Origin: Burkholderiales bacterium
GTDB taxonomy: Bacteria; Pseudomonadota; Gammaproteobacteria; Burkholderiales; Casimicrobiaceae
Reading direction: 5' to 3'
NCBI GenBank assembly: GCA_025354165.1
Contig: JANXNI010000016.1
Coordinates: 1 to 64,000 of the forward strand
DNA length: 64,000 bases
In this document: in pieces, positions 1 through 64,000 of the stretch
How positions within the stretch are numbered: the first letter of the stretch is position 1
Layout: every line of letters starts with the position of its first letter
The notes under the pieces: model-generated
Databases searched by the model: none
What the model was told of the DNA's origin: nothing
What the model saw: only the letters and a program-made list of their open reading frames with translations
Made by a program: the position numbers and the translations under genes

Positions 1-1
1 C

Positions 2-253
2 CAGGCGGTTTGCATGATTGATATTTCGGCGTTTGGCGACGTGGATACGTTCAAGGCGCGCGTCGATACGCTCGCACACGACTTGCGCGCGAGTGAGCGC
101 ATGTCGGGCGTGGAGCGCATCTGGGTGCCGGGTGAACAGAGCGAAGCGCGGCGAGTGCGCTATGCGGCTGAAGGCATTCCAATTGCGCCAGCGCTATGGA
201 CGCAGCTCGACACGTTGGCTGCGGAACTGGGGATTGCACCATTGGGCGATTGA
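2..253 (+). CDS. Ldh-family (malate/L-lactate/ureidoglycolate dehydrogenase) oxidoreductase, C-terminal end only
   Basis: The reading frame is open from the window edge to a TGA at 251-253 and reads as the last ~83 residues of an Ldh-family NAD(P)-dependent 2-hydroxyacid dehydrogenase. The recognisable parts are a segment like ISAFGDVDTFKARVD, then VERIWVPGE, then a GIPIAPALWTQLDTLAAELG tail, which is the usual end of this family (the mobile C-terminal region near the substrate site). The start and the cofactor-binding core lie outside the window. A Bug-type solute receptor follows 65 bp downstream on the same strand, which is compatible with uptake and oxidation of a carboxylic acid. The substrate cannot be assigned. 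Confidence 0.75.
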   Translation, partial: QAVCMIDISAFGDVDTFKARVDTLAHDLRASERMSGVERIWVPGEQSEARRVRYAAEGIPIAPALWTQLDTLAAELGIAPLGD

Positions 254-318
254 GTGTTGCCTCATAGGTATCAAAAAATCATTAATTCGACTCGTCTTAA
301 ACGTAATAGGAGACGCCA

Positions 319-1320
319 ATGTCCCACTTGAAAACTCGCTCGATTCAATCGGCAAAGCGTGTCGCCGCCTGCCTTCTATTCGTATTGCCGTACGTGCAAA
401 CGCTGGCGCAAGCGCAAAGCACCTATCCGACCAAACCGATCCGCATGATTGTGCCGCTCGCCGCAGGCAGCGCGGTGGACAACGCTGCGCGCATCGTTAC
501 CCAAAAGATGTCGCAGAACATGGGCCAGAGCATCGTCATCGAAAACATCGCAGGCGCGGCGGGAGCCATTGGCGCTGATCGTGTCGCGAAGTCCGCGCCC
601 GACGGCTACACCATTGGCGGCTTCAACGACAGCATCATGACCATGCTGCCGAATCTGCAAAGCAAGATGGGCTGGGACATCGTCAAGGATTTCGAACCGG
701 TATCGCTGGTTGCCACCGTTGAATGGGGTCTCGTCGTACACAACGAAGCACCATTTCGCAGCGCAGCTGATGTGATCACCGCAGCCAAAGCCGCCCCCGG
801 CAAACTTAACTATGGCTCGGGTGGCAATGGCAGCCCGCAGCACATCGCAGCCGCCCTCTTCGCCGCAAGCGCCGGCATCCAGATGACACATGTGCCGTAC
901 AAGGGCGCGACGCAAGCGGCGGTGGGCGTTGCGGGAGGCGATGTGCCGATGGCGTTCCAGGGGCTGGCGACGGTCAATTCTTTGATCAAAGCGGGCAAGC
1001 TGCGGCTGATCGGTGTGACTACGACGAAGCCGCTGGCGCAATTCCCGGAAGTTCCCACCGTGAGCGCATCAGGTTTGGCGGGCTTCGAGTTCAGTTCGTG
1101 GTTTGCCGTTATGGCTCCTGCGGGCACGCCGAAAGACATCGTCAACCGGCTCAATGCAGAAATCGTGAAAGCGCTGGCAGACCCGGACGTCCGTACGAGC
1201 CTGATTGCGCAAGGACTGACACCACGCGGATCAAGCGCGACGGAACTCGGAGTGGCGACGAAAGAGCAGTTAGCGAAGTATTCGAGACTGATCAAGCAGG
1301 CGGGAATTACGGCAGAGTGA
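319..1320 (+). CDS. Bug/TctC-family tripartite tricarboxylate transporter periplasmic receptor
   Basis: This is a 333-residue exported solute-binding protein. The N-terminus has a basic stretch, a hydrophobic core and a cleavage site near AQA, followed by the family opening YPTKPIRMIVPLAAGSAVDNAAR. Typical later segments are present: SAPDGYT, VPYKGATQA, GGDVPMAFQG, and a Bug-type ending with QGLTPRG. Such receptors bind carboxylates in the periplasm and may feed a TctAB permease or act as sensors; no permease genes are in the window. The ATG at 319 has an AGGAGA ribosome site just upstream. The preceding Ldh-family gene may share its substrate, but that is inference. Confidence 0.93.
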   Translation: MSHLKTRSIQSAKRVAACLLFVLPYVQTLAQAQSTYPTKPIRMIVPLAAGSAVDNAARIVTQKMSQNMGQSIVIENIAGAAGAIGADRVAKSAPDGYTIGGFNDSIMTMLPNLQSKMGWDIVKDFEPVSLVATVEWGLVVHNEAPFRSAADVITAAKAAPGKLNYGSGGNGSPQHIAAALFAASAGIQMTHVPYKGATQAAVGVAGGDVPMAFQGLATVNSLIKAGKLRLIGVTTTKPLAQFPEVPTVSASGLAGFEFSSWFAVMAPAGTPKDIVNRLNAEIVKALADPDVRTSLIAQGLTPRGSSATELGVATKEQLAKYSRLIKQAGITAE

Positions 1321-1431
1321 GCGCGGCGCGTGGGCTGCGTGAGCCGGAGGAACGGCAAGCGCCGTAAGGGGCAGGTGGAGTGATGCCAAAAAGCGCACTC
1401 ACTCCGCAGAAACCGCTAATACGCTGGCGAA

Positions 1432-1806
1432 TTAGGCGGCAATACCTTTGGGATTCGGTCCGAAGCGGTTCTCGCCCGGCTTGCTGTCTTGTGCACAGAA
1501 CACGATGAGCAAGATCGGGCCAACCACCGGAACGAGCTGAATGAATACCCACCAGCCGCTACGATCGGTGTCGTGCAACCGACGCACGCCGACAGCGATC
1601 GACGGAACCAGCAAGGTCGCGACGCCGACCAGTGTCAGGATGGGCATGCCTGGCGCGCCTTCTGCACCCTTAAACAACATTCCGTCCAGCACCGACAACA
1701 CGATCAAAATGATCACGAAGAACAACATGAAGAACCAATATTCACTCCGCTGCGAACGCCCTGAAAAAGTTGCGTATTTTTTCAACGCCATCAGAAACCA
1801 ATTCAT
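1432..1806 (-). CDS. DUF805 family inner-membrane protein
   Basis: This is a 124-residue protein with about three to four hydrophobic helices. It opens with the DUF805 signature W-x(9)-YATFSGRSQRSEYW and contains the second conserved block VGVRRLHDTDRSGWW, followed by a hydrophobic hairpin and a polar tail with NRFGPNP. Members are small inner-membrane proteins of unknown function (YhaH/YhaI type). The ATG at 1806 is preceded by GGGGA at a good distance. It is convergent with the Bug gene and divergent from the S4 gene. The 227-bp upstream region is AT-rich, with no clear operator seen. Confidence 0.9.
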   Translation of the reverse strand: MNWFLMALKKYATFSGRSQRSEYWFFMLFFVIILIVLSVLDGMLFKGAEGAPGMPILTLVGVATLLVPSIAVGVRRLHDTDRSGWWVFIQLVPVVGPILLIVFCAQDSKPGENRFGPNPKGIAA

Positions 1807-2033
1807 TATTTTTCCCCTGATTTTTTTGGGCCTCTAGGCAATATTGCCGATGACACGAGGCCGTTGATTTGTCATATGTAAATGTAAGACATTTCCGAAA
1901 AACACGATGCGTTTCATACGACGAATGATGTCATTTATCGCTGATTCCGCCGAATACAGGCATATCGAAGTGCTGGCCGCTGTTTCACCGCTTCCGGAGC
2001 GTCATTGCGACCGCTCATGCCATACTCCGCAGC

Positions 2034-2456
2034 ATGAAAAATAAGCCAATTGAGGTGCAGCATTTCACGCTGCGCGACGAATTTATTGAACTGCACAACC
2101 TGTTCAAGGTGCTCGGCATTGCCGGGAGCGGCGCGGAAGGCAAAGTGCTGGTGGCGTCGGGTAACGTGACGGTGGACGGCGTGCTGGAGCTGAGGAAGAG
2201 CGCGAAGATTCGCGCCGGACAACTCGTGAAGCTGCCCGGTACGACGATTAACGTGCATGCGCCCGATCCAGCGGAAGCAGCCGCGCACGCAGAGCGCGTC
2301 GCAGCCGCAGAAATCGCAATGAAGGCCGTCAATGTGTTGAAAGCAGCGAAAGCGAAAGTCGCGGCGGAAACCAAAGGGACGGCAGCAAACAAGACCAAGC
2401 GAGTAGATTCACCGTTCTCAGCACCGATTCGTCGCAAGCGCGGTATCGTGAAGTAG
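2034..2456 (+). CDS. YbcJ-like S4-domain RNA-binding protein
   Basis: This is a 140-residue protein. The first ~70 residues form an S4-like RNA-binding fold of the YbcJ type: IEVQHFTLRDEFIELHNLFK, then GIAGSGAEGK, then VLVASGNVTVDG and IRAGQLVKL. The rest is an Ala/Lys-rich basic tail ending in RRKRGIVK, longer than in E. coli YbcJ and probably disordered, possibly adding RNA affinity. It heads a tightly packed plus-strand run; the next gene starts 9 bp after its stop. The RNA target is unknown. Confidence 0.85.
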   Translation: MKNKPIEVQHFTLRDEFIELHNLFKVLGIAGSGAEGKVLVASGNVTVDGVLELRKSAKIRAGQLVKLPGTTINVHAPDPAEAAAHAERVAAAEIAMKAVNVLKAAKAKVAAETKGTAANKTKRVDSPFSAPIRRKRGIVK

Positions 2457-2465
2457 TGTCGCATC

Positions 2466-2870
2466 ATGCCAACCGCTGCGCGCGTTGAACAACTGATCTC
2501 GATGGTGGAGTCCGGCGCACACGCCGAAGCGATCGCCGCCTTCTACACCGAGGACGCCACGATGCAGGAGAATCTCGACCCACCGCGCGCGGGTCGCGGC
2601 GTTCTGGTAGCGCATGAAACGAAGGCACTTCAAGGCGTTAAGCAGGTGTTGTCGCGCTGTATGCGGCCCGTATTTGTCGACGGCGATTGGGCGGTGATTC
2701 GCTGGCAATTCGAATTCGAGCGGCTCGACGGCCACTGGGTGCGCATGGACGAGCTGGCATATCAACAATGGCGCGGGGATTTGATTGCGACCGAGCGCTT
2801 CTACTACGACCCGAAGCAGATGCGCCCGCAAACAGCAGAACCATTAAAAGCAGCAGGAAACACGGAATGA
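2466..2870 (+). CDS. NTF2-like / SnoaL-type nuclear transport factor 2 family protein
   Basis: This is a 134-residue cone-fold protein. The pattern is an N-terminal helix (VEQLISMVESGAHAEAIAAFY), then TEDATMQEN, a central loop with the conserved GRG, and strands such as VDGDWAVIRWQFEFE and LAYQQWRGDLIATERFYYDP, which is typical of stand-alone SnoaL-like proteins. These may be enzymes or binding proteins, and no catalytic set can be named here. The stop codon overlaps the ATG of the next gene (ATGA), suggesting translational coupling with the cupin-like gene. Confidence 0.8.
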   Translation: MPTAARVEQLISMVESGAHAEAIAAFYTEDATMQENLDPPRAGRGVLVAHETKALQGVKQVLSRCMRPVFVDGDWAVIRWQFEFERLDGHWVRMDELAYQQWRGDLIATERFYYDPKQMRPQTAEPLKAAGNTE

Positions 2871-3250
2871 GCACCTTTACTCAAGTCGAACTATTCACCG
2901 ATCACGATGGCCGCGCTAAATTTCGCGAGCACGAGATCATCCTCTCCGAAGGCACGTCACAATCGATGCTCTCAGCCGTTATGCCAGCCACTGGTTGTCA
3001 GCTGCGGCACAGTCCGATCGGTTTTCGCAGCGCTTGGCATTGTTCGCCGAAAGCGCAGTGGGTGTTCATTCTCGGCGGCCAGATGGAGATTGGATTGCAG
3101 GACGGCAGCTCGCGAATTTTCAACGCTGGGCAACACTTTTATTCGGCGGATACGCTGCCAGAAGGCGCGGAGTTTGACGCCACTGCGCATGGTCACTGGA
3201 GTCGTCAAGTCGGTGACGATCCGTTGGTTACTTTGTTTGTGAAGGTCTAG
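2867..3250 (+). CDS. Small cupin-like protein
   Basis: This is a 127-residue protein. The ATG at 2867 sits in an ATGA overlap with the previous stop. A single beta-barrel is suggested by the segment WVFILGGQMEIGLQDGSS, followed by FNAGQHFYSADTLPEG and a C-terminal HWSRQVGDDPLVTLFVKV. This matches the second cupin motif better than the first; an HSPIGFRSAWH stretch takes the place of the usual metal-binding HxH. The metal-binding state is therefore doubtful. Its place between an NTF2-like gene and yaeQ suggests an operon, with no pathway evident. Confidence 0.65.
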   Translation: MSTFTQVELFTDHDGRAKFREHEIILSEGTSQSMLSAVMPATGCQLRHSPIGFRSAWHCSPKAQWVFILGGQMEIGLQDGSSRIFNAGQHFYSADTLPEGAEFDATAHGHWSRQVGDDPLVTLFVKV

Positions 3251-3253
3251 CTG

Positions 3254-3802
3254 GTGGCCATCAAATCGACGATCTTCAAAGGCAATCTCAACATCGCGGA
3301 CATGGATCGCGGCTACTACGCCGACCACGCGTTGACGCTGGCGCGGCATCCGTCCGAAACCAGCGAACGCATGATGGTTCGCGTGCTCGCATTCGCGCTT
3401 TACGCGAGCGAGCGACTGGAGTTTGGCAAAGGCATTTCCAGCGACGATGAACCCGCGCTGTGGGAGCACGATTTGACCGGTGGCATCATCCGCTGGATCG
3501 AAGTCGGTTTGCCCGAGGAGCGCCTGTTGCGCCGCGCTTGCGGACGCTCAGATGAAGTGGTACTGCTCGCTTACGGCGGCGGAAAAACGGTCGATGCGTG
3601 GTGGCAGGCGAACAAGGAAGCGTTGGCGAAACAGGACAAACTCACGATCAAAGCCGTCGATTCAAGAAGCAGCAAAGCGCTCTCCGCAATGGCCGAACGT
3701 GGCATGGAATTGCAATGCATGATTCAGGACGGCGAGGTCTGGATGTCGGACGCCACCGAGCGCGTGATGATTGAAATTACGACGTTGATGCCGACGCCCT
3801 AG
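3254..3802 (+). CDS. YaeQ family protein
   Basis: This is a 182-residue member of the YaeQ family, recognised by its opening AIKSTIFKGNLNIADMDRGYY, the HPSETSERMMVRVLAFALYA block and the middle RWIEVGLPEERLLRRACG. The fold resembles PD-(D/E)XK nucleases, and candidate acidic and lysine residues are seen around WIEVG. The biological role of YaeQ is unsettled; E. coli YaeQ was linked to suppression of an RfaH defect. The start is GTG at 3254, only 3 bp after the preceding stop. Confidence 0.93.
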   Translation: MAIKSTIFKGNLNIADMDRGYYADHALTLARHPSETSERMMVRVLAFALYASERLEFGKGISSDDEPALWEHDLTGGIIRWIEVGLPEERLLRRACGRSDEVVLLAYGGGKTVDAWWQANKEALAKQDKLTIKAVDSRSSKALSAMAERGMELQCMIQDGEVWMSDATERVMIEITTLMPTP

Positions 3803-3833
3803 AGGCCTTTGATCTGCACGGAAGGACGGGCCA

Positions 3834-4358
3834 ATGTCGAGCGCCGATGAACTTCGCAAAAAGCTGATTCGTCACTTCTCGTCACACGACGCTACGTGGG
3901 AAATCATGGATCGTGCGCCCAACTACGACGGCGTGACGAGCATGCGTCTGGCGCGTGGCACAGCTGCAAAGCAGCTGGGGCTTTCGGTGGACATCGTGCC
4001 GCCCGGCAAGCGCGCGTGCCCGTATCACTTTCACTACGTCGAAGAGGAAATGTTTATCGTGCTCGAAGGCTCGGGTACGCTGCGCGTCGCCGGTGAGATG
4101 CTGCCGATTTCTGCGGGTGATGTGATGTTTATTCCCGCAGGACCTTCGTACCCTCACCAGATCATCAACACCTCCGACGCGCCGCTGAAATACCTCTCCG
4201 CTAGCACGCGCGCTGAAGCCGATATCTGTGAGTACCCGGATTCGCAAAAGTACATGGCCTACACCAGAAACGGTTTGAGCGGGCCGGAAACGCTGCTGAA
4301 AAGTACTCGCATGCACCGCTCGAAAGACGACCTGGACTACTGGGACGGCGAGCCATAA
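3834..4358 (+). CDS. Cupin-domain protein
   Basis: This is a 174-residue protein with one complete cupin barrel at roughly residues 45-125. Motif 1 reads CPYHFHYVEEEMFIVLEG, giving two His and a Glu as metal ligands. Motif 2 contains PISAGDVMFIPAGPSYPHQIIN, giving the last His. The C-terminal tail with MHRSKDDLDYWDGEP is characteristic of a common proteobacterial family of unknown substrate. The gene lies 31 bp after yaeQ and probably closes the five-gene run that starts at 2034. Confidence 0.85.
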   Translation: MSSADELRKKLIRHFSSHDATWEIMDRAPNYDGVTSMRLARGTAAKQLGLSVDIVPPGKRACPYHFHYVEEEMFIVLEGSGTLRVAGEMLPISAGDVMFIPAGPSYPHQIINTSDAPLKYLSASTRAEADICEYPDSQKYMAYTRNGLSGPETLLKSTRMHRSKDDLDYWDGEP

Positions 4359-4381
4359 GGCTTCGAGCTTGTTTCACCAAA

Positions 4382-4453
4382 AGCGTCTATGGCGAGGCAG
4401 CTGGATAGACGCTGTCCTACGTGATCTTGTCGCAATGGATGATATTGCGGCAA
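4382..4453. repeat. Two consecutive stem-loops downstream of the cupin gene
   Basis: The first stem pairs AGCGTCTAT (4382-4390) with ATAGACGCT (4405-4413), a perfect 9-bp inverted repeat with a 14-nt loop. The second pairs TTGTCGCAAT (4427-4436) with ATTGCGGCAA (4444-4453), with one G-U pair and a 7-nt loop. Neither is followed by a T-run, so they do not look like intrinsic terminators. They may stabilise the 3' end of the upstream operon mRNA or act in the leader of the small membrane protein gene. Confidence 0.5.
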
Positions 4454-4499
4454 CGGCCGAATCGGGACAATTGAGTCAAATAAATTGTTGGCGAATCCC

Positions 4500-4766
4500 A
4501 TGCTCCGTACCCTGATTGACTGCACCCGTGTGATACTGGAATCGCCGTGGTTGATGCTGCTCGGGTTCGTCGTCGTGGTGCTGCCAGGTGGTCTGTTGCT
4601 AATGCCAGTGCTGGCATCCAGACTACGGCGCGCGAAAGCGGCCATGCCTGAAAAAGGTTCACATTTGAGTGAACCGTTTCCTGCCAATCATTCGTATCGC
4701 ACAGCCACTAGTGATCCTAAATCTAATCTGATCTCCTTCGTGCCATCGGTCGGAAAATTACATTGA
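4500..4766 (+). CDS. Small single-pass membrane protein upstream of the response regulator
   Basis: This is an 88-residue reading frame from ATG 4500. It has a strongly hydrophobic stretch near residues 13-36 (LMLLGFVVVVLPGGLLLMPV) followed by a basic RLRRAK segment and a polar cytoplasmic-type tail. I recognise no family. Its TGA overlaps the TTG that may start the response regulator (TTGA), so the two could be translated together. The TM followed by positive charges argues for a real membrane protein, but the lack of homology evidence keeps this tentative. Confidence 0.42.
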   Translation: MLRTLIDCTRVILESPWLMLLGFVVVVLPGGLLLMPVLASRLRRAKAAMPEKGSHLSEPFPANHSYRTATSDPKSNLISFVPSVGKLH

Positions 4767-5290
4767 ACCTGTCTGGAATGCGTTGGCCCAACGCAAGAAG
4801 TACGACAAGTGCTTCAACGTACTTCCCCATTGCGGCGCCCGATGAAGACGACGACGAATCGTCTGGTCAAACCCCACAGTCAAATACCGCCTTCGGCGAG
4901 TCTGCGCAGCGACAGGGCCCACTCAAGTTCTTTCTGGTCGAAGACAACCCGATCATTCGTGAAAACCTCGCCGAAACCCTGCATGAAATGGTCGGGGCAG
5001 AGGTCGTAGGTATGTCAGATGCTCAAAGCGAAGCGACGCGTTGGCTGTGCGACCCGTCCCATGAGTGGGACGTCGCAGTAGTGGATATTTTTCTCAAACA
5101 TGGCAATGGCATTCAAGTCGTGGCAGCGCTTAAAGGTTGCAAACGGCAACAACAAATTGTCGTGCTATCGAACTACGCATCGCCCGAGATACGTAGCGAA
5201 TGTTTGCGCCTGGGTGCCGACGCGGTGTTTGACAAGTCTACGGAACTGGACGACTTGATTGAATTTTGCGCGAAGGTTCGGACGCATTAA
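4763..5290 (+). CDS. Single-domain response regulator (receiver protein)
   Basis: This is a 175-residue protein. About 50 polar residues (acidic DEDDDES stretch) precede a REC domain at about 53-170. The acidic pocket is FLVEDNP, the phosphoacceptor Asp lies in DVAVVDIFL, the conserved Ser/Thr is in VVLSNY, and the Lys is in AVFDKS. No DNA-binding or enzymatic output domain follows, so it probably acts by protein contact, like CheY-type regulators. TTG 4763 and ATG 4778 are both possible starts; I kept TTG because it overlaps the preceding stop. No histidine kinase is nearby. Confidence 0.85.
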   Translation: MNLSGMRWPNARSTTSASTYFPIAAPDEDDDESSGQTPQSNTAFGESAQRQGPLKFFLVEDNPIIRENLAETLHEMVGAEVVGMSDAQSEATRWLCDPSHEWDVAVVDIFLKHGNGIQVVAALKGCKRQQQIVVLSNYASPEIRSECLRLGADAVFDKSTELDDLIEFCAKVRTH

Positions 5291-5390
5291 GTAAGTGTCA
5301 GAACGAGCCGCGTCGACTTGTGTCGAGTATCTGGGCTGACCAATCCGCCACCTACCGCTCAAAGTCTCCCGTTCCATGCGTGACGCTGTA

Positions 5391-6362
5391 TTACTCCAAT
5401 TTGATCCCTGTTTCTTTGGCCAGCTGCGTCCATTTGGCCGTATCGCCGCGCAAAAATTCTGCAAACTGCACCGATGTCATCGGACGTGGCTCCGCGCCTT
5501 GCGCCATCAGCCGCTCGCGGATTTCCGGGATGGCCAATGCTTTGGCGAATTCCGCGTTTAGCCTCGCCACGATTTCGGGCGGCGTACTAGCGGCGGCCAG
5601 CACACCTTGCCATGATCCGGTGACAAATCCTGGGTAGCCTGACTCGGCGACTGTGGGCACGTCAGGCATCGTGGGCCAACGCTTTTCACTGGAAACCGCG
5701 AGCACGCGGAGCTGGTTGCTTTTGACCATCGGCAGCGTGGCGAGCATGCCGTTGAACATAACTTGAGCATGGCCCGCGACCACGTCGGTCAGTGCTTGTG
5801 CGCCGCCTTTGTAAGGCACAAACACCCATTCGACACCAGCCCGTTTTGCGAATAACGCGCCGGCGAGATGCGGCGCGCTGCCCGCGCCAACGGTCGCGGC
5901 GCTGAAGCTGCCCACCTTTGCCTTGGACGCGGTGACGAGTTCAGCAAGCGTCCTGGCAGGCACCGCCGGATTCACAACAGCGAGGTGCGGCGAGTACGCG
6001 ATCATCGTAATCGGTGCCAGATCTTTTGCGGCGTCAAAAGGCAGTTTTGCACCGAGCGCGGGGGCGCTGGTGAGGCCACTGACGTCGGTCAGGAGCAACG
6101 TCATGCCGTCGGGAGCGGATTTTGCGACGATGTCACTGCCGAGCACACCATTGGCCCCCGGTTTGTTATCGACTACGACGGTCGCGCCCAGCGCTTCGCC
6201 TACTTTGTTTGATAGCGCCCGCGCGAGAATATCGGAGGTTCCGCCCGGTGCGTAGGGCACGATGATGCGGATAGTTTTGCCGCTGAAATTTTGGGCCGAA
6301 ACGGCGCTTAACGCCAGCGCAGTGGCGGCAACCGTCGCTACCGATCGAATTAGTAAACGCAT
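5391..6362 (-). CDS. Bug/TctC-family tripartite tricarboxylate transporter periplasmic receptor
   Basis: This is a 323-residue exported receptor. The start at 6362 is chosen because an AAAGGAGGA ribosome site sits directly upstream and the product then begins with a short signal peptide (MRLLIRSVATVAATALALSA) cut after VSAQ. Family landmarks are KTIRIIVPYAPGGTSDILAR, KSAPDGMT, VPYKGGAQAL, HAQVMFNG and the C-terminal MAQGAEPRP. It is an orphan receptor like the one at 319, with no TctA/TctB genes beside it. Betaproteobacteria commonly carry many such orphans, and the ligand cannot be predicted. Confidence 0.93.
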   Translation of the reverse strand: MRLLIRSVATVAATALALSAVSAQNFSGKTIRIIVPYAPGGTSDILARALSNKVGEALGATVVVDNKPGANGVLGSDIVAKSAPDGMTLLLTDVSGLTSAPALGAKLPFDAAKDLAPITMIAYSPHLAVVNPAVPARTLAELVTASKAKVGSFSAATVGAGSAPHLAGALFAKRAGVEWVFVPYKGGAQALTDVVAGHAQVMFNGMLATLPMVKSNQLRVLAVSSEKRWPTMPDVPTVAESGYPGFVTGSWQGVLAAASTPPEIVARLNAEFAKALAIPEIRERLMAQGAEPRPMTSVQFAEFLRGDTAKWTQLAKETGIKLE

Positions 6363-6557
6363 AAATCCTCCTTTGGATGGGCGGATGTTACACGTCGTAC
6401 GTCTAGTCGACTTGTCAGTCCCAAACGCTTGCTCCGGGTTGTGGGCGCATCGAACCAAGACAACGCAAGCGCCTTTTGCTGCGGGCCGAGCCGCAACCAG
6501 GGACGGTGGAGATTGCACAGCCACCGGCTACGGATGCAACGGTTGGTCCTCCGAAGT

Positions 6558-6586
6558 GCCGCGATTACGCCTTCGCTAATCGCGGC
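6558..6586. repeat. Strong stem-loop downstream of the GST gene
   Basis: GCCGCGATTA (6558-6567) and TAATCGCGGC (6577-6586) form a perfect 10-bp inverted repeat with a 9-nt loop. It lies about 55 bp past the end of the glutathione transferase gene on the minus strand. The stretch from 6363 to 6640 holds no other convincing gene. No T-run is present, so this may be an mRNA-stabilising or REP-like element rather than a classical terminator. Confidence 0.5.
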
Positions 6587-6640
6587 TACCTAATCTGATG
6601 GCCGCAGTACCGGCGGCCCGCCACTTTGGCTCGCGCAGAT

Positions 6641-7255
6641 TTACGCCGCTTTGACCAAGCCTTCAGCCACCAACGTTTCCTGTACTTTCGGGCGTGCAGC
6701 CATGCGTGCCATAAAAGCGCCTACATTTTTGAATTGCGAGAGATCGAGCCCAACGTGGGGTGCCCAGCTCGTCACCGTGAACAGATACGCATCAGCGACG
6801 CTAAACGCATCGCCCATCGTGTAGTTTTTGCCGGTCAGCCACTTATCGACCAGCGCGTACTTCGTGGTGAGGCCTTCTTTCGTAGTGACTTTGAATTCTT
6901 CCGGCGTGGTCGGACGGAACAGCGGGCCGTAGCTTTTGTGCAGCTCGCTGGTGATGAAGTTCAGCCACTCCTGCAGACGGTAGCGCGGCATCGTGCCGTT
7001 GGCAGGTGCCAGGTTCTTGGCGGGCACCTGATCGGCGATGTATTGGACGATGGCGGGGCCTTCGGTCAGCCGCTCGCCGTTGTCCAGTTCAAGCACCGGT
7101 ACCGAGCCTTTGTCGTTGATGGTGTAGTAGTCGGTGCCGTCGTCAAGTTGATGCGTTTTGGTGCTGGCGCGTACCAGATCAAACGGCAGGCCGGATTCGC
7201 GCAGGACGATGTGAGGGGCCATGGAACAGGCACCGTTGCTGTAATAGAGCTTCAT
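6641..7255 (-). CDS. gstA: Beta-class glutathione S-transferase (GstA type)
   Basis: This is a 204-residue cytosolic enzyme that conjugates glutathione to electrophiles. The N-terminal thioredoxin-like domain (1-80) starts MKLYYSNGACSMAPHIVL, where Cys10 is the beta-class catalytic cysteine. GSVPVLELDNG and LTEGPAIVQYIAD provide the cis-proline and the glutathione-binding Glu/Gly-Pro region. The helical C-terminal domain contains SVADAYLFTVTSWAPHVGLDL. Length and motifs match bacterial GstA closely. It is transcribed singly. Confidence 0.95.
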   Translation of the reverse strand: MKLYYSNGACSMAPHIVLRESGLPFDLVRASTKTHQLDDGTDYYTINDKGSVPVLELDNGERLTEGPAIVQYIADQVPAKNLAPANGTMPRYRLQEWLNFITSELHKSYGPLFRPTTPEEFKVTTKEGLTTKYALVDKWLTGKNYTMGDAFSVADAYLFTVTSWAPHVGLDLSQFKNVGAFMARMAARPKVQETLVAEGLVKAA

Positions 7256-7305
7256 AGTCAGGTCTTTGAGGATTAGTCGAAACCGGATTTTCCTCTATCT
7301 TCGGA

Positions 7306-7686
7306 TCACACCACCGAACGTTGTGCTGGCGTCGCCGTCGCTCGTGATTCGATCAGGAACTGCACAGCCTCGGAGGGCTGCTTCGGCTCGCCGTCTTTGC
7401 GCCACGCATCGTATCTGGCTTTGGCTTCTGCGCCGTAACGTTTGTATACGAAGTAGCCGACGGCTGCGAGCACGCCAACCACGAACAGCAATTTAGCAAC
7501 GCGAGCCCAGGCGAAGATCACTTGGATGCCCATGCCGAATGCGACCCATTTCACCCACCAATGGCCGGGCGATACCATCCAGTTGATGAACAGGCAGAGT
7601 CCGACGACAAAGATGAAGTTGAGCGGCGCGGTGATGGCGCGGGTGAGCGTGGACACCGGGCTGGTGATAAAGCGAAGCGGATTCAT
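7306..7686 (-). CDS. Two-helix inner-membrane protein, unknown family
   Basis: This is a 126-residue protein from ATG 7686. Two or three hydrophobic segments follow a short basic N-terminus: LNFIFVVGLCLFINWMV, then VKWVAFGMGIQVIFAW, then LLFVVGVLAAVGYFVY. A polar, charged C-terminal tail (KRYGAEAKARYDAWRKDGEP) follows. It resembles the small conserved 2TM-type proteins found next to metabolic genes in Burkholderiales, but I assign no function. A longer version reading from 7860 is possible, but its extra N-terminus is low-complexity and polar. The neighbour at 7875 is divergent. Confidence 0.65.
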   Translation of the reverse strand: MNPLRFITSPVSTLTRAITAPLNFIFVVGLCLFINWMVSPGHWWVKWVAFGMGIQVIFAWARVAKLLFVVGVLAAVGYFVYKRYGAEAKARYDAWRKDGEPKQPSEAVQFLIESRATATPAQRSVV

Positions 7687-7874
7687 GATTTCGGTCCCTT
7701 TTCTGGTGGTTCGGTGGGCTGCACGCATTGGCGTGAACAGGCAGCGAGGTGAATTCTGCTGATCGGCACGCCGCTGTGTAGCGGCATGCGACGAACGGGA
7801 TTGCAGCGTCGCCAGTGGCAAGACGGCTTCGTGAACCGCAGCGAATCTTTTCGAAAACAACTACATTCCCGACG

Positions 7875-8747
7875 ATGGAGCTTCAATCTCACTACTTCGA
7901 CACCGCGCCCGGCATTCGGCTGCACGCCAAAGTGTGCGGTCCCGCCGACGCGCCAACACTGCTTTTCGTGCACGGTTTCCCCGAATTCTGGTTTACCTGG
8001 CGACGGCAGTTGGCCGAGTTCTCGCGCGACTATCGCTGCGTGGCGGTTGATCTGCGCGGGTTTAATTTGTCGTCACAGCCGCTTGAGGTTGAAGCTTATA
8101 AGGCGAAGCTTTTGATCAACGACTTGCGGGCGGTAATCGAGGCGCTTGCTTCGCCGGTTCACGCCGTGGTCGCGCACGACTGGGGCGGCGCGGTGTCGTG
8201 GGGGCTCGCAGCACAGCATCCGGAATCGATGAAAAAATTCGCGGTGATCAATTCGCCGCACGCGATTACATTCGCCAAATCCCTGGCGACCGACCCCGCG
8301 CAAATAGAGGCGAGCCAGTACATGAACTGGCTGCGCAAACCCGGCTGCGAGGCGGCGCTGGCGGCGGATGACTTCCAGCGTCTGTTTGCGATGCTTGATG
8401 CGATGCCGGAGGACGAGCGCGCCGAATATCGCGCGAACTGGCAGCGTGGCCTCACTGGCGGCTGCAATTACTACCGGGTATCGCCGCTGCACCCCGACAC
8501 GCCCGAGACGCCGGGACGGGCCATTGCCGTGGCAGCGGCGTTGAAGCCCGAGCAGTTTCATGTGACCGTGCCAACGCAAATCATCTGGGGAACGGGCGAC
8601 AGGGCGCTACGACCGTCACTCCTCGACGGCATTGAGGCTTTCGTGCCTGACCTGCGTTTGCACAAAATTGACGGTGCGGGACATTGGGTGGCGCGAGAAC
8701 ATACGGGCGAAGTGAACGCGGTTTTGCGGCGCTTTTTGACAGAGTGA
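7875..8747 (+). CDS. Alpha/beta-fold hydrolase, epoxide hydrolase-like
   Basis: This is a 290-residue alpha/beta hydrolase. The oxyanion-hole motif is HGFPEFWFTW (near residue 35), with VDLRGFNLS next. The nucleophile elbow is VAHDWGGAVSWGLA, in which Asp rather than Ser is the nucleophile, as in epoxide hydrolases and haloalkane dehalogenases. A cap region with SQYMNWLRKPG and LTGGCNYYR supplies candidate ring-opening Tyr residues. The late acid is near GTGDRALRP and the catalytic His is in GAGHWVARE. These features favour soluble epoxide hydrolase activity. ATG 7875 gives the natural N-terminus before the first strand. Confidence 0.85.
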   Translation: MELQSHYFDTAPGIRLHAKVCGPADAPTLLFVHGFPEFWFTWRRQLAEFSRDYRCVAVDLRGFNLSSQPLEVEAYKAKLLINDLRAVIEALASPVHAVVAHDWGGAVSWGLAAQHPESMKKFAVINSPHAITFAKSLATDPAQIEASQYMNWLRKPGCEAALAADDFQRLFAMLDAMPEDERAEYRANWQRGLTGGCNYYRVSPLHPDTPETPGRAIAVAAALKPEQFHVTVPTQIIWGTGDRALRPSLLDGIEAFVPDLRLHKIDGAGHWVAREHTGEVNAVLRRFLTE

Positions 8748-8750
8748 TCT

Positions 8751-8880
8751 TTACAGCTTTTCGGTCTACTCCATATTTTGTAAGGGCTACCGCCAATATT
8801 TATCCATTGTCGACTTTATACAAAAACAGATGCTAGCCCCGGTAAAATAAGGGTTTAGTCAATAAGCTGATTCCGTTAAT
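8751..8880. repeat. Inverted-pair repeat, locus 1
   Basis: This is one of five copies of a structure of about 130 bp. The left unit (8751-8791) is the reverse complement of the right-unit pattern: it reads CAGCTTTTCGG and ends in AGGGCTAC. The right unit (8831-8877) reads TAGCCCC, then GGGTTTAGTCAATAAGCTGA. Between them is a spacer holding GTCGACTTTATACAAAAACA. It starts three bases after the hydrolase stop codon and is followed by the MITE at 8924; together they fill the 327-bp gap 8748-9074. Confidence 0.7.
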
Positions 8881-8923
8881 AGCGATCCAGCCAACACAAC
8901 GCACCCGACCTAGCTACACTTTT

Positions 8924-9066
8924 GGGCACCTCTAAAAATTCATTTTTGGGGATGCAGTGTTAAGAGCCCGGAGCGCAGCTACCGCAATGTACGCTCTGGT
9001 ACATGAGGATTGCGAGCACCGCGCGACGACACAATGCGCCCCACAAATGAATTTTTAGAGATGCCC
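8924..9066. mobile_element. MITE-like element, copy 1 (143 bp)
   Basis: The ends GGGCACCTCTAAAAATTC and GAATTTTTAGAGATGCCC are near-perfect terminal inverted repeats, extending about 28 bp with two mismatches. The interior also folds: CCGCAATGTAC pairs with GTACATGAGGATTGCG. A second copy at 56826-56969 shares nearly the whole sequence, including GATTGCGAGCACCGCGCG. It has no coding capacity, so mobilisation would need a transposase in trans. It sits just upstream of the MaoC gene and could affect its transcription. Confidence 0.85.
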
Positions 9067-9074
9067 ATTTATCT

Positions 9075-9530
9075 ATGAAAACCACCCTCGCCCTCAGCTC
9101 TCTCCCCACCTGGATCGGCCTTGAAGTGGCTGTGTCGGACTGGGTCACTATCACTCAAGAACGCATCAACCTGTTCGCCGAAGCGACGGGTGATCACCAG
9201 TGGATTCACGTTGACGCTGAGCGCGCGGCGAAGGAGTCGCCGTTTGGGAAGACCATCGCCCACGGCTTTTTGACGCTCTCCCTGGTGCCCTTGCTCAAAG
9301 CGGAATGCATCGAATTCACCGGTGTGAAAATGGGTGTGAATTACGGCACCAACCGCGTTCGCTTTATGGCCCCGGTGAAAGTGAATTCGCGGATTCGCGG
9401 ACGCTTTAAGCTTACGTCGGTTGAGCAGATTAAGGGTGGCGTGCAGATGGTGTGGCAATGCACGCTGGAGCTGGAAGGTCTGGAGAAGCCAGCCTGCATC
9501 GCAGAACTGGTGTCGCGAGCTTACGGGTAG
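9075..9530 (+). CDS. MaoC-like (R)-specific enoyl-CoA hydratase
   Basis: This is a 151-residue single hot-dog domain protein. The hydratase 2 motif is FAEATGDHQWIHVD, which carries the catalytic Asp and His, followed by the AHGFLTLSLVPLL segment that lines the acyl channel. NYGTNRVRFMAPV matches the NodN/MaoC family. It would hydrate trans-2-enoyl-CoA to the (R)-3-hydroxy form, feeding PHA or fatty-acid metabolism. The start codon lies only 8 bp past a MITE copy, so its original promoter may have been displaced or replaced. Confidence 0.92.
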   Translation: MKTTLALSSLPTWIGLEVAVSDWVTITQERINLFAEATGDHQWIHVDAERAAKESPFGKTIAHGFLTLSLVPLLKAECIEFTGVKMGVNYGTNRVRFMAPVKVNSRIRGRFKLTSVEQIKGGVQMVWQCTLELEGLEKPACIAELVSRAYG

Positions 9531-9543
9531 GGCGGCACGCACT

Positions 9544-9594
9544 TGTGGGAGCGGCATAAGCCGCCACCATTGCGGCTAAAGGCGCCCCCACAAA
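9544..9594. repeat. REP-type palindrome (TGTGGGAGCGGC family)
   Basis: TTGTGGGAGCGGC...GCCGCCACC and GCGGCTAAAGGCGCCCCCACAA form an imperfect stem. It shares the GGGAGCGGCTTTAGCCGC core with copies at 30211, 32987 and 36801. It lies between the convergent MaoC and rsuA genes, a typical REP position. Confidence 0.75.
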
Positions 9595-9609
9595 CGATTG
9601 GCGATTGCG

Positions 9610-10332
9610 CTAACCGTTGATCTTCGCGAGATCATCCGCCGTCAACCATCGCCACCTGCCTTCCGCTAAATCAGGATCTAGTTTCAATCCGCCAATTTGC
9701 GAACGGTGCAGCGCTTCCACGCGATTGCCGACCGCTGCCAGCATGCGTTTGACCTGGTGATATTTTCCCTCGGTCAGCGTCAGATGAATTTGCGTTTCAT
9801 TCACGCGTTCGCACGCCACCGCAGCCACGGCTTCAGGATCATCGTTAAGCACCACGCCCGCGAGCAAAGCGCTGATCGCTGCGTCATCGACCGCGTGTTT
9901 CGTCGTCACCACGTACATCTTCGGCACATGATGTTTCGGCGACGCCATATGATGAATAAATTGCCCGTCGTCAGAAAGCAGCAGCATGCCGGTCGTGTCC
10001 TGATCGAGCCGACCGACCGCCTGCACGCCGTTGACGGATGATTTCGTGGGGCGCGTGGTGAGCGGCGTGGGCAGCAAGCTGTACACGCTGGGCCAATGTT
10101 TGGGCGCTTGTGAACACTCATAACCGGCGGGCTTGTTGAGCATCAGATACGCGCGTTCCACGAAGCCCCACGCCGCACCATCGACGCTAAATTTCAGATC
10201 GTCGGTGGCGAACTCGGCATCGGCTTTGCGCGCGATTTCGCCATTGATGGACACCGCACCGCGCGCGATCAACTCAGTGCATTCACGCCGCGTACCAAAG
10301 CCTTGTGAAAAAAGTATCTGCTGAAGTTTCAA
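9610..10332 (-). CDS. rsuA: 16S rRNA pseudouridine synthase, RsuA family
   Basis: This is a 240-residue protein. The N-terminal S4 domain (about 1-60) reads MKLQQILFSQGFGTRRECTE and GAVSINGE. The catalytic domain has LMLNKPAGYECS and the signature AVGRLDQDTTGMLLLSDDG with the catalytic Asp. The late motif EGKYHQVKRMLAAVGNRVEALHR is typical of RsuA/RluB/E/F. The sequence is closest in form to RsuA, which modifies U516 of 16S rRNA. It is followed closely upstream by an SDR gene on the same strand (9-bp gap), so the two may be co-transcribed. Confidence 0.9.
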   Translation of the reverse strand: MKLQQILFSQGFGTRRECTELIARGAVSINGEIARKADAEFATDDLKFSVDGAAWGFVERAYLMLNKPAGYECSQAPKHWPSVYSLLPTPLTTRPTKSSVNGVQAVGRLDQDTTGMLLLSDDGQFIHHMASPKHHVPKMYVVTTKHAVDDAAISALLAGVVLNDDPEAVAAVACERVNETQIHLTLTEGKYHQVKRMLAAVGNRVEALHRSQIGGLKLDPDLAEGRWRWLTADDLAKING

Positions 10333-10341
10333 GCGTGCCCG

Positions 10342-11094
10342 TTATTTCGGTGCCATACGGATTGCTCCGTCAAGACGAATCACTTCGCCGTTCAACATGA
10401 CGTTTTCAAAAATATGCATTGCCAGCGAAGCATATTCCGGCGGACGGCCGAGACGCGGCGGAAACGGCACCATTTGTCCGAGGCTCGCCTGGACTTCGGG
10501 CGGCAAACTGTCCATCATCGGCGTTTCAAAAATCCCGGGCGCGATGGTCATCACGCGAATGCCGTAGCGCGCCAGCTCGCGCGCAACCGGCAGCGTCATG
10601 CCGACCACGCCGGCTTTCGACGCACCATAGGCGGCTTGACCGATCTGCCCATCAAATGCAGCCACGCTTGCCGTGTTAATCATCACGCCGCGCTCACCAT
10701 CGGCCAACGCGGGCAGCGCCTGCATCGCAGCGGCGACCTGATTGATCAGGTTGTAGGTTCCGATCAAATTGATCTGTACCGTCCAGATAAATTTCTTCAA
10801 ACCGCTCGCACCTTCACGGCCCACGACCTTTTCGCCAGTCGCCACACCTGCGCAATTCACTAACCCACGCAATTCACCCAGCGCTATCGCCGCCGCGACA
10901 ACCGCTTTAGCGTCATCCTCGGACGTGACGTCGCATTTCACGAAAATACCGCCGAGCTCTTTGGCTAATGCCTCGCCGTCGCGAATGTCCGCGAGCACGA
11001 CTTTTGCACCCTTTGCTGCTGCCGCGCGAGCGGTCGCCGCGCCTAAACCGGATGCACCGCCGGTGATGATCAATACCTTGCCTGAAATGTCCAT
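10342..11094 (-). CDS. SDR-family 3-hydroxyacyl-CoA dehydrogenase-like oxidoreductase
   Basis: This is a 250-residue short-chain dehydrogenase. The Rossmann motif ITGGASGLGAATARA is at residues 10-24, the NADH-type acidic residue is in VLADIRDG, and NCAG is present. The catalytic Ser is in NTASVAAFDGQIGQ, followed by YGASK (Tyr-x3-Lys). The GQIGQAAYGASKAGVVGMTLP and PGIFETPMM segments are characteristic of type-2 3-hydroxyacyl-CoA dehydrogenase (HSD10-like), so oxidation of 3-hydroxyacyl-CoA in beta-oxidation is the best guess. It is divergent from the HerA-like gene. Confidence 0.88.
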   Translation of the reverse strand: MDISGKVLIITGGASGLGAATARAAAAKGAKVVLADIRDGEALAKELGGIFVKCDVTSEDDAKAVVAAAIALGELRGLVNCAGVATGEKVVGREGASGLKKFIWTVQINLIGTYNLINQVAAAMQALPALADGERGVMINTASVAAFDGQIGQAAYGASKAGVVGMTLPVARELARYGIRVMTIAPGIFETPMMDSLPPEVQASLGQMVPFPPRLGRPPEYASLAMHIFENVMLNGEVIRLDGAIRMAPK

Positions 11095-11198
11095 GTGTTG
11101 CCCCGTTAGTTGACGTAATCACGAATCTCAATTATCGGACAACAGGAGCGGTGAAGAAACGTTACAGTTGACCCTCTTCACCTACATAGAGTTGCTCA

Positions 11199-12737
11199 AT
11201 GGCCGAACCTTATCTTGTCGCCAGAACGACTGACACGAACTCCGACGTTAACTTGTTACCCAAACTGGCCAATCGTCACGGCCTGATCACGGGTGCCACG
11301 GGCACAGGAAAAACGGTGAGCCTGCAAGTTCTGGCCGAGGGCTTTTCGCGCATCGGCGTGCCGGTGTTTATGGCCGACGTGAAGGGCGACCTGACTGGAC
11401 TTTCTCAGATGGGGGGCGGCAATCAGCGGGTGACAGATCGCGTTGCAATGCTGAAGCTCACGAACTTCAGCAACGAGCAATTTCCAGTGACCTGTTGGGA
11501 TGTGTTTGGCGAACAAGGGCATCCGCTGCGGGCGACGATTGCGGAGATGGGGCCGCTGTTGTTGTCGCGTATTTTGAACTTGAACGACACGCAAAGTGGC
11601 GTGCTGACTGCGGCGTTCAAGATCGCCGACGATAAGGGTTTGTTGCTGCTCGACTTGAAAGATTTGCGCGCGATGCTCGTCCACGCGGGCGAGAACGCGA
11701 AAGAGTATCAGCTCGCTTATGGCAATATTTCCGGTGCCAGTATCGGCGCGATTCAGCGTGGCATCCTGACGCTGGAATCGCAGGGCGGGGAAAAGTTTTT
11801 TGGTGAGCCAGCGCTCAATCTTGAAGACTTGATGCAGACCGTTGATGGCAAGGGCGTCGTCAACATTTTGGCAGCAGACAAGCTCCTGAATAACCCGCGC
11901 ATTTATGCGACGTTTTTGCTGTGGCTACTCTCTGAACTGTTCGAATCGTTGCCAGAAGTGGGCGATCCGGAGCAACCGAAACTGGTGTTCTTTTTTGACG
12001 AAGCGCATCTGCTGTTCAACGAAGCGCCGCCGGAATTGCGATCACGTATTGAGCAGGTGGTGCGGCTGGTTCGATCGAAGGGCGTCGGCGTTTATTTCGT
12101 CACACAAAATCCCCTCGATATACCGGATGTTGTGCTCGGTCAGCTCGGCAATCGCATTCAGCATGCGCTGCGGGCCTATACGCCGCGTGACGCCGAAGCC
12201 GTGCGAACGGCAGCGTCCACGTTCCGCCCGAATCCAAAAATTAATACCGAGCAGGCGATCACCGAGCTTGCGACCGGCGAGGCGCTGATCTCGTTTCTGG
12301 ACGAAAAGGGACGACCAAATCCGGTCGAGCGTTGTTGGGTGATTCCGCCTTCGTCGCGTATCGGGCCGGTCACGCCCGCCGAGCGCGCGGTGCTAATCAA
12401 AACGTCATTGGTCGCGGGCATTTACGACACCACGGTAGACCGTGAAAGCGCCTACGAAAAGCTCACAAACCGCGTGGCAACACGCATGGAAACTGCCGAT
12501 AAGGTGGCGACGCCAGACGCCTCTCCTGCGGCCACGCCGGAAGCGAAGGACGAGCCCGGTTTCTTCAGCAAAATCGGCGGCATGATTGGCGATGTGATGG
12601 AGAGCAAGAACGCGTCGAGTAGCCGCCAGACGGTGGGTGAAGCCGCGATGAAATCAGCCGCACGCGCGGTCGGCTCTGAAGTCGGTCGCCGCGTGATTCG
12701 CGGCGTGTTGGGGTCTATCTTTGGCGGGAAGCGATAG
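11199..12737 (+). CDS. HerA/YjgR-type P-loop ATPase (DUF853)
   Basis: This is a 512-residue cytosolic ATPase of the HerA/FtsK clan. Walker A is [12 protein letters not shown] (about residues 31-42), the Walker B region is [12 protein letters not shown], and the arginine-containing motif follows in [18 protein letters not shown]. The C-terminal third holds [19 protein letters not shown], then a Pro/Ala-rich linker and the typical YjgR tail with [11 protein letters not shown]. The family is widespread in proteobacteria. A DNA-processing or pumping role is suspected from HerA but not shown. It is transcribed alone, divergent from the SDR. Confidence 0.92.
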
Positions 12738-12772
12738 GCGACACAAAATTTTTACGCGATGCGATGCCGACA

Positions 12773-15487
12773 TCAATTCAACCCACAAAACACCACACCG
12801 TCGTCCGTCCAGCCCAGGTTATTGACCATGTTTTGATGCTGCGTCAGGCTGGTGCTGAAACGATGATTGCCGTCGTCAACATAGCGCGGCACGCCTTTGA
12901 ACGCACGGTAAACCGGCACAGTGTTAGCGGGGCACGCACCCGCTGCCGTTTTCGGAATTGCGTACCCTTCAACACCTTCCAAAAAAGGCTTCGCATTGAG
13001 GGCTGCGTTGGTCGGATTTAAGCTGGTCAGCAACGTTTGATCGCCAGGCAACACAGTGAAGAAATGCGAGCCACGTGTGCCATTACGAGCGATGTTGGCG
13101 AAGAAGTGGCGCTCCAGTGGCAAGGTCTTCAGATTGGGTCGGGCGAATACGCGGATTTCGCTGCCTGTGCGCACCCACGCGGGCACCGTGTCGAGCGCCG
13201 CTTTATCGCCATCGCGACCCGTGAGAAAGTAGTAATCAAGCGCTGCGTTGTAATACTCGGTGAGCGTCATGCCGACTTTTTGGCCCGCCGGCAATACGTC
13301 GAGCGCAACGGAATTGCTGTTGACCGGGCAGCCAATGGAGAGGGTGTTGTACACGTACACCGGCAAGCGCCCGACGAAGGGCAACTGCGTACGGGTCAGC
13401 ACCATTCGCAGCGTGTTGCCGTCAACAAATTGCGGTGTCACCAAAACCCGGTTGATTGATACGCGGGTATCGGCCGTAAATCCCGTGCCAACGAGCGTCA
13501 GCGTCGCGCTGGCACCATCGTCACCGAAATTCGGTGGCGTGATGCTGCCGAGTGTTAACGGCGTGCTGACGCTGTTGAAGGTTGCGACGAACTCGGGCAG
13601 TATGTCGCCGACGGTGGAGTTCGCTGTCGTCGCCGTACCGGACACGGTGCCCGACCATCCGGTGAAGATTGCGGAAAACAGGGGGTTCACTGTGGCGTTC
13701 AGGGCCGCTCCGTGGCGCACGTAGCTGCTGCTATCGCTCAGCGTGACCGTGGCTGCGCAACCCGGAACCACCTGCTTGAACGGCGCCCATTCGCGGTGCG
13801 CACGCAGCGTAACCGTGCGCGTGCCTGCTGTGGGCATGGTTACTTCGCCGGTCGCTGCATTATCGAGACCGTCGATACCGTCGAGCACGAAGCGGCCGAC
13901 TTCGCTGAATGCTTGTGGTGAGGCGACGGCGTATTTCCAGTTGCCTGCCGTGGTGCGTGACACCAGCGGCGCGGCGCGCGACGAGGTTGCCCCAGTGGGC
14001 GTTGTGACGCTGACTCGCATGCCGTCGGTCATGCCATTTCCGCTGACCGCTACACCAATCGAGTTGCCGTTAAAAAATGTTGCGCCGACCGTTTGCGCAG
14101 GTACACCGACTAACAGTAATGAGGCGTCCGGCGCATAGCCCTGGCCGCCGCCGAAAAGGAGAGCCAACCCCGACCAGCTGAAGGTGCCGAGATAACCGGT
14201 TGCGGGTACAGCGTGCACGTCGAACACACTGTATTGCGGGAAAAGATTGGTCGTGCCCGGCCACGCCTGGGCGCGCGGCTTGATGGTCACTGTGCCGCCT
14301 GGTTGCGCTGCGTCCATGGCCGTGATGGTCATGAGTCGAGAAAAATTCGCCGTCAGCACCGTCGACGCCAGCGATGTCGTGGGTGTTCCCAACGTGCCGT
14401 CACCGGCCATGACTTGCCAGGTCAACTGCGGCGACGGGACGGCGCTGGCATCATGACTCCAGCGCGCGAATCCCATCGAAAAGCCGTCGGACGTTTGTAA
14501 TCCCGGCGCTACCCACAAGCGGTGAACGCTGCCGATGGTCCAGTTGTAACTCACGGGCGTGGCGACCTGCACGCCGTCTACGATGACATTGAGTCCCGCC
14601 GGATGAGTGACGATGGTGGTCGCCGTGGGCGGTGTGCCGTACAGTCGCGTGAGTGCGTCGACGTCTCCCGTTGAATAGGTTGGCGGGTAGCCCACGTCGA
14701 TACCCGGTGGCTTCGTCTCCATCGTCGTCGGATCGGAGTAGGCATTGAAGCCGAAGCGACCGTAATGCATGATCGAGGCGTAGTCGTAGCCGTCAATCGT
14801 GCGCGAATAGAACGTCTGATCGCTTTGTGAGCGGCGCGCTGGCACGATACGGTTAAGGTAAGTGTCGATGAACGGCGTCGGGTCAACGTCCTGTTGCACA
14901 TGCAGCAACCCCATCGCGTGGCCCATCTCATGCACCAAAACACCGGCGTCGCACGTCGGGTCGCCGACGATCTGCTGGCGGCCACCATTGCGCCCGAGCG
15001 CGCTTGAACACGCCCCAGCACCTGGTGTGACGAGGTTGAACGCAACATAATCCACTTGCGCACCACGCGGCACCCATTGCAGCACGCCCTTGAGCGCAAG
15101 ATTTACCCGCCCGATCGCGTCGTTGATCAGCGCCGCGTCGCCGCCTTCGACGACGTAAGGGACCTCCGCAATGCCCGACGCCGCACGCTTCCAGAGCCCA
15201 AGATCAGAGTCAACAGTCAAGGCCTTTGCGCGCTCGCTCCCGGGGATCGTCAACGCCTGTTCAGCCGCGATTCGCGCTCCACGCACTGCATCCTTTTGGC
15301 CAATAATGATGTCGCCCTGGGTGATGGCGTAATCGCCCTGCTCAACGTAGTTCACCCATTGACCGCGCCACAACGTGCGGAAACCCTCGCTGGGCGGCAC
15401 AGACACTTCGCCCCACGCTGACGCGGCAAACAGAAGAACGCTGGCAGAAAACAGCCAAGTGCGGAATGACGATTGGGAAAGCAGCAT
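12773..15487 (-). CDS. Secreted astacin-like zinc metalloprotease with IPT/TIG and DUF5648-like modules
   Basis: This is a 904-residue protein with an N-terminal signal peptide (hydrophobic core LFSASVLLFAASAWG). The protease domain (about 30-285) has the zinc motif HEMGHAMGLLH near residue 190 and the Met-turn SIMHYGRFGF near 240, as in astacins. The usual astacin residues after the third His (HExxR) are replaced by HVQQDVDP. Beta-rich regions follow, with an IPT/TIG-like domain from about 647 (LGSITPPNFGDDGASATLTL). The last ~165 residues form a module with TEYYNAALDYYF, RGSHF, LNPTNA and NHRF shared with the divergent neighbour at 15829. It probably acts outside the cell. Confidence 0.88.
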   Translation of the reverse strand: MLLSQSSFRTWLFSASVLLFAASAWGEVSVPPSEGFRTLWRGQWVNYVEQGDYAITQGDIIIGQKDAVRGARIAAEQALTIPGSERAKALTVDSDLGLWKRAASGIAEVPYVVEGGDAALINDAIGRVNLALKGVLQWVPRGAQVDYVAFNLVTPGAGACSSALGRNGGRQQIVGDPTCDAGVLVHEMGHAMGLLHVQQDVDPTPFIDTYLNRIVPARRSQSDQTFYSRTIDGYDYASIMHYGRFGFNAYSDPTTMETKPPGIDVGYPPTYSTGDVDALTRLYGTPPTATTIVTHPAGLNVIVDGVQVATPVSYNWTIGSVHRLWVAPGLQTSDGFSMGFARWSHDASAVPSPQLTWQVMAGDGTLGTPTTSLASTVLTANFSRLMTITAMDAAQPGGTVTIKPRAQAWPGTTNLFPQYSVFDVHAVPATGYLGTFSWSGLALLFGGGQGYAPDASLLLVGVPAQTVGATFFNGNSIGVAVSGNGMTDGMRVSVTTPTGATSSRAAPLVSRTTAGNWKYAVASPQAFSEVGRFVLDGIDGLDNAATGEVTMPTAGTRTVTLRAHREWAPFKQVVPGCAATVTLSDSSSYVRHGAALNATVNPLFSAIFTGWSGTVSGTATTANSTVGDILPEFVATFNSVSTPLTLGSITPPNFGDDGASATLTLVGTGFTADTRVSINRVLVTPQFVDGNTLRMVLTRTQLPFVGRLPVYVYNTLSIGCPVNSNSVALDVLPAGQKVGMTLTEYYNAALDYYFLTGRDGDKAALDTVPAWVRTGSEIRVFARPNLKTLPLERHFFANIARNGTRGSHFFTVLPGDQTLLTSLNPTNAALNAKPFLEGVEGYAIPKTAAGACPANTVPVYRAFKGVPRYVDDGNHRFSTSLTQHQNMVNNLGWTDDGVVFCGLN

Positions 15488-15828
15488 GAGAATGGAACGA
15501 GGAGCTATGACAATGGAATCCTAGCATCAACGGCGGCACGCCTGATGGTGCTTGCGACGGCTGTCGGTTAAGTGAGCATGAGCTACGGTGGGATCAACAG
15601 CTTTTGGTTGAAAGGCCATCTGCATGGGGGCTACGTGCGATTTTTAGGCAATGTCGACCGCTATCGCAGTTTTTGCGTCTTTTCCTCAAAAAAACGAGTG
15701 TTATGCCTACGCCGCCGAGGCATCGCTGGCAACGCTTCGATTTCTGGTTTCGACGGGCACACAAATGTCTCGGACTGCGTCTGTACCTCATGCAATCTTG
15801 CACTTTCACCATGATCGGTGGCGTCACC

Positions 15829-17223
15829 ATGAATTATTCTTTCGCCCTGTCAATCTTGCGCCCATTAGCTCGACTGCCCTGGGTTTGCAGCTTGGTTCTC
15901 ACTTGGGTACTCAGCGGCGGTGCAGCCGCGCAGCACCTGGACAACGGCATCCTGGTGCTGAACTATTTTCCAGACACCGGCCAATTCAGCGTCTTGACCT
16001 CTAATCCCACGGACACGGTGTTCTATCCGTCGAACTCCTCCTACTTCACGGTGCGTGACTACACACGCGGCATTGACTACGGCAACGTTGGCATGGGCGA
16101 CCCAGATACGACCACCGGAAAGCTTTCGCAACCCATGGGTCCGGGTACCGTTGTGGCTTTAAGCGATCGTGGAATCCGAACCACATGGGCACTGCCCAAT
16201 TTCACTGTTGTCCAGGAAGTGGAGATTCTTGGCTCTACGCTGGCAGACACCAGCGTTCGCCAACAGGTGAACGTACAAAACACCGGTAGCGGACCGCTCG
16301 CTTACGGCATTCGCTACCTGTGGAACTGGAGAGTCGCCGGGAACAGCATCTCGTTCTCACGTCCACGCTATCCGGATGGCCCGTTCACCAACATTTCAAC
16401 CGACTATGGGTCGCCGAACTTTCAAGTCTCTGAGCTGACCGATAGCCTGACTAACCCCAGCTATTCGGTTTACGCCTCGGTGCAGGGTGGCTCGCTCGGC
16501 TTACCGGCAACCCGACCGGATCGGCTGGCCGTCGCCAACTGGGGGGATTTCGGATTGGTGCCCTGGAATGCCCCCATCATGGGCTCGAGCGCTGGTGATA
16601 GTGCCATCGTTTACTTCTGGGGCTACAACACCCCGATGACGCTCGCACCCGGTGCCAGCAATCAGGTGCGTCAGTACATCTCGACCGTCGCCAGCGCGCT
16701 CGGCGTCACCACGCTAACGAGAACCATGACCGAGTACTTGTATGCTCCTCTGAGCTACTACTTTATTACCTCGCGCGATAACGAAAAACAGATTCTCGAC
16801 AGCGCAGGAGGCTGGTCACGCACCGGTAACAGCTTCAGTGTGCTCGCCAACGATGATCCCGGCAGCAAGGGAATCACCCGCTACTATTTCGACAAGGTGG
16901 CGCTAGGCGGTTCGCGCGGCAGCCACTTCTACACGCTGGTCGCGACCGAGAAAAACGCGCTCCAGGCGCTGAATCCCACCAATGCCCAGCTACCTGGCAA
17001 GCCGTACGACGAGGGCATTGATTCGTTTGCCTTTTTGCCCGCGGTCGAAGGTGTTGGCGGTAGCTGCGCGGCCGGGCTCCAGCCGCTGTATCGCGCGTTC
17101 CGTGGCGCGGTACGTTTCCCGGACGACGCCAACCACCGCTTCACCACGGACATCGCACTGTACAACTCGCTGGTAGGCCTTGGCTGGGACGGCGAGGGCG
17201 TGAAGGCGTGTTTGCCGCGATGA
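15829..17223 (+). CDS. Secreted protein with C-terminal DUF5648-like module
   Basis: This is a 464-residue exported protein. The ATG at 15829 is chosen because it gives a clear signal peptide ending near GGAAAQHLD; ATG 15811 is an alternative. Residues 30-290 are beta-rich with no family I can name (ILVLNYFPDTGQFSVLTSNP, then LAYGIRYLWNWRVAG). From about residue 300 the sequence parallels the end of the divergent metalloprotease: TEYLYAPLSYYFITSRD, RGSHFYTL, LNPTNAQLPGKPY, YRAF and DDANHRFTT. The shared module suggests common surface attachment or binding, which is inference. Confidence 0.82.
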   Translation: MNYSFALSILRPLARLPWVCSLVLTWVLSGGAAAQHLDNGILVLNYFPDTGQFSVLTSNPTDTVFYPSNSSYFTVRDYTRGIDYGNVGMGDPDTTTGKLSQPMGPGTVVALSDRGIRTTWALPNFTVVQEVEILGSTLADTSVRQQVNVQNTGSGPLAYGIRYLWNWRVAGNSISFSRPRYPDGPFTNISTDYGSPNFQVSELTDSLTNPSYSVYASVQGGSLGLPATRPDRLAVANWGDFGLVPWNAPIMGSSAGDSAIVYFWGYNTPMTLAPGASNQVRQYISTVASALGVTTLTRTMTEYLYAPLSYYFITSRDNEKQILDSAGGWSRTGNSFSVLANDDPGSKGITRYYFDKVALGGSRGSHFYTLVATEKNALQALNPTNAQLPGKPYDEGIDSFAFLPAVEGVGGSCAAGLQPLYRAFRGAVRFPDDANHRFTTDIALYNSLVGLGWDGEGVKACLPR

Positions 17224-17241
17224 AAGCGAGTCACTGGCGCG

Positions 17242-17370
17242 ATTCAGCTTTTTTCTGAAAACCCCAGCGAACGAGGGCTGACGCGCCAAATAATCACTTA
17301 TCGACTTTGTACCAAAACATCATTTGGCCCATGTGCACAGGTCGTTTCAGCCTTTAGCTGATATTCGTTA
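17242..17370. repeat. Inverted-pair repeat, locus 2
   Basis: The left unit (17242-17282) reads ATTCAGCTTTTTTCTGAAAA and ends in GAGGGCTGAC. The right unit (17323-17363) reads TTGGCCC, then GGTCGTTTCAGCCTTTAGCTGA. The spacer contains TTATCGACTTTGTACCAAAA, the best-kept spacer motif of the family. It sits between two convergent genes and may serve as a bidirectional 3'-end structure. Confidence 0.7.
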
Positions 17371-17419
17371 CCTAGGCCAAAGCAGGGGGCGCTTCACCTC
17401 GCCCCCGTTTCGGCGCCCG

Positions 17420-19210
17420 CTACGCCAGCGCCAGTTCCGTATCCATCAACGGCTTCAAGCCCGCACGCGCGGTGATCGCGCAGCTCTCGATTTCTGGCAG
17501 CAATTTTGCAAAGTAGAAACGCGCCGTCTGCAATTTCGCCTTGTAGAAATCGTCACCCGAATCCTGTTTTTCCAGCGCGATTTTGGCCATTTTTGCGAAC
17601 CAGAACGCAAAGACGGTATGACCGGCAACGCGTAAGTAATCAACGGCAGCTGCGCCCACAACTTCCGGCGTTTTCTGTGCGATGCTGCCGATTTCAAACG
17701 TCAGCGTAGCCCACAATTCAGCGGCCTTCAACATCGGCTCGATGAACTCTTTCATCGCCTCGATGCCTTCACATTCCTCAGCGAAATCTTCCATGATTGC
17801 GCCCAATTTTTTGAGCGTCGCGCCGTTGTTGCCGAGCACTTTGCGCCCAAGCAAATCGAGCGACTGGATCGTATTGGTGCCTTCGTAAATCATGTTGATG
17901 CGCGCATCGCGAACGAATTGCTCCATGCCCCATTCGGCGATGTAGCCGTGACCGCCGTACACCTGCATGCAATGCGAGGTGGCGATCCAGCCGTTGTCGG
18001 TGATGAAAGCCTTCACGATCGGGGTCAGTAGCGCGACCATGTCGGCGCATTCTTTGCGCACGGCTTCGTCCGGGTGATTGAGTTCCTTGTCGATCAGCAA
18101 CGCGCAGTAAAGCGACAGCACGCGGCCGCCTTCGGCGTAGGCCTTGGCGGTCAGCAGCATCTTCCTGACATCGGGATGCACAATGATCGGGTCTGCCGGT
18201 TTGTCGGGATATTTCGGGCCCGCCAACGAGCGCATTTGAATGCGATCTTTTGCGTACGCCAGCGCGTTTTGATACGCCACTTCGGTCAGGCCTTGTGACT
18301 GCATCCCGACGCCGATACGCGCGGCGTTCATCATCACGAACATGGCGTTCAGACCCTTGTTCGGCGCGCCCACCAGCCAGCCCTTGGCGCCGTCGAGCGC
18401 AATCTGCGCAGTGGCGTTACCGTGGATGCCCATCTTGTGCTCAAGACCGGTGCAGAAAATCGTATTGCGAGCGCCCAAAGATTGATCCGCGTTCGGGATG
18501 AATTTCGGCACGATGAACAGCGAAATTCCTTTCGAGCCCACCGGCGCATCAGGCAGGCGCGCGAGCACGAGGTGAACAATGTTGTCGGCCATATCATGCT
18601 CACCGGAGCTGATAAAAATCTTGTTGCCGGTGATCGTGTACGAGCCGTCGGCATTGGGCTCGGCCTTCGCGCGCAGCATGCCAAGATCGGTGCCGCAATG
18701 CGGCTCGGTCAGGCACATCGTGCCGGTCCATTCACCACTCGTAATTTTCGTCAGATACGTCGCCTTTTGCTCGGGCGTGCCGTGCGCGTGCAGGCACTCG
18801 TACGCGCCGTGCGTGAGGCCCGGATACATCGCCCACGCCTGATTGCCCGAGTTCCAGAATTCGTAGCAAGCCTGATTGATCACGAGCGGCAGGCCCTGAC
18901 CGCCGTATTCCGGGTCGCACGACAATGCCGCCCACCCGCCATCAACAAACTGCTTGTAGGCCGCTTTAAAACCGGTCGGCGTCTTGACTTCATGCGTCAC
19001 GTTATCGAGCTTGCAGCCTTCAACGTCGCCCGAATGATTGATCGGCAACAACACGTCGGAGGCGAACTTGCCGCCCTCTTCCAGAATCGCCATGATCGTG
19101 TCGAGATCGTTTTCAGCGTGCTTAGGCAGCGCTTTCAGTTCCGCAGGCACATCGAGCAGCTCTTCCATCACAAAACGCATATCGCGCAGCGGGGGGGTGT
19201 AGGTCGGCAT
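17420..19210 (-). CDS. Acyl-CoA dehydrogenase with C-terminal Acyl-CoA_dh_C domain
   Basis: This is a 596-residue FAD enzyme for alpha,beta-desaturation of acyl-CoA. The start at 19210 (MPTYTPPLRDMRFVMEE) has GGAGAG just upstream and matches the family N-terminus. The middle domain holds MCLTEPHCGTDLGMLRAKA and ITGNKIFISSGEHD. The C-terminal helices contain YGGHGYIAEWGMEQFVRDARI, then IYEGTNTIQSLDLLGRK with the catalytic Glu region. The extra ~120-residue C-terminal domain (MEDFAEECEGIEAMKEF onward) identifies the long proteobacterial subtype related to AcdA/FadE-like enzymes. It is monocistronic as far as visible. Confidence 0.95.
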   Translation of the reverse strand: MPTYTPPLRDMRFVMEELLDVPAELKALPKHAENDLDTIMAILEEGGKFASDVLLPINHSGDVEGCKLDNVTHEVKTPTGFKAAYKQFVDGGWAALSCDPEYGGQGLPLVINQACYEFWNSGNQAWAMYPGLTHGAYECLHAHGTPEQKATYLTKITSGEWTGTMCLTEPHCGTDLGMLRAKAEPNADGSYTITGNKIFISSGEHDMADNIVHLVLARLPDAPVGSKGISLFIVPKFIPNADQSLGARNTIFCTGLEHKMGIHGNATAQIALDGAKGWLVGAPNKGLNAMFVMMNAARIGVGMQSQGLTEVAYQNALAYAKDRIQMRSLAGPKYPDKPADPIIVHPDVRKMLLTAKAYAEGGRVLSLYCALLIDKELNHPDEAVRKECADMVALLTPIVKAFITDNGWIATSHCMQVYGGHGYIAEWGMEQFVRDARINMIYEGTNTIQSLDLLGRKVLGNNGATLKKLGAIMEDFAEECEGIEAMKEFIEPMLKAAELWATLTFEIGSIAQKTPEVVGAAAVDYLRVAGHTVFAFWFAKMAKIALEKQDSGDDFYKAKLQTARFYFAKLLPEIESCAITARAGLKPLMDTELALA

Positions 19211-19454
19211 GGTTCTCTCCTGTTGCAACAACGAAAAATGTGTTGAGGCGGATTGTGCCGTACGACCGCTTAAATTTATCGTTTGAAACGTCTATTTTGC
19301 GACTTATAGAGACGTCGCTCTAGGTCGCGTTGCAATCTGGCGCGCGGGTGAACTAAAAGCATGTGTCAGTTAGCATCGCTCGCTGACTTCACCTGACGCC
19401 TCCGAACGCTGAAGCTACCGAGGCTAGGGCGTACAGCGCCAACACACTTCATTT

Positions 19455-20732
19455 ATGACCGCTCGACGCCCTGCCCTTAGTCTGCTTGCGTTCGCTGTGA
19501 TTGCAGTGAGTTTTTTGTACTGGCTGCCGAATCGCATGCTGGCCGATGAATACGTGCACTGGCCGCAGGCGTTGCGCTTTGCGCAAGGTGACTGGCGCAT
19601 TGATCCCTGGTTGTCGACCTGGCCGACGATGAATCTAGTGGTCAGCATCGTGTTGCGGCTGTTTCATTCGGAGCAGCTCTGGCTCGGTCGAATGACAATC
19701 GTTGCGTTTGCGCTGCTAGCCTTCACTGGCTTTGTGCGACTGGCTAACGCGGTACAGGGATCAACGCGTCCCGACAAAGCAGCGCACCAAACCATGGCGC
19801 TGCAATGGTTTGCAAGCCCGCTCATGCTGCTCGTGTGCACGGTGGTGTACACCGACGTTCCAGCACTGGCAGCACTGATCTGGGCTGCCGTTGGCGTAGC
19901 GCAGCGCCGACGGGGGCTCTTTCTGGTTGCCGGAATTGCGACGGTGATGTTTCGACAGACGCATCTGCTGTGGTTCGCCACTTTGCTGGCATGGCACCTG
20001 GCGCTTGCGTGGCGCACGCAGTCTGCTGAGAGCGAGCGATCAGCTGGCGCGACGCTGGCGGCTGTTGTGAGTGAGGAGCGCTGGATACTTGCGGTCAGCG
20101 CAATCGCCGGGATGGGTTGGCTGGCGGTAGTCGCGACTACCGGCGGAATCGCATTCGGGGCGAACACGCAGCCAGCGCATCACATGAGCCTTGGTGGTGT
20201 ACCCAACGAATTTTTCGCAATGGCAGTTTGGGCGACGGCGTTCGCCCCGCTCACGCTCGGTACGCTGGTAGTGCGGTCACTCAACCAGACAAATCGTCGG
20301 GACGCGCTTACAGCAGCGTCGGTGGCTCTCGCTGTGATTGTTCTGGCCACATTTTTCTTCGAGGCGAGACTACCGGGCAATACACATCCCTCGACCATGA
20401 TGCTCATCCGAAATCAGGCACTGCAGACGCTGAACGATCCGATGGGCCGTGGGTTGATGCTTGCATTGTGCACAGCGGGCGCGATGGCGTGGTGGCACAT
20501 GAATTTCGCACCGCTCATGCAACCGTTCAAGGGGTGGTTTTTTGTGGCGGGCGCGCTGTATCTCTTGCCATTCGCACTGATTGAGCAGCGTTACTACTTG
20601 CCCATGTTCACGCTGCTCGCGGCGTTTCGTGTGCCGCTAAAGGCACGATGGGAATGGGCGCAGCTTGCGTGGTCGCTCGCGTTGTCCGCCGTGTTGCTTT
20701 ATCACGTCGTAAACAAGGGCAGATTTCTGTAG
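19455..20732 (+). CDS. Polytopic membrane protein resembling DIE2/ALG10 glucosyltransferases
   Basis: This is a 425-residue protein with roughly ten hydrophobic helices. Near the N-terminus ADEYVHWPQALRFAQGDW and DPWLSTWPTMNLVVSIV resemble the lumenal DE-x-FH-PQAQ-x-Y and WDP-x-ITT-PG motifs of eukaryotic ALG10. A late ALIEQRYYLPMFTLL is like the family's E-x-RY-x-LP segment. ALG10 is a GT-C enzyme using a polyprenyl-phosphate glucose donor; the bacterial role would be glycan glucosylation in the periplasm. The assignment rests on remembered motifs only. It could also be another GT-C family. The 244-bp upstream gap (19211-19454) shows no clear feature besides a weak inverted repeat. Confidence 0.6.
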   Translation: MTARRPALSLLAFAVIAVSFLYWLPNRMLADEYVHWPQALRFAQGDWRIDPWLSTWPTMNLVVSIVLRLFHSEQLWLGRMTIVAFALLAFTGFVRLANAVQGSTRPDKAAHQTMALQWFASPLMLLVCTVVYTDVPALAALIWAAVGVAQRRRGLFLVAGIATVMFRQTHLLWFATLLAWHLALAWRTQSAESERSAGATLAAVVSEERWILAVSAIAGMGWLAVVATTGGIAFGANTQPAHHMSLGGVPNEFFAMAVWATAFAPLTLGTLVVRSLNQTNRRDALTAASVALAVIVLATFFFEARLPGNTHPSTMMLIRNQALQTLNDPMGRGLMLALCTAGAMAWWHMNFAPLMQPFKGWFFVAGALYLLPFALIEQRYYLPMFTLLAAFRVPLKARWEWAQLAWSLALSAVLLYHVVNKGRFL

Positions 20733-20794
20733 TTGTCGCTCGTTACCGTTGCAATCGCGCGTCATTCGCTATTCGTCGCATCGGCAATCCACAT

Positions 20795-20821
20795 AAAAAC
20801 GGGGCCGAAGCCCCGCTTTTG
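20795..20821. terminator. Intrinsic terminator after the pnp 3' copy
   Basis: AAAAACGGGGC-CGAA-GCCCCGCTTTTG is a short GC stem with a tetraloop and A/T tracts on both sides, so it could stop transcription from both directions: the ALG10-like gene on the plus strand and the pnp-derived segment on the minus strand. It closely resembles the terminator at 22690 behind the intact pnp (same CGAA loop and flanks), suggesting both came from one ancestral pnp terminator. Confidence 0.8.
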
Positions 20822-20837
20822 TTTCGACGGCAGCGAA

Positions 20838-21215
20838 CTAAGCTTGCGGGGCATCCGGCGCAGGTGCAGCGCCCTCGCTGGCAGAAGCGGCCTGATCGGC
20901 CAGCGGCGCTTTAATCGACAGCTTGACGCGGCCTTTGTCGTCGAAGCCGAGCACTTTGACTTTTACGATTTGGCCAGCTTTGAGATAGTCAGTGACTGCG
21001 TTCACACGCTCGTTGGCAATCTGCGAAATGTGCAACAAACCGTCGCGACATGGCAGCAACTGGATCACCACGCCGAAGTCCATGATGCGGATGATCGGGC
21101 CCTCGTAGACACGGACCACTTCAACTTCAGCGGTGATGCCGTCGATACGCTTTTTGCATTCAGCGAGGTCTTCACCATTTGGCGACGCGATGGTGATCGT
21201 GCCGTCGTCTTCCCT
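20838..21215 (-). pseudogene. Duplicated 3' end of pnp (S1 domain and tail)
   Basis: The 125 codons starting at 21215 match residues of the PNPase C-terminus: [52 protein letters not shown] and [16 protein letters not shown]. There are only scattered substitutions (for example AVI to VVI, LLPG to LLPC) until the Ala-rich tails diverge. The corresponding part of the intact gene is 22787-23154. The RNase PH and KH parts are absent. The frame is still open, and a GTG at 21119 could start a free ~93-residue S1-domain protein, so it may be expressed rather than dead. Confidence 0.85.
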
Positions 21216-22502
21216 TTAAGGTGCCACCGGCATTAAACAAGTCCCCGACAAATACGGCTCAATCGTCGTCCAGTCTCGACGCAACGCCCCGCCTGGAATC
21301 GGCAACCCTGCCGTCACAGCAGCGCCTCTAAAGCCCAGCATCGCACGCAGTACGATCATGCCGTCTGTAGCCGCGAGCGGCGCACCGCCGCTGCCGTCGA
21401 TGTCCAGATCAAGTGTGTTCAGATAATTAGTGATGACACCATCGGTCTTACGCGTGGCTGTGACTGGGAACGCGGGCAGCGCTGCTACCAGCGGTGGGCC
21501 GCTGATACCCAGCATATGACGGATCAGCAATTGCCCATCAATGAGGGGTTTGTAAGCGGCGTCGCCGTCAATGTCCAGGCGGCACAGCGGGGCGACGATA
21601 CTGATGCTTTGCGTGACCTGCGCGGCAGGGTTATACGGCCCAACACCGGCCTGATTGGCGGCGACAGTGCACACGCCCACACCCAGCATTGTCACGGTCG
21701 AGCCGACAACACTGCAAACGGTTGTGGTCACGGGCACAGAAAAAATCACCGGATTGCCCGAAAATCCGCCGACTGCGGATACGCTAAAGGTTCTGCCTGT
21801 GCTAAATGTCAGCGGTTCGGGGTTTGGGCCAAAGACGATTGTCTGCGCGCCTGTAGGCCCCGCAGCGACGTTGATTGTGGCCGTACCGAACTTGTTACAA
21901 GGCGTAGGAATGGTTGCCGCGCAGGCACCCGTCGAACCGCCATCATTGATCGATATGGTGATTTGAAATCTGACACCGCTTCCGCCGTGTTTGATATCCA
22001 GTGATAGCGTCGACATGATTTGGTTGATCGAACTGATGGGCGCCTTGGCTGTGAAACCGTTACTGTTAAGTCTCACCCATCCCTCGTCTCCGGGGACACC
22101 AAAGGAGACGACGTTATTAGCGCCCGCGAAGTTATGTTGAACCGTAAGGTCAACGTTTGCGTTTTGCGAGTCAACATCGCGGACGTTAAAACCGATGGAC
22201 GTCGCAGCGTCTCCGCTGATAAGCCGAAGACCCACGGATTGCGTCTGGTCAGTTAAGTATGGGGCGCTAGATCCGCCAGCCACCCATTGGAGTTCGGGGG
22301 CTTGGTTGATCGTTTGTGCGCTGGCCATCATTGACCAGAGTAGGCCGAAGGACAGCAATAGCGTGGCCGTCCACGAAGGCCGAACCCATCGGTGCGGCCC
22401 GCTTACACGTAACGTATCAAACAGAGCAGGCGCCGGATAAGCGTCTAACGCAACACCTGGATTCGCCGATACAAAACGCTTATTGGAGACAAAAATACGC
22501 AT
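21216..22502 (-). CDS. Secreted protein with C-terminal dockerin-like calcium-binding repeats
   Basis: This is a 428-residue protein. A hydrophobic segment near residues 46-61 (TLLLSFGLLWSMMASAQT) looks like a signal peptide after an unusually long N-terminus, so the true start may be further in. The middle is beta-rich (residues 65-300). The end, bracketed by Cys residues, has two EF-hand/dockerin-like repeats: LDIDGDAAYKPLIDGQLLIR near 305 and LDIDGSGGAPLAATDGMIVL near 362, each followed by a helix ending in LG-x-x-G. Its TAA stop directly abuts the pnp 3' copy in the same frame. It lies between intact pnp and that copy. Confidence 0.75.
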   Translation of the reverse strand: MRIFVSNKRFVSANPGVALDAYPAPALFDTLRVSGPHRWVRPSWTATLLLSFGLLWSMMASAQTINQAPELQWVAGGSSAPYLTDQTQSVGLRLISGDAATSIGFNVRDVDSQNANVDLTVQHNFAGANNVVSFGVPGDEGWVRLNSNGFTAKAPISSINQIMSTLSLDIKHGGSGVRFQITISINDGGSTGACAATIPTPCNKFGTATINVAAGPTGAQTIVFGPNPEPLTFSTGRTFSVSAVGGFSGNPVIFSVPVTTTVCSVVGSTVTMLGVGVCTVAANQAGVGPYNPAAQVTQSISIVAPLCRLDIDGDAAYKPLIDGQLLIRHMLGISGPPLVAALPAFPVTATRKTDGVITNYLNTLDLDIDGSGGAPLAATDGMIVLRAMLGFRGAAVTAGLPIPGGALRRDWTTIEPYLSGTCLMPVAP

Positions 22503-22580
22503 GAGGAATACTAGGGAAGGTTAAATCAAGCCGTGAAAATTTGACGATCAATGGGTCTCAGCGATGAGAAAGCGTCTGAA

Positions 22581-22594
22581 GGGCATCTCTAAAG
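22581..22594 (+). repeat. Solo terminal-repeat remnant of the MITE family
   Basis: GGGCATCTCTAAA is a 13-bp exact match to the inner-strand reading of the right end of the MITE at 8924-9066, which reads GGGCATCTCTAAAAATTC. Nothing further of the element is recognisable. It lies in the 284-bp gap between the dockerin-like gene and pnp, where I see no other gene. It could be a relic of an insertion near the pnp rearrangement. Confidence 0.4.
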
Positions 22595-22689
22595 TCTTGA
22601 ACGGCCTGGAAGTGGAAAAGCAGCAATGGTCTGCCCGACCTCGCGCTGAGCGCTGGCGTCGAGAGAGCATGCAGCGTACAACGAAGCGC

Positions 22690-22720
22690 AAAAAAAACGG
22701 AGCCGAAGCTCCGTTTTTTA
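22690..22720. terminator. Intrinsic terminator of pnp
   Basis: AAAAAAAACGGAGC-CGAA-GCTCCGTTTTTTA: a 6-7 bp GC-rich stem with a CGAA loop. On the minus strand the stem is followed by an 8-T run, about 65 bp after the pnp stop codon. This is the classical form. Confidence 0.88.
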
Positions 22721-22786
22721 TTCATGGTGCGACGCGCTCACCACGAACGGTGTCGCGTGCCACACGCTTGTCGTCAGGTCAAACTA

Positions 22787-24922
22787 CTAAGCGTCACCCG
22801 ATGGCGCAGCGCTCGCGTTAGCCGCAGCCGCCTGCTCTTCAAGCAGCGCTTTCATCGAAAGCTTGACGCGACCCTTGTCGTCGAAGCCGAGCACTTTGAC
22901 TTTTACAGTTTGGCCTTCTTTGAGGTAGTCGGTGACGGCGTTCACGCGCTCATTCGCAATTTGCGAAATGTGCAGCAAACCATCGCGACCTGGCAGCAAC
23001 TGGATCACAGCACCGAAGTCCATGATGCGGATGATCGGGCCTTCGTAGACCTTGCCCACTTCAACTTCAGCGGTGATGCCGTCGATGCGCTTTTTGCATT
23101 CTGCGAGGTCTTCACCGTTCGGGCTGGCGATGGTGATCGTGCCGTCGTCTTCGATGTTGATCTGGCAATGCGTTTCTTCCGACAGCGCACGAATCACAGC
23201 GCCGCCTTTGCCGATCACGTCACGGATTTTTTCCGGATTAATCTTGAAGGTGATCATGCGTGGCGCGAAGGCGCTCATCTCGGTGCGCTCGTGCGGCATG
23301 GCCTCTTGCATGATGCCGAGGATGTGTTTGCGCGCCTCGTAGGCTTGCGCCAGCGCAACGCCCATGATTTCTTTGGTGATGCCCTGGATTTTGATGTCCA
23401 TTTGCAGCGCGGTGATGCCGCGATCGGTACCGGCCACTTTGAAGTCCATGTCACCCAAGTGATCTTCGTCACCGAGGATGTCGGTCAGCACCGCGAAGCG
23501 TGTGCCTTCCTTGATCAAGCCCATCGCGATACCTGCGACCGGTGCTTTCAACGGCACGCCTGCATCCATCATGGCGAGTGCGCCGCCACAGACTGACGCC
23601 ATCGACGACGAACCGTTTGACTCGGTGATCTCGGACACGACACGCATCGAATATGAGAAGTCTTTCTCATTAGGCAACACTGCAACGAGTGCGCGCTTGG
23701 CGAGACGACCGTGGCCGATTTCGCGACGCTTTGGCGTGCCTACACGACCGGTTTCGCCGGTGGCGTACGGAGGCATGTTGTAGTGCATCATGAAGCGGTC
23801 ACGGTATTCCCCGGCGAGCGCGTCGATCATTTGCTCGTCCTGCTTGGTGCCGAGCGTGGCAACGACCAGCGCCTGTGTTTCGCCGCGCGTAAACAACGCC
23901 GAGCCGTGAGCGCGTGGCAGCACGCCAGTGCGGATCGAGATTGGACGCACGGTGCGTGTGTCACGACCGTCAATGCGAGGCTCGCCGCGTAGGATTTGCT
24001 CGCGAACGGTTTTCGCTTCGAGCGCAAACATTTCGTTACGGATGTGGTTCTTGGTGGCGCTGTTGGCGTCGGCTGGGATCAGCACGGCTTCAGCGGCAGC
24101 GGCCACTTCTTTGAGCTTGGCGCTACGAGCGCTCTTCGATTTGATTTTGTACGCTTCGTCGTAGCCGGGGCCAGCGATTTCAACGATCTTCGCGACGAGT
24201 GCTTCGTCCTTCGCTGGAGGCTGCCAATCCCATGACGGTTTGCCCGCGACTTCGCCCAGCGCCATGATCATGTCGATCACGGGTTGTTGCTGTGCCTGGC
24301 CCCACCAAATCGCTTCAAGCATCACGGCTTCGGGCAGTTCAGTCGCGTCCGATTCCACCATCATCACGGCGGTTTCAGTCGCAGCAACGATCAGATCCAT
24401 TTCCGAGGTTTTGCGCTCGGTCATGGATGGATTCAGGATGTACTGACCGTTGGCGTAACCAACGCGTGCAGCACCAATCGGCGCGGCGAATGGCACGCCA
24501 GCGAGGTACAGTGCAGCAGACGCGCCGATGATCGCGGGGATGTCGGAATCGATCTCAGGATCGAGCGACATCACGGTCGCGATGACCTGAATTTCGTTGT
24601 AGAAACCTTCCGGAAACAGCGGGCGAATCGGGCGATCAATCAGGCGCGAGGTGAGCGTTTCTTTTTCTGAAGGACGGCCTTCACGTTTGAAAAATCCGCC
24701 GGGGATTTTGCCTGCGGCGTAGGTCTTCTCCTGATAGTCAACGGTCAGCGGAAAGAAGTCCTGGCCTTCTTTAACGGTCGTCTTGGCAACGGCTGTGACG
24801 AGCACGACGGTGTCGCCATAACGCACGAGCACGGAAGCGTCGGCTTGACGGCCAATTTCGCCAGTCTCAAGGGTTAAGGTGTGTGCGCCATATTGAATGG
24901 ACTTGGTGGTTGCGGTCAGCAT
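22787..24922 (-). CDS. pnp: Polyribonucleotide nucleotidyltransferase (PNPase)
   Basis: This is a 711-residue exoribonuclease that degrades RNA 3' to 5' by phosphorolysis, usually within or beside the degradosome. The two RNase PH domains are visible ([40 protein letters not shown]; later [20 protein letters not shown] and [18 protein letters not shown]). An alpha-helical linker lies between them, a KH domain has [19 protein letters not shown], and an S1 domain has [20 protein letters not shown]. Length is standard. It lies downstream of rpsO as in most proteobacteria. The 3' part has a second copy at 20838-21215. Confidence 0.98.
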
Positions 24923-25021
24923 CGGCTGGTACCTTTCTTTTTAATGCGCCTTTTTGCGCGGTCGTTGGTTCGTTGTAAAGCGGTTCTAGTTGTCCCGCCT
25001 CCTGCGGAAATAACCAGTCAG

Positions 25022-25064
25022 AAAAAACAAAAGGCCGCAACTCTTCGCAGAGAGGCGGCCTTGT
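25022..25064 (-). terminator. Intrinsic terminator between rpsO and pnp
   Basis: Read on the minus strand, AAGGCCGC and GCGGCCTT form an 8-bp stem around a CTCTCTGCGAAGAGTT loop that can itself pair, followed by TTGTTTTTTC. It lies just after the rpsO stop. In enterobacteria a terminator at this position leaves partial readthrough into pnp and RNase III processing, so attenuation of pnp here is plausible. Confidence 0.85.
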
Positions 25065-25086
25065 TCGCTACTAGGGCTGCGGCAAA

Positions 25087-25359
25087 TTACTTACGCAGGC
25101 CGAGCTTTTCGATCAGCGACTGATAGCGTGCGCGATCCGTATTTTTCAGGTACGCGAGAAGTGCACGACGGTTGTTAACCATCTTGAGCAGGCCGCGACG
25201 GCTGTGGTGGTCTTTAGTATGAACTTTGAAGTGGTCGCCGGCCAAAAAGTTGATGTTGGCGGTCAACAGTGCGACCTGCACTTCGGTCGAGCCGGAATCG
25301 TTCTCGGAACGACCGTGCTCTTTAATGATGGCTGCGGATTGTGCTGGCGTCAGTGCCAT
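25087..25359 (-). CDS. rpsO: 30S ribosomal protein S15
   Basis: This is a 90-residue protein of the standard length. It binds the central domain of 16S rRNA and also 23S rRNA bridge B4. Landmarks are the N-terminal [37 protein letters not shown], then [20 protein letters not shown] and [12 protein letters not shown]. It is followed by pnp after a terminator, the conserved gene order. A likely promoter is seen at 25480-25510. Confidence 0.98.
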
Positions 25360-25479
25360 AAAAGTGTCCTGTTCTCTTTTTAATCGTCAACCAGAGAAGC
25401 GTTTCAGTTTGCAGAAACTTGCGATAGCTGCACCGAACGCACCCCGAAAGACGCATAGTTTTATCGAAGTAAGCCAACT

Positions 25480-25510
25480 ATTATAAACCGATTCGGCATC
25501 ACTGGCGAAT
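25480..25510 (-). promoter_or_regulatory. Probable rpsO promoter
   Basis: On the minus strand a perfect TATAAT (plus-strand 25480-25485) lies about 120 bp before the rpsO ATG. A weak TTCGCC at an 18-bp spacing upstream could act as the -35 element. The gap 25360-25657 holds no gene that I can support. Confidence 0.55.
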
Positions 25511-25657
25511 CCTTGCGGAGGCACAGCAGCATGACGAAACTTTATAACTTTTCGCTGTATTAACGGGTAGTCATGGGTTACGCGTCACAAATAACGAAAG
25601 TCAACTTTCGAAAAAATGTCGATTCAGCCCCTATGCAACCGTGCTTTCAGCAAAAAG

Positions 25658-26215
25658 CTACTTCTTTTCTGGTTCTTTCACTTCGGGCAAGAAAAGCCCT
25701 GCGCAATCGATCTTGCTAAACCCAAAATCGGCACCGCGACGGCTCTCGCCCTGCTCGAAACGCAATGTCGCGACCAGGTCGGTCTCATTCTTCTTTTCGT
25801 AACGCAGTTTGGTAGTGACTTCGCCTTCCTTTACCGAAAACGCGACCACTGAATTGGCGATCGTGTCCAGTGTCATCGTCACTTCGGGTCGTCCCGCTGG
25901 ACGCAACCAGAGCTTGATCGAACCCCCTTCGTCGTACATGCGCATGGCTTCCGAGGTGACGGTCTTGCCATCAAGGTAAGTGAGTCCGACGCCCATAACG
26001 CTGCCGCCGCGCGGCGAGAACCACGCTTCGTTAATCGACGAGCCGTCGCGCGCCGATTTGCCCTGCCAGCAGCCAGCGAGCCAGTTGAGTTGATTGACCG
26101 AACCCTTCGCCGGTTCGGCTGGCGTCACTGGTACCTGAGAGACTTGTGCCGCGACTGCTGCCGACAAAAAAGTGACGGCTAGAGCGGCGGTGATCGTGCG
26201 ATGATTTGAAGTCAT
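25658..26215 (-). CDS. DUF6265-like exported protein
   Basis: This is a 185-residue protein with a signal peptide (AALAVTFLSAAVAAQ). The mature part starts with LNWLAGCWQGKSARDGSSINEAWFSPRGGSVMG, the typical opening of the DUF6265 lipocalin-like family, followed by paired strands such as GSIKLWLRPAGRP and FSVKEGEVTTKLRYEK. The function of the family is unknown; a periplasmic binding barrel is the likely fold. It ends a three-gene minus-strand operon after dsbB and the prolyl oligopeptidase (15-bp gap). Confidence 0.82.
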   Translation of the reverse strand: MTSNHRTITAALAVTFLSAAVAAQVSQVPVTPAEPAKGSVNQLNWLAGCWQGKSARDGSSINEAWFSPRGGSVMGVGLTYLDGKTVTSEAMRMYDEGGSIKLWLRPAGRPEVTMTLDTIANSVVAFSVKEGEVTTKLRYEKKNETDLVATLRFEQGESRRGADFGFSKIDCAGLFLPEVKEPEKK

Positions 26216-26230
26216 TGGGAACGTCTTTCT

Positions 26231-28303
26231 CTATTTAGTCTGCGCAAGAATAAAGCTCAACCAGGTCTCGCGATCTTCGACCTGTTGCGCGGTGGACTTG
26301 CCAGTGCCGTGACCGGAGTCGTAGTCCATTTTGAGCATGATCGGGTTAGTTTGTCCGACGTTGGCTTGCGCCATCGCCACGAATTTTTTCGCGTGCAGTG
26401 GATCGACTCGCGTGTCATTCTCACCGGCAATCACGAGCATCGTTGGCATGTTCACGCCGACACGGATGTTGTGGTACGGCGAGTAGCGCATGAGCCACGC
26501 AAAATCAGCCGCTTTGTCCGGGTCGCCGTACTCGGGGATCCAGTAGCGTGCGATGCGGAATTTGTGATAGCGCACCATGTCGAGCAGCGGCACGGAACAG
26601 ACAATTGCCTTGAACAAATCGGGGCGTTGCGTCGCGGCAGCACCGACTAACAAGCCGCCATTACTACCGCCAAACGCGACCAGTTTTTTCGAGTTGGTGT
26701 AGCCCTCTTTGATCAACCATTCCGCGCTCGCGTAGAAGTCATCAAACACGTTCTGTTTGTTACCGAGCATGCCGCCTTCGTGCCACGCTTCGCCGTACTC
26801 ATTGCCACCGCGCAAGCCCGGCTGCGCGACGATAACACCGCGATTAATCAAGGTGGCGAACGCGCCAAGATAGCTCACGTTGATGCCGATATTGAAGCCA
26901 CCGTAACCGTAAATCACAGCCGAGTTATTGCCGTCGAGTTGGGTGCCTTTTTTGTAGCTTAAAAACATCGGCACTTTGGTGCCGTCGCGGCTTGTCACGT
27001 AAACCTGTTTGGTCTCGATGTTCGCGGTATCGAGCACCGATTCGTCCTGATACAAAAACTGCCATTCGAGCTTGTCGGCGTCGAGTTTGTAGAGCTTGAA
27101 CGGTGCGGTGAACGTGCCGAGCGCGGCGTACAGCGTGTTGCTGTCGCGGTCATAGGAGAGGCTAGTGACGCTGCCGAATTCCGGCGCGGGCAATTCGCGT
27201 ACGAATTTGCCATCGAGATCAAGGATGCGGATGCGCGACAACAGCTCGCGTTTTTCCGTGACGATGATGTTTTTCTTGGTGACAACGAAGGATTCAAGCA
27301 CCGCGTCTTTTTGCTCGGGCAGGATTTCTTTCCAGTCCTTGTATTCGGGCTTCGCGACGTTCGCTTTGAGCAGTCGACCGTTCGGCGAACCGGCGCTGGT
27401 TTGCGCGTAAATCGTGTCGCCGATGATCTCGATGTTTGCACGCGCACCTTTCTCGGAAAAGATCACACGCGGGGTGTCACTCGTGCCCGTTTTTTGAATC
27501 GAGACGGTGTTCTGCTGCCAGCCTTCGCCGAGGTCATAAATCGTGTACGGCGCGTATTCAAAGTCCGCCACGCTGCCCCAATTTTTGGCATCGGCCCAAC
27601 GCAGAACGACTGGCGCATCCTTCACAGGATTACCAAGCGTGAGCTTCTGCCAGAACAGCGGTTGCTGCTTCATCACCTGCTCTTGCGTGCGCTGTTCGAT
27701 GTACGCGATCTTGTTGTCCGCTGTCCACGATACGCCCTGCACTTGCACCAGCGGCGCATGTACGGTCGCGCCGGTTTTGCTGTTGATGAAATACTGCGTC
27801 GGCAGCTCGTCGCCTGCGACCTGAATGCCGACGGCGATGATGCTGGCATCGCGCGTGTACGACGTGCCTGAGAGCGATGATTTGCCGGACGGATCGAGTT
27901 TCACGGGATCGAACAGCAGCACTTCTTTGCCGTCGAGACGCGTGTAGAGTTTGGCTTGCGCTTCGCCCTTCACTTTGCGGGTGAAGAATTCGCGGCCTTT
28001 CTTGAACGAAGGCGGCGACGTGATGGTGCGATCGGTGTAGCGCGTCAATTCGTCTCTGAGACCAGGGACTTCCGGTGCGTTTTTTCCGAGCCAAGCGCGC
28101 GCGGCGTCGTGCTGAGCACGCGTCCACTTGACGACCTCTTCGTTCTTGTTGTCTTCAAGCCAGCGATACGGATCGGTAATCGTCGTGCCGTGCACCGTGT
28201 CGGTGACGGGACGTGCGGGTGTAGGCGGTGGGTTAAGCGGCTGCGCATTGAGCGCGAGCGGAAAGACGGAAGTCGCGAGAGCAGCCAACAGGAAATTTTT
28301 CAT
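26231..28303 (-). CDS. Prolyl oligopeptidase family serine peptidase (S9A), exported
   Basis: This is a 690-residue protein with a signal peptide ending near LNAQP. It then has the family start TDPYRWLEDNKNEEVVKWTRAQ. A seven-bladed propeller covers about residues 75-420. The C-terminal hydrolase domain has the nucleophile in AFGGSNGGLLVGA, the Asp in AGENDTRVDPLHAKKF and the His in DYDSGHGTGKST. YGYGGFNIGINVSYL is the usual oxyanion-Tyr region. It should cleave after Pro in short peptides, here in the periplasm. It is co-transcribed with dsbB (15-bp gap) and the DUF6265 gene. Confidence 0.95.
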   Translation of the reverse strand: MKNFLLAALATSVFPLALNAQPLNPPPTPARPVTDTVHGTTITDPYRWLEDNKNEEVVKWTRAQHDAARAWLGKNAPEVPGLRDELTRYTDRTITSPPSFKKGREFFTRKVKGEAQAKLYTRLDGKEVLLFDPVKLDPSGKSSLSGTSYTRDASIIAVGIQVAGDELPTQYFINSKTGATVHAPLVQVQGVSWTADNKIAYIEQRTQEQVMKQQPLFWQKLTLGNPVKDAPVVLRWADAKNWGSVADFEYAPYTIYDLGEGWQQNTVSIQKTGTSDTPRVIFSEKGARANIEIIGDTIYAQTSAGSPNGRLLKANVAKPEYKDWKEILPEQKDAVLESFVVTKKNIIVTEKRELLSRIRILDLDGKFVRELPAPEFGSVTSLSYDRDSNTLYAALGTFTAPFKLYKLDADKLEWQFLYQDESVLDTANIETKQVYVTSRDGTKVPMFLSYKKGTQLDGNNSAVIYGYGGFNIGINVSYLGAFATLINRGVIVAQPGLRGGNEYGEAWHEGGMLGNKQNVFDDFYASAEWLIKEGYTNSKKLVAFGGSNGGLLVGAAATQRPDLFKAIVCSVPLLDMVRYHKFRIARYWIPEYGDPDKAADFAWLMRYSPYHNIRVGVNMPTMLVIAGENDTRVDPLHAKKFVAMAQANVGQTNPIMLKMDYDSGHGTGKSTAQQVEDRETWLSFILAQTK

Positions 28304-28318
28304 AAAACGTTGAATCGT

Positions 28319-28828
28319 CTAAGCCTTGTGGGCACGATGGTTAATAAGCAAAAACGCCGCGATGACGGCGAGTACGAAAAAGAGCAAAGTCCACGCCGGG
28401 ATCGGCAGGCCGAGGATCAGATCAATTTTGTTGCACTCGACACTGCCCTTGAGCGCGCGCGAAAAAACATCCATGAACGGCAGCGAGTCGAGCATGTAGG
28501 TAATGCCCATGCCGCAGCTCGGCAGTGCATCGGCAGGCATCGACTGGATGTAGAGATGACGGGCCGCGAGCACAGCACCGCCGCCGCCGGTCAACAGCGC
28601 CAGCCAGGCGATGAGGCGTGCACCCGGTTTTCCGGGATTCATGACGGCTCCGACCAGAAACACGAGCCCCAAAGCAACCACTGCGACGCGCTGAAACCAG
28701 CACATCGGGCACGGCTCCAGCATCTGCACATATTGCAGATAAAGCGCATAAGCAATCAGCCCCGCGCAGATCAAAAAGCCCGTGAGATAAGCGCTGCGGC
28801 GGGAGGGGAACAAGGCGAGTGGATTCAT
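28319..28828 (-). CDS. dsbB: Disulfide bond formation protein B
   Basis: This is a 169-residue inner-membrane quinone reductase that reoxidises DsbA. It has four predicted helices. The first periplasmic loop has the Cys pair in EPCPMCWFQRVAV, and the second has Cys residues in ALPSCGMG and SVECNKI, separated by about 26 residues as expected. The conserved Arg needed for quinone binding follows the first pair (QRVAV). It is the promoter-proximal gene of the dsbB-peptidase-DUF6265 unit. The grouping suggests periplasmic protein quality functions. Confidence 0.95.
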   Translation of the reverse strand: MNPLALFPSRRSAYLTGFLICAGLIAYALYLQYVQMLEPCPMCWFQRVAVVALGLVFLVGAVMNPGKPGARLIAWLALLTGGGGAVLAARHLYIQSMPADALPSCGMGITYMLDSLPFMDVFSRALKGSVECNKIDLILGLPIPAWTLLFFVLAVIAAFLLINHRAHKA

Positions 28829-28926
28829 GGAAGCTGCGGAGTATGTAGCTGGCGCACGCGTTGCGGCTGATGACTGCGACGAATTGCGAACGGAGTGGAT
28901 GAAATACGAACTTTCCGGGTCAGACA

Positions 28927-29055
28927 GCGCTACGGCTTTTGGCTGAAACGCCTATTCTATTGGGGCTAGATTAACTTAATGCCGATTATCGACTTTCATC
29001 AATAATTAACGCTTGCCCACGTGCACGGGCCGTTTTATTGAAAAGCTGTTAACGC
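28927..29055. repeat. Inverted-pair repeat, locus 3
   Basis: The left unit (28927-28972) reads CGGCTTTTGGCTGAAACGCC and ends in TGGGGCTAGATT. The right unit (29011-29053) reads TTGCCCACGTGCACGGGCCG, then TTTTATTGAAAAGCTGTTAAC. The spacer holds ATTATCGACTTTCATCAA. It fills most of the gap between the dsbB operon start and the end of the next minus-strand gene. Confidence 0.75.
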
Positions 29056-29059
29056 AAAG

Positions 29060-30202
29060 TCAGTGCAAATGGAGGGGCCCAAGCGCTTTTTCTGCGGCAT
29101 CTTCTAGCGCATCCGCCCGAAACAACATCGGCAATTTGCTCTCGTTGTCGATGTCGGGAAACACGTCCGCCAGCACCGTCACCGACGCCACGTTGCATTC
29201 GCGCAGCAAGTCCGACATCAGCACCGCCACGTCTTGGGCACGGTCGGTCGCCTGAAGTTCCGCGCGGAAGCCTTCGGCCCCTTTTTCGTCGAACGGATTG
29301 GACAGCGAAAGGCGAACCTCGCCGCCGTCGGCCGTGCGATGCGCGGAGATCACGGCTTCGGGCTCGCCGACGCTCGAGCGAAATTTGCGAATGGCGTTTG
29401 TGGCGAACAGCTGCAACGACACTTCGCGTTGCGCCGCCCCGCCCTGCATCAACGCCGACAGCGGCGAGCGCGGTGGGCGCGGCATGGCGAGCAACGACAA
29501 GGTGCCGCCGCCCAATTGTTTGGCGATGGTCTGCGTGAACGGCATGCCCCATTTGCCGGTGTCGTTCGCTGTGAGCAAATCCACACCGGGACCTGCAAGC
29601 GCAGTGCCGACCAAGAAACGCAGGAACACGCTTTCCTGATTCGCAGGCACGGGTAGCGACGCTTTTTCGATGGCAATGGCCGCACCCGACGCTGGCGACC
29701 ACCAGCCGAGGCTGGCAGGCAATTTTTCTAGCGCCATTGCACTGGCGGGGGCCAACGCGTTCGACAAAACGAAACTCTCGTTGCCACGCAACGCGCCGTT
29801 CGCCTTCATGAGCGCGGTGATTTCGTCAATATTCGGTAGCGCGCCGGGCACATTCACTGGGCCACTATTCGCGGTAACGATCACTAAAGGAATCGCGAAT
29901 ACGGTCGAAGGCAGCGCGACATCGCCACGCATGCGACCCGCGTCGACGTGAGCGCTCGCCAGCGTACGCGTGATGTGGCGCAGGACGGCGTGCGATGGGG
30001 CACGCGACAGGGCATCTGCGATCTCGCTAACGTCGCCCGACAGCAGCAAAGCGGCGAGTCGTTCACGCAATTCAGTGTCGCGTTTTTCCTGAACGACACC
30101 TATCTCAGCGGCGAGCGAAGCCAGCGCCAGATCAATCAGGGAATTAGATTGCGCATTGTCATAAATTGGAAAAGCGCGCGGGTCGGGGAGATGAAACTGC
30201 AT
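29060..30202 (-). CDS. Conserved hypothetical protein, possibly DUF2863
   Basis: This is a 380-residue soluble protein from ATG 30202 (MQFHLPDPRAFPIYDNAQ). A longer start at 30289 would run through a REP palindrome and is unlikely. The N-terminal helical part (SLIDLALASLAAEIG, LLLSGDVSEIADAL) and the middle strand LPSTVFAIPLVIVTANSG, with later LFATNAIRKFRSSVGEPEAVI, recall the betaproteobacterial DUF2863 family. That match is from memory and unverified. No signal peptide or membrane segment is seen and no function is known. Confidence 0.65.
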   Translation of the reverse strand: MQFHLPDPRAFPIYDNAQSNSLIDLALASLAAEIGVVQEKRDTELRERLAALLLSGDVSEIADALSRAPSHAVLRHITRTLASAHVDAGRMRGDVALPSTVFAIPLVIVTANSGPVNVPGALPNIDEITALMKANGALRGNESFVLSNALAPASAMALEKLPASLGWWSPASGAAIAIEKASLPVPANQESVFLRFLVGTALAGPGVDLLTANDTGKWGMPFTQTIAKQLGGGTLSLLAMPRPPRSPLSALMQGGAAQREVSLQLFATNAIRKFRSSVGEPEAVISAHRTADGGEVRLSLSNPFDEKGAEGFRAELQATDRAQDVAVLMSDLLRECNVASVTVLADVFPDIDNESKLPMLFRADALEDAAEKALGPLHLH

Positions 30203-30210
30203 CCCGCAAT

Positions 30211-30311
30211 TGTAGGAGCGGCTCGCGTCGGCCATCGCTGCGTACCTGTGGGAGCGGCTTTGCCGCGATTGCGGCGATGGCCACCCCATCGCGGCAAAGC
30301 CACTCCTACAG
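30211..30311. repeat. REP-type palindromes, composite copy
   Basis: One arm reads TGTAGGAGCGGCTCGCG (from 30211). A complete palindrome follows, TGTGGGAGCGGCTTTGCCGC (from 30247), pairing with GCGGCAAAGCCACTCCTACA (to 30310). It lies between two minus-strand genes and is the longest copy in the window. Confidence 0.85.
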
Positions 30312-30319
30312 TCAGATTG

Positions 30320-31177
30320 TCATCGCCCGCCTACCGCAAAAGTAGCCAGCTTGCCCATCACGCGTTCAAGCGAAGCCTTCAACACCCCGTAATTGCTGTT
30401 CCGCTCCCGCGTTGCTTCATTCATATAAAGCTTGCGATTGAGTTCAATCTGAATGCTGTGGCGGTTCTCCAGCGGGCGACCGAAGCGTTTGACCAGTTCA
30501 ACGCCCTTGTAGGGATCGTTAATCGCCACGCTTAAGCCCTCAGCACGAAACGCTGCCGCAAGCAGCGCTGTCATTTCCGGCGCACAGGTGCTTCCGTCAC
30601 GATCCCCCAGCACGACATCGGCGAACGGCGTACCCGTCTTTACCCAGGAAACTGTTCCCGCAACGGCAGGCATTGAATGACAATTAACGTGGGCTACACG
30701 TCCATGCGCAGCGTGTGCGGCATCAATTGCCCGAGTGACCACAGCCCAGTACGCGACGTGACAGCGCTCGATGCGCCGCGACACCTCGGCCACACTCAGT
30801 TTGCGCGCATAAATCGGCGAATTGTCATCCAGCACGCGCCAGATCAGGCCGATGCCCGATTTCGTCTTCGGCGAAAGATCGACCGGGCCGGGCCACTGTC
30901 CGTCGATCATGCTGGTATCGATGTCCTCCACTCGGCGATTCGGGTCGAGATAACTACGCGGGAACTCGGCACTCACCAGCGTTGCGCCTAGCGCGGGCGC
31001 GAAGCTGTAGAGGTCATCGACATCGGTATCTTCCGCCTTGCGCAAATGCTGAAAATCGCAGGCGTAAGCGAAATCGTCGGGATAGTGTTGCCCGCTGTGC
31101 GGCGAATCAAAAACGAGCGGAATTGAGGCAACGCCGGACAGCGGGGACTCAACGCGAACAGGGGTGAAATCTTGCAT
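30320..31177 (-). CDS. N-formylglutamate amidohydrolase family protein
   Basis: This is a 285-residue enzyme. The FGase fold is recognised by IPLVFDSPHSGQHYPDDF near the start, AEDTDVDDLYSFAPALGATL, the EFPRSYLDPNR motif, and VNCHSMPA later, which carries metal or active-site residues. The family hydrolyses N-formyl-L-glutamate (last step of one histidine degradation branch) or related acylated amino acids. No hut genes are nearby, so the substrate is open. It is divergent from proS with a 74-bp shared promoter region. Confidence 0.92.
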   Translation of the reverse strand: MQDFTPVRVESPLSGVASIPLVFDSPHSGQHYPDDFAYACDFQHLRKAEDTDVDDLYSFAPALGATLVSAEFPRSYLDPNRRVEDIDTSMIDGQWPGPVDLSPKTKSGIGLIWRVLDDNSPIYARKLSVAEVSRRIERCHVAYWAVVTRAIDAAHAAHGRVAHVNCHSMPAVAGTVSWVKTGTPFADVVLGDRDGSTCAPEMTALLAAAFRAEGLSVAINDPYKGVELVKRFGRPLENRHSIQIELNRKLYMNEATRERNSNYGVLKASLERVMGKLATFAVGGR

Positions 31178-31251
31178 GTCGTGAGAATAGGCGAAAATTA
31201 CCGGCTATGCAGCGACTCTCGTAGCGCGTCACCCTTACTGTCACGCAAAAA

Positions 31252-32976
31252 ATGAAACTCAGCAACTTTTTCCTCTCCACCACCAAAGAAGCGCCCGCCG
31301 AAGCGGAAATTGTCTCGCACCAATTGATGATGCGCGCAGGCATGATCAAAAAGCTCGGTGCCGGCATTTACACCTGGATGCCGCTGGGCGTTCGTGTACT
31401 TCGCAAGGTCGAAAACATCGTGCGTGAGGAGATGAATGCCGCCGGAGCCGTCGAGCTTTTGATGCCGGTGATTCAGCCAGCGGAGCTGTGGCAGGAATCG
31501 GGCCGCTGGGACAAGATGGGCCCAGAGATGATGCGCATTAAAGATCGCCATGATCGCGACTTTATCGTGCAGCCTACGAGCGAAGAAGTGATTACCGATA
31601 TCGCGCGGCAGGAGCTGCGCTCGTGGCGTCAGTTACCGAAGAATTTCTATCACATTCAAACCAAATTTCGCGACGAGCGGCGCCCACGTTTTGGCGTGAT
31701 GCGCTCGCGTGAATTCATCATGAAAGACGCGTATTCGTTCGACGTGGACAAAGATGGTTTGATGAAAAGCTATCAGATCATGTACGACGCTTACGCCAGG
31801 ATTTTCACGCGACTGGGGCTTGAATTCCGCGCAGTAAATGCCGACACCGGCAACATCGGCGGCTTCGCATCGCATGAGTTTCAGGTGCTTGCCGAGAGTG
31901 GTGAGGACGTGATTGCGTACGCCCCGGATTCCGACTTTGCGGCGAACCTTGAGATGGCAGAGGGCGTCGCACCTGTTGCGCCGCGAGCCGCAGCCAGCAA
32001 GGCGCTGGAGCTGGTTCACACGCCCGGTCAAAAGACCTGCGAAGACGTTGGCACATTCCTGAAATTGCCGCTGGAGCGTCAGCTTAAAGCGATGATGTAC
32101 ATGAGCGATTCGGGCTTCGTGCTGTGCATGCTGCGCGCCGATCACATGGTCAACGAAATCAAGCTGGGCAAGGTGCCTGCGCTCGCGAACTACCGGCCCG
32201 CGACGGCTGAAGAAATCGAGGCGCATCTCGGCGTGGAGCCTGGTTATTGCGGCCCTGTTCCACGTCATGGCAATGCCCATCCCGACAAAGTGATCGTGGT
32301 GGCAGATCGCACTGCTGCCGCGATGGCCGACTTCGTCTGCGGTGCCAACGAATCGGGCTATCACGTCACCGGCGGCAACTGGGGCCGCGACTGTCCTGAG
32401 CCTGATGTCGTCGCCGATATCCGCAGCGTTGTTGACGGCGACGCTTCGCCTGATGGCAAAGGCGTGCTCAAACTACGTCGCGGTATCGAGGTCGGCCATG
32501 TGTTCGCGCTGGGGCAAGCGTATTCCGCCAAATTGGGCGCGAAGTTTCTCGACAAGGATCAAAAAGAGCAGGTCATGGAGATGGGCTGCTATGGTATCGG
32601 CATCACGCGTGTCGTAGCGGCAGCCATTGAGCAGAATCATGACGAAAAAGGCATCATCTGGCCGCAGGCAATGGCACCGTTCGCGGTAGTGATTGCGGCG
32701 CTGGGTTACGACCGGAGCGCCGAGGTGAAGGCAGAGGCGGATTCCCTCTACGCTTCGCTTTCTGCATCTGGCGTTGACGTCGCGCTCGATGATCGCGGCG
32801 AGCGCCCCGGCGTGATGTTTGCGGAGCTTGAATTGATCGGGATTCCGCACCGCATCACCATCGGCGATCGTGGCTTGAAAGAAGGCATGGTTGAGTATCA
32901 GGCGCGACGGGATACGGCGGCGACGAAAGTGCCGCTGGCTGAGATTGCCGCGTTCGTGGCCAGGGCGCTGGCGTAA
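31252..32976 (+). CDS. proS: Prolyl-tRNA synthetase
   Basis: This is a 574-residue class II synthetase of the bacterial type. Motif 1/2 landmarks are [30 protein letters not shown], and [20 protein letters not shown]. An INS editing domain is inserted between motifs 2 and 3 (about residues 225-405, including [13 protein letters not shown] and [18 protein letters not shown]). Motif 3 lies in [18 protein letters not shown]. The C-terminal anticodon-binding domain has [19 protein letters not shown]. Length is normal. A REP palindrome follows the stop. Confidence 0.98.
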
Positions 32977-32986
32977 TCGGAACAAT

Positions 32987-33077
32987 TGTAGGAGCGGCGA
33001 AAGCCGCGAAAAGCGTTGCCAATGCAAAAATGATTGCAGCGTATCGAACCATTCGCGGCTCTCACCGCTCCTACAGT
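32987..33077. repeat. REP-type palindrome after proS
   Basis: TGTAGGAGCGGCGAAAGCCGCGA (from 32987) pairs with the distal TTCGCGGCT...ACCGCTCCTACAG (to 33076) around about 40 nt. It starts about 10 bp after the proS stop and ends right before the presumed start of the transglycosylase gene. Confidence 0.8.
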
Positions 33078-33079
33078 TT

Positions 33080-33694
33080 GTGAATCACACAGTGAATTTT
33101 CGCGTCTTTGTTGTTGCGTTTTTCATGCTCGCTAGCGGTGCGTTGCGTGCGGGCGCTCAAGCCGAAGAAAAGCTCTCCGCCAGCGTTCAAACCACGCTCG
33201 CCTCAGCGATCGCGGATCGAAGCGCGCAACGCCTGATCGGCGATCCCAAAGAAGTGCAAGCCTGGCTCGCCGAAATGTCGTCCCGGCTCGCCAAGCGCAT
33301 GCCGGACAGCGAACAACGGAACGAATTTCTGGTGACGGTTCAATACGAAGCCAGCCGCGCCGGACTTGACCCGCAGCTGGTGCTGGCGGTGATCAATCAT
33401 GAAAGTGCATTTCGCAAATACGCGATTTCGTCGGCGTCCGCGCGTGGATTTATGCAAGTGATGCCGTTCTGGGTGAAACTCATCGGGACGCCAGAGCACA
33501 ACCTGTTTCACCTGCGCACGAATCTGCGTTACGGCTGCGTGATTTTGCGCCACTATCTCGACATCGAAAAGGGTGACGTCGTTCGCGCTCTGGCCCGCTA
33601 CAACGGTTCGCTCGGTCGATTCGAATACCCGAACACGGTGCTCGGAATGCAGGAGAGTCGCTGGAAGTGGTCCCCCGCAAAACCGCCGGGCTGA
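33080..33694 (+). CDS. Lytic transglycosylase (SLT domain), exported
   Basis: This is a 204-residue protein from GTG 33080, the first start after the REP element; GTG 33092 is equally possible. Both give a signal peptide (VFVVAFFMLASGALRAGAQA). The SLT domain spans about residues 85-190, with the catalytic Glu in LAVINHESAFRKYAISSASARGF, then MQVMPFW, YGCVILRHYLD and ALARYNGSLGR. It cleaves peptidoglycan glycan strands with 1,6-anhydro formation. Its TGA shares the palindrome TGATCA with the stop of the convergent diguanylate cyclase gene, leaving no gap at all. Confidence 0.9.
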   Translation: MNHTVNFRVFVVAFFMLASGALRAGAQAEEKLSASVQTTLASAIADRSAQRLIGDPKEVQAWLAEMSSRLAKRMPDSEQRNEFLVTVQYEASRAGLDPQLVLAVINHESAFRKYAISSASARGFMQVMPFWVKLIGTPEHNLFHLRTNLRYGCVILRHYLDIEKGDVVRALARYNGSLGRFEYPNTVLGMQESRWKWSPAKPPG

Positions 33695-35044
33695 TCAGGC
33701 CATCGCGTAACGAACCACGCCCTTCCCTGCGCTCTTCGCCTCGTACATTGCTGCGTCGGCACGACGAATCAAATCGGCGGCGAGGTTCGAAAGAGGCGGA
33801 TGCATGGCGACGCCAATCGACGCACCAATCACGGCCTCGCCCCCATTGAAGCAGCACGGTGGCGACAAAGCATCAAACACGCGCTCCGCCAGCGAACTCG
33901 GCGACCCGGGCTGTACGTCAACATCCAGCAAAAGCACAAATTCGTCGCCGCCCAGGCGCGCGACAAAATCAGTCGCTCGCGCAACGCTGCGCAGCCTGTC
34001 GGCTACCTCTTTCAGCACCTCGTCACCCGCAGCGTGACCGTGCAAATCATTGACGCGTTTGAAGCCATCGAGGTCAATGAACAACAGCGCTACCGCCTCG
34101 CCCGTTCGCTCGGCGCGCGTTAGCGCATGGGACAAACGCTCGGTCAACATACGACGATTAGCGAGGCCGGTAAGCGTGTCGTGCGTCGCGATATGGAGCA
34201 GTTGTTCTGCCGCCTCCACCCGAGCCGAAACGTCCTGCACCAGCGCCTGAACTGACGTGACTTTGCCTCTGACGTCAGTTAATGCTGAATTAAACCAGTC
34301 ACAATAGACGGTATGACCATCGCTGTGCCTGATCTTCGCTTCAACCCGATTGCTCGATTCAGCGCCAGAGGTCAGACTGGCAAATGCGGCCACCAGCGCC
34401 TCATTTCCGTCTGCGATGGTAGGTACGCTAAAAAGCGGACGGCCAACGAGCGCTGCAGGATCCAGGCCGAGCATCACGGATACGCGAGAGGAGCAGCGGG
34501 CTACCCGCAGGTTATCGTCCAGTTCAAACACGGTGAGCGGACTGTTGTCCATATGTGATGACAGCCGCTCATTGGCAGCTCGCAATGCATCTGACGAGAG
34601 CTTTAATTCGTGCACTTTCATCGAGCAGGACATGAGGCCGATAACCGCGCCGGCCTCATCGCGCCAGGGAGTCAGCGCAACCGTGAACCAGATGCCGTCG
34701 CTCATCACCACCTTGGAGCGACGTTCGTACGTCACGAATTCGCCCGCCATCGCGCGGTCGACGTACGGCTTGAATTCGGTCACATGGTCCGGGCCATAAA
34801 GCGCGAATAAGGACTCGCCAAGCAACGCCTCGGGAGTCGTCGCGAATGAACGGGCAAACGCCTCGTTAACGTAAACGAATCGCATATAGCGGTCAACGAG
34901 CGACACGCTGGCACCCAACGAACGATCCAGCGCGTGCACCAATATCTCCCACGGCATCCGATGAGCGATGGACGGTAACGGTGGCAACGACACGGCGGCA
35001 GGCTCCGTGAGTTCGAGCGGCGGCGTCATGTCAGATGCCGACAC
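33695..35044 (-). CDS. PAS-PAS-GGDEF diguanylate cyclase
   Basis: This is a 449-residue cytosolic protein. PAS 1 lies at about 30-145 (VSLVDRYMRFVYVNEAFARS). PAS 2 lies at about 160-275 (LTVFELDDNLRVARCSSRVS), with a following PAC-type strand. The GGDEF domain starts around residue 285 with ATHDTLTGLANRRMLTERL. The active site RLGGDEFVLLL is intact, and an RxxD inhibitory site (RATD) precedes it by five residues. So it should make cyclic di-GMP with product inhibition. No EAL domain and no membrane segment are seen. The PAS ligand or cofactor is unknown. Confidence 0.95.
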   Translation of the reverse strand: MSASDMTPPLELTEPAAVSLPPLPSIAHRMPWEILVHALDRSLGASVSLVDRYMRFVYVNEAFARSFATTPEALLGESLFALYGPDHVTEFKPYVDRAMAGEFVTYERRSKVVMSDGIWFTVALTPWRDEAGAVIGLMSCSMKVHELKLSSDALRAANERLSSHMDNSPLTVFELDDNLRVARCSSRVSVMLGLDPAALVGRPLFSVPTIADGNEALVAAFASLTSGAESSNRVEAKIRHSDGHTVYCDWFNSALTDVRGKVTSVQALVQDVSARVEAAEQLLHIATHDTLTGLANRRMLTERLSHALTRAERTGEAVALLFIDLDGFKRVNDLHGHAAGDEVLKEVADRLRSVARATDFVARLGGDEFVLLLDVDVQPGSPSSLAERVFDALSPPCCFNGGEAVIGASIGVAMHPPLSNLAADLIRRADAAMYEAKSAGKGVVRYAMA

Positions 35045-35154
35045 GAAGATGGCGAAGCCGATGAATCGCTCATCGTGCGACCGGCAGACCTATGCGATGG
35101 GTAACTTGTAGCCATACAATCTATTTTCCGGACTTTTACCAATACGAGCAAGCG

Positions 35155-36792
35155 ATGGCACACAATTATTCGGCAAAACGAATTCAGGATCGCGTTCGTT
35201 TTATGGAGTGGGACAGCCGTCGTGACAATGATTTTGTGCGTTTTGGGCTCACCCGCGCGCACGTTAAAGCCGCGCAAACGAAGCTCCAGGGTTACATCGT
35301 TATGCCAGGAGACCCCGACTACAACAAAGATCGCGCGCTGTTCAATCCGGTCTTTGACGCCTACCCGTCGATGATTGTGTACTGCGTGGTTGAGAGCGAT
35401 GTGGCCGTCGCGCTGCAACTTGCGCTGCAAGGCCCGGCACCGTTCACAGTACGCTCTGGCGGTCATTGCACGGCGGGCTTCTCGGCGGGGGCTGGGGTAT
35501 TGATCGATGTCAGCGGGTTGAACGGCATCTACATCCACCCACAGATGCCAGCGGCCACGGTGGGATGTGGCTGTAATTTCGGCAATTTCCGCGCCGCGTT
35601 GGCCCCCTATGGTCTGCATGTTCCGGGCGGCGAATGCGATGACGTCTGCATTGGCGGCTATGTGCAGGGCGGTGGTTACGGTTTCACCTCGGTCACCTAC
35701 GGCATGAATTGCGACAACGTGGAATCAATGCGCGTGATGCTGGCCGATGGCAGCATCGTTACCGCGACCGCGCGTCAGAACGCTGACTTGTGGTGGGCGA
35801 TGCGCGGCGGCACCGGCGGTAATTTCGGCGTGTTGCTGGACGTGACATATCGATTGCGCTCCCTGGGCAATGTGTTTGGCTGGGCGATCATCTGGCCGCT
35901 CAGCAACGAGCAGGAGATCGAGAACGCCACGGCGGCGCTGATGCTGTTGCAGCAGCAGTACATGCGAACAGCCGCGTCGCATAACTTGAATATTCAGGTC
36001 TCGCTCTGCTACCAGCCGGGGATTCAGGGCGGGCTGCCGTTGCCGCCCGCACCAATGTATCCGTATCTCATGGTGCGCGGCGTCTGGGTAGGCAACGCGG
36101 ATGACGGCACGGCGGCCATTGCTCCGCTGGCTTCGAGTCCCGGCGCTGTCGTGCAGTGGACCGATGAAACTGACTTTGACACGCTGAATACATCGCTCCT
36201 GAATCAACCGTACGGCATGCCGTGTTTCGCTGCCGATGCAACCATGCCGTTTGAGGACAAAGCCTCGCGCATCGTGTCGCGCGACTGGACTGAAGCGCAG
36301 TGGCGCTCGCTACTTGATTATTTCGTCACCACACCGAACCCTTATTCGTATTTCTATATGGAGTTTTATGGCGGAGCGATCAATGCATACCCTGAATGGG
36401 GCAGCGCCTTCGTCCATCGCGACGCGGTGTTCAATGCGGTGCTCGATGTGTTCTGGTGGCAAGAGGCGGACCGTGCCGCATCGCAGGCGTTCCTGGTGGG
36501 CTGGATGGATTTGATGGAGCCGCTTTACAACGGCCACGTCTACCAAAATTATCCGCGCCTCGACGACACCAACTACGCCTACAAATACTGGGGCGACGCA
36601 CAAGCGACGCTCTGGGACGTGAAACAAAAATACGATCCCGGCAACGTGTTTACGTTTGTGCAGGCGGTTGCGCCAGTATTGGTGGAAGCGAAGTCCGGTG
36701 CCGCATCGGGAGAGCTTCGTTCGGCAATCGAGCAGCCCATCATCGTGGACGCGAAGGTCACGCTGGTGCGGCCCTCTCCCTCAGCGAGCTGA
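35155..36792 (+). CDS. FAD-linked oxidoreductase, berberine-bridge-enzyme type
   Basis: This is a 545-residue protein of the PCMH/BBE family. The FAD domain has PFTVRSGGHCTAGFSAG, where the His is the usual covalent FAD site. PGGECDDVCIGGYVQGGGYG follows, where the first Cys could give the second covalent bond (6-S-cysteinyl). Later come WWAMRGGTGGNFGVL and the C-terminal BBE motif YQNYPRLDDTNYAYKYWGD with YDPGNVF. Such enzymes oxidise sugars, alkaloids or phenolics with O2. No signal peptide is visible from ATG 35155. An upstream start would only add polar residues. Confidence 0.9.
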   Translation: MAHNYSAKRIQDRVRFMEWDSRRDNDFVRFGLTRAHVKAAQTKLQGYIVMPGDPDYNKDRALFNPVFDAYPSMIVYCVVESDVAVALQLALQGPAPFTVRSGGHCTAGFSAGAGVLIDVSGLNGIYIHPQMPAATVGCGCNFGNFRAALAPYGLHVPGGECDDVCIGGYVQGGGYGFTSVTYGMNCDNVESMRVMLADGSIVTATARQNADLWWAMRGGTGGNFGVLLDVTYRLRSLGNVFGWAIIWPLSNEQEIENATAALMLLQQQYMRTAASHNLNIQVSLCYQPGIQGGLPLPPAPMYPYLMVRGVWVGNADDGTAAIAPLASSPGAVVQWTDETDFDTLNTSLLNQPYGMPCFAADATMPFEDKASRIVSRDWTEAQWRSLLDYFVTTPNPYSYFYMEFYGGAINAYPEWGSAFVHRDAVFNAVLDVFWWQEADRAASQAFLVGWMDLMEPLYNGHVYQNYPRLDDTNYAYKYWGDAQATLWDVKQKYDPGNVFTFVQAVAPVLVEAKSGAASGELRSAIEQPIIVDAKVTLVRPSPSAS

Positions 36793-36800
36793 CTTGCGTT

Positions 36801-36865
36801 GCGGGAGCAGCTTTAGCCGCCATACGCCCCGCGCAACGACTTCGCGGCTAAAGCCGCTCCCACAT
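36801..36865. repeat. REP-type palindrome before gluQ
   Basis: GCGGGAGCAGCTTTAGCCGC pairs with GCGGCTAAAGCCGCTCCCAC around about 25 nt. It fills the space between the flavoprotein stop and the GTG start of gluQ. Confidence 0.8.
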
Positions 36866-36870
36866 TCCAA

Positions 36871-37785
36871 GTGACGCTAAATCTCCCGTATGTCGGGCGC
36901 TTCGCGCCATCGCCTACCGGCCCGCTGCACTTCGGCTCGCTAGTCGCAGCGGTCGCGAGTTATGCCGATGCTCGCGCAGCAGGTGGTCGATGGTTACTTC
37001 GAATTGAAGACGTTGATACGCCGCGTTGTACACAGGCGGCGGCGCTGGAAATCCTGCACCAGCTTGCCGTCTATGGCTTTGAAGCCGATGGTGCGGTCAT
37101 CAGGCAAAGCGAGCGTTACGAGCACTACGAAGTCGCGTTGGGGCAGCTTGCTCATGATGGCCGACTATTCGCCTGTGCGTGCACACGAAAAATGCTCGGT
37201 TCAGCACCGCACAATGCTTGGGGTGAAGTCATCTACCCCGGACGATGCCGTGATCTCGGAATTGCTGATTCGACCCATGCAACAGCGCTCAGACTGCGGG
37301 TGCAAGACGACGCCGATGCGCAAGTCGCTTTCACCGATCGCACCCTCGGCGCGTTGACGCAAAACGTGGCTTCGCATGTGGGCGACTTCATTTTGCGTCG
37401 CGCCGACGGTCTCTACGCGTACCAACTGGCCGTAGTGGTTGACGATGCCGAACATGGTGTAACTGATGTGGTTCGAGGAGAGGATTTGCTGATGAACACG
37501 CCCCGGCAGATCTACTTGCAGCGCGCACTGGGCTACGCGGCTCCCAGCTATCTGCACGTGCCCTTGGCGAAAAACGATGCGGGCGAAAAGCTGTCCAAGC
37601 AAACCCGTGCGCTGGCCATCGCCGACGATGCTGCGGTAGACACACTTAATCTGGCCTGGTCATTTCTGGGACAGCCCGAAATGGGTCCTATGGCATCGGT
37701 CACACACTTTTGGCGGCACGCGGCTGCGCACTGGAAGCCGGCGCTTTTGCGGCCAGCGACCCGCGCCGCCACCGTCTCTGAATAA
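36871..37785 (+). CDS. gluQ: Glutamyl-Q tRNA(Asp) synthetase
   Basis: This is a 304-residue truncated GluRS paralogue that glutamylates queuosine in tRNA-Asp. The HIGH-type motif is FAPSPTGPLHFGSLVAAV. Zinc-site residues are in RLFACACTRKML and IYPGRCRD. The KMSKS-type motif is KNDAGEKLSKQTRALA. No anticodon-binding domain follows, as expected. The start is GTG 36871, directly after a REP palindrome. The next gene has its own apparent promoter. Confidence 0.95.
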   Translation: MTLNLPYVGRFAPSPTGPLHFGSLVAAVASYADARAAGGRWLLRIEDVDTPRCTQAAALEILHQLAVYGFEADGAVIRQSERYEHYEVALGQLAHDGRLFACACTRKMLGSAPHNAWGEVIYPGRCRDLGIADSTHATALRLRVQDDADAQVAFTDRTLGALTQNVASHVGDFILRRADGLYAYQLAVVVDDAEHGVTDVVRGEDLLMNTPRQIYLQRALGYAAPSYLHVPLAKNDAGEKLSKQTRALAIADDAAVDTLNLAWSFLGQPEMGPMASVTHFWRHAAAHWKPALLRPATRAATVSE

Positions 37786-37815
37786 GCGAGCCAGCGGCAA
37801 AATCGCTACAAAACT

Positions 37816-37821
37816 TATAAT
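37816..37821 (+). promoter_or_regulatory. Probable -10 element upstream of the BPH gene
   Basis: A perfect TATAAT lies 34 bp before the ATG at 37855. No good -35 hexamer is seen at 16-18 bp, so the promoter may be activator-dependent or use an alternative sigma factor. AGAAAG serves as a modest ribosome site. Confidence 0.45.
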
Positions 37822-37854
37822 TGAAGGTTAATCGGAAAAAAGAAAGCAATTGTT

Positions 37855-38439
37855 ATGACCACTCTCGTTGTGGTGCGCAAAGGCAATATGGCTGCGATTG
37901 CAGCCGATTCACTCACCACGTTTGGTGACACGCGTTTGTCCGACAGTTTTGATGCCTCTTCTGACAAGATGGTGCATTACGGCGACACCGTCATCGCATT
38001 GTGCGGCAGCGCAGCGCATCAACTGGTTTATGAAAATCTGCTTTCGACCGCTAAAGACCTGAACTTCAACAGCAAGTCGGAAATCTTCGAGACCTTCCGC
38101 AAGTTGCATGCGATTCTCAAAGACCAACACTATCTGAATCCAAAAGAAGAAGACGAGGACGCGTACGAAAGCACGCATATCACGGCGCTGATCGCCAATC
38201 CAACCGGGATTTATGGCATTTATTCGATGCGTGAAGTGTTCGAGTTCAAGCGATTCTGGGCCGCAGGATCGGGACGCGAATACGCGTTGGGCGCGATGAA
38301 CGCGCTGTACGACCAACTCGACTCGACCGAGGCGATTGCGCGCATCGGCGTCGAGGCGGGCGCTACGTTCGACAAGAACTCCTCGCTGCCGTTGCAAGTG
38401 GTGACCATCGCCATGAAACCACTCCCCACGGTTGCTTAG
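37855..38439 (+). CDS. Betaproteobacterial proteasome homologue (BPH)-like Ntn-hydrolase
   Basis: This is a 194-residue protein with a proteasome-type fold. It opens MTTLVVVRKGNMAAIAADS: after Met removal Thr2 would be the nucleophile, Asp18 sits at the Asp17-equivalent position, and Lys38 (SSDKMV) is a candidate for Lys33. The segments IALCGSAAHQLVYENLL and FKRFWAAGSGREYALGAMNA match the GSG region of HslV/20S beta subunits. It has no propeptide and no HslU-like ATPase beside it, which fits BPH, a known family of mostly betaproteobacteria that self-assembles into a ring. It is followed by hslO and hslR, which suggests a stress-related setting. Confidence 0.82.
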   Translation: MTTLVVVRKGNMAAIAADSLTTFGDTRLSDSFDASSDKMVHYGDTVIALCGSAAHQLVYENLLSTAKDLNFNSKSEIFETFRKLHAILKDQHYLNPKEEDEDAYESTHITALIANPTGIYGIYSMREVFEFKRFWAAGSGREYALGAMNALYDQLDSTEAIARIGVEAGATFDKNSSLPLQVVTIAMKPLPTVA

Positions 38440-38467
38440 TTAACAAACCGAAACGCGCTATACGAAT

Positions 38468-39403
38468 ATGGATAAAGTGTCTGCGGGCTATGATCAACTC
38501 ACGCGCTTCTGGCTCGACACCGCGCCAGCACGCGGCGTCGTAGTTCGTCTTGACGACAGCCTGACTCAGGCGATGCAGCACCACGACTATCCGGAAGCAG
38601 TAGTCACGCTGCTACGGCAACTGGCAGGCGCGGCGGCGTTGCTCGCGAGCAATCTCAAGCAAAGCGCTCAGGTCATCCTGCAAGCTCAGGGGACGGGCGA
38701 TGTACCGCTACTTTGCGTCGAGGCGACGGACGCGCTGACTTTCAGGCTCTACGCCAGCGTGCGCGAAGGCGCAGCGGTGGCGACTGATGCATCGTTAGCG
38801 TCGATGGTTGCGCCCGACGGACACGGTCGCTTTGTGCTGACGATCGCGCCGACTGAAGGGCAGCCCTATCAGGGTATCGTTGCGCTTTCGCAGAAAAATG
38901 ACGACGGCGAGACCATTGATGGCAGCGTCGCTCGCTTGCTCGAAGATTATCTGAGCAATTCGCAGCAGACAGAAACGCGCATGTGGTTGCGCCAGGACGG
39001 CGACGTAATGGAAGCCATGTTGCTCGAGCGCTTGCCAGACAGCACCGATGCGGCGACACCGGCGTGGAACGCCGTGGTAGCCCAGGCGGAGCATGCGTTT
39101 GCTGAGCACTTCATGCCATTTCCCTATGCAGAATGGCTGCAATTCACGTTTGTTGCGAACGACGTCAAAGTCCATCCTGCGCAAGCCGTGAAGTTCGCCT
39201 GCTCGTGCAGCATCGAGCGCGTGCTGAATGCTTTGAAACTTGTGGGTGAGGATGAGTTGCAGCCTCTGATTGAAGAGCAGGGAAAAATTGCCACACGCTG
39301 CGAATTCTGCGGCAAGGCCTACGAAGTTAGCGCTGCATCGTTTGCCGAGCTGTTTCGCCGCAATGACGCGCTGCACCCGCCCGGCTCACAGCTGCTGCAA
39401 TAG
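38468..39403 (+). CDS. hslO: Hsp33 redox-regulated chaperone
   Basis: This is a 311-residue cytosolic chaperone activated by oxidation. The N-terminal core (MDKVSAGYDQLTRFWLDTAP onward) is typical. The zinc centre has CSCSIERVLNALKLVG and ATRCEFCGKAYEV, giving the CxC...CxxC set of four cysteines that sense peroxide or hypochlorous acid. It starts 28 bp after the BPH gene and is followed by hslR after 5 bp. The hslR/hslO pairing is conserved in proteobacteria. Confidence 0.97.
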   Translation: MDKVSAGYDQLTRFWLDTAPARGVVVRLDDSLTQAMQHHDYPEAVVTLLRQLAGAAALLASNLKQSAQVILQAQGTGDVPLLCVEATDALTFRLYASVREGAAVATDASLASMVAPDGHGRFVLTIAPTEGQPYQGIVALSQKNDDGETIDGSVARLLEDYLSNSQQTETRMWLRQDGDVMEAMLLERLPDSTDAATPAWNAVVAQAEHAFAEHFMPFPYAEWLQFTFVANDVKVHPAQAVKFACSCSIERVLNALKLVGEDELQPLIEEQGKIATRCEFCGKAYEVSAASFAELFRRNDALHPPGSQLLQ

Positions 39404-39408
39404 GTTGA

Positions 39409-39876
39409 ATGGCTCCGCTGATGACCGACACCGCCGTGGTTCGTATCGACAAGTGGCTCTGGGCCGCGCGCTTTTTCAAGACGCGCTCACTGGCCACCGA
39501 TGCGATTGATGCGGGACACGTTCGACGCGCCTCTGTTGGTTCCGTTTCAGGGGATCGAGTGAAGCCAGCACATGCGGTGCGTGTGGGTGAGGGCTATGCC
39601 GTGCAGCGTGGCGACTTGCTGCAAGAGGTTGTGGTGACCGCAGTGTCCGAACGACGCGGCTCGGCAACGGTTGCTGCGTTGCTCTACCGCGAAACCGAGG
39701 CGAGCGTCGCGGCGCGGCTTGAGCAGAAGGCGCTCCATGCCGCCGCAGACGCCGCGATGGGCAGTCACGGTGCGACATTTCTGCGTGGCCGTCCGACCAA
39801 ACAGGACAGGCGCAAACTGGCCGATATGTTCGCCAAAAACTACACCCATCAAAGCTCGCCGGACAGCAACGAATGA
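39409..39876 (+). CDS. hslR: Hsp15 family S4 RNA-binding protein
   Basis: This is a 155-residue protein. The S4 domain is RIDKWLWAARFFKTRSLATD, then IDAGHVRRASVGSVSGDRVKPAHAVRVGEGY. The basic C-terminal tail GRPTKQDRRKLADMFAK is the Hsp15 signature. In E. coli Hsp15 binds free 50S subunits carrying nascent chains and helps recycle them after heat shock. ATG 39409 or 39421 may be the start. Its last codons overlap the methyltransferase ATG by 4 bp. Confidence 0.93.
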   Translation: MAPLMTDTAVVRIDKWLWAARFFKTRSLATDAIDAGHVRRASVGSVSGDRVKPAHAVRVGEGYAVQRGDLLQEVVVTAVSERRGSATVAALLYRETEASVAARLEQKALHAAADAAMGSHGATFLRGRPTKQDRRKLADMFAKNYTHQSSPDSNE

Positions 39877-40760
39877 CACTGACTTTTACCGGCGAACGCT
39901 TCCTGCCCGAATGTGCGGGCGAGATGATTTACGAACACTGGCATCGCTACCTGATTGTTCGCAACTACGTGGCGGGCAAACGAGTGCTCGATGTCGCAAG
40001 CGGTGAGGGCTACGGGTCGCATCTGCTATCAAAGCACGCCACCGGCGTCGTTGGCGCGGACATTTCACCCGATGCGGTGGCGCACGCGAGCATGCGCTAC
40101 GTGCATGAGCATCTGCGCTACGTCGCCGCCGATTGCACACAAATACCGGAACCCGACGCCAGCTTCGACGTCATCGTTTCGTTCGAGACGATTGAACACA
40201 TGAACGAGCATGAAGCGTTTATGCTCGAAGTTGATCGCCTGCTCGCACCCGGTGGTATCTTCATTATTTCGTCGCCCAACCGCCCGGAATACAGCGACAA
40301 GACAGGCTACAAAAACGAGTTCCACGTCAAAGAGCTTGATCGTGCCGAATTGAAGAAGCTGCTTGATCCTCACTTTCCGGCGCAAGCGTGGTTTGCGCAA
40401 CGCGCAGCATTTCATTCGATGGTGTGGCCACTCGAGACGGCTGCGACCAGTGCCACAGCCCTCACCGCAGAGGGCGACGCTGCCTATCCTGAACCTCTCT
40501 ATTTTTTGGTGTTCTGTGCGCGGAACGCGGCTCCACTTGAAGGCATCAAACAGGAGCTCAGCCTGGTCACGGATCGCGAGCAATCCGTTTATGCCGAATG
40601 GTCTAGAACCTATCGCGAAAATGCGATGCTGCACGCGGAAATTGCCGCCTTGAAATCTGGGCCTCCACCTGTCGCGGTTACCTCGACAGCGGTGTCTATT
40701 GCGCCACTACAAGAACCATGGTTGGTGCGCGCTGCACGAGCTGTTAGCGGCGCGCGCTAA
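39873..40760 (+). CDS. Class I SAM-dependent methyltransferase
   Basis: This is a 295-residue protein. It opens LTFTGERFLPE with a helix EHWHRYLIVRNYV, which is common in methyltransferases of glycan clusters. SAM motif I is VLDVASGEGYGSHLL. VVGADISPDAV supplies the acidic ribose ligand. Motif post-I/II is FDVIVSFETIEHM. The C-terminal ~60 residues form a helix with AEWSRTYRENAMLHAEIAAL, perhaps pairing with another protein. It precedes the giant glycosyltransferase by 6 bp, so O-methylation of a glycan chain is a sensible guess. Confidence 0.85.
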   Translation: MTLTFTGERFLPECAGEMIYEHWHRYLIVRNYVAGKRVLDVASGEGYGSHLLSKHATGVVGADISPDAVAHASMRYVHEHLRYVAADCTQIPEPDASFDVIVSFETIEHMNEHEAFMLEVDRLLAPGGIFIISSPNRPEYSDKTGYKNEFHVKELDRAELKKLLDPHFPAQAWFAQRAAFHSMVWPLETAATSATALTAEGDAAYPEPLYFLVFCARNAAPLEGIKQELSLVTDREQSVYAEWSRTYRENAMLHAEIAALKSGPPPVAVTSTAVSIAPLQEPWLVRAARAVSGAR

Positions 40761-40766
40761 CTACCG

Positions 40767-43700
40767 ATGACGATAGAAGTACCTATCGATTTGGGGGCAT
40801 TTGCTGACGCCGGATTGCCGCGCCTGTTGTTCGTGACACACGCGTGGGGGGGTGGCGTTGAGCAACAGGTGAAGTCACTGGCCGCTTCGTTTTCTGGCCG
40901 CGCACGAGTAGCGATATTGCGGCCGTGTGACAGCCAGAGCGTGGAAATCACGTTGCCGTCCGGCAGTCTTTATCGCTTTGCCAGTGCCGATTGGTCAACG
41001 CTTGTCGCAGCGCTACGCGCGCTCAACTTCGAGCGCCTACATTTGCATCATGTGCATGGCTTTCCGAGCGATATTCTCGATTTGGATGAGGCGCTTGGCG
41101 TGCCGCTTGATTGCTCGCTGCATGATTACGCGAGTATTTGTCCGCAGTATCAATTGGTCGATCCAGACGGTCGCTACTGTGGCGAGCCAGATGAATCAGG
41201 TTGTAATCTATGCATTCTGGGTCGCCCGCACGCGTGGGAGCTCAATATCGCTGAGTGGCGCGCTGCATGGGCCGCAACGCTAAGGCGTGCCGATCGGGTG
41301 ATGGCTCCCAGCAAAAGTGTTGCCGAGAAAGTGCGTCGCTATCTGCCTGACCTTGTCATTAAAATTTCCCCACACGCCGAGTCGCCGATTACGTTTCCAC
41401 GTGTCGTCAAAGTGGCGCTATTGGGCGCGCTGTCAAAGTCAAAGGGCCTGTCGGTAGCGCGCGCAGTTGCTGACCTGGCCGAGGGCACGAATTCGCCGCT
41501 CGCGCTTCGTTTGATCGGGCATGCCGCCGAACCACTGCCAAAAAATCTGACAGCGACAGGCTCGTATGAGACCGACGACCTGCCGCGCATGATTGCGATG
41601 GAACGACCTGATGTCCTTTGGTTGCCATCGCAGGTACCAGAGACTTTTTCGTTTACGCTGTCGACGGCGATTGCGTCGGGTCTCCCTATCGTCGCATCCA
41701 ATCTTGGTGCGTTTCCAGAGCGTTTGCAAGGTATCTCGAAAGCCTCACTGCTGCCCTTCGATTCCTCGCCCGAAAGTTGGCATCATGCGCTGTTGCACGC
41801 TGGTGCGACGGCGACTGCGGCCGTCGCGAGGGCATTTTCCCAAACGCAAAACGCAGAACTCCTCACGTCGTATTATCCCGAGCTGCCTCACGCTGTCGAC
41901 GGGTCAAACGCAGCACCGCTAGCCACGCTACTCGAACGCAGTCGCTGGATATTGTCACCCACCGCTCAAGCGCCACGTCCTTTGATTGACGTCTTCCGCG
42001 TCGGTGTTTTTGGCGGGCACCGTGCGTCTGTGAATGTCATCGAGCAGAGTCTTATCGCGCTCCCTGACGGAGAACGTGAAATTGTCGCAAGAAGCGTTTA
42101 CGACAAGCTCTCCGAATCACTGACACAATCGTTGCGTGAAGCCAGAATAGCTCACGCTAATCTTGAAGAGGAACATGCCGACGCCAGTGTGCGCTGGCGG
42201 CGCGTGCTGGATGATGCAGACGACCGTGCCACCGCTGCGCGTGCGCACATTAAGAACCTCGAAACCGAACGCATCCAGCTGAAGGCGCAGAACGTCCAGC
42301 TTGACGCACAACTCAACGAGTTGTGGCAAAGCACGTCCTGGAAAATCACACGACCGCTTCGCGGCGCTGTGAGCCGTGCGCGCCGCCTGCGCCACGCCGT
42401 AGCTGTGACAGCCAAACTCGTACGCCGTGCCCCTGCGTTGGCGCGCGGCGGCCTGGCGCGCTATCGGCGTGGCGGCTGGCGCAGCTTGCGCGATCGCGTT
42501 GAGCTTGAATTCAGAGCAACCGAACCGATCATCGCGATTTCACTGCCGAGCGCCGAGGAAACACGCATCGAAGCCTTGACGCTTCCGACGACTGCGGGGT
42601 CACCTGCTATTTCCATCGTTATCCCGGTTTACGGTCAGCACCCGACCACCTTTGCATGCCTCAAAACCATCGCCGCCGAGCCGCCGCGAAACCGTTTTGA
42701 AGTCGTCATCATGGACGACTGTTCGCCCGATCCGGCTGCCACGGCATTGGCATCAGTGCGGGGCGTCCGCATCGTTCGTAACGAGACCAATCTAGGTTTC
42801 ATTGGCAACGTCAATGCCGGAGCGCATGCTGCTCGCGGTGCGTGGTTGATTATTCTCAACAACGACACGTTGCTCAGGCCAAATGCGCTCAATGCGTTGC
42901 TCGACACGTTTGAACAGCACACCAACGTTGGTCTGGTCGGTGCCAAACTGCTCAACGCGGACGGCACCGTTCAGGAGGCTGGCGGCATCGTCTGGAAGGA
43001 CGGCAGCGCGTGGAATTGGGGGCGTGGACAAAACCGCGAGGACCCGCGATTTAACTTCGTCCGTGATGCCGACTATTGCTCAGGTGCGGCGCTTGCGATT
43101 CGTCGCGATCTGTTTCTAGAAATGGGTGGTTTCGACACTTTTTACGCACCTGCCTATTACGAAGATACCGACCTCGCGTTTCGCATTCGTGCGCGTGGTA
43201 TGCGAGTACTCTATCAACCCGCGGCGGAAGTTTTTCATCTTGAGGGTGTAAGCCACGGTCGCAACGAAAATAGCGGCATTAAGGCCTATCAGGTCACTAA
43301 CTCGAAAAAATTCTTTGAGCGCTGGCAATCAAGCCTCACGTCACATCGCGAGAACGCTGTAGAACCTGATCTGGAAGCACATCGTGGCAGCGTCAGCAAC
43401 ATCCTCATTGTTGAAGCCTGCATGATCACGCCGGATCAGGACGCTGGTTCCGTCCGCTTGCTCAACATGTTGAAAATCCTCAAGAGCGACGGGCATCATG
43501 TAACTTTTGTTGCGGACAATCTGGAATACAAGCAGAAGTACGTCACGCAATTGCAGCAAATCGGCGTTGAAGTTTTGCACGGTGCGTTCGCCGGGACGAT
43601 ACGCAAAGTGCTGCAAACGCGCGGCAAATCGCTTGACGCGATCATGTTTTGTCGCCACTACGTCGCGTCACGCTATGTCGATCAGGTGCGCGCGTTTGCG

Positions 43701-44492
43701 CCTCACGCGCGCATTGTTTTTGACACGATTGATCTTCACTTTGTCCGCGAAGAACGGGAGGCGACGTTGCGCAACGACGCAGCCATGTTGCGTGCCGCGG
43801 CGGTCACGCGGGCGAAAGAGCTCGGCGTCATGAAACACTCCGATCTCACGCTTGTGGTGTCCGAGTTTGAACAAGCCTTGCTCGCTGAAATTCTGCCAAC
43901 CGCCAAAGTCGACATCATTTCGCTCATCAATGACGAAGCTCCCGCACCACGCCCGTTTGCCGAGCGGAGCGGCATCCTGTTCATTGGCGGTTTCCGACAT
44001 CCGCCCAACGTTGACGGCGTTAACTGGTACATCACTGAAGTGCTGCCACATGTGCGCCGTGCGCTACCCGACCTCACTACCACCATCGTCGGCAGCAACA
44101 TGCCCGAGTCACTTAGAGCCCTGTCGTGCGATGGCGTGGAGATCAAAGGCTTTGTCGAGAATACCGAGCCGCTGCTCCTCAATGCCCGCGTTTCTATCGC
44201 GCCATTGCGCTTTGGTGCAGGCATCAAGGGCAAGATCAACGAGGCAATGAGGTATGGCATTCCGGTCGTTGCCACCGTATGTGCGGTTGAAGGCATGCAC
44301 CTTACGCCGGAAGTTGATGTGCTCGTCAGCGACGACCCCGAGGTGTTTGCTAGGGCGATTGTGCGCGCATACTCCGATGAAGTACTCTGGAAAAAACTAT
44401 CCGAGGGTGGATTGCAAAACGTGCGCCGACACTTCTCGATGGATGCCGCGTTACCCGCAGTACGGCGGGTGTTCGCGAAGAGATGCGCCTGA
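40767..44492 (+). CDS. Multidomain glycosyltransferase (GT4-like, coiled coil, GT2, GT4-like)
   Basis: This is a 1241-residue cytosolic protein. Domain 1 (about 12-390) is GT-B, starting LLFVTHAWGGGVEQQVK and ending with PETFSFTLSTAIASGLPIVA. Residues about 435-540 form a charged coiled coil ending in WQSTSWKITRPLR. Domain 2 (about 610-860) is GT2, with ISIVIPVYGQ, the MDDCSPD acidic motif, ILNNDT and YYEDTDLAFRIRARG. Domain 3 (about 875-1241) is GT4-like, with APLRFGAGIKGKINEAMRYG. Such arrays usually extend O-antigen, rhamnan or S-layer glycans, each domain adding one linkage. It is probably in one operon with the upstream methyltransferase. Confidence 0.9.
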   Translation: MTIEVPIDLGAFADAGLPRLLFVTHAWGGGVEQQVKSLAASFSGRARVAILRPCDSQSVEITLPSGSLYRFASADWSTLVAALRALNFERLHLHHVHGFPSDILDLDEALGVPLDCSLHDYASICPQYQLVDPDGRYCGEPDESGCNLCILGRPHAWELNIAEWRAAWAATLRRADRVMAPSKSVAEKVRRYLPDLVIKISPHAESPITFPRVVKVALLGALSKSKGLSVARAVADLAEGTNSPLALRLIGHAAEPLPKNLTATGSYETDDLPRMIAMERPDVLWLPSQVPETFSFTLSTAIASGLPIVASNLGAFPERLQGISKASLLPFDSSPESWHHALLHAGATATAAVARAFSQTQNAELLTSYYPELPHAVDGSNAAPLATLLERSRWILSPTAQAPRPLIDVFRVGVFGGHRASVNVIEQSLIALPDGEREIVARSVYDKLSESLTQSLREARIAHANLEEEHADASVRWRRVLDDADDRATAARAHIKNLETERIQLKAQNVQLDAQLNELWQSTSWKITRPLRGAVSRARRLRHAVAVTAKLVRRAPALARGGLARYRRGGWRSLRDRVELEFRATEPIIAISLPSAEETRIEALTLPTTAGSPAISIVIPVYGQHPTTFACLKTIAAEPPRNRFEVVIMDDCSPDPAATALASVRGVRIVRNETNLGFIGNVNAGAHAARGAWLIILNNDTLLRPNALNALLDTFEQHTNVGLVGAKLLNADGTVQEAGGIVWKDGSAWNWGRGQNREDPRFNFVRDADYCSGAALAIRRDLFLEMGGFDTFYAPAYYEDTDLAFRIRARGMRVLYQPAAEVFHLEGVSHGRNENSGIKAYQVTNSKKFFERWQSSLTSHRENAVEPDLEAHRGSVSNILIVEACMITPDQDAGSVRLLNMLKILKSDGHHVTFVADNLEYKQKYVTQLQQIGVEVLHGAFAGTIRKVLQTRGKSLDAIMFCRHYVASRYVDQVRAFAPHARIVFDTIDLHFVREEREATLRNDAAMLRAAAVTRAKELGVMKHSDLTLVVSEFEQALLAEILPTAKVDIISLINDEAPAPRPFAERSGILFIGGFRHPPNVDGVNWYITEVLPHVRRALPDLTTTIVGSNMPESLRALSCDGVEIKGFVENTEPLLLNARVSIAPLRFGAGIKGKINEAMRYGIPVVATVCAVEGMHLTPEVDVLVSDDPEVFARAIVRAYSDEVLWKKLSEGGLQNVRRHFSMDAALPAVRRVFAKRCA

Positions 44493-44511
44493 CGGTGGGG
44501 TGTCTAGATGT

Positions 44512-44688
44512 TCAGCAAAGTTTCGCGGTAATCCACGAAATCGCCAGATCAACTTGCTGGTAGCCAAGAAAAACCACGGCAAGCACAAATGTGACTACTG
44601 TCCACAATGTCACGCGCAGCAGCAAACGCTGCCTCGGTGCAGCTGCACCAGCATGACTGTTATCGGGAGTTAACGGTACATTTGCCAC
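44512..44688 (-). CDS. Candidate small single-pass membrane protein
   Basis: This is a 58-codon frame on the minus strand from GTG 44688 to TGA 44512, inside the 258-bp gap between two plus-strand genes. It encodes a polar, Pro/Ala-rich N-terminus (MANVPLTPDNSHAG), a basic RQRLLLR, then one hydrophobic helix (TLWTVVTFVLAVVFLGYQQV) and a short tail ending in Cys. The amino-acid pattern looks genuine, but there is no convincing ribosome site, and I recognise no family. An artefact of an intergenic region remains possible. Confidence 0.38.
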   Translation of the reverse strand: MANVPLTPDNSHAGAAAPRQRLLLRVTLWTVVTFVLAVVFLGYQQVDLAISWITAKLC

Positions 44689-44750
44689 ATTGTGATTTTA
44701 CGATTGCGCCGCGCTTGGATTGAATCTAGGCAACGCGACAGGGCCTCCGA

Positions 44751-46433
44751 ATGTTCAAGATCGATTATTACGCATCCGAGTACCGAAACTGGCGCTGGCA
44801 GGTGCCGGAGATTTTCAATATAGCTGCAGTCTGCGCGCATCGCTGGGCAGACGACGCGCAGCGCGCGCGGCACATTGCCATTCAGTGGGAAGACGAAGAC
44901 GGCAGCACCGACGCCGTCACCTACGCTCAACTGAGTGAGCTGACACATCGTTTTGCACATGCGCTGCGGTCGCTGGGCGTCGTCGCCGGAGATCGGGTCG
45001 CGATTTGCCTGCCGCAGCGCATTGAGACCGCTGTGTCGTTACTCGCGACACTTCAACTCGGCGCGATTGCCGTGCCGCTCACTGTGCTGTTTGGGCCTGA
45101 CGCCTTGGCCTATCGACTCACTCATGCTGATTGCAAAGTGGTCATCTGCGACGAGTCGTCACTCGCCAATGTCCTCGGCATCCGAGCGCAGCTCCCGAAT
45201 TTGCGGCACGTGATCGCCTGCGCCGGTGCCGATACGGGCGCAGCCAATGACGACGCAGAAATAGTCAGCTGGAACGAACTGTGCGCGGCGGGCACCCCGC
45301 TCACTCCCGTCGCCGCGACAGTGCCAGACGATGCCGCGCTCATCATCTACACCAGCGGAACTACGGGCCCGGCCAAGGGCGCACTCATTCCGCATCGTGC
45401 GATGCTCGGCAATCTTTCGGGCTTCACCTACTCGCACAACCAGTTTCCCCAGCCCGATGACGTGTTCTGGTCACCCGCCGATTGGGCGTGGACGGGCGGG
45501 CTATGGGACGCGCTTTTCCCCACTCTGTACTACGGACACACGATCATTGGTTACCGTGGTCGTTTTGACCCGGAGAAGGCGTTCTCGCTGATGGAGCGCT
45601 ACCACGTCACCTGCACCTTTCTGTTCCCGACTGCGCTCAAAATGATGATGAAGGCGGTGCCGTGGCCACGACAGGGCTACGACCTTCGCCTGCGAACCAT
45701 GATGAGCGCTGGCGAGAGCGTGGGTGCGGCGGTGTTTCAATGGGTTGAGCGCTCGCTTGGCATCACCTTGAACGAAATGTTCGGACAAACCGAACTCAAC
45801 TACGTCGTCGGCAATTGCTCCGCCCTGTGGCCAGCGCGCGCGGGCAGCATGGGGCGAGCGTATCCGGGCCATCAAATTGCGGTCGTCGACCCTAGCGGCA
45901 AACCAGTCGCGATGGGCGAAACCGGTGACGTTGCCGTGAATCGCCGCGACATTCACGGCGATCTTGACCCCATCTTTTTTTTGGGCTATCTCGGCAACGA
46001 AGCGGGCACACGCGATAAGTACTCGGGCGACTGGTGCCGCACCGGTGACATGGCACGCATGGACGTCGACGGCTATCTTTGGTACGAAGGCCGCAGCGAC
46101 GACGTGATCAAAAGCGCGGGCTACCGTATTGGCCCGGCGGAAGTAGAAAGCTGCCTGATCCAGCATCCAGCGGTCGCGCTCGCCGCTGTCATCGGTAAGC
46201 CCGACAGCGAGCGCGGCACCATCGTCAAAGCGTTCATCGTTCTCGGTGCGGGCTACCAGCCCAGCGGCAAACTCGAAGCCGAACTCGCCAAACACGTACG
46301 CGGCCGACTCGCGCCGTACGAGTACCCGAAGGAATTTGAGTTCATCGATGAATTACCCATGACGACTACTGGAAAGATTCAGCGTAAGGTGCTCCGCGAT
46401 CGCGAGGGCGAAAGATTGAAATCTGGCCAATAG
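44751..46433 (+). CDS. AMP-forming acyl-CoA synthetase (ANL superfamily)
   Basis: This is a 560-residue enzyme that activates a carboxylate via acyl-AMP. The P-loop-like motif A3 is IIYTSGTTGPAKGALIPHRA. The A5 motif is LNEMFGQTELNYVVGN. The hinge/A8 region is WCRTGDMARMDVDGYLWYEGRSDDVIKSAGYRIGP in separate parts. The catalytic Lys is near MTTTGKIQRKVLR at the C-terminus. The N-terminus (YRNWRWQVPEIFNIAAVCAH) is of the acetyl/medium-chain acyl-CoA synthetase type. Its place between glycosyltransferase genes could be chance or link to lipid or acyl modification. Confidence 0.9.
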   Translation: MFKIDYYASEYRNWRWQVPEIFNIAAVCAHRWADDAQRARHIAIQWEDEDGSTDAVTYAQLSELTHRFAHALRSLGVVAGDRVAICLPQRIETAVSLLATLQLGAIAVPLTVLFGPDALAYRLTHADCKVVICDESSLANVLGIRAQLPNLRHVIACAGADTGAANDDAEIVSWNELCAAGTPLTPVAATVPDDAALIIYTSGTTGPAKGALIPHRAMLGNLSGFTYSHNQFPQPDDVFWSPADWAWTGGLWDALFPTLYYGHTIIGYRGRFDPEKAFSLMERYHVTCTFLFPTALKMMMKAVPWPRQGYDLRLRTMMSAGESVGAAVFQWVERSLGITLNEMFGQTELNYVVGNCSALWPARAGSMGRAYPGHQIAVVDPSGKPVAMGETGDVAVNRRDIHGDLDPIFFLGYLGNEAGTRDKYSGDWCRTGDMARMDVDGYLWYEGRSDDVIKSAGYRIGPAEVESCLIQHPAVALAAVIGKPDSERGTIVKAFIVLGAGYQPSGKLEAELAKHVRGRLAPYEYPKEFEFIDELPMTTTGKIQRKVLRDREGERLKSGQ

Positions 46434-46615
46434 TTCAGATTAAAGCGCAGCACTGTGCGATTTGCGGCGTGCGGTCTGAACGAAGTGTGCGCGACAGAGC
46501 GCGGGAGTGACCGGGCAACAACGACGCTTGTCTTAAGTCTTGTGGATAATCGAGCTTTATCCGACCCATTTTGATCACGCCGCACCATCGCGAAGCGGAT
46601 CCACACCCAATTTAA

Positions 46616-49315
46616 ATGACCGAGCCCGCCCCGCAGATCTGTCGCGCCGCCCACGTTTGCGTACTTGTGCCTTGTTACAACGAAGGCGTAGCGATCTATG
46701 GCGTTGTGCAGGCATTTCGCGCAGCACTTCCCGGTGCGCACATCATTGTGTTCGACAACAATTCGAGCGACAACACCATTGCAGAGGCGCAGCGGGCTGG
46801 AGCAGACGTCCGCCAGATTTCAAATCAAGGCAAGGGCAACGTCGTACGACGAATGTTTGCGGATGTTGACGCCGATGTTTACGTGATGATTGACGGCGAC
46901 GGCACGTACGATGCAAAGGCGGCACCACGGCTCGTGAACGAACTTCTTAGCCATCGACTCGACATGGTGGTCGGGCGTCGCCACTCAGTCGAGGATGAAA
47001 CTTATCGCAGCGGACATCGTTTTGGAAACTGGGCGCTCACTTCGGTCGTCGCCGCGCTCTTTGGCCGTAACTTTGATGACATGTTGTCAGGGTATCGAAT
47101 CTTTTCACGCCGGTTTGCGAAGTCGTTTCCTGCGCAATCCCAAGGCTTCGAAATTGAAACGGAGCTCACTGTGCACGCCCTCTGCCTGCGTCTGCCAGTG
47201 CGCGAAATCGATACTGATTATTTTGCACGCCCCGAAGGTTCACACAGCAAGCTGAATACCTATCGTGATGGCGCGCGCATACTACGGATGATTGTTGGTC
47301 TGCTAAAGAGTGAACGCCCGTTCGCCTTCTTCAGTACTGTCGCTGCTATCGCTGCGATCATTAGCGTGGTGCTTGCCATGCCGATCTGGACAACGTTTCT
47401 GGAAACAGGGCTCGTACCGCGATTACCGACTGCGGTTCTCTGTGCCTCACTTGCAATCATTTCGGTCATTTCGCTGGTTTGCGGAATTTTGCTCGACGCG
47501 GTGACGGCTTCCCGACTTGAAGCTCGGTATGCGAATTATTTGCGTCAAGAGCAATTCTGGCCGCAAATAGCGACCGTCGAAAGTCGGGAGACGAATGCCT
47601 CCGCAGCAGCAAAGCCGAAGAGCCAACGGGTGCCTCCGGCGGTGATTGTGCGAGCACGACAGGTGTTGGCCCCCGTTTTCTCCTCATCCGCACTGTACAT
47701 ATGGCTGCCCATCCTCATCGGTACTATTGTCGCGACGGTGATGCAGCAGGACTTCAACTGGGACCTGCAAAACTACCATCTGTACAACGCGCATGCGCTA
47801 CTCGGTGATCGTTATGCAATTGATCTCGCCCCCGCGATGTTTCAGAGCTACTTTAACCCCTTGATTGATGTTCCGCATTACTGGTTAAGCGTAGTGCAAA
47901 ACTGGAATGCACGATGGGTTGCTTTTGTCACTGGGTGCTTTCACGGTTTGGCGGCCGCCGCGCTGCTGTATGTTGCGCGCCATTCGCTAGCGGTTCGAGT
48001 TGGGACAACGACCACCGCTTTGCTGGTGACGGTTCTTGGCTGCTTGACTTGTTCATTCATCATGGGGGTTGGCACCACAATCGGCGATAACACGACCGCT
48101 GTGCTGGTGATTTCTGCACTCGCTGTACTTGTCGCAGAAGCCAACGCTGGCGCAGCGCGGCCGGTGCGCTTCGCGCTAATAGCAGTGGCCGGTCTGCTCG
48201 CAGGTATTGCCTGTGGACTGAAGCTCACGGCCGCTCCGTTCGCGGTGGCGCTGATGATTGCTGTCGCGGTCCTGATGGCATCGAGCTGGCGTACTCGCAC
48301 GCTGCGGGCTACGACATTTGCAGTGACTACGGTAATTGGCATCGCGATCAGCGGCGGCTGGTGGTACGCGTTTCTGTGGCGCAATTTTGGCAACCCGCTA
48401 TTTCCACAGTTCAATCAGATTTTTGGGTCGCCGCTAGCCGCGTCCGTAATGTATGGCGATCCGGGTGCCTGGCAACCGCGCTCACTGATTGAGGCGCTAG
48501 CCTTCCCGTTCGTCGTCGCGGCGAATCCGATACGCATCTCCGAGGTAGAGGTGCAACCATTAATTTGGCCTGTCGTTTACTGCCTCGCGTTAGTAGCTGC
48601 GGCGCTATTCGCAGTACACAAATTGACCAAAGGGGTGCCGCCACAAGGATCTGCAACTGTCGCAACTGGGCGCAGTCAGGCCCAGTTAGTGGTGCTGACT
48701 TTCGGGCTTGTCAGCTATCTCGTATGGATGTTTGCATTCGGCATATTTCGCTATACGGTGGCGTTTGAGATGGTGCTCCCGCTCATCGCGTGGCTACTGA
48801 TTGACAAATTACCGTTATCGACTGGTTGGCGAGTATCGTTGATGGCATTGGTCATCCTGACGTCGCTCATGGCGCTACAAAGGCCCGCGCTGCAGGAGCG
48901 CGTCGATTTCGCCAAAAAATCCTACCGCATTGACCGCCCTATCATCGAACGCCCAGATTCGAGCACGGTCCTGCTGGTTGGTGACACGCCGATGGCCTGG
49001 CTGCTGACGGCCTTTCCGAAGCAGATCGCAGCCATCGGTCTTGCCACTAATTTCCCCGAATCGTCAGGTTATCTTGATCGTGTTAACCAAATCATTGGTC
49101 AACGCGGTGGCAAGGTGCTTGCGCTCATTCGGTCGGATGGCAGCGCAAACCACGCTGTCGCAGATATTGAATATCGGAAAACCGTTGATTCGAAACTGCG
49201 CAAATATGGCCGCACCCTTGCAGAGAGCGATTGTCAACGATACCGCGCACAAGTGGGCCAACGCGATTCGTACTATCAGCTCTGTGAGGTCAATCGCATA
49301 CTCAATGGTGAGTGA
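46616..49315 (+). CDS. GT2 glycosyltransferase fused to a GT-C-like polytopic membrane protein
   Basis: This is an 899-residue protein. Residues 1-235 are a DPM1/GtrB-like GT2 domain: VLVPCYNEGVAIYGVV, FDNNSSDNT and MIDGDGTYDAKAAPRLV (DGDGT takes the DxD place), then FGRNFDDMLSGYRIFSRRF. Two helices follow (240-300). From about residue 360, TIVATVMQQDFNWDLQNYHLYNAHALLG starts a membrane region of about ten helices with an acidic first loop, as in GT-C enzymes. Thus one polypeptide might make polyprenyl-phosphate sugar and use it in the periplasm. The split of roles is inference. Confidence 0.85.
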   Translation: MTEPAPQICRAAHVCVLVPCYNEGVAIYGVVQAFRAALPGAHIIVFDNNSSDNTIAEAQRAGADVRQISNQGKGNVVRRMFADVDADVYVMIDGDGTYDAKAAPRLVNELLSHRLDMVVGRRHSVEDETYRSGHRFGNWALTSVVAALFGRNFDDMLSGYRIFSRRFAKSFPAQSQGFEIETELTVHALCLRLPVREIDTDYFARPEGSHSKLNTYRDGARILRMIVGLLKSERPFAFFSTVAAIAAIISVVLAMPIWTTFLETGLVPRLPTAVLCASLAIISVISLVCGILLDAVTASRLEARYANYLRQEQFWPQIATVESRETNASAAAKPKSQRVPPAVIVRARQVLAPVFSSSALYIWLPILIGTIVATVMQQDFNWDLQNYHLYNAHALLGDRYAIDLAPAMFQSYFNPLIDVPHYWLSVVQNWNARWVAFVTGCFHGLAAAALLYVARHSLAVRVGTTTTALLVTVLGCLTCSFIMGVGTTIGDNTTAVLVISALAVLVAEANAGAARPVRFALIAVAGLLAGIACGLKLTAAPFAVALMIAVAVLMASSWRTRTLRATTFAVTTVIGIAISGGWWYAFLWRNFGNPLFPQFNQIFGSPLAASVMYGDPGAWQPRSLIEALAFPFVVAANPIRISEVEVQPLIWPVVYCLALVAAALFAVHKLTKGVPPQGSATVATGRSQAQLVVLTFGLVSYLVWMFAFGIFRYTVAFEMVLPLIAWLLIDKLPLSTGWRVSLMALVILTSLMALQRPALQERVDFAKKSYRIDRPIIERPDSSTVLLVGDTPMAWLLTAFPKQIAAIGLATNFPESSGYLDRVNQIIGQRGGKVLALIRSDGSANHAVADIEYRKTVDSKLRKYGRTLAESDCQRYRAQVGQRDSYYQLCEVNRILNGE

Positions 49316-49357
49316 TTGGCTTGCGAATCGACGCGATTTAGCATTATCCGTCCCTTG

Positions 49358-51349
49358 TTACTGAACGTGCTCCATATTTTCATCCGGAACCCGGATGCAA
49401 TCTTCGGGTGTGAGACCGACAGGGTGCTCGGAGCGCCTGCTGTGATCCAGCGATAACACTGCAAACATCTGTGTGGGTTTGATGCGCCCGGCACCAAGCT
49501 CTAATTCGTCGCGCAAATGAACGCGATCAATGAACGCCCGATCTGTGTCAGAGTTCACATCAAAATTTGGCCCGAAGCCACGATCAATGAACGGTGAAAT
49601 CACGTTAGCGAACGGAACGAACAGGTCAAAGTGAAAGCGATCCACCAGCAAAGGCAAGATATCCTGCGCGCGAATGCCCTCAAACCCCTCTGCGGCGCAG
49701 TCCCAATTGACGAAGTTGTTTTCCTGTCGCTTTAGCTGGTGGTTGTAACGATAACGTGGCTCAAGCTCACGCCATAGCTCTTCAATGATGGCAAGTGCTT
49801 CCGGCCAACGCTGGTGGCCGTTGCGGCCAATCATGTCCGAGGTGATGAGCGTGCCGTTTGTGTGTTTGATCGCCGTCGCCACTGCATCAAATAATCCTTC
49901 CAGATTCATGACGTGATGCAGTGATTGGTTAGCCATGACCGCGTGATAATTTCCATCGGGTGTCCAACGATTGAAGTCCGCTTGAACTGGAACCACATGT
50001 GCACTGAGTCCAGCGCTTGCGGCGAGTTCACGGCCGCGAGCCAGCATGACTGGATTGAGCTCCAGACATTCAATGACGAAATGGCTATGACCCTGTTCAC
50101 GTAACGCGTTGGCGACACGAATCTCGGTATCGCAATTGCCAGCACCGATGCTGACAAACCGGCTGAGGCCATCGCCGCGGGCCATGCACTTCACCAATTG
50201 CTTGACGAAGAAATCGTCAGGGTGTGAGAAGCCGAACGCTTCAATTTTTGGCCGTAGATAAGTATTTGACCAGTAGTGAAAAATCGCTGGCAAATCGTGC
50301 ACGATCTCGTTGTGCTCGAACGTGGCCAGTTCAGCAAGGATGCGCGACTCGTACGTCACGGGATTTAGGTTGCCAACTTTTCTGACGACACCAGTTGCTC
50401 CTCTTAAAACCTTGCGAATCACATAGGCGGGCCTCCGCTTAGCCTCCAGAAACGCACGTCCCAAGTATTCACCAATCATGCCGATCCCAATCAGTTGAAG
50501 ACCACCGAGCAGCAGAACGCCAACCAACACTGACGCGTAGCCCGGAATGTCTATGCCCCAAACAATTGTACGCACAGCGATCCAGCTGCCCCAACCCACC
50601 GCTGCGAGCGCGACAAAGAAGCCCAAATAGGTCCAAATTTTCAGCGGCGAAATTGAAAAGCTGAAAATCCCTTCGAGCGCAAAATTCCACAACTTCCACG
50701 CGTTGAATTTCGAGGTGCCCGCCGCACGTACGTCACGGCGATAGTCGATAGTCGCGGTTTTGAAACCCACCCACGCGAACAGCCCCTTCATGAATCGTCG
50801 TCCCTCGGGAAGCGCATTCAATGCCTCGACGACTACGCGATCCATCAGTCGAAAGTCACCGACATCGGCGGGAATTTCCACATCGGCTACGGCGTTATGA
50901 ATACGGTAGAACGATTGCGCGGTGAAGCGCTTGGCAACGGAGTCCGACGAGCGATCACCACGCCGCGCGAGCACGACCTCGAAACCCTCTTCCCACTTCG
51001 CGAGCAAGTCCGTGATGACCTCGGGCGGATCCTGCAAATCGGCATCCATCGGTATCACGGCGTCGCCGGTCGCGATGAACAAACCCGCCGAAAGCGCGGC
51101 TTCTTTGCCAAAGTTACGGCTGAGATCGACGACGACGAGATTCGAGCGCATGGTGCTCGCCCGCATCAGTGTGGCCAGCGTTTGATCGGTGCTGCCGTCG
51201 TTAACGCAGACGATCTCGAAATCGTACGAAACCAATGTTGGCAAAATCGCGTCAAGGCGCGCAAACAGCACGCCAATCGCATCGCCTTCGTTGAACATTG
51301 GGATTACCAACGAAACGCGCTTACGAAGATTGGCGTTGGGTTCGGTCAT
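49358..51349 (-). CDS. GtrB-like GT2 glycosyltransferase fused to a class I methyltransferase
   Basis: This is a 663-residue protein from ATG 51349 (MTEPNANLRKRVSLVIPMFNEG); an ATG at 51427 would add a 26-residue polar leader. The GT2 domain (about 8-235) has VNDGSTDQT, DLSRNFGKEAALSAGL, MDADLQDPPEV and RRFMKGLFAWVGF, like GtrB/ArnC. Two membrane helices follow (about 240-310). After a linker, residues about 345-660 form a SAM methyltransferase with VSIGAGNCDTEIRVA and ANQSLHHVMNLEGLFDA. Bactoprenol-phosphate sugar transfer coupled with methylation is implied. The fusion is unusual for GtrB-type enzymes. Confidence 0.88.
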   Translation of the reverse strand: MTEPNANLRKRVSLVIPMFNEGDAIGVLFARLDAILPTLVSYDFEIVCVNDGSTDQTLATLMRASTMRSNLVVVDLSRNFGKEAALSAGLFIATGDAVIPMDADLQDPPEVITDLLAKWEEGFEVVLARRGDRSSDSVAKRFTAQSFYRIHNAVADVEIPADVGDFRLMDRVVVEALNALPEGRRFMKGLFAWVGFKTATIDYRRDVRAAGTSKFNAWKLWNFALEGIFSFSISPLKIWTYLGFFVALAAVGWGSWIAVRTIVWGIDIPGYASVLVGVLLLGGLQLIGIGMIGEYLGRAFLEAKRRPAYVIRKVLRGATGVVRKVGNLNPVTYESRILAELATFEHNEIVHDLPAIFHYWSNTYLRPKIEAFGFSHPDDFFVKQLVKCMARGDGLSRFVSIGAGNCDTEIRVANALREQGHSHFVIECLELNPVMLARGRELAASAGLSAHVVPVQADFNRWTPDGNYHAVMANQSLHHVMNLEGLFDAVATAIKHTNGTLITSDMIGRNGHQRWPEALAIIEELWRELEPRYRYNHQLKRQENNFVNWDCAAEGFEGIRAQDILPLLVDRFHFDLFVPFANVISPFIDRGFGPNFDVNSDTDRAFIDRVHLRDELELGAGRIKPTQMFAVLSLDHSRRSEHPVGLTPEDCIRVPDENMEHVQ

Positions 51350-51417
51350 TAGCAAATGCTCGTTGAAACTGGTTACCCAATTCTCCCACGCACGCAACCC
51401 CGTGGATGTGGACAGTT

Positions 51418-51512
51418 GGGCGAGCACTGCCCGCCTTGCAGTCCGTGGGGCGCAAGCCTACAAACATTTGCGCTTCACGCGAGCCACGCACGGCGGGCAA
51501 TGCCCGCCCTAT
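51418..51512. repeat. Inverted repeat overlapping the patatin stop codon
   Basis: GCGAGCACTGCCCGCC (about 51420-51435) and GGCGGGCAATGCCCGCCCTA (to 51511) form imperfect arms around about 55 nt. The right arm itself is palindromic (GGGCAATGCCC). It contains the stop codon of the patatin-like gene and lies just before the GT2-methyltransferase gene. Confidence 0.55.
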
Positions 51513-52606
51513 AGCGCCGCTACCACGCTCGCATCCGCGCCCGAACTCACCCATTGCGCAAACTCATCGCGCAATCGCTCGCTCTCGCTGACCGCCGTGT
51601 GCCACGCCGCCACGCGCGCGGGTAAATCGCGCCCGTAGCGTACAAAATCCGTTCGATCTGGCAGCTTGTGATTGGGCAGCGTGGCGACCCATTCGGCGCG
51701 CGGCGCGAGCACGATCACATCATCGAGAAAATGCGTGGAACGATGTCGCCATTTAAGCGATTTATCGAGCCACCCTGGCACCACAGCGCGCTGAAAATGT
51801 GGGTACAGCACGAGTCCCGCTTCGACGCCCTCACGATCCTGCGCGACACTTCGATAATCGAGATGCAGGTGATAGTCGGTGATGCCGCCGTCCCAGTACG
51901 CGCCACGCGCCGCGCCGGAAATGTCGTGTACGGCATTGAGCACAAACGGGATGGAACACGAGGCTTGCACCACTGACGTGAAGTTGGCCTCGGACAGCGC
52001 GTAACGGCGCGTGCGGTAGTCGTTTGCGGCGAACGGTAGCGGCGAAATATGCGACGAAAACACGGCGCGTTCCAGCCATGCACCCATCGCTTTACGCGAG
52101 GCGACATTACTCAAAAATGCGCCCGCATAACCGAGCGGAGTACGTACGCGTTGATCACGGCCGAGAATGTGGCGACCGCGCGAGGTGACCACGTGCAGGC
52201 GATAGCGTGAGTGCGCGAGTACCTCATTCGCGCGATGACCAAACATCGCTTGAATGCCTTCAGCAAAGCGCTCGCTGACATGATCGCGCGTCGGCGATTT
52301 ACGCCCCGGTGGCACGTCGAAATCCTGGTGAATATAGGCGTGCTCAAGCGCCGAAATCGCCGCTACGGGATCTTTCAGCATCGCCGCCGCCATGCGCCAC
52401 GCGCCGATGGACGCGCCGATCAGATCAACGGGCTGCGCAGATTGCGGCAGCCATTCGCCGAACAGGAAGCGATCGAGCGGCAGCAGGGTCAAGCCCTTGG
52501 GGCCACCCGCAGCGGCTGGAATGGCCCGGATATCGGCGGGCGACAGACCGCGCTCTCGAATGCGCGCCAAAGCTCGCGGCCCGGCAAAAACCTGCAACGC
52601 TTTCAT
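51509..52606 (-). CDS. Patatin-like phospholipase family protein
   Basis: This is a 365-residue protein. The oxyanion region is PAAAGGPKGL. The nucleophile elbow is VDLIGASIGAWRMAAA (GxSxG) near residue 65, and the catalytic Asp is in GAYWDGGITDYHL near residue 245. Ser-Asp dyad spacing fits the family, so acyl-ester hydrolysis is expected. No signal peptide or membrane segment is seen. The promoter region upstream contains inverted-pair repeat locus 4. The gene is divergent from the polymerase gene. Confidence 0.9.
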   Translation of the reverse strand: MKALQVFAGPRALARIRERGLSPADIRAIPAAAGGPKGLTLLPLDRFLFGEWLPQSAQPVDLIGASIGAWRMAAAMLKDPVAAISALEHAYIHQDFDVPPGRKSPTRDHVSERFAEGIQAMFGHRANEVLAHSRYRLHVVTSRGRHILGRDQRVRTPLGYAGAFLSNVASRKAMGAWLERAVFSSHISPLPFAANDYRTRRYALSEANFTSVVQASCSIPFVLNAVHDISGAARGAYWDGGITDYHLHLDYRSVAQDREGVEAGLVLYPHFQRAVVPGWLDKSLKWRHRSTHFLDDVIVLAPRAEWVATLPNHKLPDRTDFVRYGRDLPARVAAWHTAVSESERLRDEFAQWVSSGADASVVAAL

Positions 52607-52617
52607 GGAAGGAATGT

Positions 52618-52745
52618 ACAGCTAGCAACTGAAACTCTTATTTTATATGGGCTGAAGCATGATTTATGCATAAAGTCGAGTTTCTATGAATATGGCAGTT
52701 ATCCCCATATTGCGCGTCGTTTCATTGAAAAGCTGATAGCAAATA
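52618..52745. repeat. Inverted-pair repeat, locus 4
   Basis: The left unit (52618-52657) reads CAGCTAGCAACTGAAACTC and ends in ATGGGCTGA. The right unit (52696-52742) reads TATCCCCATATTGCGCGTCG, then TTTCATTGAAAAGCTGATAG. The spacer has AAAGTCGAGTTTCTATGAA, a degenerate form of the TCGACTTT motif. It occupies the divergent promoter region between patatin and polymerase genes, unlike the other copies. Confidence 0.65.
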
Positions 52746-52855
52746 AAAACGGTAACGAGTGCGTGGCGTGGCGACCCGATTCACAACGTCAGTCGCGATA
52801 CCGTCGAACGAACAATGGGTCACAAAACTGCGTATTCATACAGTAAAATCGTTCG

Positions 52856-54142
52856 ATGCTCCGCGCCCTCTACGTTGATTTCAACAGCTATTTCGCCTCG
52901 GTAGAACAACAGCTCCGCCCGGAGTTGCGCGGGCGTCCGGTCGCCGTGGTGCCGATGATTGCCGACACGACATGCGCTATCGCCGCGAGCATTGAGGCGA
53001 AACGTTTCGGCGTCAAGACGCTGACCAACGTCGCCGACGCGCGGCGCTTGTGTCCCGAGATCGAGTTTGTCGTTTCGCGGCCGGCTGTTTATGTGGACTT
53101 CCATCAGCGCGCGAAAATCGTGGTGGAATCGGTCGCCCCGATTGCGGCAGTCAACTCAATCGACGAGATGTGGATTGCGCTGATGGGTCGCGATCAGCCG
53201 CGTCCAGCTGCCGAAAAGCTCGCCCTCGAAATCAAGTACCGGTTGCGGCAGCAACTGGGCGAATGCATTACCTCGTCCATTGGCATCGCGCCCAACACTT
53301 TCCTCGCCAAAACCGCGAGCGACATGGTCAAGCCGGACGGTCTCGTGGTGATTGAACTCGCCGATTTGCCAAACGCGCTGATGAATCTAAAGCTCAATCA
53401 TTTCGTCGGCATCGGCCGCAAAATGCTGGAGCGCCTGCACGATCACGGCATCAAAACGACGCCGCAATTGCTGAATGCTGAAATCGAAAAACTGCGCGAA
53501 ATCTGGGGGGGTGTTGAAGGCGAACGCTTCTGGCAAAAGCTGCGCGGCGAAGATGTGCAAACGCGTGAAACCAACACCTCATCAATCAGTCACTCGCATG
53601 TGCTTGCTCCCGACAAGCGTACCCACGTACGCGCTCAAGCCGTGCTCTCAAGCCTCACGCAAAAGGCCGCGATGCGTCTGCGCGATGGCGAATACATCAC
53701 CTCCGACATCTCCATTTTCTTGAAGCTGCGCGGTGGCGAAAAACACAAAGCACACCAGCGCATCGACGCCACCGATCGCACGCCACACATTCTCGATGTG
53801 ATAGACAGGCTCTACGCCAAACTCCTCGATGATCGCGCCGTGAGGAACAGCTCCCCGATGGCGGTGGGCATGGCGCTGGGCGGGCTCGCGCCACGCGAGG
53901 GACAATCGCTGTCGCTATTCGACGAGCAGCCCAACACCGAAAAGCTTGACAAAGTTGTCGATCAACTGAACCTTAAATATGGCAAGAACACGCTATTCTG
54001 GGGCGGCGCATTCAGCGCCCGACAAAGCGCCCGAATGGCCATCGCGTTCAATCACATTCCCGATATGAAAGTGGAATCGGATGAGACGGGTAAAGCGCTG
54101 AGACCGCGCGAGCCGTTGGTGAATGTACGGAAGTCGATTTAG
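52856..54142 (+). CDS. Y-family DNA polymerase (DinB/UmuC superfamily)
   Basis: This is a 428-residue translesion polymerase-like protein. Palm motif I is ALYVDFNSYFASVEQQ, with the first catalytic Asp. The fingers region is AASIEAKRFGVKT. The second acidic pair is in AAVNSIDEMWIAL. SSIGIAPNTFLAKTASDMVKPDG is the typical next block. A little-finger domain and QSLSLFDEQ near residue 355, which resembles a beta-clamp binding motif, follow. It differs from classical DinB (DMDAFFA) and belongs to a proteobacterial subgroup often misnamed ImpB. No LexA box is evident upstream. Confidence 0.9.
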   Translation: MLRALYVDFNSYFASVEQQLRPELRGRPVAVVPMIADTTCAIAASIEAKRFGVKTLTNVADARRLCPEIEFVVSRPAVYVDFHQRAKIVVESVAPIAAVNSIDEMWIALMGRDQPRPAAEKLALEIKYRLRQQLGECITSSIGIAPNTFLAKTASDMVKPDGLVVIELADLPNALMNLKLNHFVGIGRKMLERLHDHGIKTTPQLLNAEIEKLREIWGGVEGERFWQKLRGEDVQTRETNTSSISHSHVLAPDKRTHVRAQAVLSSLTQKAAMRLRDGEYITSDISIFLKLRGGEKHKAHQRIDATDRTPHILDVIDRLYAKLLDDRAVRNSSPMAVGMALGGLAPREGQSLSLFDEQPNTEKLDKVVDQLNLKYGKNTLFWGGAFSARQSARMAIAFNHIPDMKVESDETGKALRPREPLVNVRKSI

Positions 54143-54267
54143 CGCAAGTGCGTCCTATTCCTGGTGCAGGCACTCCCTACCTAGTAGCCCCCTTTAACGG
54201 CATTTCAATTAGCGCTTCGCGGAGACTCCAAGGGCGGCAACGATGTACCGAAGCGAACGACAGTTCG

Positions 54268-54933
54268 TCAGGGCCGCTTCGGCATCGGCGTCGCGCGCGG
54301 CGTCGCCTTTACTGCTTTCGCTTTTTTATCCGTCCGCATTAGCGTGATCATGTCGGCACCAATAAATTTCTCGACGAAACTGCGATGCAACATGAACCAC
54401 ACGGCCAGTGCCGTGACGGGCGGCATGATGAGAGTTGAGAATTGGTAGAGGTAAGCGATCACCTCCAGTTGCCACGAGGCCCAGCCGGCTTGCTCGACGA
54501 CGCCGGGGCCGCTGCTGAGCAGAATTTGCTTCATGCCTACCGCAAACACGGCGAGCATTTGTAATGGCAGCAACATGAGCCAGCCGTACCAGAGATTTCG
54601 CCAGCATTTCGGGGTCCACGCGGCCAGCGTGAGTGCGGCCATGAGGGCCGCGCCGTAGCTGTAGAGCCGGGCGTCGACCTCGGCGCTGATGGTGGCACCA
54701 GGGCGGAAAGTTTGGCCCGGTGTGCTACCCGGTGCGAGGTTGGTCAGAAATTCGAAACCGTGCAACGTTTGTTGAATCGAGGTCACAAATTCTGGAACAC
54801 CAAGCAACGCCATGCCGGACAAAAACCAGCGAATCGGCCAGTGCAGCAGCGGCACGAGAACGTACCAGGTCATGAACACAGGTGGCACCCACAAAAGGAT
54901 GCGCAGGAAAAAGCGACCGATGGTGGTTGGCAC
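54268..54933 (-). CDS. Exosortase H-associated membrane protein
   Basis: This is a 221-residue protein with about four to five helices. It opens FFLRILLWVPPVFMTWYVLVPLLHWP, and contains GVPEFVTSIQQTLHGFEFLTNL and later GWLMLLPLQMLAVFAVGMKQIL. The pattern matches the partner protein regularly encoded next to xrtH in genomes with IPTL-CTERM proteins. The N-terminus is 15 bp after the xrtH stop, so both are one operon. Its role in sorting is unknown. The C-terminus is basic (KKAKAVKATPRATPMPKRP). Confidence 0.82.
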   Translation of the reverse strand: MPTTIGRFFLRILLWVPPVFMTWYVLVPLLHWPIRWFLSGMALLGVPEFVTSIQQTLHGFEFLTNLAPGSTPGQTFRPGATISAEVDARLYSYGAALMAALTLAAWTPKCWRNLWYGWLMLLPLQMLAVFAVGMKQILLSSGPGVVEQAGWASWQLEVIAYLYQFSTLIMPPVTALAVWFMLHRSFVEKFIGADMITLMRTDKKAKAVKATPRATPMPKRP

Positions 54934-54948
54934 GTGTGACCAGTGCGC

Positions 54949-55500
54949 CTACGCTGCCAAAGCGGCGGTCGGCGCTTGCGGGCCCGGCATCGCTGAATCG
55001 TCGGGAGGCGGAGCGCTGCCGCGATCACGGTTGATGCGCCGTACCCAGATGAGCCAAACGATCAGGACGTCGAGCATGATGAGCGCTTGCCAGATATACA
55101 GATGCGCCCATTCGAACGCCGTCATGCTCCATTGCCCGAGGTAGAACAGGCTGATGATGCGCACCACATTCAAGCCCTGTACCGCGACGAAACCCAAGCC
55201 AAGCCCCCAAAGCTTTTGCCGCCACGTTGACGGGAACGCGAGGATGGCGGCGATCAGAACGAGCGTCGCCTCAACGCCGTTACAGCCCGCTTCAATGCTG
55301 ACGGCGAAACCGTTGGTCGCGCTGCGCAATATTTTGCCCGTGGCAATGGCGCTGGGGTCAAATATGGCGACCAGTTGTGCGCAAAAATGCGCGAGTCCCG
55401 TGGTCCACGGCGTCACGAAATAGTCCTGTCCCCACGGGGTGAGTTGTGCACCGAAGAGCACGGCTTGAATCACGAGGAAGAGGATTAAAAATCGGGCCAT
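54949..55500 (-). CDS. xrtH: Exosortase H
   Basis: This is a 183-residue integral membrane cysteine transpeptidase of the exosortase family, thought to cleave and anchor proteins with a C-terminal IPTLxxWG-type sorting signal. The catalytic triad candidates are Cys in SIEAGCNGVEATLVLIAA, Arg in LNVVRIISLFYLGQW, and His in FEWAHLYIWQALIML. The cytoplasmic tail is Pro/Ala rich. I found no protein with an IPTL motif in this window, so the substrates must be elsewhere. It is first in the operon with the associated membrane protein. Confidence 0.87.
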   Translation of the reverse strand: MARFLILFLVIQAVLFGAQLTPWGQDYFVTPWTTGLAHFCAQLVAIFDPSAIATGKILRSATNGFAVSIEAGCNGVEATLVLIAAILAFPSTWRQKLWGLGLGFVAVQGLNVVRIISLFYLGQWSMTAFEWAHLYIWQALIMLDVLIVWLIWVRRINRDRGSAPPPDDSAMPGPQAPTAALAA

Positions 55501-55651
55501 GAGAGTGGGAGCGAGTCAGGACGTCTGAGGTAGAAAGCCGAAGCCCTGAATCGTAACCGATGCGCCAGAAGACAGGATCGCCGCAGGGTTGTCGACGGCA
55601 TACAAGCGTTTTACGGTAAGCTTTTCGTCAATACACATTCTTGGAGGCACT

Positions 55652-56008
55652 ATGACCCGGTTCTGTTCAATCAAAAATGCATCGCTGGCCGCTTTGGCGC
55701 TGGCGAGCCTGTTTGCACTCGGCGGCTGTGCGTCCATCGTGCAGGATCAAAAGCGCTCGATGCTCGATCGAAAGTGTCAGGAGCGCGTGGTGAGGATGCT
55801 AAACGCGGTGTCACCGATCATCGCAGAGTCGAACGCGCCGCAGAAGTTTTGTAGCTGCTTCACAGAAAAGCTGGACATTGCCAAGCTTGAGACCGATATC
55901 GACGGTGTAAAAGACATCGGCTTGAACCCCGAGACGCTACGTTTTGTGACGGAGTACATCCCGACAATTCGGGGTTGCGCCAAAGAATCCGGGCTCTGGA
56001 AAAACTAG
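55652..56008 (+). CDS. Small predicted lipoprotein, unknown function
   Basis: This is a 118-residue protein. The start at 55652 is fixed by GGAGG just upstream and by the signal sequence (LAALALASLFALGGC) ending in a lipobox LGGC. The mature part has further Cys residues (CQERVV, FCSCF, RGCAKE) that may form disulfides, and mostly helical composition. I know no family for it. It stands between the divergent xrtH and the convergent TetR gene. Confidence 0.75.
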   Translation: MTRFCSIKNASLAALALASLFALGGCASIVQDQKRSMLDRKCQERVVRMLNAVSPIIAESNAPQKFCSCFTEKLDIAKLETDIDGVKDIGLNPETLRFVTEYIPTIRGCAKESGLWKN

Positions 56009-56035
56009 GACAACGATCGCCCGGCTCGCCCGGAA

Positions 56036-56740
56036 CTAGTCCGCCTTCGCTGTCACAAACGACTGGGCCGCGCCGCGAATGCCATTGACGATGAAGGCAA
56101 GCAGCTGCGACATCACCGCGGGGTCGCCCGCGACATTCACGTCATTTGACAGACGCACAATGCGCTGATCGCTCAGGTAGTGCAACAGCGCACCGAGCGC
56201 AAACTGGTAGCACCATGCGGCCTGCGGCTGGTCGATGGCGGTGCCTTCAGCCGTCAACGCACGATGTATGGCGTCGATAAACTCGGCGGCGAGCGGATCG
56301 AAGTATTCGCGAATCGACCGATCTTCCTCGATGCTTTGCTGCGTGAGCCCACGCGTGACAAACAGCGCATACGATTCACCAGCCGGGGTCGTCCGCATCT
56401 GACTAACCGGGATCACCATCGCGGCCACAATACCCGACAGCGGATCGCCCGATGGCTTGGCGAGCGCGGCATGAAGACCAACGCGGCGCTCATCAATATT
56501 GCTACTCAGATGCCCAAAAATTGCGTCGTAGAGTTCCTGTTTCTGCCCGAAGTAGTACCCCACCAATGCGAGCGGCACCTGTGCGGCTTCAGCGATCTGG
56601 CGAATGGTGACAGCGTGATAGCCGTAGAGCGCAAACAAGCGCTGCGAGGCGTCGAGAATATTTTGTCGTCGATCCGGCCGCTCCTGGCCTTGCGGCACAC
56701 TGCCTTTTTCTGTCGGGGTCATCACGTACGCTCCAGTCAT
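56036..56740 (-). CDS. TetR/AcrR family transcriptional regulator
   Basis: This is a 234-residue protein. The N-terminal HTH reads QNILDASQRLFALYGYHAVTIRQIAEAAQVPLALVGYYFGQKQELYDAIF in several joined parts, the standard TetR pattern. The C-terminal ligand domain is not assigned to a subfamily. ATG 56740 or 56722 may start it. A MITE copy lies 86 bp upstream, within the divergent region to the dioxygenase gene, which is a natural regulatory target. Confidence 0.92.
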   Translation of the reverse strand: MTGAYVMTPTEKGSVPQGQERPDRRQNILDASQRLFALYGYHAVTIRQIAEAAQVPLALVGYYFGQKQELYDAIFGHLSSNIDERRVGLHAALAKPSGDPLSGIVAAMVIPVSQMRTTPAGESYALFVTRGLTQQSIEEDRSIREYFDPLAAEFIDAIHRALTAEGTAIDQPQAAWCYQFALGALLHYLSDQRIVRLSNDVNVAGDPAVMSQLLAFIVNGIRGAAQSFVTAKAD

Positions 56741-56825
56741 GGCGCGATCCGAAAGAGTGTGGTCGAAGCGCGCTGTGCGATCAATTGCATTGATTTAAGA
56801 ATTTGGAAAATTATTCGTGCCTGTA

Positions 56826-56969
56826 GGACACCTCTAAAAATTCGTTTTTGGGGATGCAGTGTTAGGAGCCCGGAGCGCAGTAACCGCAATGTACGTTTTG
56901 TGTACATGAGGATTGCGAGCACCGCGCGACGACACAATGCGCCACACAAATGAATTTTTAGAGATGTCC
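56826..56969. mobile_element. MITE-like element, copy 2 (144 bp)
   Basis: The ends GGACACCTCTAAAAATTC and GAATTTTTAGAGATGTCC are inverted repeats. A TGTA on both flanks could be a short target duplication. The interior matches copy 1 at 8924-9066 along its length, with about a dozen differences and small indels. It lies in the divergent region between the TetR and dioxygenase genes (56741-57118), where I see no other feature. Confidence 0.85.
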
Positions 56970-57118
56970 TGTATTGTGACAGACGACCTGTTGTACGTCC
57001 TACCAGCGTTTCATCAAGTTGTCACCCCATCTTGCACAAAAGCACAATCGAAGCGGCTTGTAGTGTGACAATTTACCCCAAAATAAATTCAATCCATAAA
57101 TCTTCGGCGGCGATATCC

Positions 57119-58060
57119 TTGCAGCGTAGAGCACTACTTCAAACCGCCGCAGCGACCTTACTCACCGGCAGCACTGTCATGACTTCCATCGCTTCCTCCG
57201 TCGCCGTGTCTGCGGCCAGTCTTCCCACCATCACTACGTTAAAAAAATCGCCCCGGATGCCGGTGTTGTTCCTTGGCCACGGCAGCCCGATGAACGCGAT
57301 TGAAGACAACGCGTATCGCCGCAGCTGGCAGATATTGGGAACCGAATTTGGGACGCACGCGGGCGCGAAATATCCAACGCCGCAACTGGTCATTTGCATC
57401 TCGGCCCACTGGCTCACGCGCGGCTGGCATTTCACGGCGATGGATAAACCGAAAACGATTCACGATTTTGGCGGTTTTCCTCAGGCATTGTTTGACCAGC
57501 AATATCCGGCACCGGGCGCAGCGACGACGGTGCAAGAAATTTCGCGGACGATCGCGACACCTACGATCGGGCTGGACACGCACGAATGGGGCCTCGATCA
57601 CGGCACCTGGTCGGTGTTGAAGCCGATGTTTCCGAATGCGGATATTCCAGTCGTTCAGCTCAGCATGGATTACGACCGCCCAGCGGCGGAGCACTTTGCG
57701 CTGGGTCGTGAGCTGGCAAGACTGCGCGAATTGGGCGTTTTGATTGTTGGCAGCGGCAATGTCGTGCATAACCTGCGTGCCCTGCGCCTGAACGGGCCGT
57801 CAGGACAGACTTATGACTGGGCGACCGAGTTCGACGCAGTCGTCGCCGATCACGTCGTACAGGGCCGTTTAAGCGCCCTACAGGACTTCCAGAAGCTCGG
57901 GCAAGTCGCGCAATTGGCGCACCCGACGTTTGAGCATTACCTGCCGCTCTTGTACACCGCGGGCGCGGCGAGCGTGACACCGTCGAAAGATGCACCTCGA
58001 TTTTTCAACGCCAATTTTCAGGGCGCGTCGATTTCGATGCGCTCGGTGATCTGGACCTAA
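57119..58060 (+). CDS. ygiD: DODA-type extradiol dioxygenase (YgiD-like) with Tat-like N-terminus
   Basis: This is a 313-residue protein from TTG 57119; TTG 57032 and ATG 57179 are alternatives. The catalytic domain starts RMPVLFLGHGSPMNAIE, and has LVICISAHWLTRG, IHDFGGFP, THEWGLDHGTWSVL and VGSGNVVHNL: the conserved His residues are the zinc/iron ligands of the 4,5-DOPA dioxygenase family. The N-terminal QRRALLQTAAATLLTGS resembles a twin-arginine signal, so the enzyme may work in the periplasm, unlike E. coli YgiD. The start is uncertain because no ATG is well placed. Confidence 0.85.
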   Translation: MQRRALLQTAAATLLTGSTVMTSIASSVAVSAASLPTITTLKKSPRMPVLFLGHGSPMNAIEDNAYRRSWQILGTEFGTHAGAKYPTPQLVICISAHWLTRGWHFTAMDKPKTIHDFGGFPQALFDQQYPAPGAATTVQEISRTIATPTIGLDTHEWGLDHGTWSVLKPMFPNADIPVVQLSMDYDRPAAEHFALGRELARLRELGVLIVGSGNVVHNLRALRLNGPSGQTYDWATEFDAVVADHVVQGRLSALQDFQKLGQVAQLAHPTFEHYLPLLYTAGAASVTPSKDAPRFFNANFQGASISMRSVIWT

Positions 58061-58186
58061 ATTCCGGCGCCGCGCGGGTGGCGGCGCTTCAGAACGCGCA
58101 GCATCGTTGCGTTTGTCGATGAATTGAACTTGCGAAACGTCAGGGCGCACTTTGGTGCCCACCCAAAGACAAGTATTTCCGATCCC

Positions 58187-58312
58187 ATCAGCTTTGTCGT
58201 GACCACGCCTCTGCATCGGGGCTGATAGCCTGTTTAGGCCAATATCGATAAGGACGCTAATCCTGCACTAGCCCCTGACGTGCGGGGCTTTCAGCGAAAA
58301 GCTGTTAACCGT
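58187..58312. repeat. Inverted-pair repeat, locus 5
   Basis: The left unit (58187-58229) reads CATCAGCTTTGTCGTGACCA and ends in TCGGGGCTGATAG. The right unit (58266-58311) reads CTAGCCCCTGACGTGCGGGG, then CTTTCAGCGAAAAGCTGTTAAC. The spacer has AATATCGATAAGG, a weak form of the spacer motif. The TAA stop of the SCO gene lies within the terminal GTTAAC, so the repeat touches coding sequence. Confidence 0.72.
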
Positions 58313-58901
58313 TTACCAGCGCCGTCAAGTCTTGTGCAATCGCGTCCGGTCCGGCCTCATGGCGGATCATCAGGCGAATTCGACCTTGCGGATCAAAGGC
58401 ATACATCTGCGTTGAGTGATCAACCATGTAGGTGAACTCGCTCTTCACCTGCGCCTTTTGATAGATGATCTTGAACTCTTTGGCAGCCGCTGCCGTTTGT
58501 TCGTCGGTGCCGTAGAGCCCAGCGAAGGACGGATTAAAGGCTTTCACGTAATCGGCGAGTATTTTCGGTTTGTCACGCGCCGGATCGACGGTGACGAAGA
58601 CCACTTGAACCTTCGCCGCGTCTGCCGCTTTCATCTTGCCAAGCGCTTCGTTTAGCGTGGTCATGGTCGTCGGGCAATAGTCCGGGCAGAACATGTAGCC
58701 GAAGAAAAACACCGTCGCTTTGCCTTTGTAGCTTTCCAGCGTGCGCGGCTGCTGCGTCGCGGCGTCGTTCAGTGCCAGCGTTTTTCCGAACGCCGCGCCG
58801 GTGATGTCGGTGGCGTTGAATTTGATAGCGGCCTTGTCGTCGCTGCACCCAATCAGCGCTAACGCGGCAAACGCGACGAGCGCAAAAAGTCGCGTGTTAA
58901 T
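58305..58901 (-). CDS. SCO1/SenC-family copper protein, lipoprotein; probable ATT start
   Basis: This is a 198-residue protein. From ATT 58901 the frame reads MNTRLFALVAFAALALIGCS, a complete lipoprotein signal with lipobox, then a thioredoxin-like domain with the copper site FGYMFCPDYCPTTM, VTVDPARDKP and the distal His in YMVDHSTQMYAF. No ATG, GTG or TTG exists in frame between the upstream TGA and the lipobox. A GGAG lies about 8 nt before the ATT. The start overlaps the stop of the PCu(A)C gene (ATTAA). It delivers copper to cytochrome oxidase CuA. Confidence 0.88.
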   Translation of the reverse strand: MNTRLFALVAFAALALIGCSDDKAAIKFNATDITGAAFGKTLALNDAATQQPRTLESYKGKATVFFFGYMFCPDYCPTTMTTLNEALGKMKAADAAKVQVVFVTVDPARDKPKILADYVKAFNPSFAGLYGTDEQTAAAAKEFKIIYQKAQVKSEFTYMVDHSTQMYAFDPQGRIRLMIRHEAGPDAIAQDLTALVNG

Positions 58902-59355
58902 GCTTGTGCTCCGAATGATCTTGCGCGGGCGGCTTCTCGGCGGTCACCTGCACCGTCACTTCGCCCGCTTTTTCAAACTTGAGTTTGAGCGGAAATTTCG
59001 TACCTTCCTTCAGGCCGTCCGGGATGCCGATCAGCATGACGTGATAACCGCCGGGCTTGAATTCCGCTTTGCCGTTGGCCGGGATATCGAGCGCGTTGAC
59101 CTCGCGCATTTTCATCACACCAGCCTCGGTGATCATGCTGTGAATCTGGATTTCTTTGGCGACGTCGCCCGTCACGCCGATCAATTTATCAGCCGCGCCT
59201 TTGTTGTCAAACGACATGAAGGCCGCAGAATTCTTAACCGCGCCCGGTGTCACCCGCGCCCACGCATGATCGATCGTAATCGCGCCAATTTTGGCGTCTT
59301 GCGCGAAGGCGGTTGCTGCGAAAGTTGCAGCGAGGAGTAGAGTGATTTTTTTCAT
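58897..59355 (-). CDS. Periplasmic copper chaperone PCu(A)C
   Basis: This is a 152-residue protein with a signal peptide (LLLAATFAATAFAQ). The copper-binding set H-M-x10-M-x21-H-M is visible as IHSMITEAGVMKMREV and GYHVMLIG. The fold matches the DR1885/PCuAC cupredoxin-like family, and the His-rich tail HSEHKH can bind metal. It works with SCO in building the CuA site of cytochrome c oxidase, and here both genes overlap by 5 bp in one operon. Confidence 0.94.
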   Translation of the reverse strand: MKKITLLLAATFAATAFAQDAKIGAITIDHAWARVTPGAVKNSAAFMSFDNKGAADKLIGVTGDVAKEIQIHSMITEAGVMKMREVNALDIPANGKAEFKPGGYHVMLIGIPDGLKEGTKFPLKLKFEKAGEVTVQVTAEKPPAQDHSEHKH

Positions 59356-59443
59356 GATGCGATTTTAGGCGCTGCGACCTGCAGCGGAATGTGAATCGCC
59401 GTTTGACCCCGCAACTTGCAAGCGGTTCCCGCGCGCGAAATCC

Positions 59444-59530
59444 GTAGGGTGTGCACCAGAATGCGCACCGTCGTTGCACGTGTTCAACCGTTGAACTACA
59501 ACCGGTGGTGCGCGCTTGGGTGCGCACCCT
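59444..59530. repeat. Inverted repeat between the copper operon and the DUF1501 gene
   Basis: GTAGGGTGTGCACCAGAATG and TTGGGTGCGCACCCT, with inner ATGCGCACC and GGTGGTGCGCG, form a nested inverted repeat. It ends about 6 bp past the DUF1501 stop codon and may act as an mRNA-stabilising or REP-like element. The rest of 59356-59536 shows nothing else. Confidence 0.55.
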
Positions 59531-59536
59531 GAGCGA

Positions 59537-61015
59537 CTAAAGCATCAGGTTCAGATTCTGCGTACTGAACCGTGCCAAATTCGGGAAGATCGTGGCCAGC
59601 TCGCCTGCAGACGCACCCATCCAGCTCGCGAGCGTGGCGGCGTAAGCATCGGACGAGATCGCGGGCAACAGGCGACCTTCACCAACGTCGGTCGATGTGC
59701 CCAGCGCCACCGTCGGAAAAGTCCCTGCAAATCGCCCGCCATTCACTGCGCCGCCGAGCACCAGATGATGCCCGCCCCAGCCGTGATCCGAGCCCTGCCC
59801 GTTCGAGCGCAACGTGCGTCCGAAGTCACTCATCGTCATCGTGGTCACGTTGTTCGCCACGCCCATCGAAGCCGTTGCGCGGTAAAACGCATTGAGCGCC
59901 ACGTCGAGCTGACTCAGCAGATCGTAATGTTTTCCGGACAACAGCGTTTTGTTGCCGCTCACTAAATCGCGACCGAACTGATCGCCATGATTGTCGAAAC
60001 CGCCGAGTGACACGAAGAACACTTGTCGCGTAACGCCAAGCGCCTGACGCGCCGCAATCATCGCGGCGACCGAATGCAATTGCGCTGCGAGGCGGTTAGT
60101 CGTCGGCCAGGTGCCGGGCACGGCGTTCTTGAGCGTATACGTGGTGCTGGTTGCGTTGTACATCGCGTTCGTGACAAACGCGCCAACGTCGAGCGAAGCC
60201 TTGTTCACGTTGGCGTATTGCTGCTCCAGCAGATTGGTGCGCGCCTCGTTGTTGTTATTCACGAACACGTCTTGCGGATATTGGTTCGCGCCACTGCCCG
60301 TCCAGTTCCACGAAATGTCTGCCAGCGCGGTATTCGCGATGCGCGACGAGGTGTCGATCACGCCGCCGGCGTACTGCATCGGCTTCACCGTGTACGAGGT
60401 GACGATGTCGCCCTTCATGAAAATATTGCCACCACCGAGCCCGGTGGAAACCGGCAACAAACCTGACGCGGCGGTGCGGAACACGTCCGCCATCCGCCCG
60501 CCCCAGCCGGTGTCCGCCGGATAGTCGGGGCGCATCGTCTGCCAGTGCGTCTGCATGTCCGAATGCGAGAAGAGCTGCGGCGGCAGGGGGACGCTGCGGC
60601 CCTGATATTGCGAGAGCGAGGTCGGTGCTAGCAACGGCCCGGCGTTGGGCACGATTGCGAGCTTTTTGTCAGTGTTGAACAACGCGGCGAGATTGGTCAT
60701 CGCTGGATGGAAACCGAAGCTGTTTGCGCCGAGCCCGGTCGGCGAAATCGACCGCAACGCGCTGAGCGGCAAGGCAAGGCCGTTGGCTTCGGCGAGCCCG
60801 CCGCGCGCTGCCGAATACGCGTTGTACTCGGAGGTCGTCATCGGCACGACCATATTCTGGCTGTCGTTGCCGCCGAACAGGAACACGCACACGAGCGCTT
60901 TGTAACCTGACGTGTCGGCCGCGTTGGCCGACGAAATCGAGAACGGCGGCAACAGCGGTGTGGCGGCAAGGCTGGCAGCGGAGCGGATGAAATTTCTGCG
61001 ATCCATGTTGGTCAT
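59537..61015 (-). CDS. DUF1501 family protein, Tat-exported
   Basis: This is a 492-residue protein. The N-terminus MDRRNFIRSAASLAATPLLP is a good twin-arginine signal. The DUF1501 domain has ALVCVFLFGGNDSQNMVVP, a later FFVSLGGFDNHGDQ and TMTMSDFGRTLRSNGQGSDHGWGGHHLVLGG, resembling metal-site motifs of the alkaline phosphatase/sulfatase clan. Function is unknown. It follows the DUF1800 gene with a 2-bp gap; the pair is conserved across many bacteria and probably acts together in the periplasm. Confidence 0.93.
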   Translation of the reverse strand: MTNMDRRNFIRSAASLAATPLLPPFSISSANAADTSGYKALVCVFLFGGNDSQNMVVPMTTSEYNAYSAARGGLAEANGLALPLSALRSISPTGLGANSFGFHPAMTNLAALFNTDKKLAIVPNAGPLLAPTSLSQYQGRSVPLPPQLFSHSDMQTHWQTMRPDYPADTGWGGRMADVFRTAASGLLPVSTGLGGGNIFMKGDIVTSYTVKPMQYAGGVIDTSSRIANTALADISWNWTGSGANQYPQDVFVNNNNEARTNLLEQQYANVNKASLDVGAFVTNAMYNATSTTYTLKNAVPGTWPTTNRLAAQLHSVAAMIAARQALGVTRQVFFVSLGGFDNHGDQFGRDLVSGNKTLLSGKHYDLLSQLDVALNAFYRATASMGVANNVTTMTMSDFGRTLRSNGQGSDHGWGGHHLVLGGAVNGGRFAGTFPTVALGTSTDVGEGRLLPAISSDAYAATLASWMGASAGELATIFPNLARFSTQNLNLML

Positions 61016-61017
61016 CC

Positions 61018-63213
61018 TCAGCGCTGAATGGCGTAATCGGCCGAGTTAATAATTTGCCACATGACCGCCCGGAAGCGGTCATTGCGCTGATCGGCAAGGG
61101 CGCTGCGCGTGATATTGGTCGCCATCGCAACGAGGTTCGCCTTGAACGTTGACTTCAAATTGTTCGCCGTGAGCAGCAAGTCCAGTTCGTCAACCAAGGC
61201 TTGCGGACTGTCGGCTACGGCAGCACCTGCAGCGCCCGTCAGATAGCGGCTGTAATCAGGTTTGAACCACTTCGGATCGCCGTCATACGAACGAAATCCA
61301 CCGACCACGCCCCATTTCACGAAATCAGAAAATCCCGCAACCGTGGACGTTGACGTGATGTCAAATTCCGGCCCCAAAAGATACGCGCTGGCCATTGGCC
61401 CCGCTGGCTCAAAGTCCGGCGAATAAAAGTTGAACACCGACGGCGCCTGCAGGGCGGATTGCCCCAGCGTGTCCGAATCGCCGGTATTCCACACTTCGTA
61501 ATAACCACCGCTCGCGACCGCGCCAAACGCACGATGAAGCTGAATGAATTTGATGACGGGCTCACGCAGCTTGCCGTAAATATTGTTGCTCGCGACGTAG
61601 CTGTCACGCGCCTCAACATCGGTGAGAATCGCGCGAATCACGGCCTTCATGTCGCCGCGTGTGCCTGTGCCGTTATTGTTGAACGCAGCGGTCACGCGAC
61701 CGATGTATGCAGAACTCGGATTGCTCGTGACGAGCCGCATGATGAGCTGCTTGCCGATGAACGGCCCAACATTCGGGTGATTGAAAATGTTGTCAATCGC
61801 GTTTTCGATATCCATCTGCGCGGTTTGGTTGGCGGGCAGCGTGGCATAGGGCGCGCCGGTGTATTGCAACAGCGTTTTTGTCGCCGTGTGGTGCGGCGGC
61901 GGCATCGAGCATTGATTCACGTGCGCCTGATTCGCGGGCGACTGATCAGTGTCGTCGATGTAGCAATAGCCGTAGCACGGTGCCCCCGGAACGGTGGGCC
62001 ATCTGCCGTCTTGTGGACAGCGGCGATGCGACCACGGTTTCATCGCCATCGTCCAGGTTTCGTTCGGCCAATAGAACCGCCACGGCTCGCTCAGGTTGCT
62101 ATCGGCACCATCAAAATGCCAACCCGTAAACGCCTTGGCAAAACCCTGCACCACTTCCTCGGTGTAAGCGGGGATGAGATTGCCAGCACCGTCGCTCTTG
62201 GGCGTTCCATCGTCATTGAGCATCACAGTGCCCACCGAGAAAAGCTGCAACAACTCGCGCGCATAGTTTTCGTTCGGCGCGTCCAGCGTGCTGCCGAGCA
62301 TGTCGAGGTACACACCCATTGCCGGATGCAATGTGACGTCGCGGAGCAGCGTGCGGAAATTGCCGAACGCATGCACGCCCAGCATGTCCATGTAATTTGG
62401 CACACCGGTGCCCGCATCGAGCAAGCGATTGTTGCCGATGGACACGACGAGAATCTGCATCAGCGCGTTCACCATACGCTGGCGCAGTTGATCGTTACCT
62501 TCGAAGGCCTGTTTGTAAAACGCGGGGACGTTCACCGCCCACGGACAACCGTTGCTATCAGTGCAGCCGTTGGCACCACCTTTGTTGGCTGCGATTAGCC
62601 CCGCAGCGTAGTTTGTGTACGAGGTTGCGGGCGCGTTGAATTGCTCATCGAGCCACGCGTTGGTACCAATGCCCTGCACGCGGTTGATCTCGTTGAGCGT
62701 TGCGCCCCAGGTGCCTTGTTGCAACAGGCGCGCCGAGTCTTTGGCAGAGAAGCTCCCGAGCGCCGGTGCCGGGCAGCCCGAGTTCATGAACGTCTCAATC
62801 GTCGCCGCTGTTTTGCGTTGCGCGTTCGGCGCAAACACAATGCCGTTCAGCCACGCGCCCGAAGTGAACCCCGACATGTAACGCGCGATGATCAACGCGT
62901 CGGTCGCATTGAACGCACCATCGCCATCCACGTCGAGCCGCGACAGATTGGAGCTGATCACGGCTTCAATACCGGAAAGATTTGACGCAGACGCCACTTT
63001 GTTGATCAGGGGCGCGCCGCGCAATCCGACTGCGTAACGCAGAAGCAGCATGCCGTCGACGGAGAATTTTGGAGCGCCGGAAGCGCCAGTCACGTTGAAC
63101 GGACAATTGGCGATCTGCGCTTTGGAAACGCCCGGCAGCGCGAGAACACCCGAGCAAACCAACCCGAACATCCACGCTCGCCAACGCATCGACTGCATCA
63201 CCAAATTCTTCAT
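61018..63213 (-). CDS. DUF1800 family protein with N-terminal dockerin-like module
   Basis: This is a 731-residue protein. The start at 63213 is supported by GAGGG before the ATG and by the signal peptide (WRAWMFGLVCSGVLALPGVS). Residues about 35-140, bracketed by Cys, hold two EF-hand-like repeats (FSVDGMLLLRYAVGLRGAP and LDVDGDGAFNATDALIIARY). The DUF1800 domain follows, with LLQQGTWGATLNEINRVQ and the hallmark NENYARELLQLFSVGTVML. It is the first gene of the DUF1800-DUF1501 operon. A role in the cell envelope is likely but unproved. Confidence 0.92.
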   Translation of the reverse strand: MKNLVMQSMRWRAWMFGLVCSGVLALPGVSKAQIANCPFNVTGASGAPKFSVDGMLLLRYAVGLRGAPLINKVASASNLSGIEAVISSNLSRLDVDGDGAFNATDALIIARYMSGFTSGAWLNGIVFAPNAQRKTAATIETFMNSGCPAPALGSFSAKDSARLLQQGTWGATLNEINRVQGIGTNAWLDEQFNAPATSYTNYAAGLIAANKGGANGCTDSNGCPWAVNVPAFYKQAFEGNDQLRQRMVNALMQILVVSIGNNRLLDAGTGVPNYMDMLGVHAFGNFRTLLRDVTLHPAMGVYLDMLGSTLDAPNENYARELLQLFSVGTVMLNDDGTPKSDGAGNLIPAYTEEVVQGFAKAFTGWHFDGADSNLSEPWRFYWPNETWTMAMKPWSHRRCPQDGRWPTVPGAPCYGYCYIDDTDQSPANQAHVNQCSMPPPHHTATKTLLQYTGAPYATLPANQTAQMDIENAIDNIFNHPNVGPFIGKQLIMRLVTSNPSSAYIGRVTAAFNNNGTGTRGDMKAVIRAILTDVEARDSYVASNNIYGKLREPVIKFIQLHRAFGAVASGGYYEVWNTGDSDTLGQSALQAPSVFNFYSPDFEPAGPMASAYLLGPEFDITSTSTVAGFSDFVKWGVVGGFRSYDGDPKWFKPDYSRYLTGAAGAAVADSPQALVDELDLLLTANNLKSTFKANLVAMATNITRSALADQRNDRFRAVMWQIINSADYAIQR

Positions 63214-63431
63214 GTAACCCTCAATCGCCCGACGCTCAGCGCCAAGGTTTGCATCCCCCAACCGAAGGATAACGTATGTAATGACGTTGGCATAGTGGCC
63301 GCGATCATTGGTCGATCGCGCGTTGCGCATACGCTCTACCCAAATCGTGAAATGTCGTAGGGTGAGTTTTCAACCCACCACAAATCGATACCAGCCAAGG
63401 TCGCATGGTGCGGCGAACCGCCCTATAAACT

Positions 63432-63704
<273 letters not shown>

Positions 63705-63755
63705 TCAAGGCGGATTGGATGCGACCGGAACACATCTAAATTGCAATTAGAAGGC

Positions 63756-64000
63756 TCACAAATTTGCAATCTCGTAAAACTTGTCCGCTCGATCTTTCGA
63801 TTCGGGATCGACGAGTTTGTACTTAGCACTGTCACGTAAAACTCCAATGAATTCTTCGATACTCGCGCGGGTCCGATTCTCAAGAATACGAAACGTATCG
63901 GGCGGATTTGAGAGTTCAAGCGATAACAGCAAATCGTGTTGCTTGCGAATGCACGCAAATAGGAGCTCGATATCCTCGACTCTAAGTTGGAATTTTGCGA
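63756..64000 (-). CDS. C-terminal part of an unidentified gene running off the window
   Basis: On the minus strand a frame is open from the window edge (first full codon at 63998) to a TGA at 63756-63758. It encodes about 81 residues of balanced, helical, charged protein: FQLRVEDIELLFACIRKQHD, then LSNPPDTFRILENRT, then FIGVLRDSAKYKLVDPE and a final DKFYEIANL. Composition strongly suggests a real gene. I recognise no family. It ends 54 bp before the DUF2442 gene and may be its operon partner. Confidence 0.6.
   Translation of the reverse strand, partial: AKFQLRVEDIELLFACIRKQHDLLLSLELSNPPDTFRILENRTRASIEEFIGVLRDSAKYKLVDPESKDRADKFYEIANL

Follow-up and report, generated by a model that had tools for sequence, protein, structure and literature searches.

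In the stretch of DNA analysed here (64,000 nucleotides in all, called the window below), the pnp gene is followed by one passenger gene and then by a second, 5'-truncated copy of its own 3' end. We put at roughly 55% the probability that this arrangement arose when DNA of a related species, carrying its own pnp end, entered the cell and recombined into pnp, with the old end being displaced downstream, where it is decaying. The two ends are as divergent as those of different species, the downstream one is under relaxed constraint, two congeners show a second event at pnp, and what follows pnp differs among the relatives. The window comes from a draft assembly of 97 contigs with a contamination estimate of 2.3%, and lies on a contig of 150,598 bp. 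Its own genome is designated G000, the nearest sampled relative G001, and the other compared genomes by further G-numbers.

Organization of the pnp locus

Read along the minus strand, the order is rpsO, pnp, a hairpin with a UUCG loop, the passenger gene, 3 bp, the truncated copy (copy B) and a second UUCG-loop hairpin, beyond which there are an opposing DIE2/ALG10-like gene and then an acyl-CoA dehydrogenase (ACAD) gene. The gene rpsO (25087..25359, minus strand, 90 aa; the name is that of the first-pass annotation) is the upstream neighbour of pnp, and relatives of it are found upstream of pnp in several genomes. The pnp gene (22787..24922, minus strand) is intact, encoding 711 aa with the Pfam domains RNase_PH (twice), RNase_PH_C, PNPase, KH_1 and S1. 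Its last 121 residues with the stop (copy A, 22787..23152, minus strand) are the direct-repeat counterpart of copy B (20838..21212, minus strand). When the flanks of the passenger were compared, the direct repeat was aligned between 20863-21212 and 22803-23152, with 86.6% identity over 350 bp (E 1e-120), and Pfam recognizes the S1 domain in copy B (6e-14, residues 34-101 of 124) as in pnp itself (3e-17), which confirms the repetition of the S1-coding end that the first-pass annotation had placed at 20838-21212. The reading frame of copy B is open through 124 codons to its own stop, as had also been stated there, the first in-frame start being a GTG at 21119, i.e., codon 32, on the border of the S1 domain.

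The passenger gene (21216..22502, minus strand) encodes 428 aa, secreted-looking by eye and with two C-terminal dockerin-like repeats, and its stop is 3 bp from copy B. Terminator-like hairpins, each with a T run, were found by folding at 22690..22719 after copy A and at 20800..20815 after copy B (both minus strand), with fold z values of -3.3 and -2.4, respectively; the region 22680-22730(-) behind copy A folds at -17 kcal/mol, and a consensus terminator scan listed the second hairpin on the other strand only. Both terminators had been described as having CGAA loops; the hairpins are indeed there, but on the transcribed (minus) strand the loop reads UUCG. The GGGGC-UUCG-GCCCC stem of the copy B hairpin is also present behind pnp in G001, G005, G012, G013 and G014. 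The DIE2/ALG10-like gene (19455..20732, plus strand, assigned by Pfam), lying between copy B and ACAD, has no relative in the compared pnp loci, and the conserved downstream neighbour (17420..19231, minus strand) is what we take, from its sequence, to be ACAD.

Divergence and constraint of the two copies

The codon comparison of the copies that the first-pass annotation had proposed gave, over the tail, a dS of 0.51 and a dN of 0.084, i.e., a dN/dS of 0.17. Since this dS is near the 0.47 of the pnp body between the window and G001, the two copies are about two species apart. Over 116 codons, 19 of the 47 differences are replacements, whereas a copy that was neutral from the start would predict about 63%, and the model of in-place duplication with a neutral remnant, which sets the ratio of the intact copy at 0.06, gives P = 0.0015. 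As to the position of the changes, which had been described as lying mainly towards the very end, they are denser there, with 19 of the 54 gap-free differing columns falling in the last 54 columns, but most of them (35) are in the 309-column core.

Copy B carries six unique replacements in the 103-codon core, with bases absent from the other eleven sequences of the panel, while ten of these eleven have 0-2 and that of G014 has 4; the panel comprises 12 of the 18 aligned sequences, with G002, G009, G012, G016 and the B copies of G005 and G012 omitted. In view of these replacements, copy B does not look maintained by selection, which had been offered as one reason for its open frame. The between-species-like divergence together with the six replacements makes a fresh in-place duplication unlikely. 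Our reading is that A and B would have diverged as working genes in two lineages and then met, after which B would have been released from selection. Relative to one another the copies are old, unlike the decay of B.

The tree built on the pnp body pairs the window with G001 as sisters (support 0.997), and in the tail tree it is copy B that groups with G001 (0.953 by FastTree, 67/93 by IQ-TREE). The tail topology with A and G001 together is rejected (p 0.037), and that with A and B as sisters is not (p 0.35). Along the tail, G001 tends to match A as far as about column 2080 and B from there on. A fit with one split accounts for 34 of the 46 gap-free sites (permutation p 0.0045), for 22 of 29 (p 0.044) when only sites with both letters present in other relatives are taken, and for 42 of 54 (p 5e-5) when gap columns are counted, where the signal weakens with column filtering and sites of the same codon are not independent. 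At most informative sites of columns 1910-2077 G001 is equal to A, and contrary sites occur near the 5' edge, at 1797-1802 and 1869-1880. The pattern suggests, with moderate support from the site comparison, that the tail is mosaic from a single crossover within it, and with the ends possibly being mosaic, "old" and "new" need not equal B and A cleanly.

Second pnp event and variable cargo in the relatives

A second copy of the pnp tail is present in 3 of the 17 genomes of the genus (G000, G005 and G012), and among the same 17 no pnp tail was detected in G003 and G004. The remaining 47 genomes of the family give one match in 38 and none in 9; in an order sample of 399 there is a match in 381, with two matches in G000, G005 and G130; and a second pnp tail is absent from all 80 named pnp loci (at least five from the genus; 65 of the 80 covering at least 3 kb downstream).

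In G005 and G012 the 3' copy of pnp comprises ~160 codons (KH and S1), and 8.2 kb of cargo lies between the copies, containing an AraC-type regulator and a propeller protein with, by eye, a dockerin-like-looking C-terminus. The duplication is ~480 bp long in these genomes versus ~375 bp here, and the start points also differ; this is a separate second event at pnp in two congeners, of the same form. For the copies of G005 the dN/dS is 0.05-0.09 and the in-place neutral-remnant model gives P = 4e-9, and the locus is on a single contig of 4.47 Mb. It had been proposed in the first-pass annotation that a segment with its own pnp 3' end inserted into pnp, restoring the gene and displacing the old end; the ratio of 0.17 and the P value obtained above for A and B, together with the second event, speak for this. 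It had also been held that an S1 copy without the dockerin-like gene would count against it; in G005 and G012 the pnp copy occurs without this gene, but with the above cargo, which includes a gene whose C-terminus looks, by eye, to be of the same type.

G005 and G012 share a block of 14.2 kb at 99.0% identity (L053 2089-16253 vs L061), which begins 21 bp ahead of the pnp start and runs to where the compared G012 piece ends, versus 89% and 91% in two matched pieces upstream of this block, so that the filled locus seems to have been exchanged recently between species. Within their tail, 14 consecutive sites are swapped reciprocally between the copies, and thus the copies seem to recombine, with a misassembly in G012 as the alternative. 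As a separate observation, the pnp 3' end of G006 is split over contigs C626 and C143 (L054, L055), which overlap exactly by 141 bp inside the tail; the split, resembling a fork of the assembly graph, is suggestive of a concealed further duplication, and no more than suggestive.

The space behind pnp is a cargo site with contents that vary. ACAD follows pnp directly in G016, with no ORF called between, and in G014 the distance from pnp to ACAD is 0.8 kb with one 153-aa frame, while the gap holds chaperone-usher-looking genes in G008 and G013 and other genes in G002, G007 and G010 (names by sequence reading). In G001 different short reading frames are present in the 1.2 kb examined behind pnp, and thus, of the empty site that was to be looked for in close relatives, G016 and nearly so G014 give examples, but the nearest relative is no clean empty site.

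The passenger gene

The secreted dockerin-like gene that had been noticed between the copies is present there, but "dockerin-like" refers to a motif only, as the 428-aa protein matches no Pfam or NCBIfam family. Among 18 members of the family, three match Dockerin_1 (PF00404) at E<=1, the best with 0.0094, and the passenger itself is not one of them. The D..DG-type pattern is kept across 18 aligned C-termini, where D71, D84 and R90 are invariant; a single-sequence structure model of the dockerin-like C-terminus has a pLDDT of 34 and gives no usable fold. Cohesin (PF00963) is found in none of the 17 genus genomes. At E<=1e-20 the passenger has two relatives in the other 16 genus genomes (in G011 and G012), neither of them on the pnp-bearing contig, and its best relatives in the genus have 32-41% identity with partial coverage; the donor locus was not found in the genus genomes. 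We guess that the passenger is secreted and that its C-terminus serves in sorting or binding. About 50 dockerin-like ORFs are present in the sampled stretches of the window's own genome (51 rows with one gene twice, the pattern being not always C-terminal), and several of the proteins were seen to be beta-propeller or Ig-like.

Similar remnants at other genes

In stretch L103 of the same genome, the 3' end of a gene that we take to be of the VOC family is repeated after a dockerin-like gene, with the remnant starting 4 bp past the stop of that gene. Contig C53 carries a second VOC copy, and 0.34 kb behind it lies a relative of the remnant-following gene, with no dockerin-like gene between; in G002, G007 and G011 the VOC gene is followed by what is presumably a threonine-dehydratase-like gene. 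It is noted that L103 (on C69) and L107 (on C53) have two diverged VOC genes, with dockerin-like and propeller genes near the contig ends, which has the appearance of a serial insertion array. Three gene ends recur behind inserts in G005, namely those of an EamA transporter gene, of RlmL and of a gene which we assume to be NTF2-like, and the inserts of this genome at genes other than pnp include PIN, nucleotidyltransferase and BrnA-antitoxin genes. Across the genus, some of the remnants at other genes adjoin dockerin-like genes and some toxin-antitoxin genes; with such different cargo, a dockerin-like gene is not required for the process. A possible duplication of RlmL in G003, whose assembly has 7% contamination, consists of two pieces that do not overlap and lie on separate contigs.

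The dockerin-like gene was to be looked for as an insertion next to other gene ends, and the VOC remnant is such a case, but other cargo is found elsewhere. Flanking repeats surround 6 of 48 dockerin-like ORFs versus 8 of 251 other ORFs, counted in 40 stretches that were picked around dockerin-like genes, with overlapping window pieces and a few ORFs double-counted. By reading, gene ends are involved in four of the six dockerin-like rows (the window, L097, L101 and L103) and in three of the eight others (L099 and two rows of L098), the other rows being an interspersed repeat (L089), paralogues (L108) and short or unassigned repeats (L072, L074). With the biased choice of stretches, the double counts and the mixed types of repeats, we reject the gene-end remnant as a hallmark of dockerin-like genes.

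We also sampled evenly, taking 20 evenly spaced 20-kb stretches (400 kb) per genome. These samples contain no further candidate in the window's own genome, three in the congener G005 and none in the outgroup G057, where a looser first scan had given one N-terminal match of 45.6%. The repeat-rich outgroup G103 has 30 candidate lines in six loci, many of which resemble repeat arrays; among the 30, L206 (44 aa, 100%) may be genuine. With 0, 3 and 0 candidates and G103 unclassified, these samples show no genus-wide excess.

By eye, a noncoding interspersed repeat of ~60 bp, with a GGGGGCT-type core and a GTCGAT element, is present in the window at 25598-25670 and seems recurrent in its genome; it is also seen 3' of several genes in L092, L104 and L089, and explains the flanking repeat of L089.

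Discussion

Based on the explanation that we prefer, the donor DNA would consist of the last ~375 bp of the pnp of a related species, its terminator and the passenger. On meeting the resident pnp this DNA would recombine through the common 3' end, in the simplest form as a small circle with one RecA-type crossover inside the tail. The pnp gene would then remain whole, its tail now being partly foreign, the passenger would end up behind it, and a 5'-truncated pnp end would be left downstream, losing constraint. What we infer here is that the donor was foreign, that its DNA was circular and that it integrated by a single crossover. The mosaic split near column 2080 is the swap that is expected from one crossover inside the tail, and ComEC is present in all 17 genus genomes. 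It is conceivable, though we doubt it at present, that the ends of ordinary core genes are general landing pads in the genus, where small DNA molecules with a donor end and a passenger (dockerin-like or toxin-antitoxin) would integrate by one crossover; if this is true, a passenger could spread between species without an enzyme of its own and with the host gene unbroken.

Another course to be considered is one-sided insertion of linear donor DNA, i.e., homology-facilitated illegitimate recombination, in which a homologous crossover within the body of pnp would be combined with end joining past the passenger and B would be the whole resident tail. It is consistent with B rather than A pairing with G001 in the tail, with the passenger ending 3 bp ahead of the remnant and with the presence of ComEC; moreover, in the excerpts available of the two papers, such recombination is known for three transformable species (PMC3240628) and one-sided insertion is proposed for V. 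cholerae effector arrays (PMC5361080). However, B would be expected to be resident-like throughout, and in columns 1910-2077 it is A that G001 equals at most informative sites; the cases described in the former excerpt usually lose roughly what they gain (PMC3240628); and Ku is found in 1 of the 17 genus genomes, though the reaction need not use Ku. We regard one-sided insertion as a possible course, but not a probable one. Insertion with long target duplication, where the resident tail would be copied as the passenger inserted and B would decay afterwards, agrees with the sister grouping of A and B not being rejected (p 0.35) and with the difference counts in 7 of 11 intact-remnant pairs, but the remaining four pairs go against a neutral copy (P 0.0015 for pnp here, 4e-9 for pnp in G005, 0.013 for a DMT transporter and 0.028 for the NTF2-like gene, uncorrected for 11 tests and with the assumed intact-copy ratio of 0.06), and we consider it improbable.

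It is still harder to explain the locus by an assembly chimera or a local segmental duplication in one lineage, which we regard as very improbable: the genome is a draft with some estimated contamination (2.3%), but the contig of the window is 150,598 bp long and the same form of event is present in G005 on one contig of 4.47 Mb, and by a segmental duplication the passenger should recur after copy B, where no such repeat is found. Finally, an integrase-type site-specific element using the pnp 3' end as attachment site could restore the 3' end of its target gene, as lambdoid phages do at icd, but the insert here is one gene, the four scanned of the seven called ORFs in the G005 insert match no integrase family, and the duplications differ in length (~375 and ~480 bp) and in start point and are made of non-identical copies; such an element is extremely improbable here.

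The explanation by recombination of a donor pnp end has counterparts among known systems, which we compare on the basis of the excerpts available of three papers. In the C-terminal displacement of Rhs, incoming homologous DNA displaces the 3' end, which is kept downstream as a fragment (Jackson et al. 2009, PMC2935791), and a circle with a single crossover is argued there to be necessary for displacing the Rhs end without deletion (PMC2935791); linear DNA in E. coli may be ligated to circles, integrating by single crossover (Amarir-Bouhram et al., PMC3240628). As in Rhs, the core of pnp is kept, its 3' end is presumably replaced by a foreign one, and an old end lies downstream, truncated and in the same orientation. 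Unlike in Rhs, where the tip is non-homologous and alters the protein, the new end of pnp is orthologous, conserved and housekeeping, and the gain is the neighbour gene; the gene is pnp with homologous ends, not an rhs gene with a variable non-homologous tip. For the displacement of T6SS effector-immunity genes in V. cholerae, one-sided insertion was proposed (Kirchberger et al. 2017, PMC5361080); there, too, the incoming DNA is anchored by homology on its upstream side, old 3' parts and genes end up further back in arrays and exchange is between species, but the anchor and the displaced genes are part of the competition system itself (PMC5361080). By analogy, the pnp case would work like Rhs or effector displacement, yet by its gene it belongs to none of them.

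Insertion with long target duplication, reportedly described by the Kobayashi group, leaves the inserted gene flanked on both sides by long target repeats in direct orientation; its copies start identical, whereas the pnp copies here are orthologue-like in divergence. In the minimal mobile elements of Neisseria, the gap between conserved genes holds different cargo in each relative. This is similar to the variable cargo behind pnp, but exchange via two homologous flanks leaves no truncated gene end.

Narrow all-terms literature searches, in a collection with few subscription papers, found no earlier report of a partial duplication of pnp with an insertion, none on partial gene duplication combined with illegitimate recombination and natural transformation, and none on toxin-antitoxin insertion beside a truncated copy. 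Gene gain of this form is familiar mainly from Rhs and effector loci, and the present locus suggests that it also takes place at a housekeeping gene. The end left behind documents the event, in that its silent differences point to a foreign donor and its replacements give a rough age. Should such events prove frequent, gene ends truncated next to cargo could be read as traces of an enzyme-free transfer of genes from one species to another.

As to the circular form of the donor, we saw no circular molecule. The circular-looking contig C31 (L097, 3903 bp) has identical 122-bp ends, but these are common to the start of contig C81 (L104), and a free circle is rejected for it. C31 and C81 are probably parts of a tandem array, with the unit consisting of a gene that we take to be acetyltransferase-like and a dockerin-like gene.
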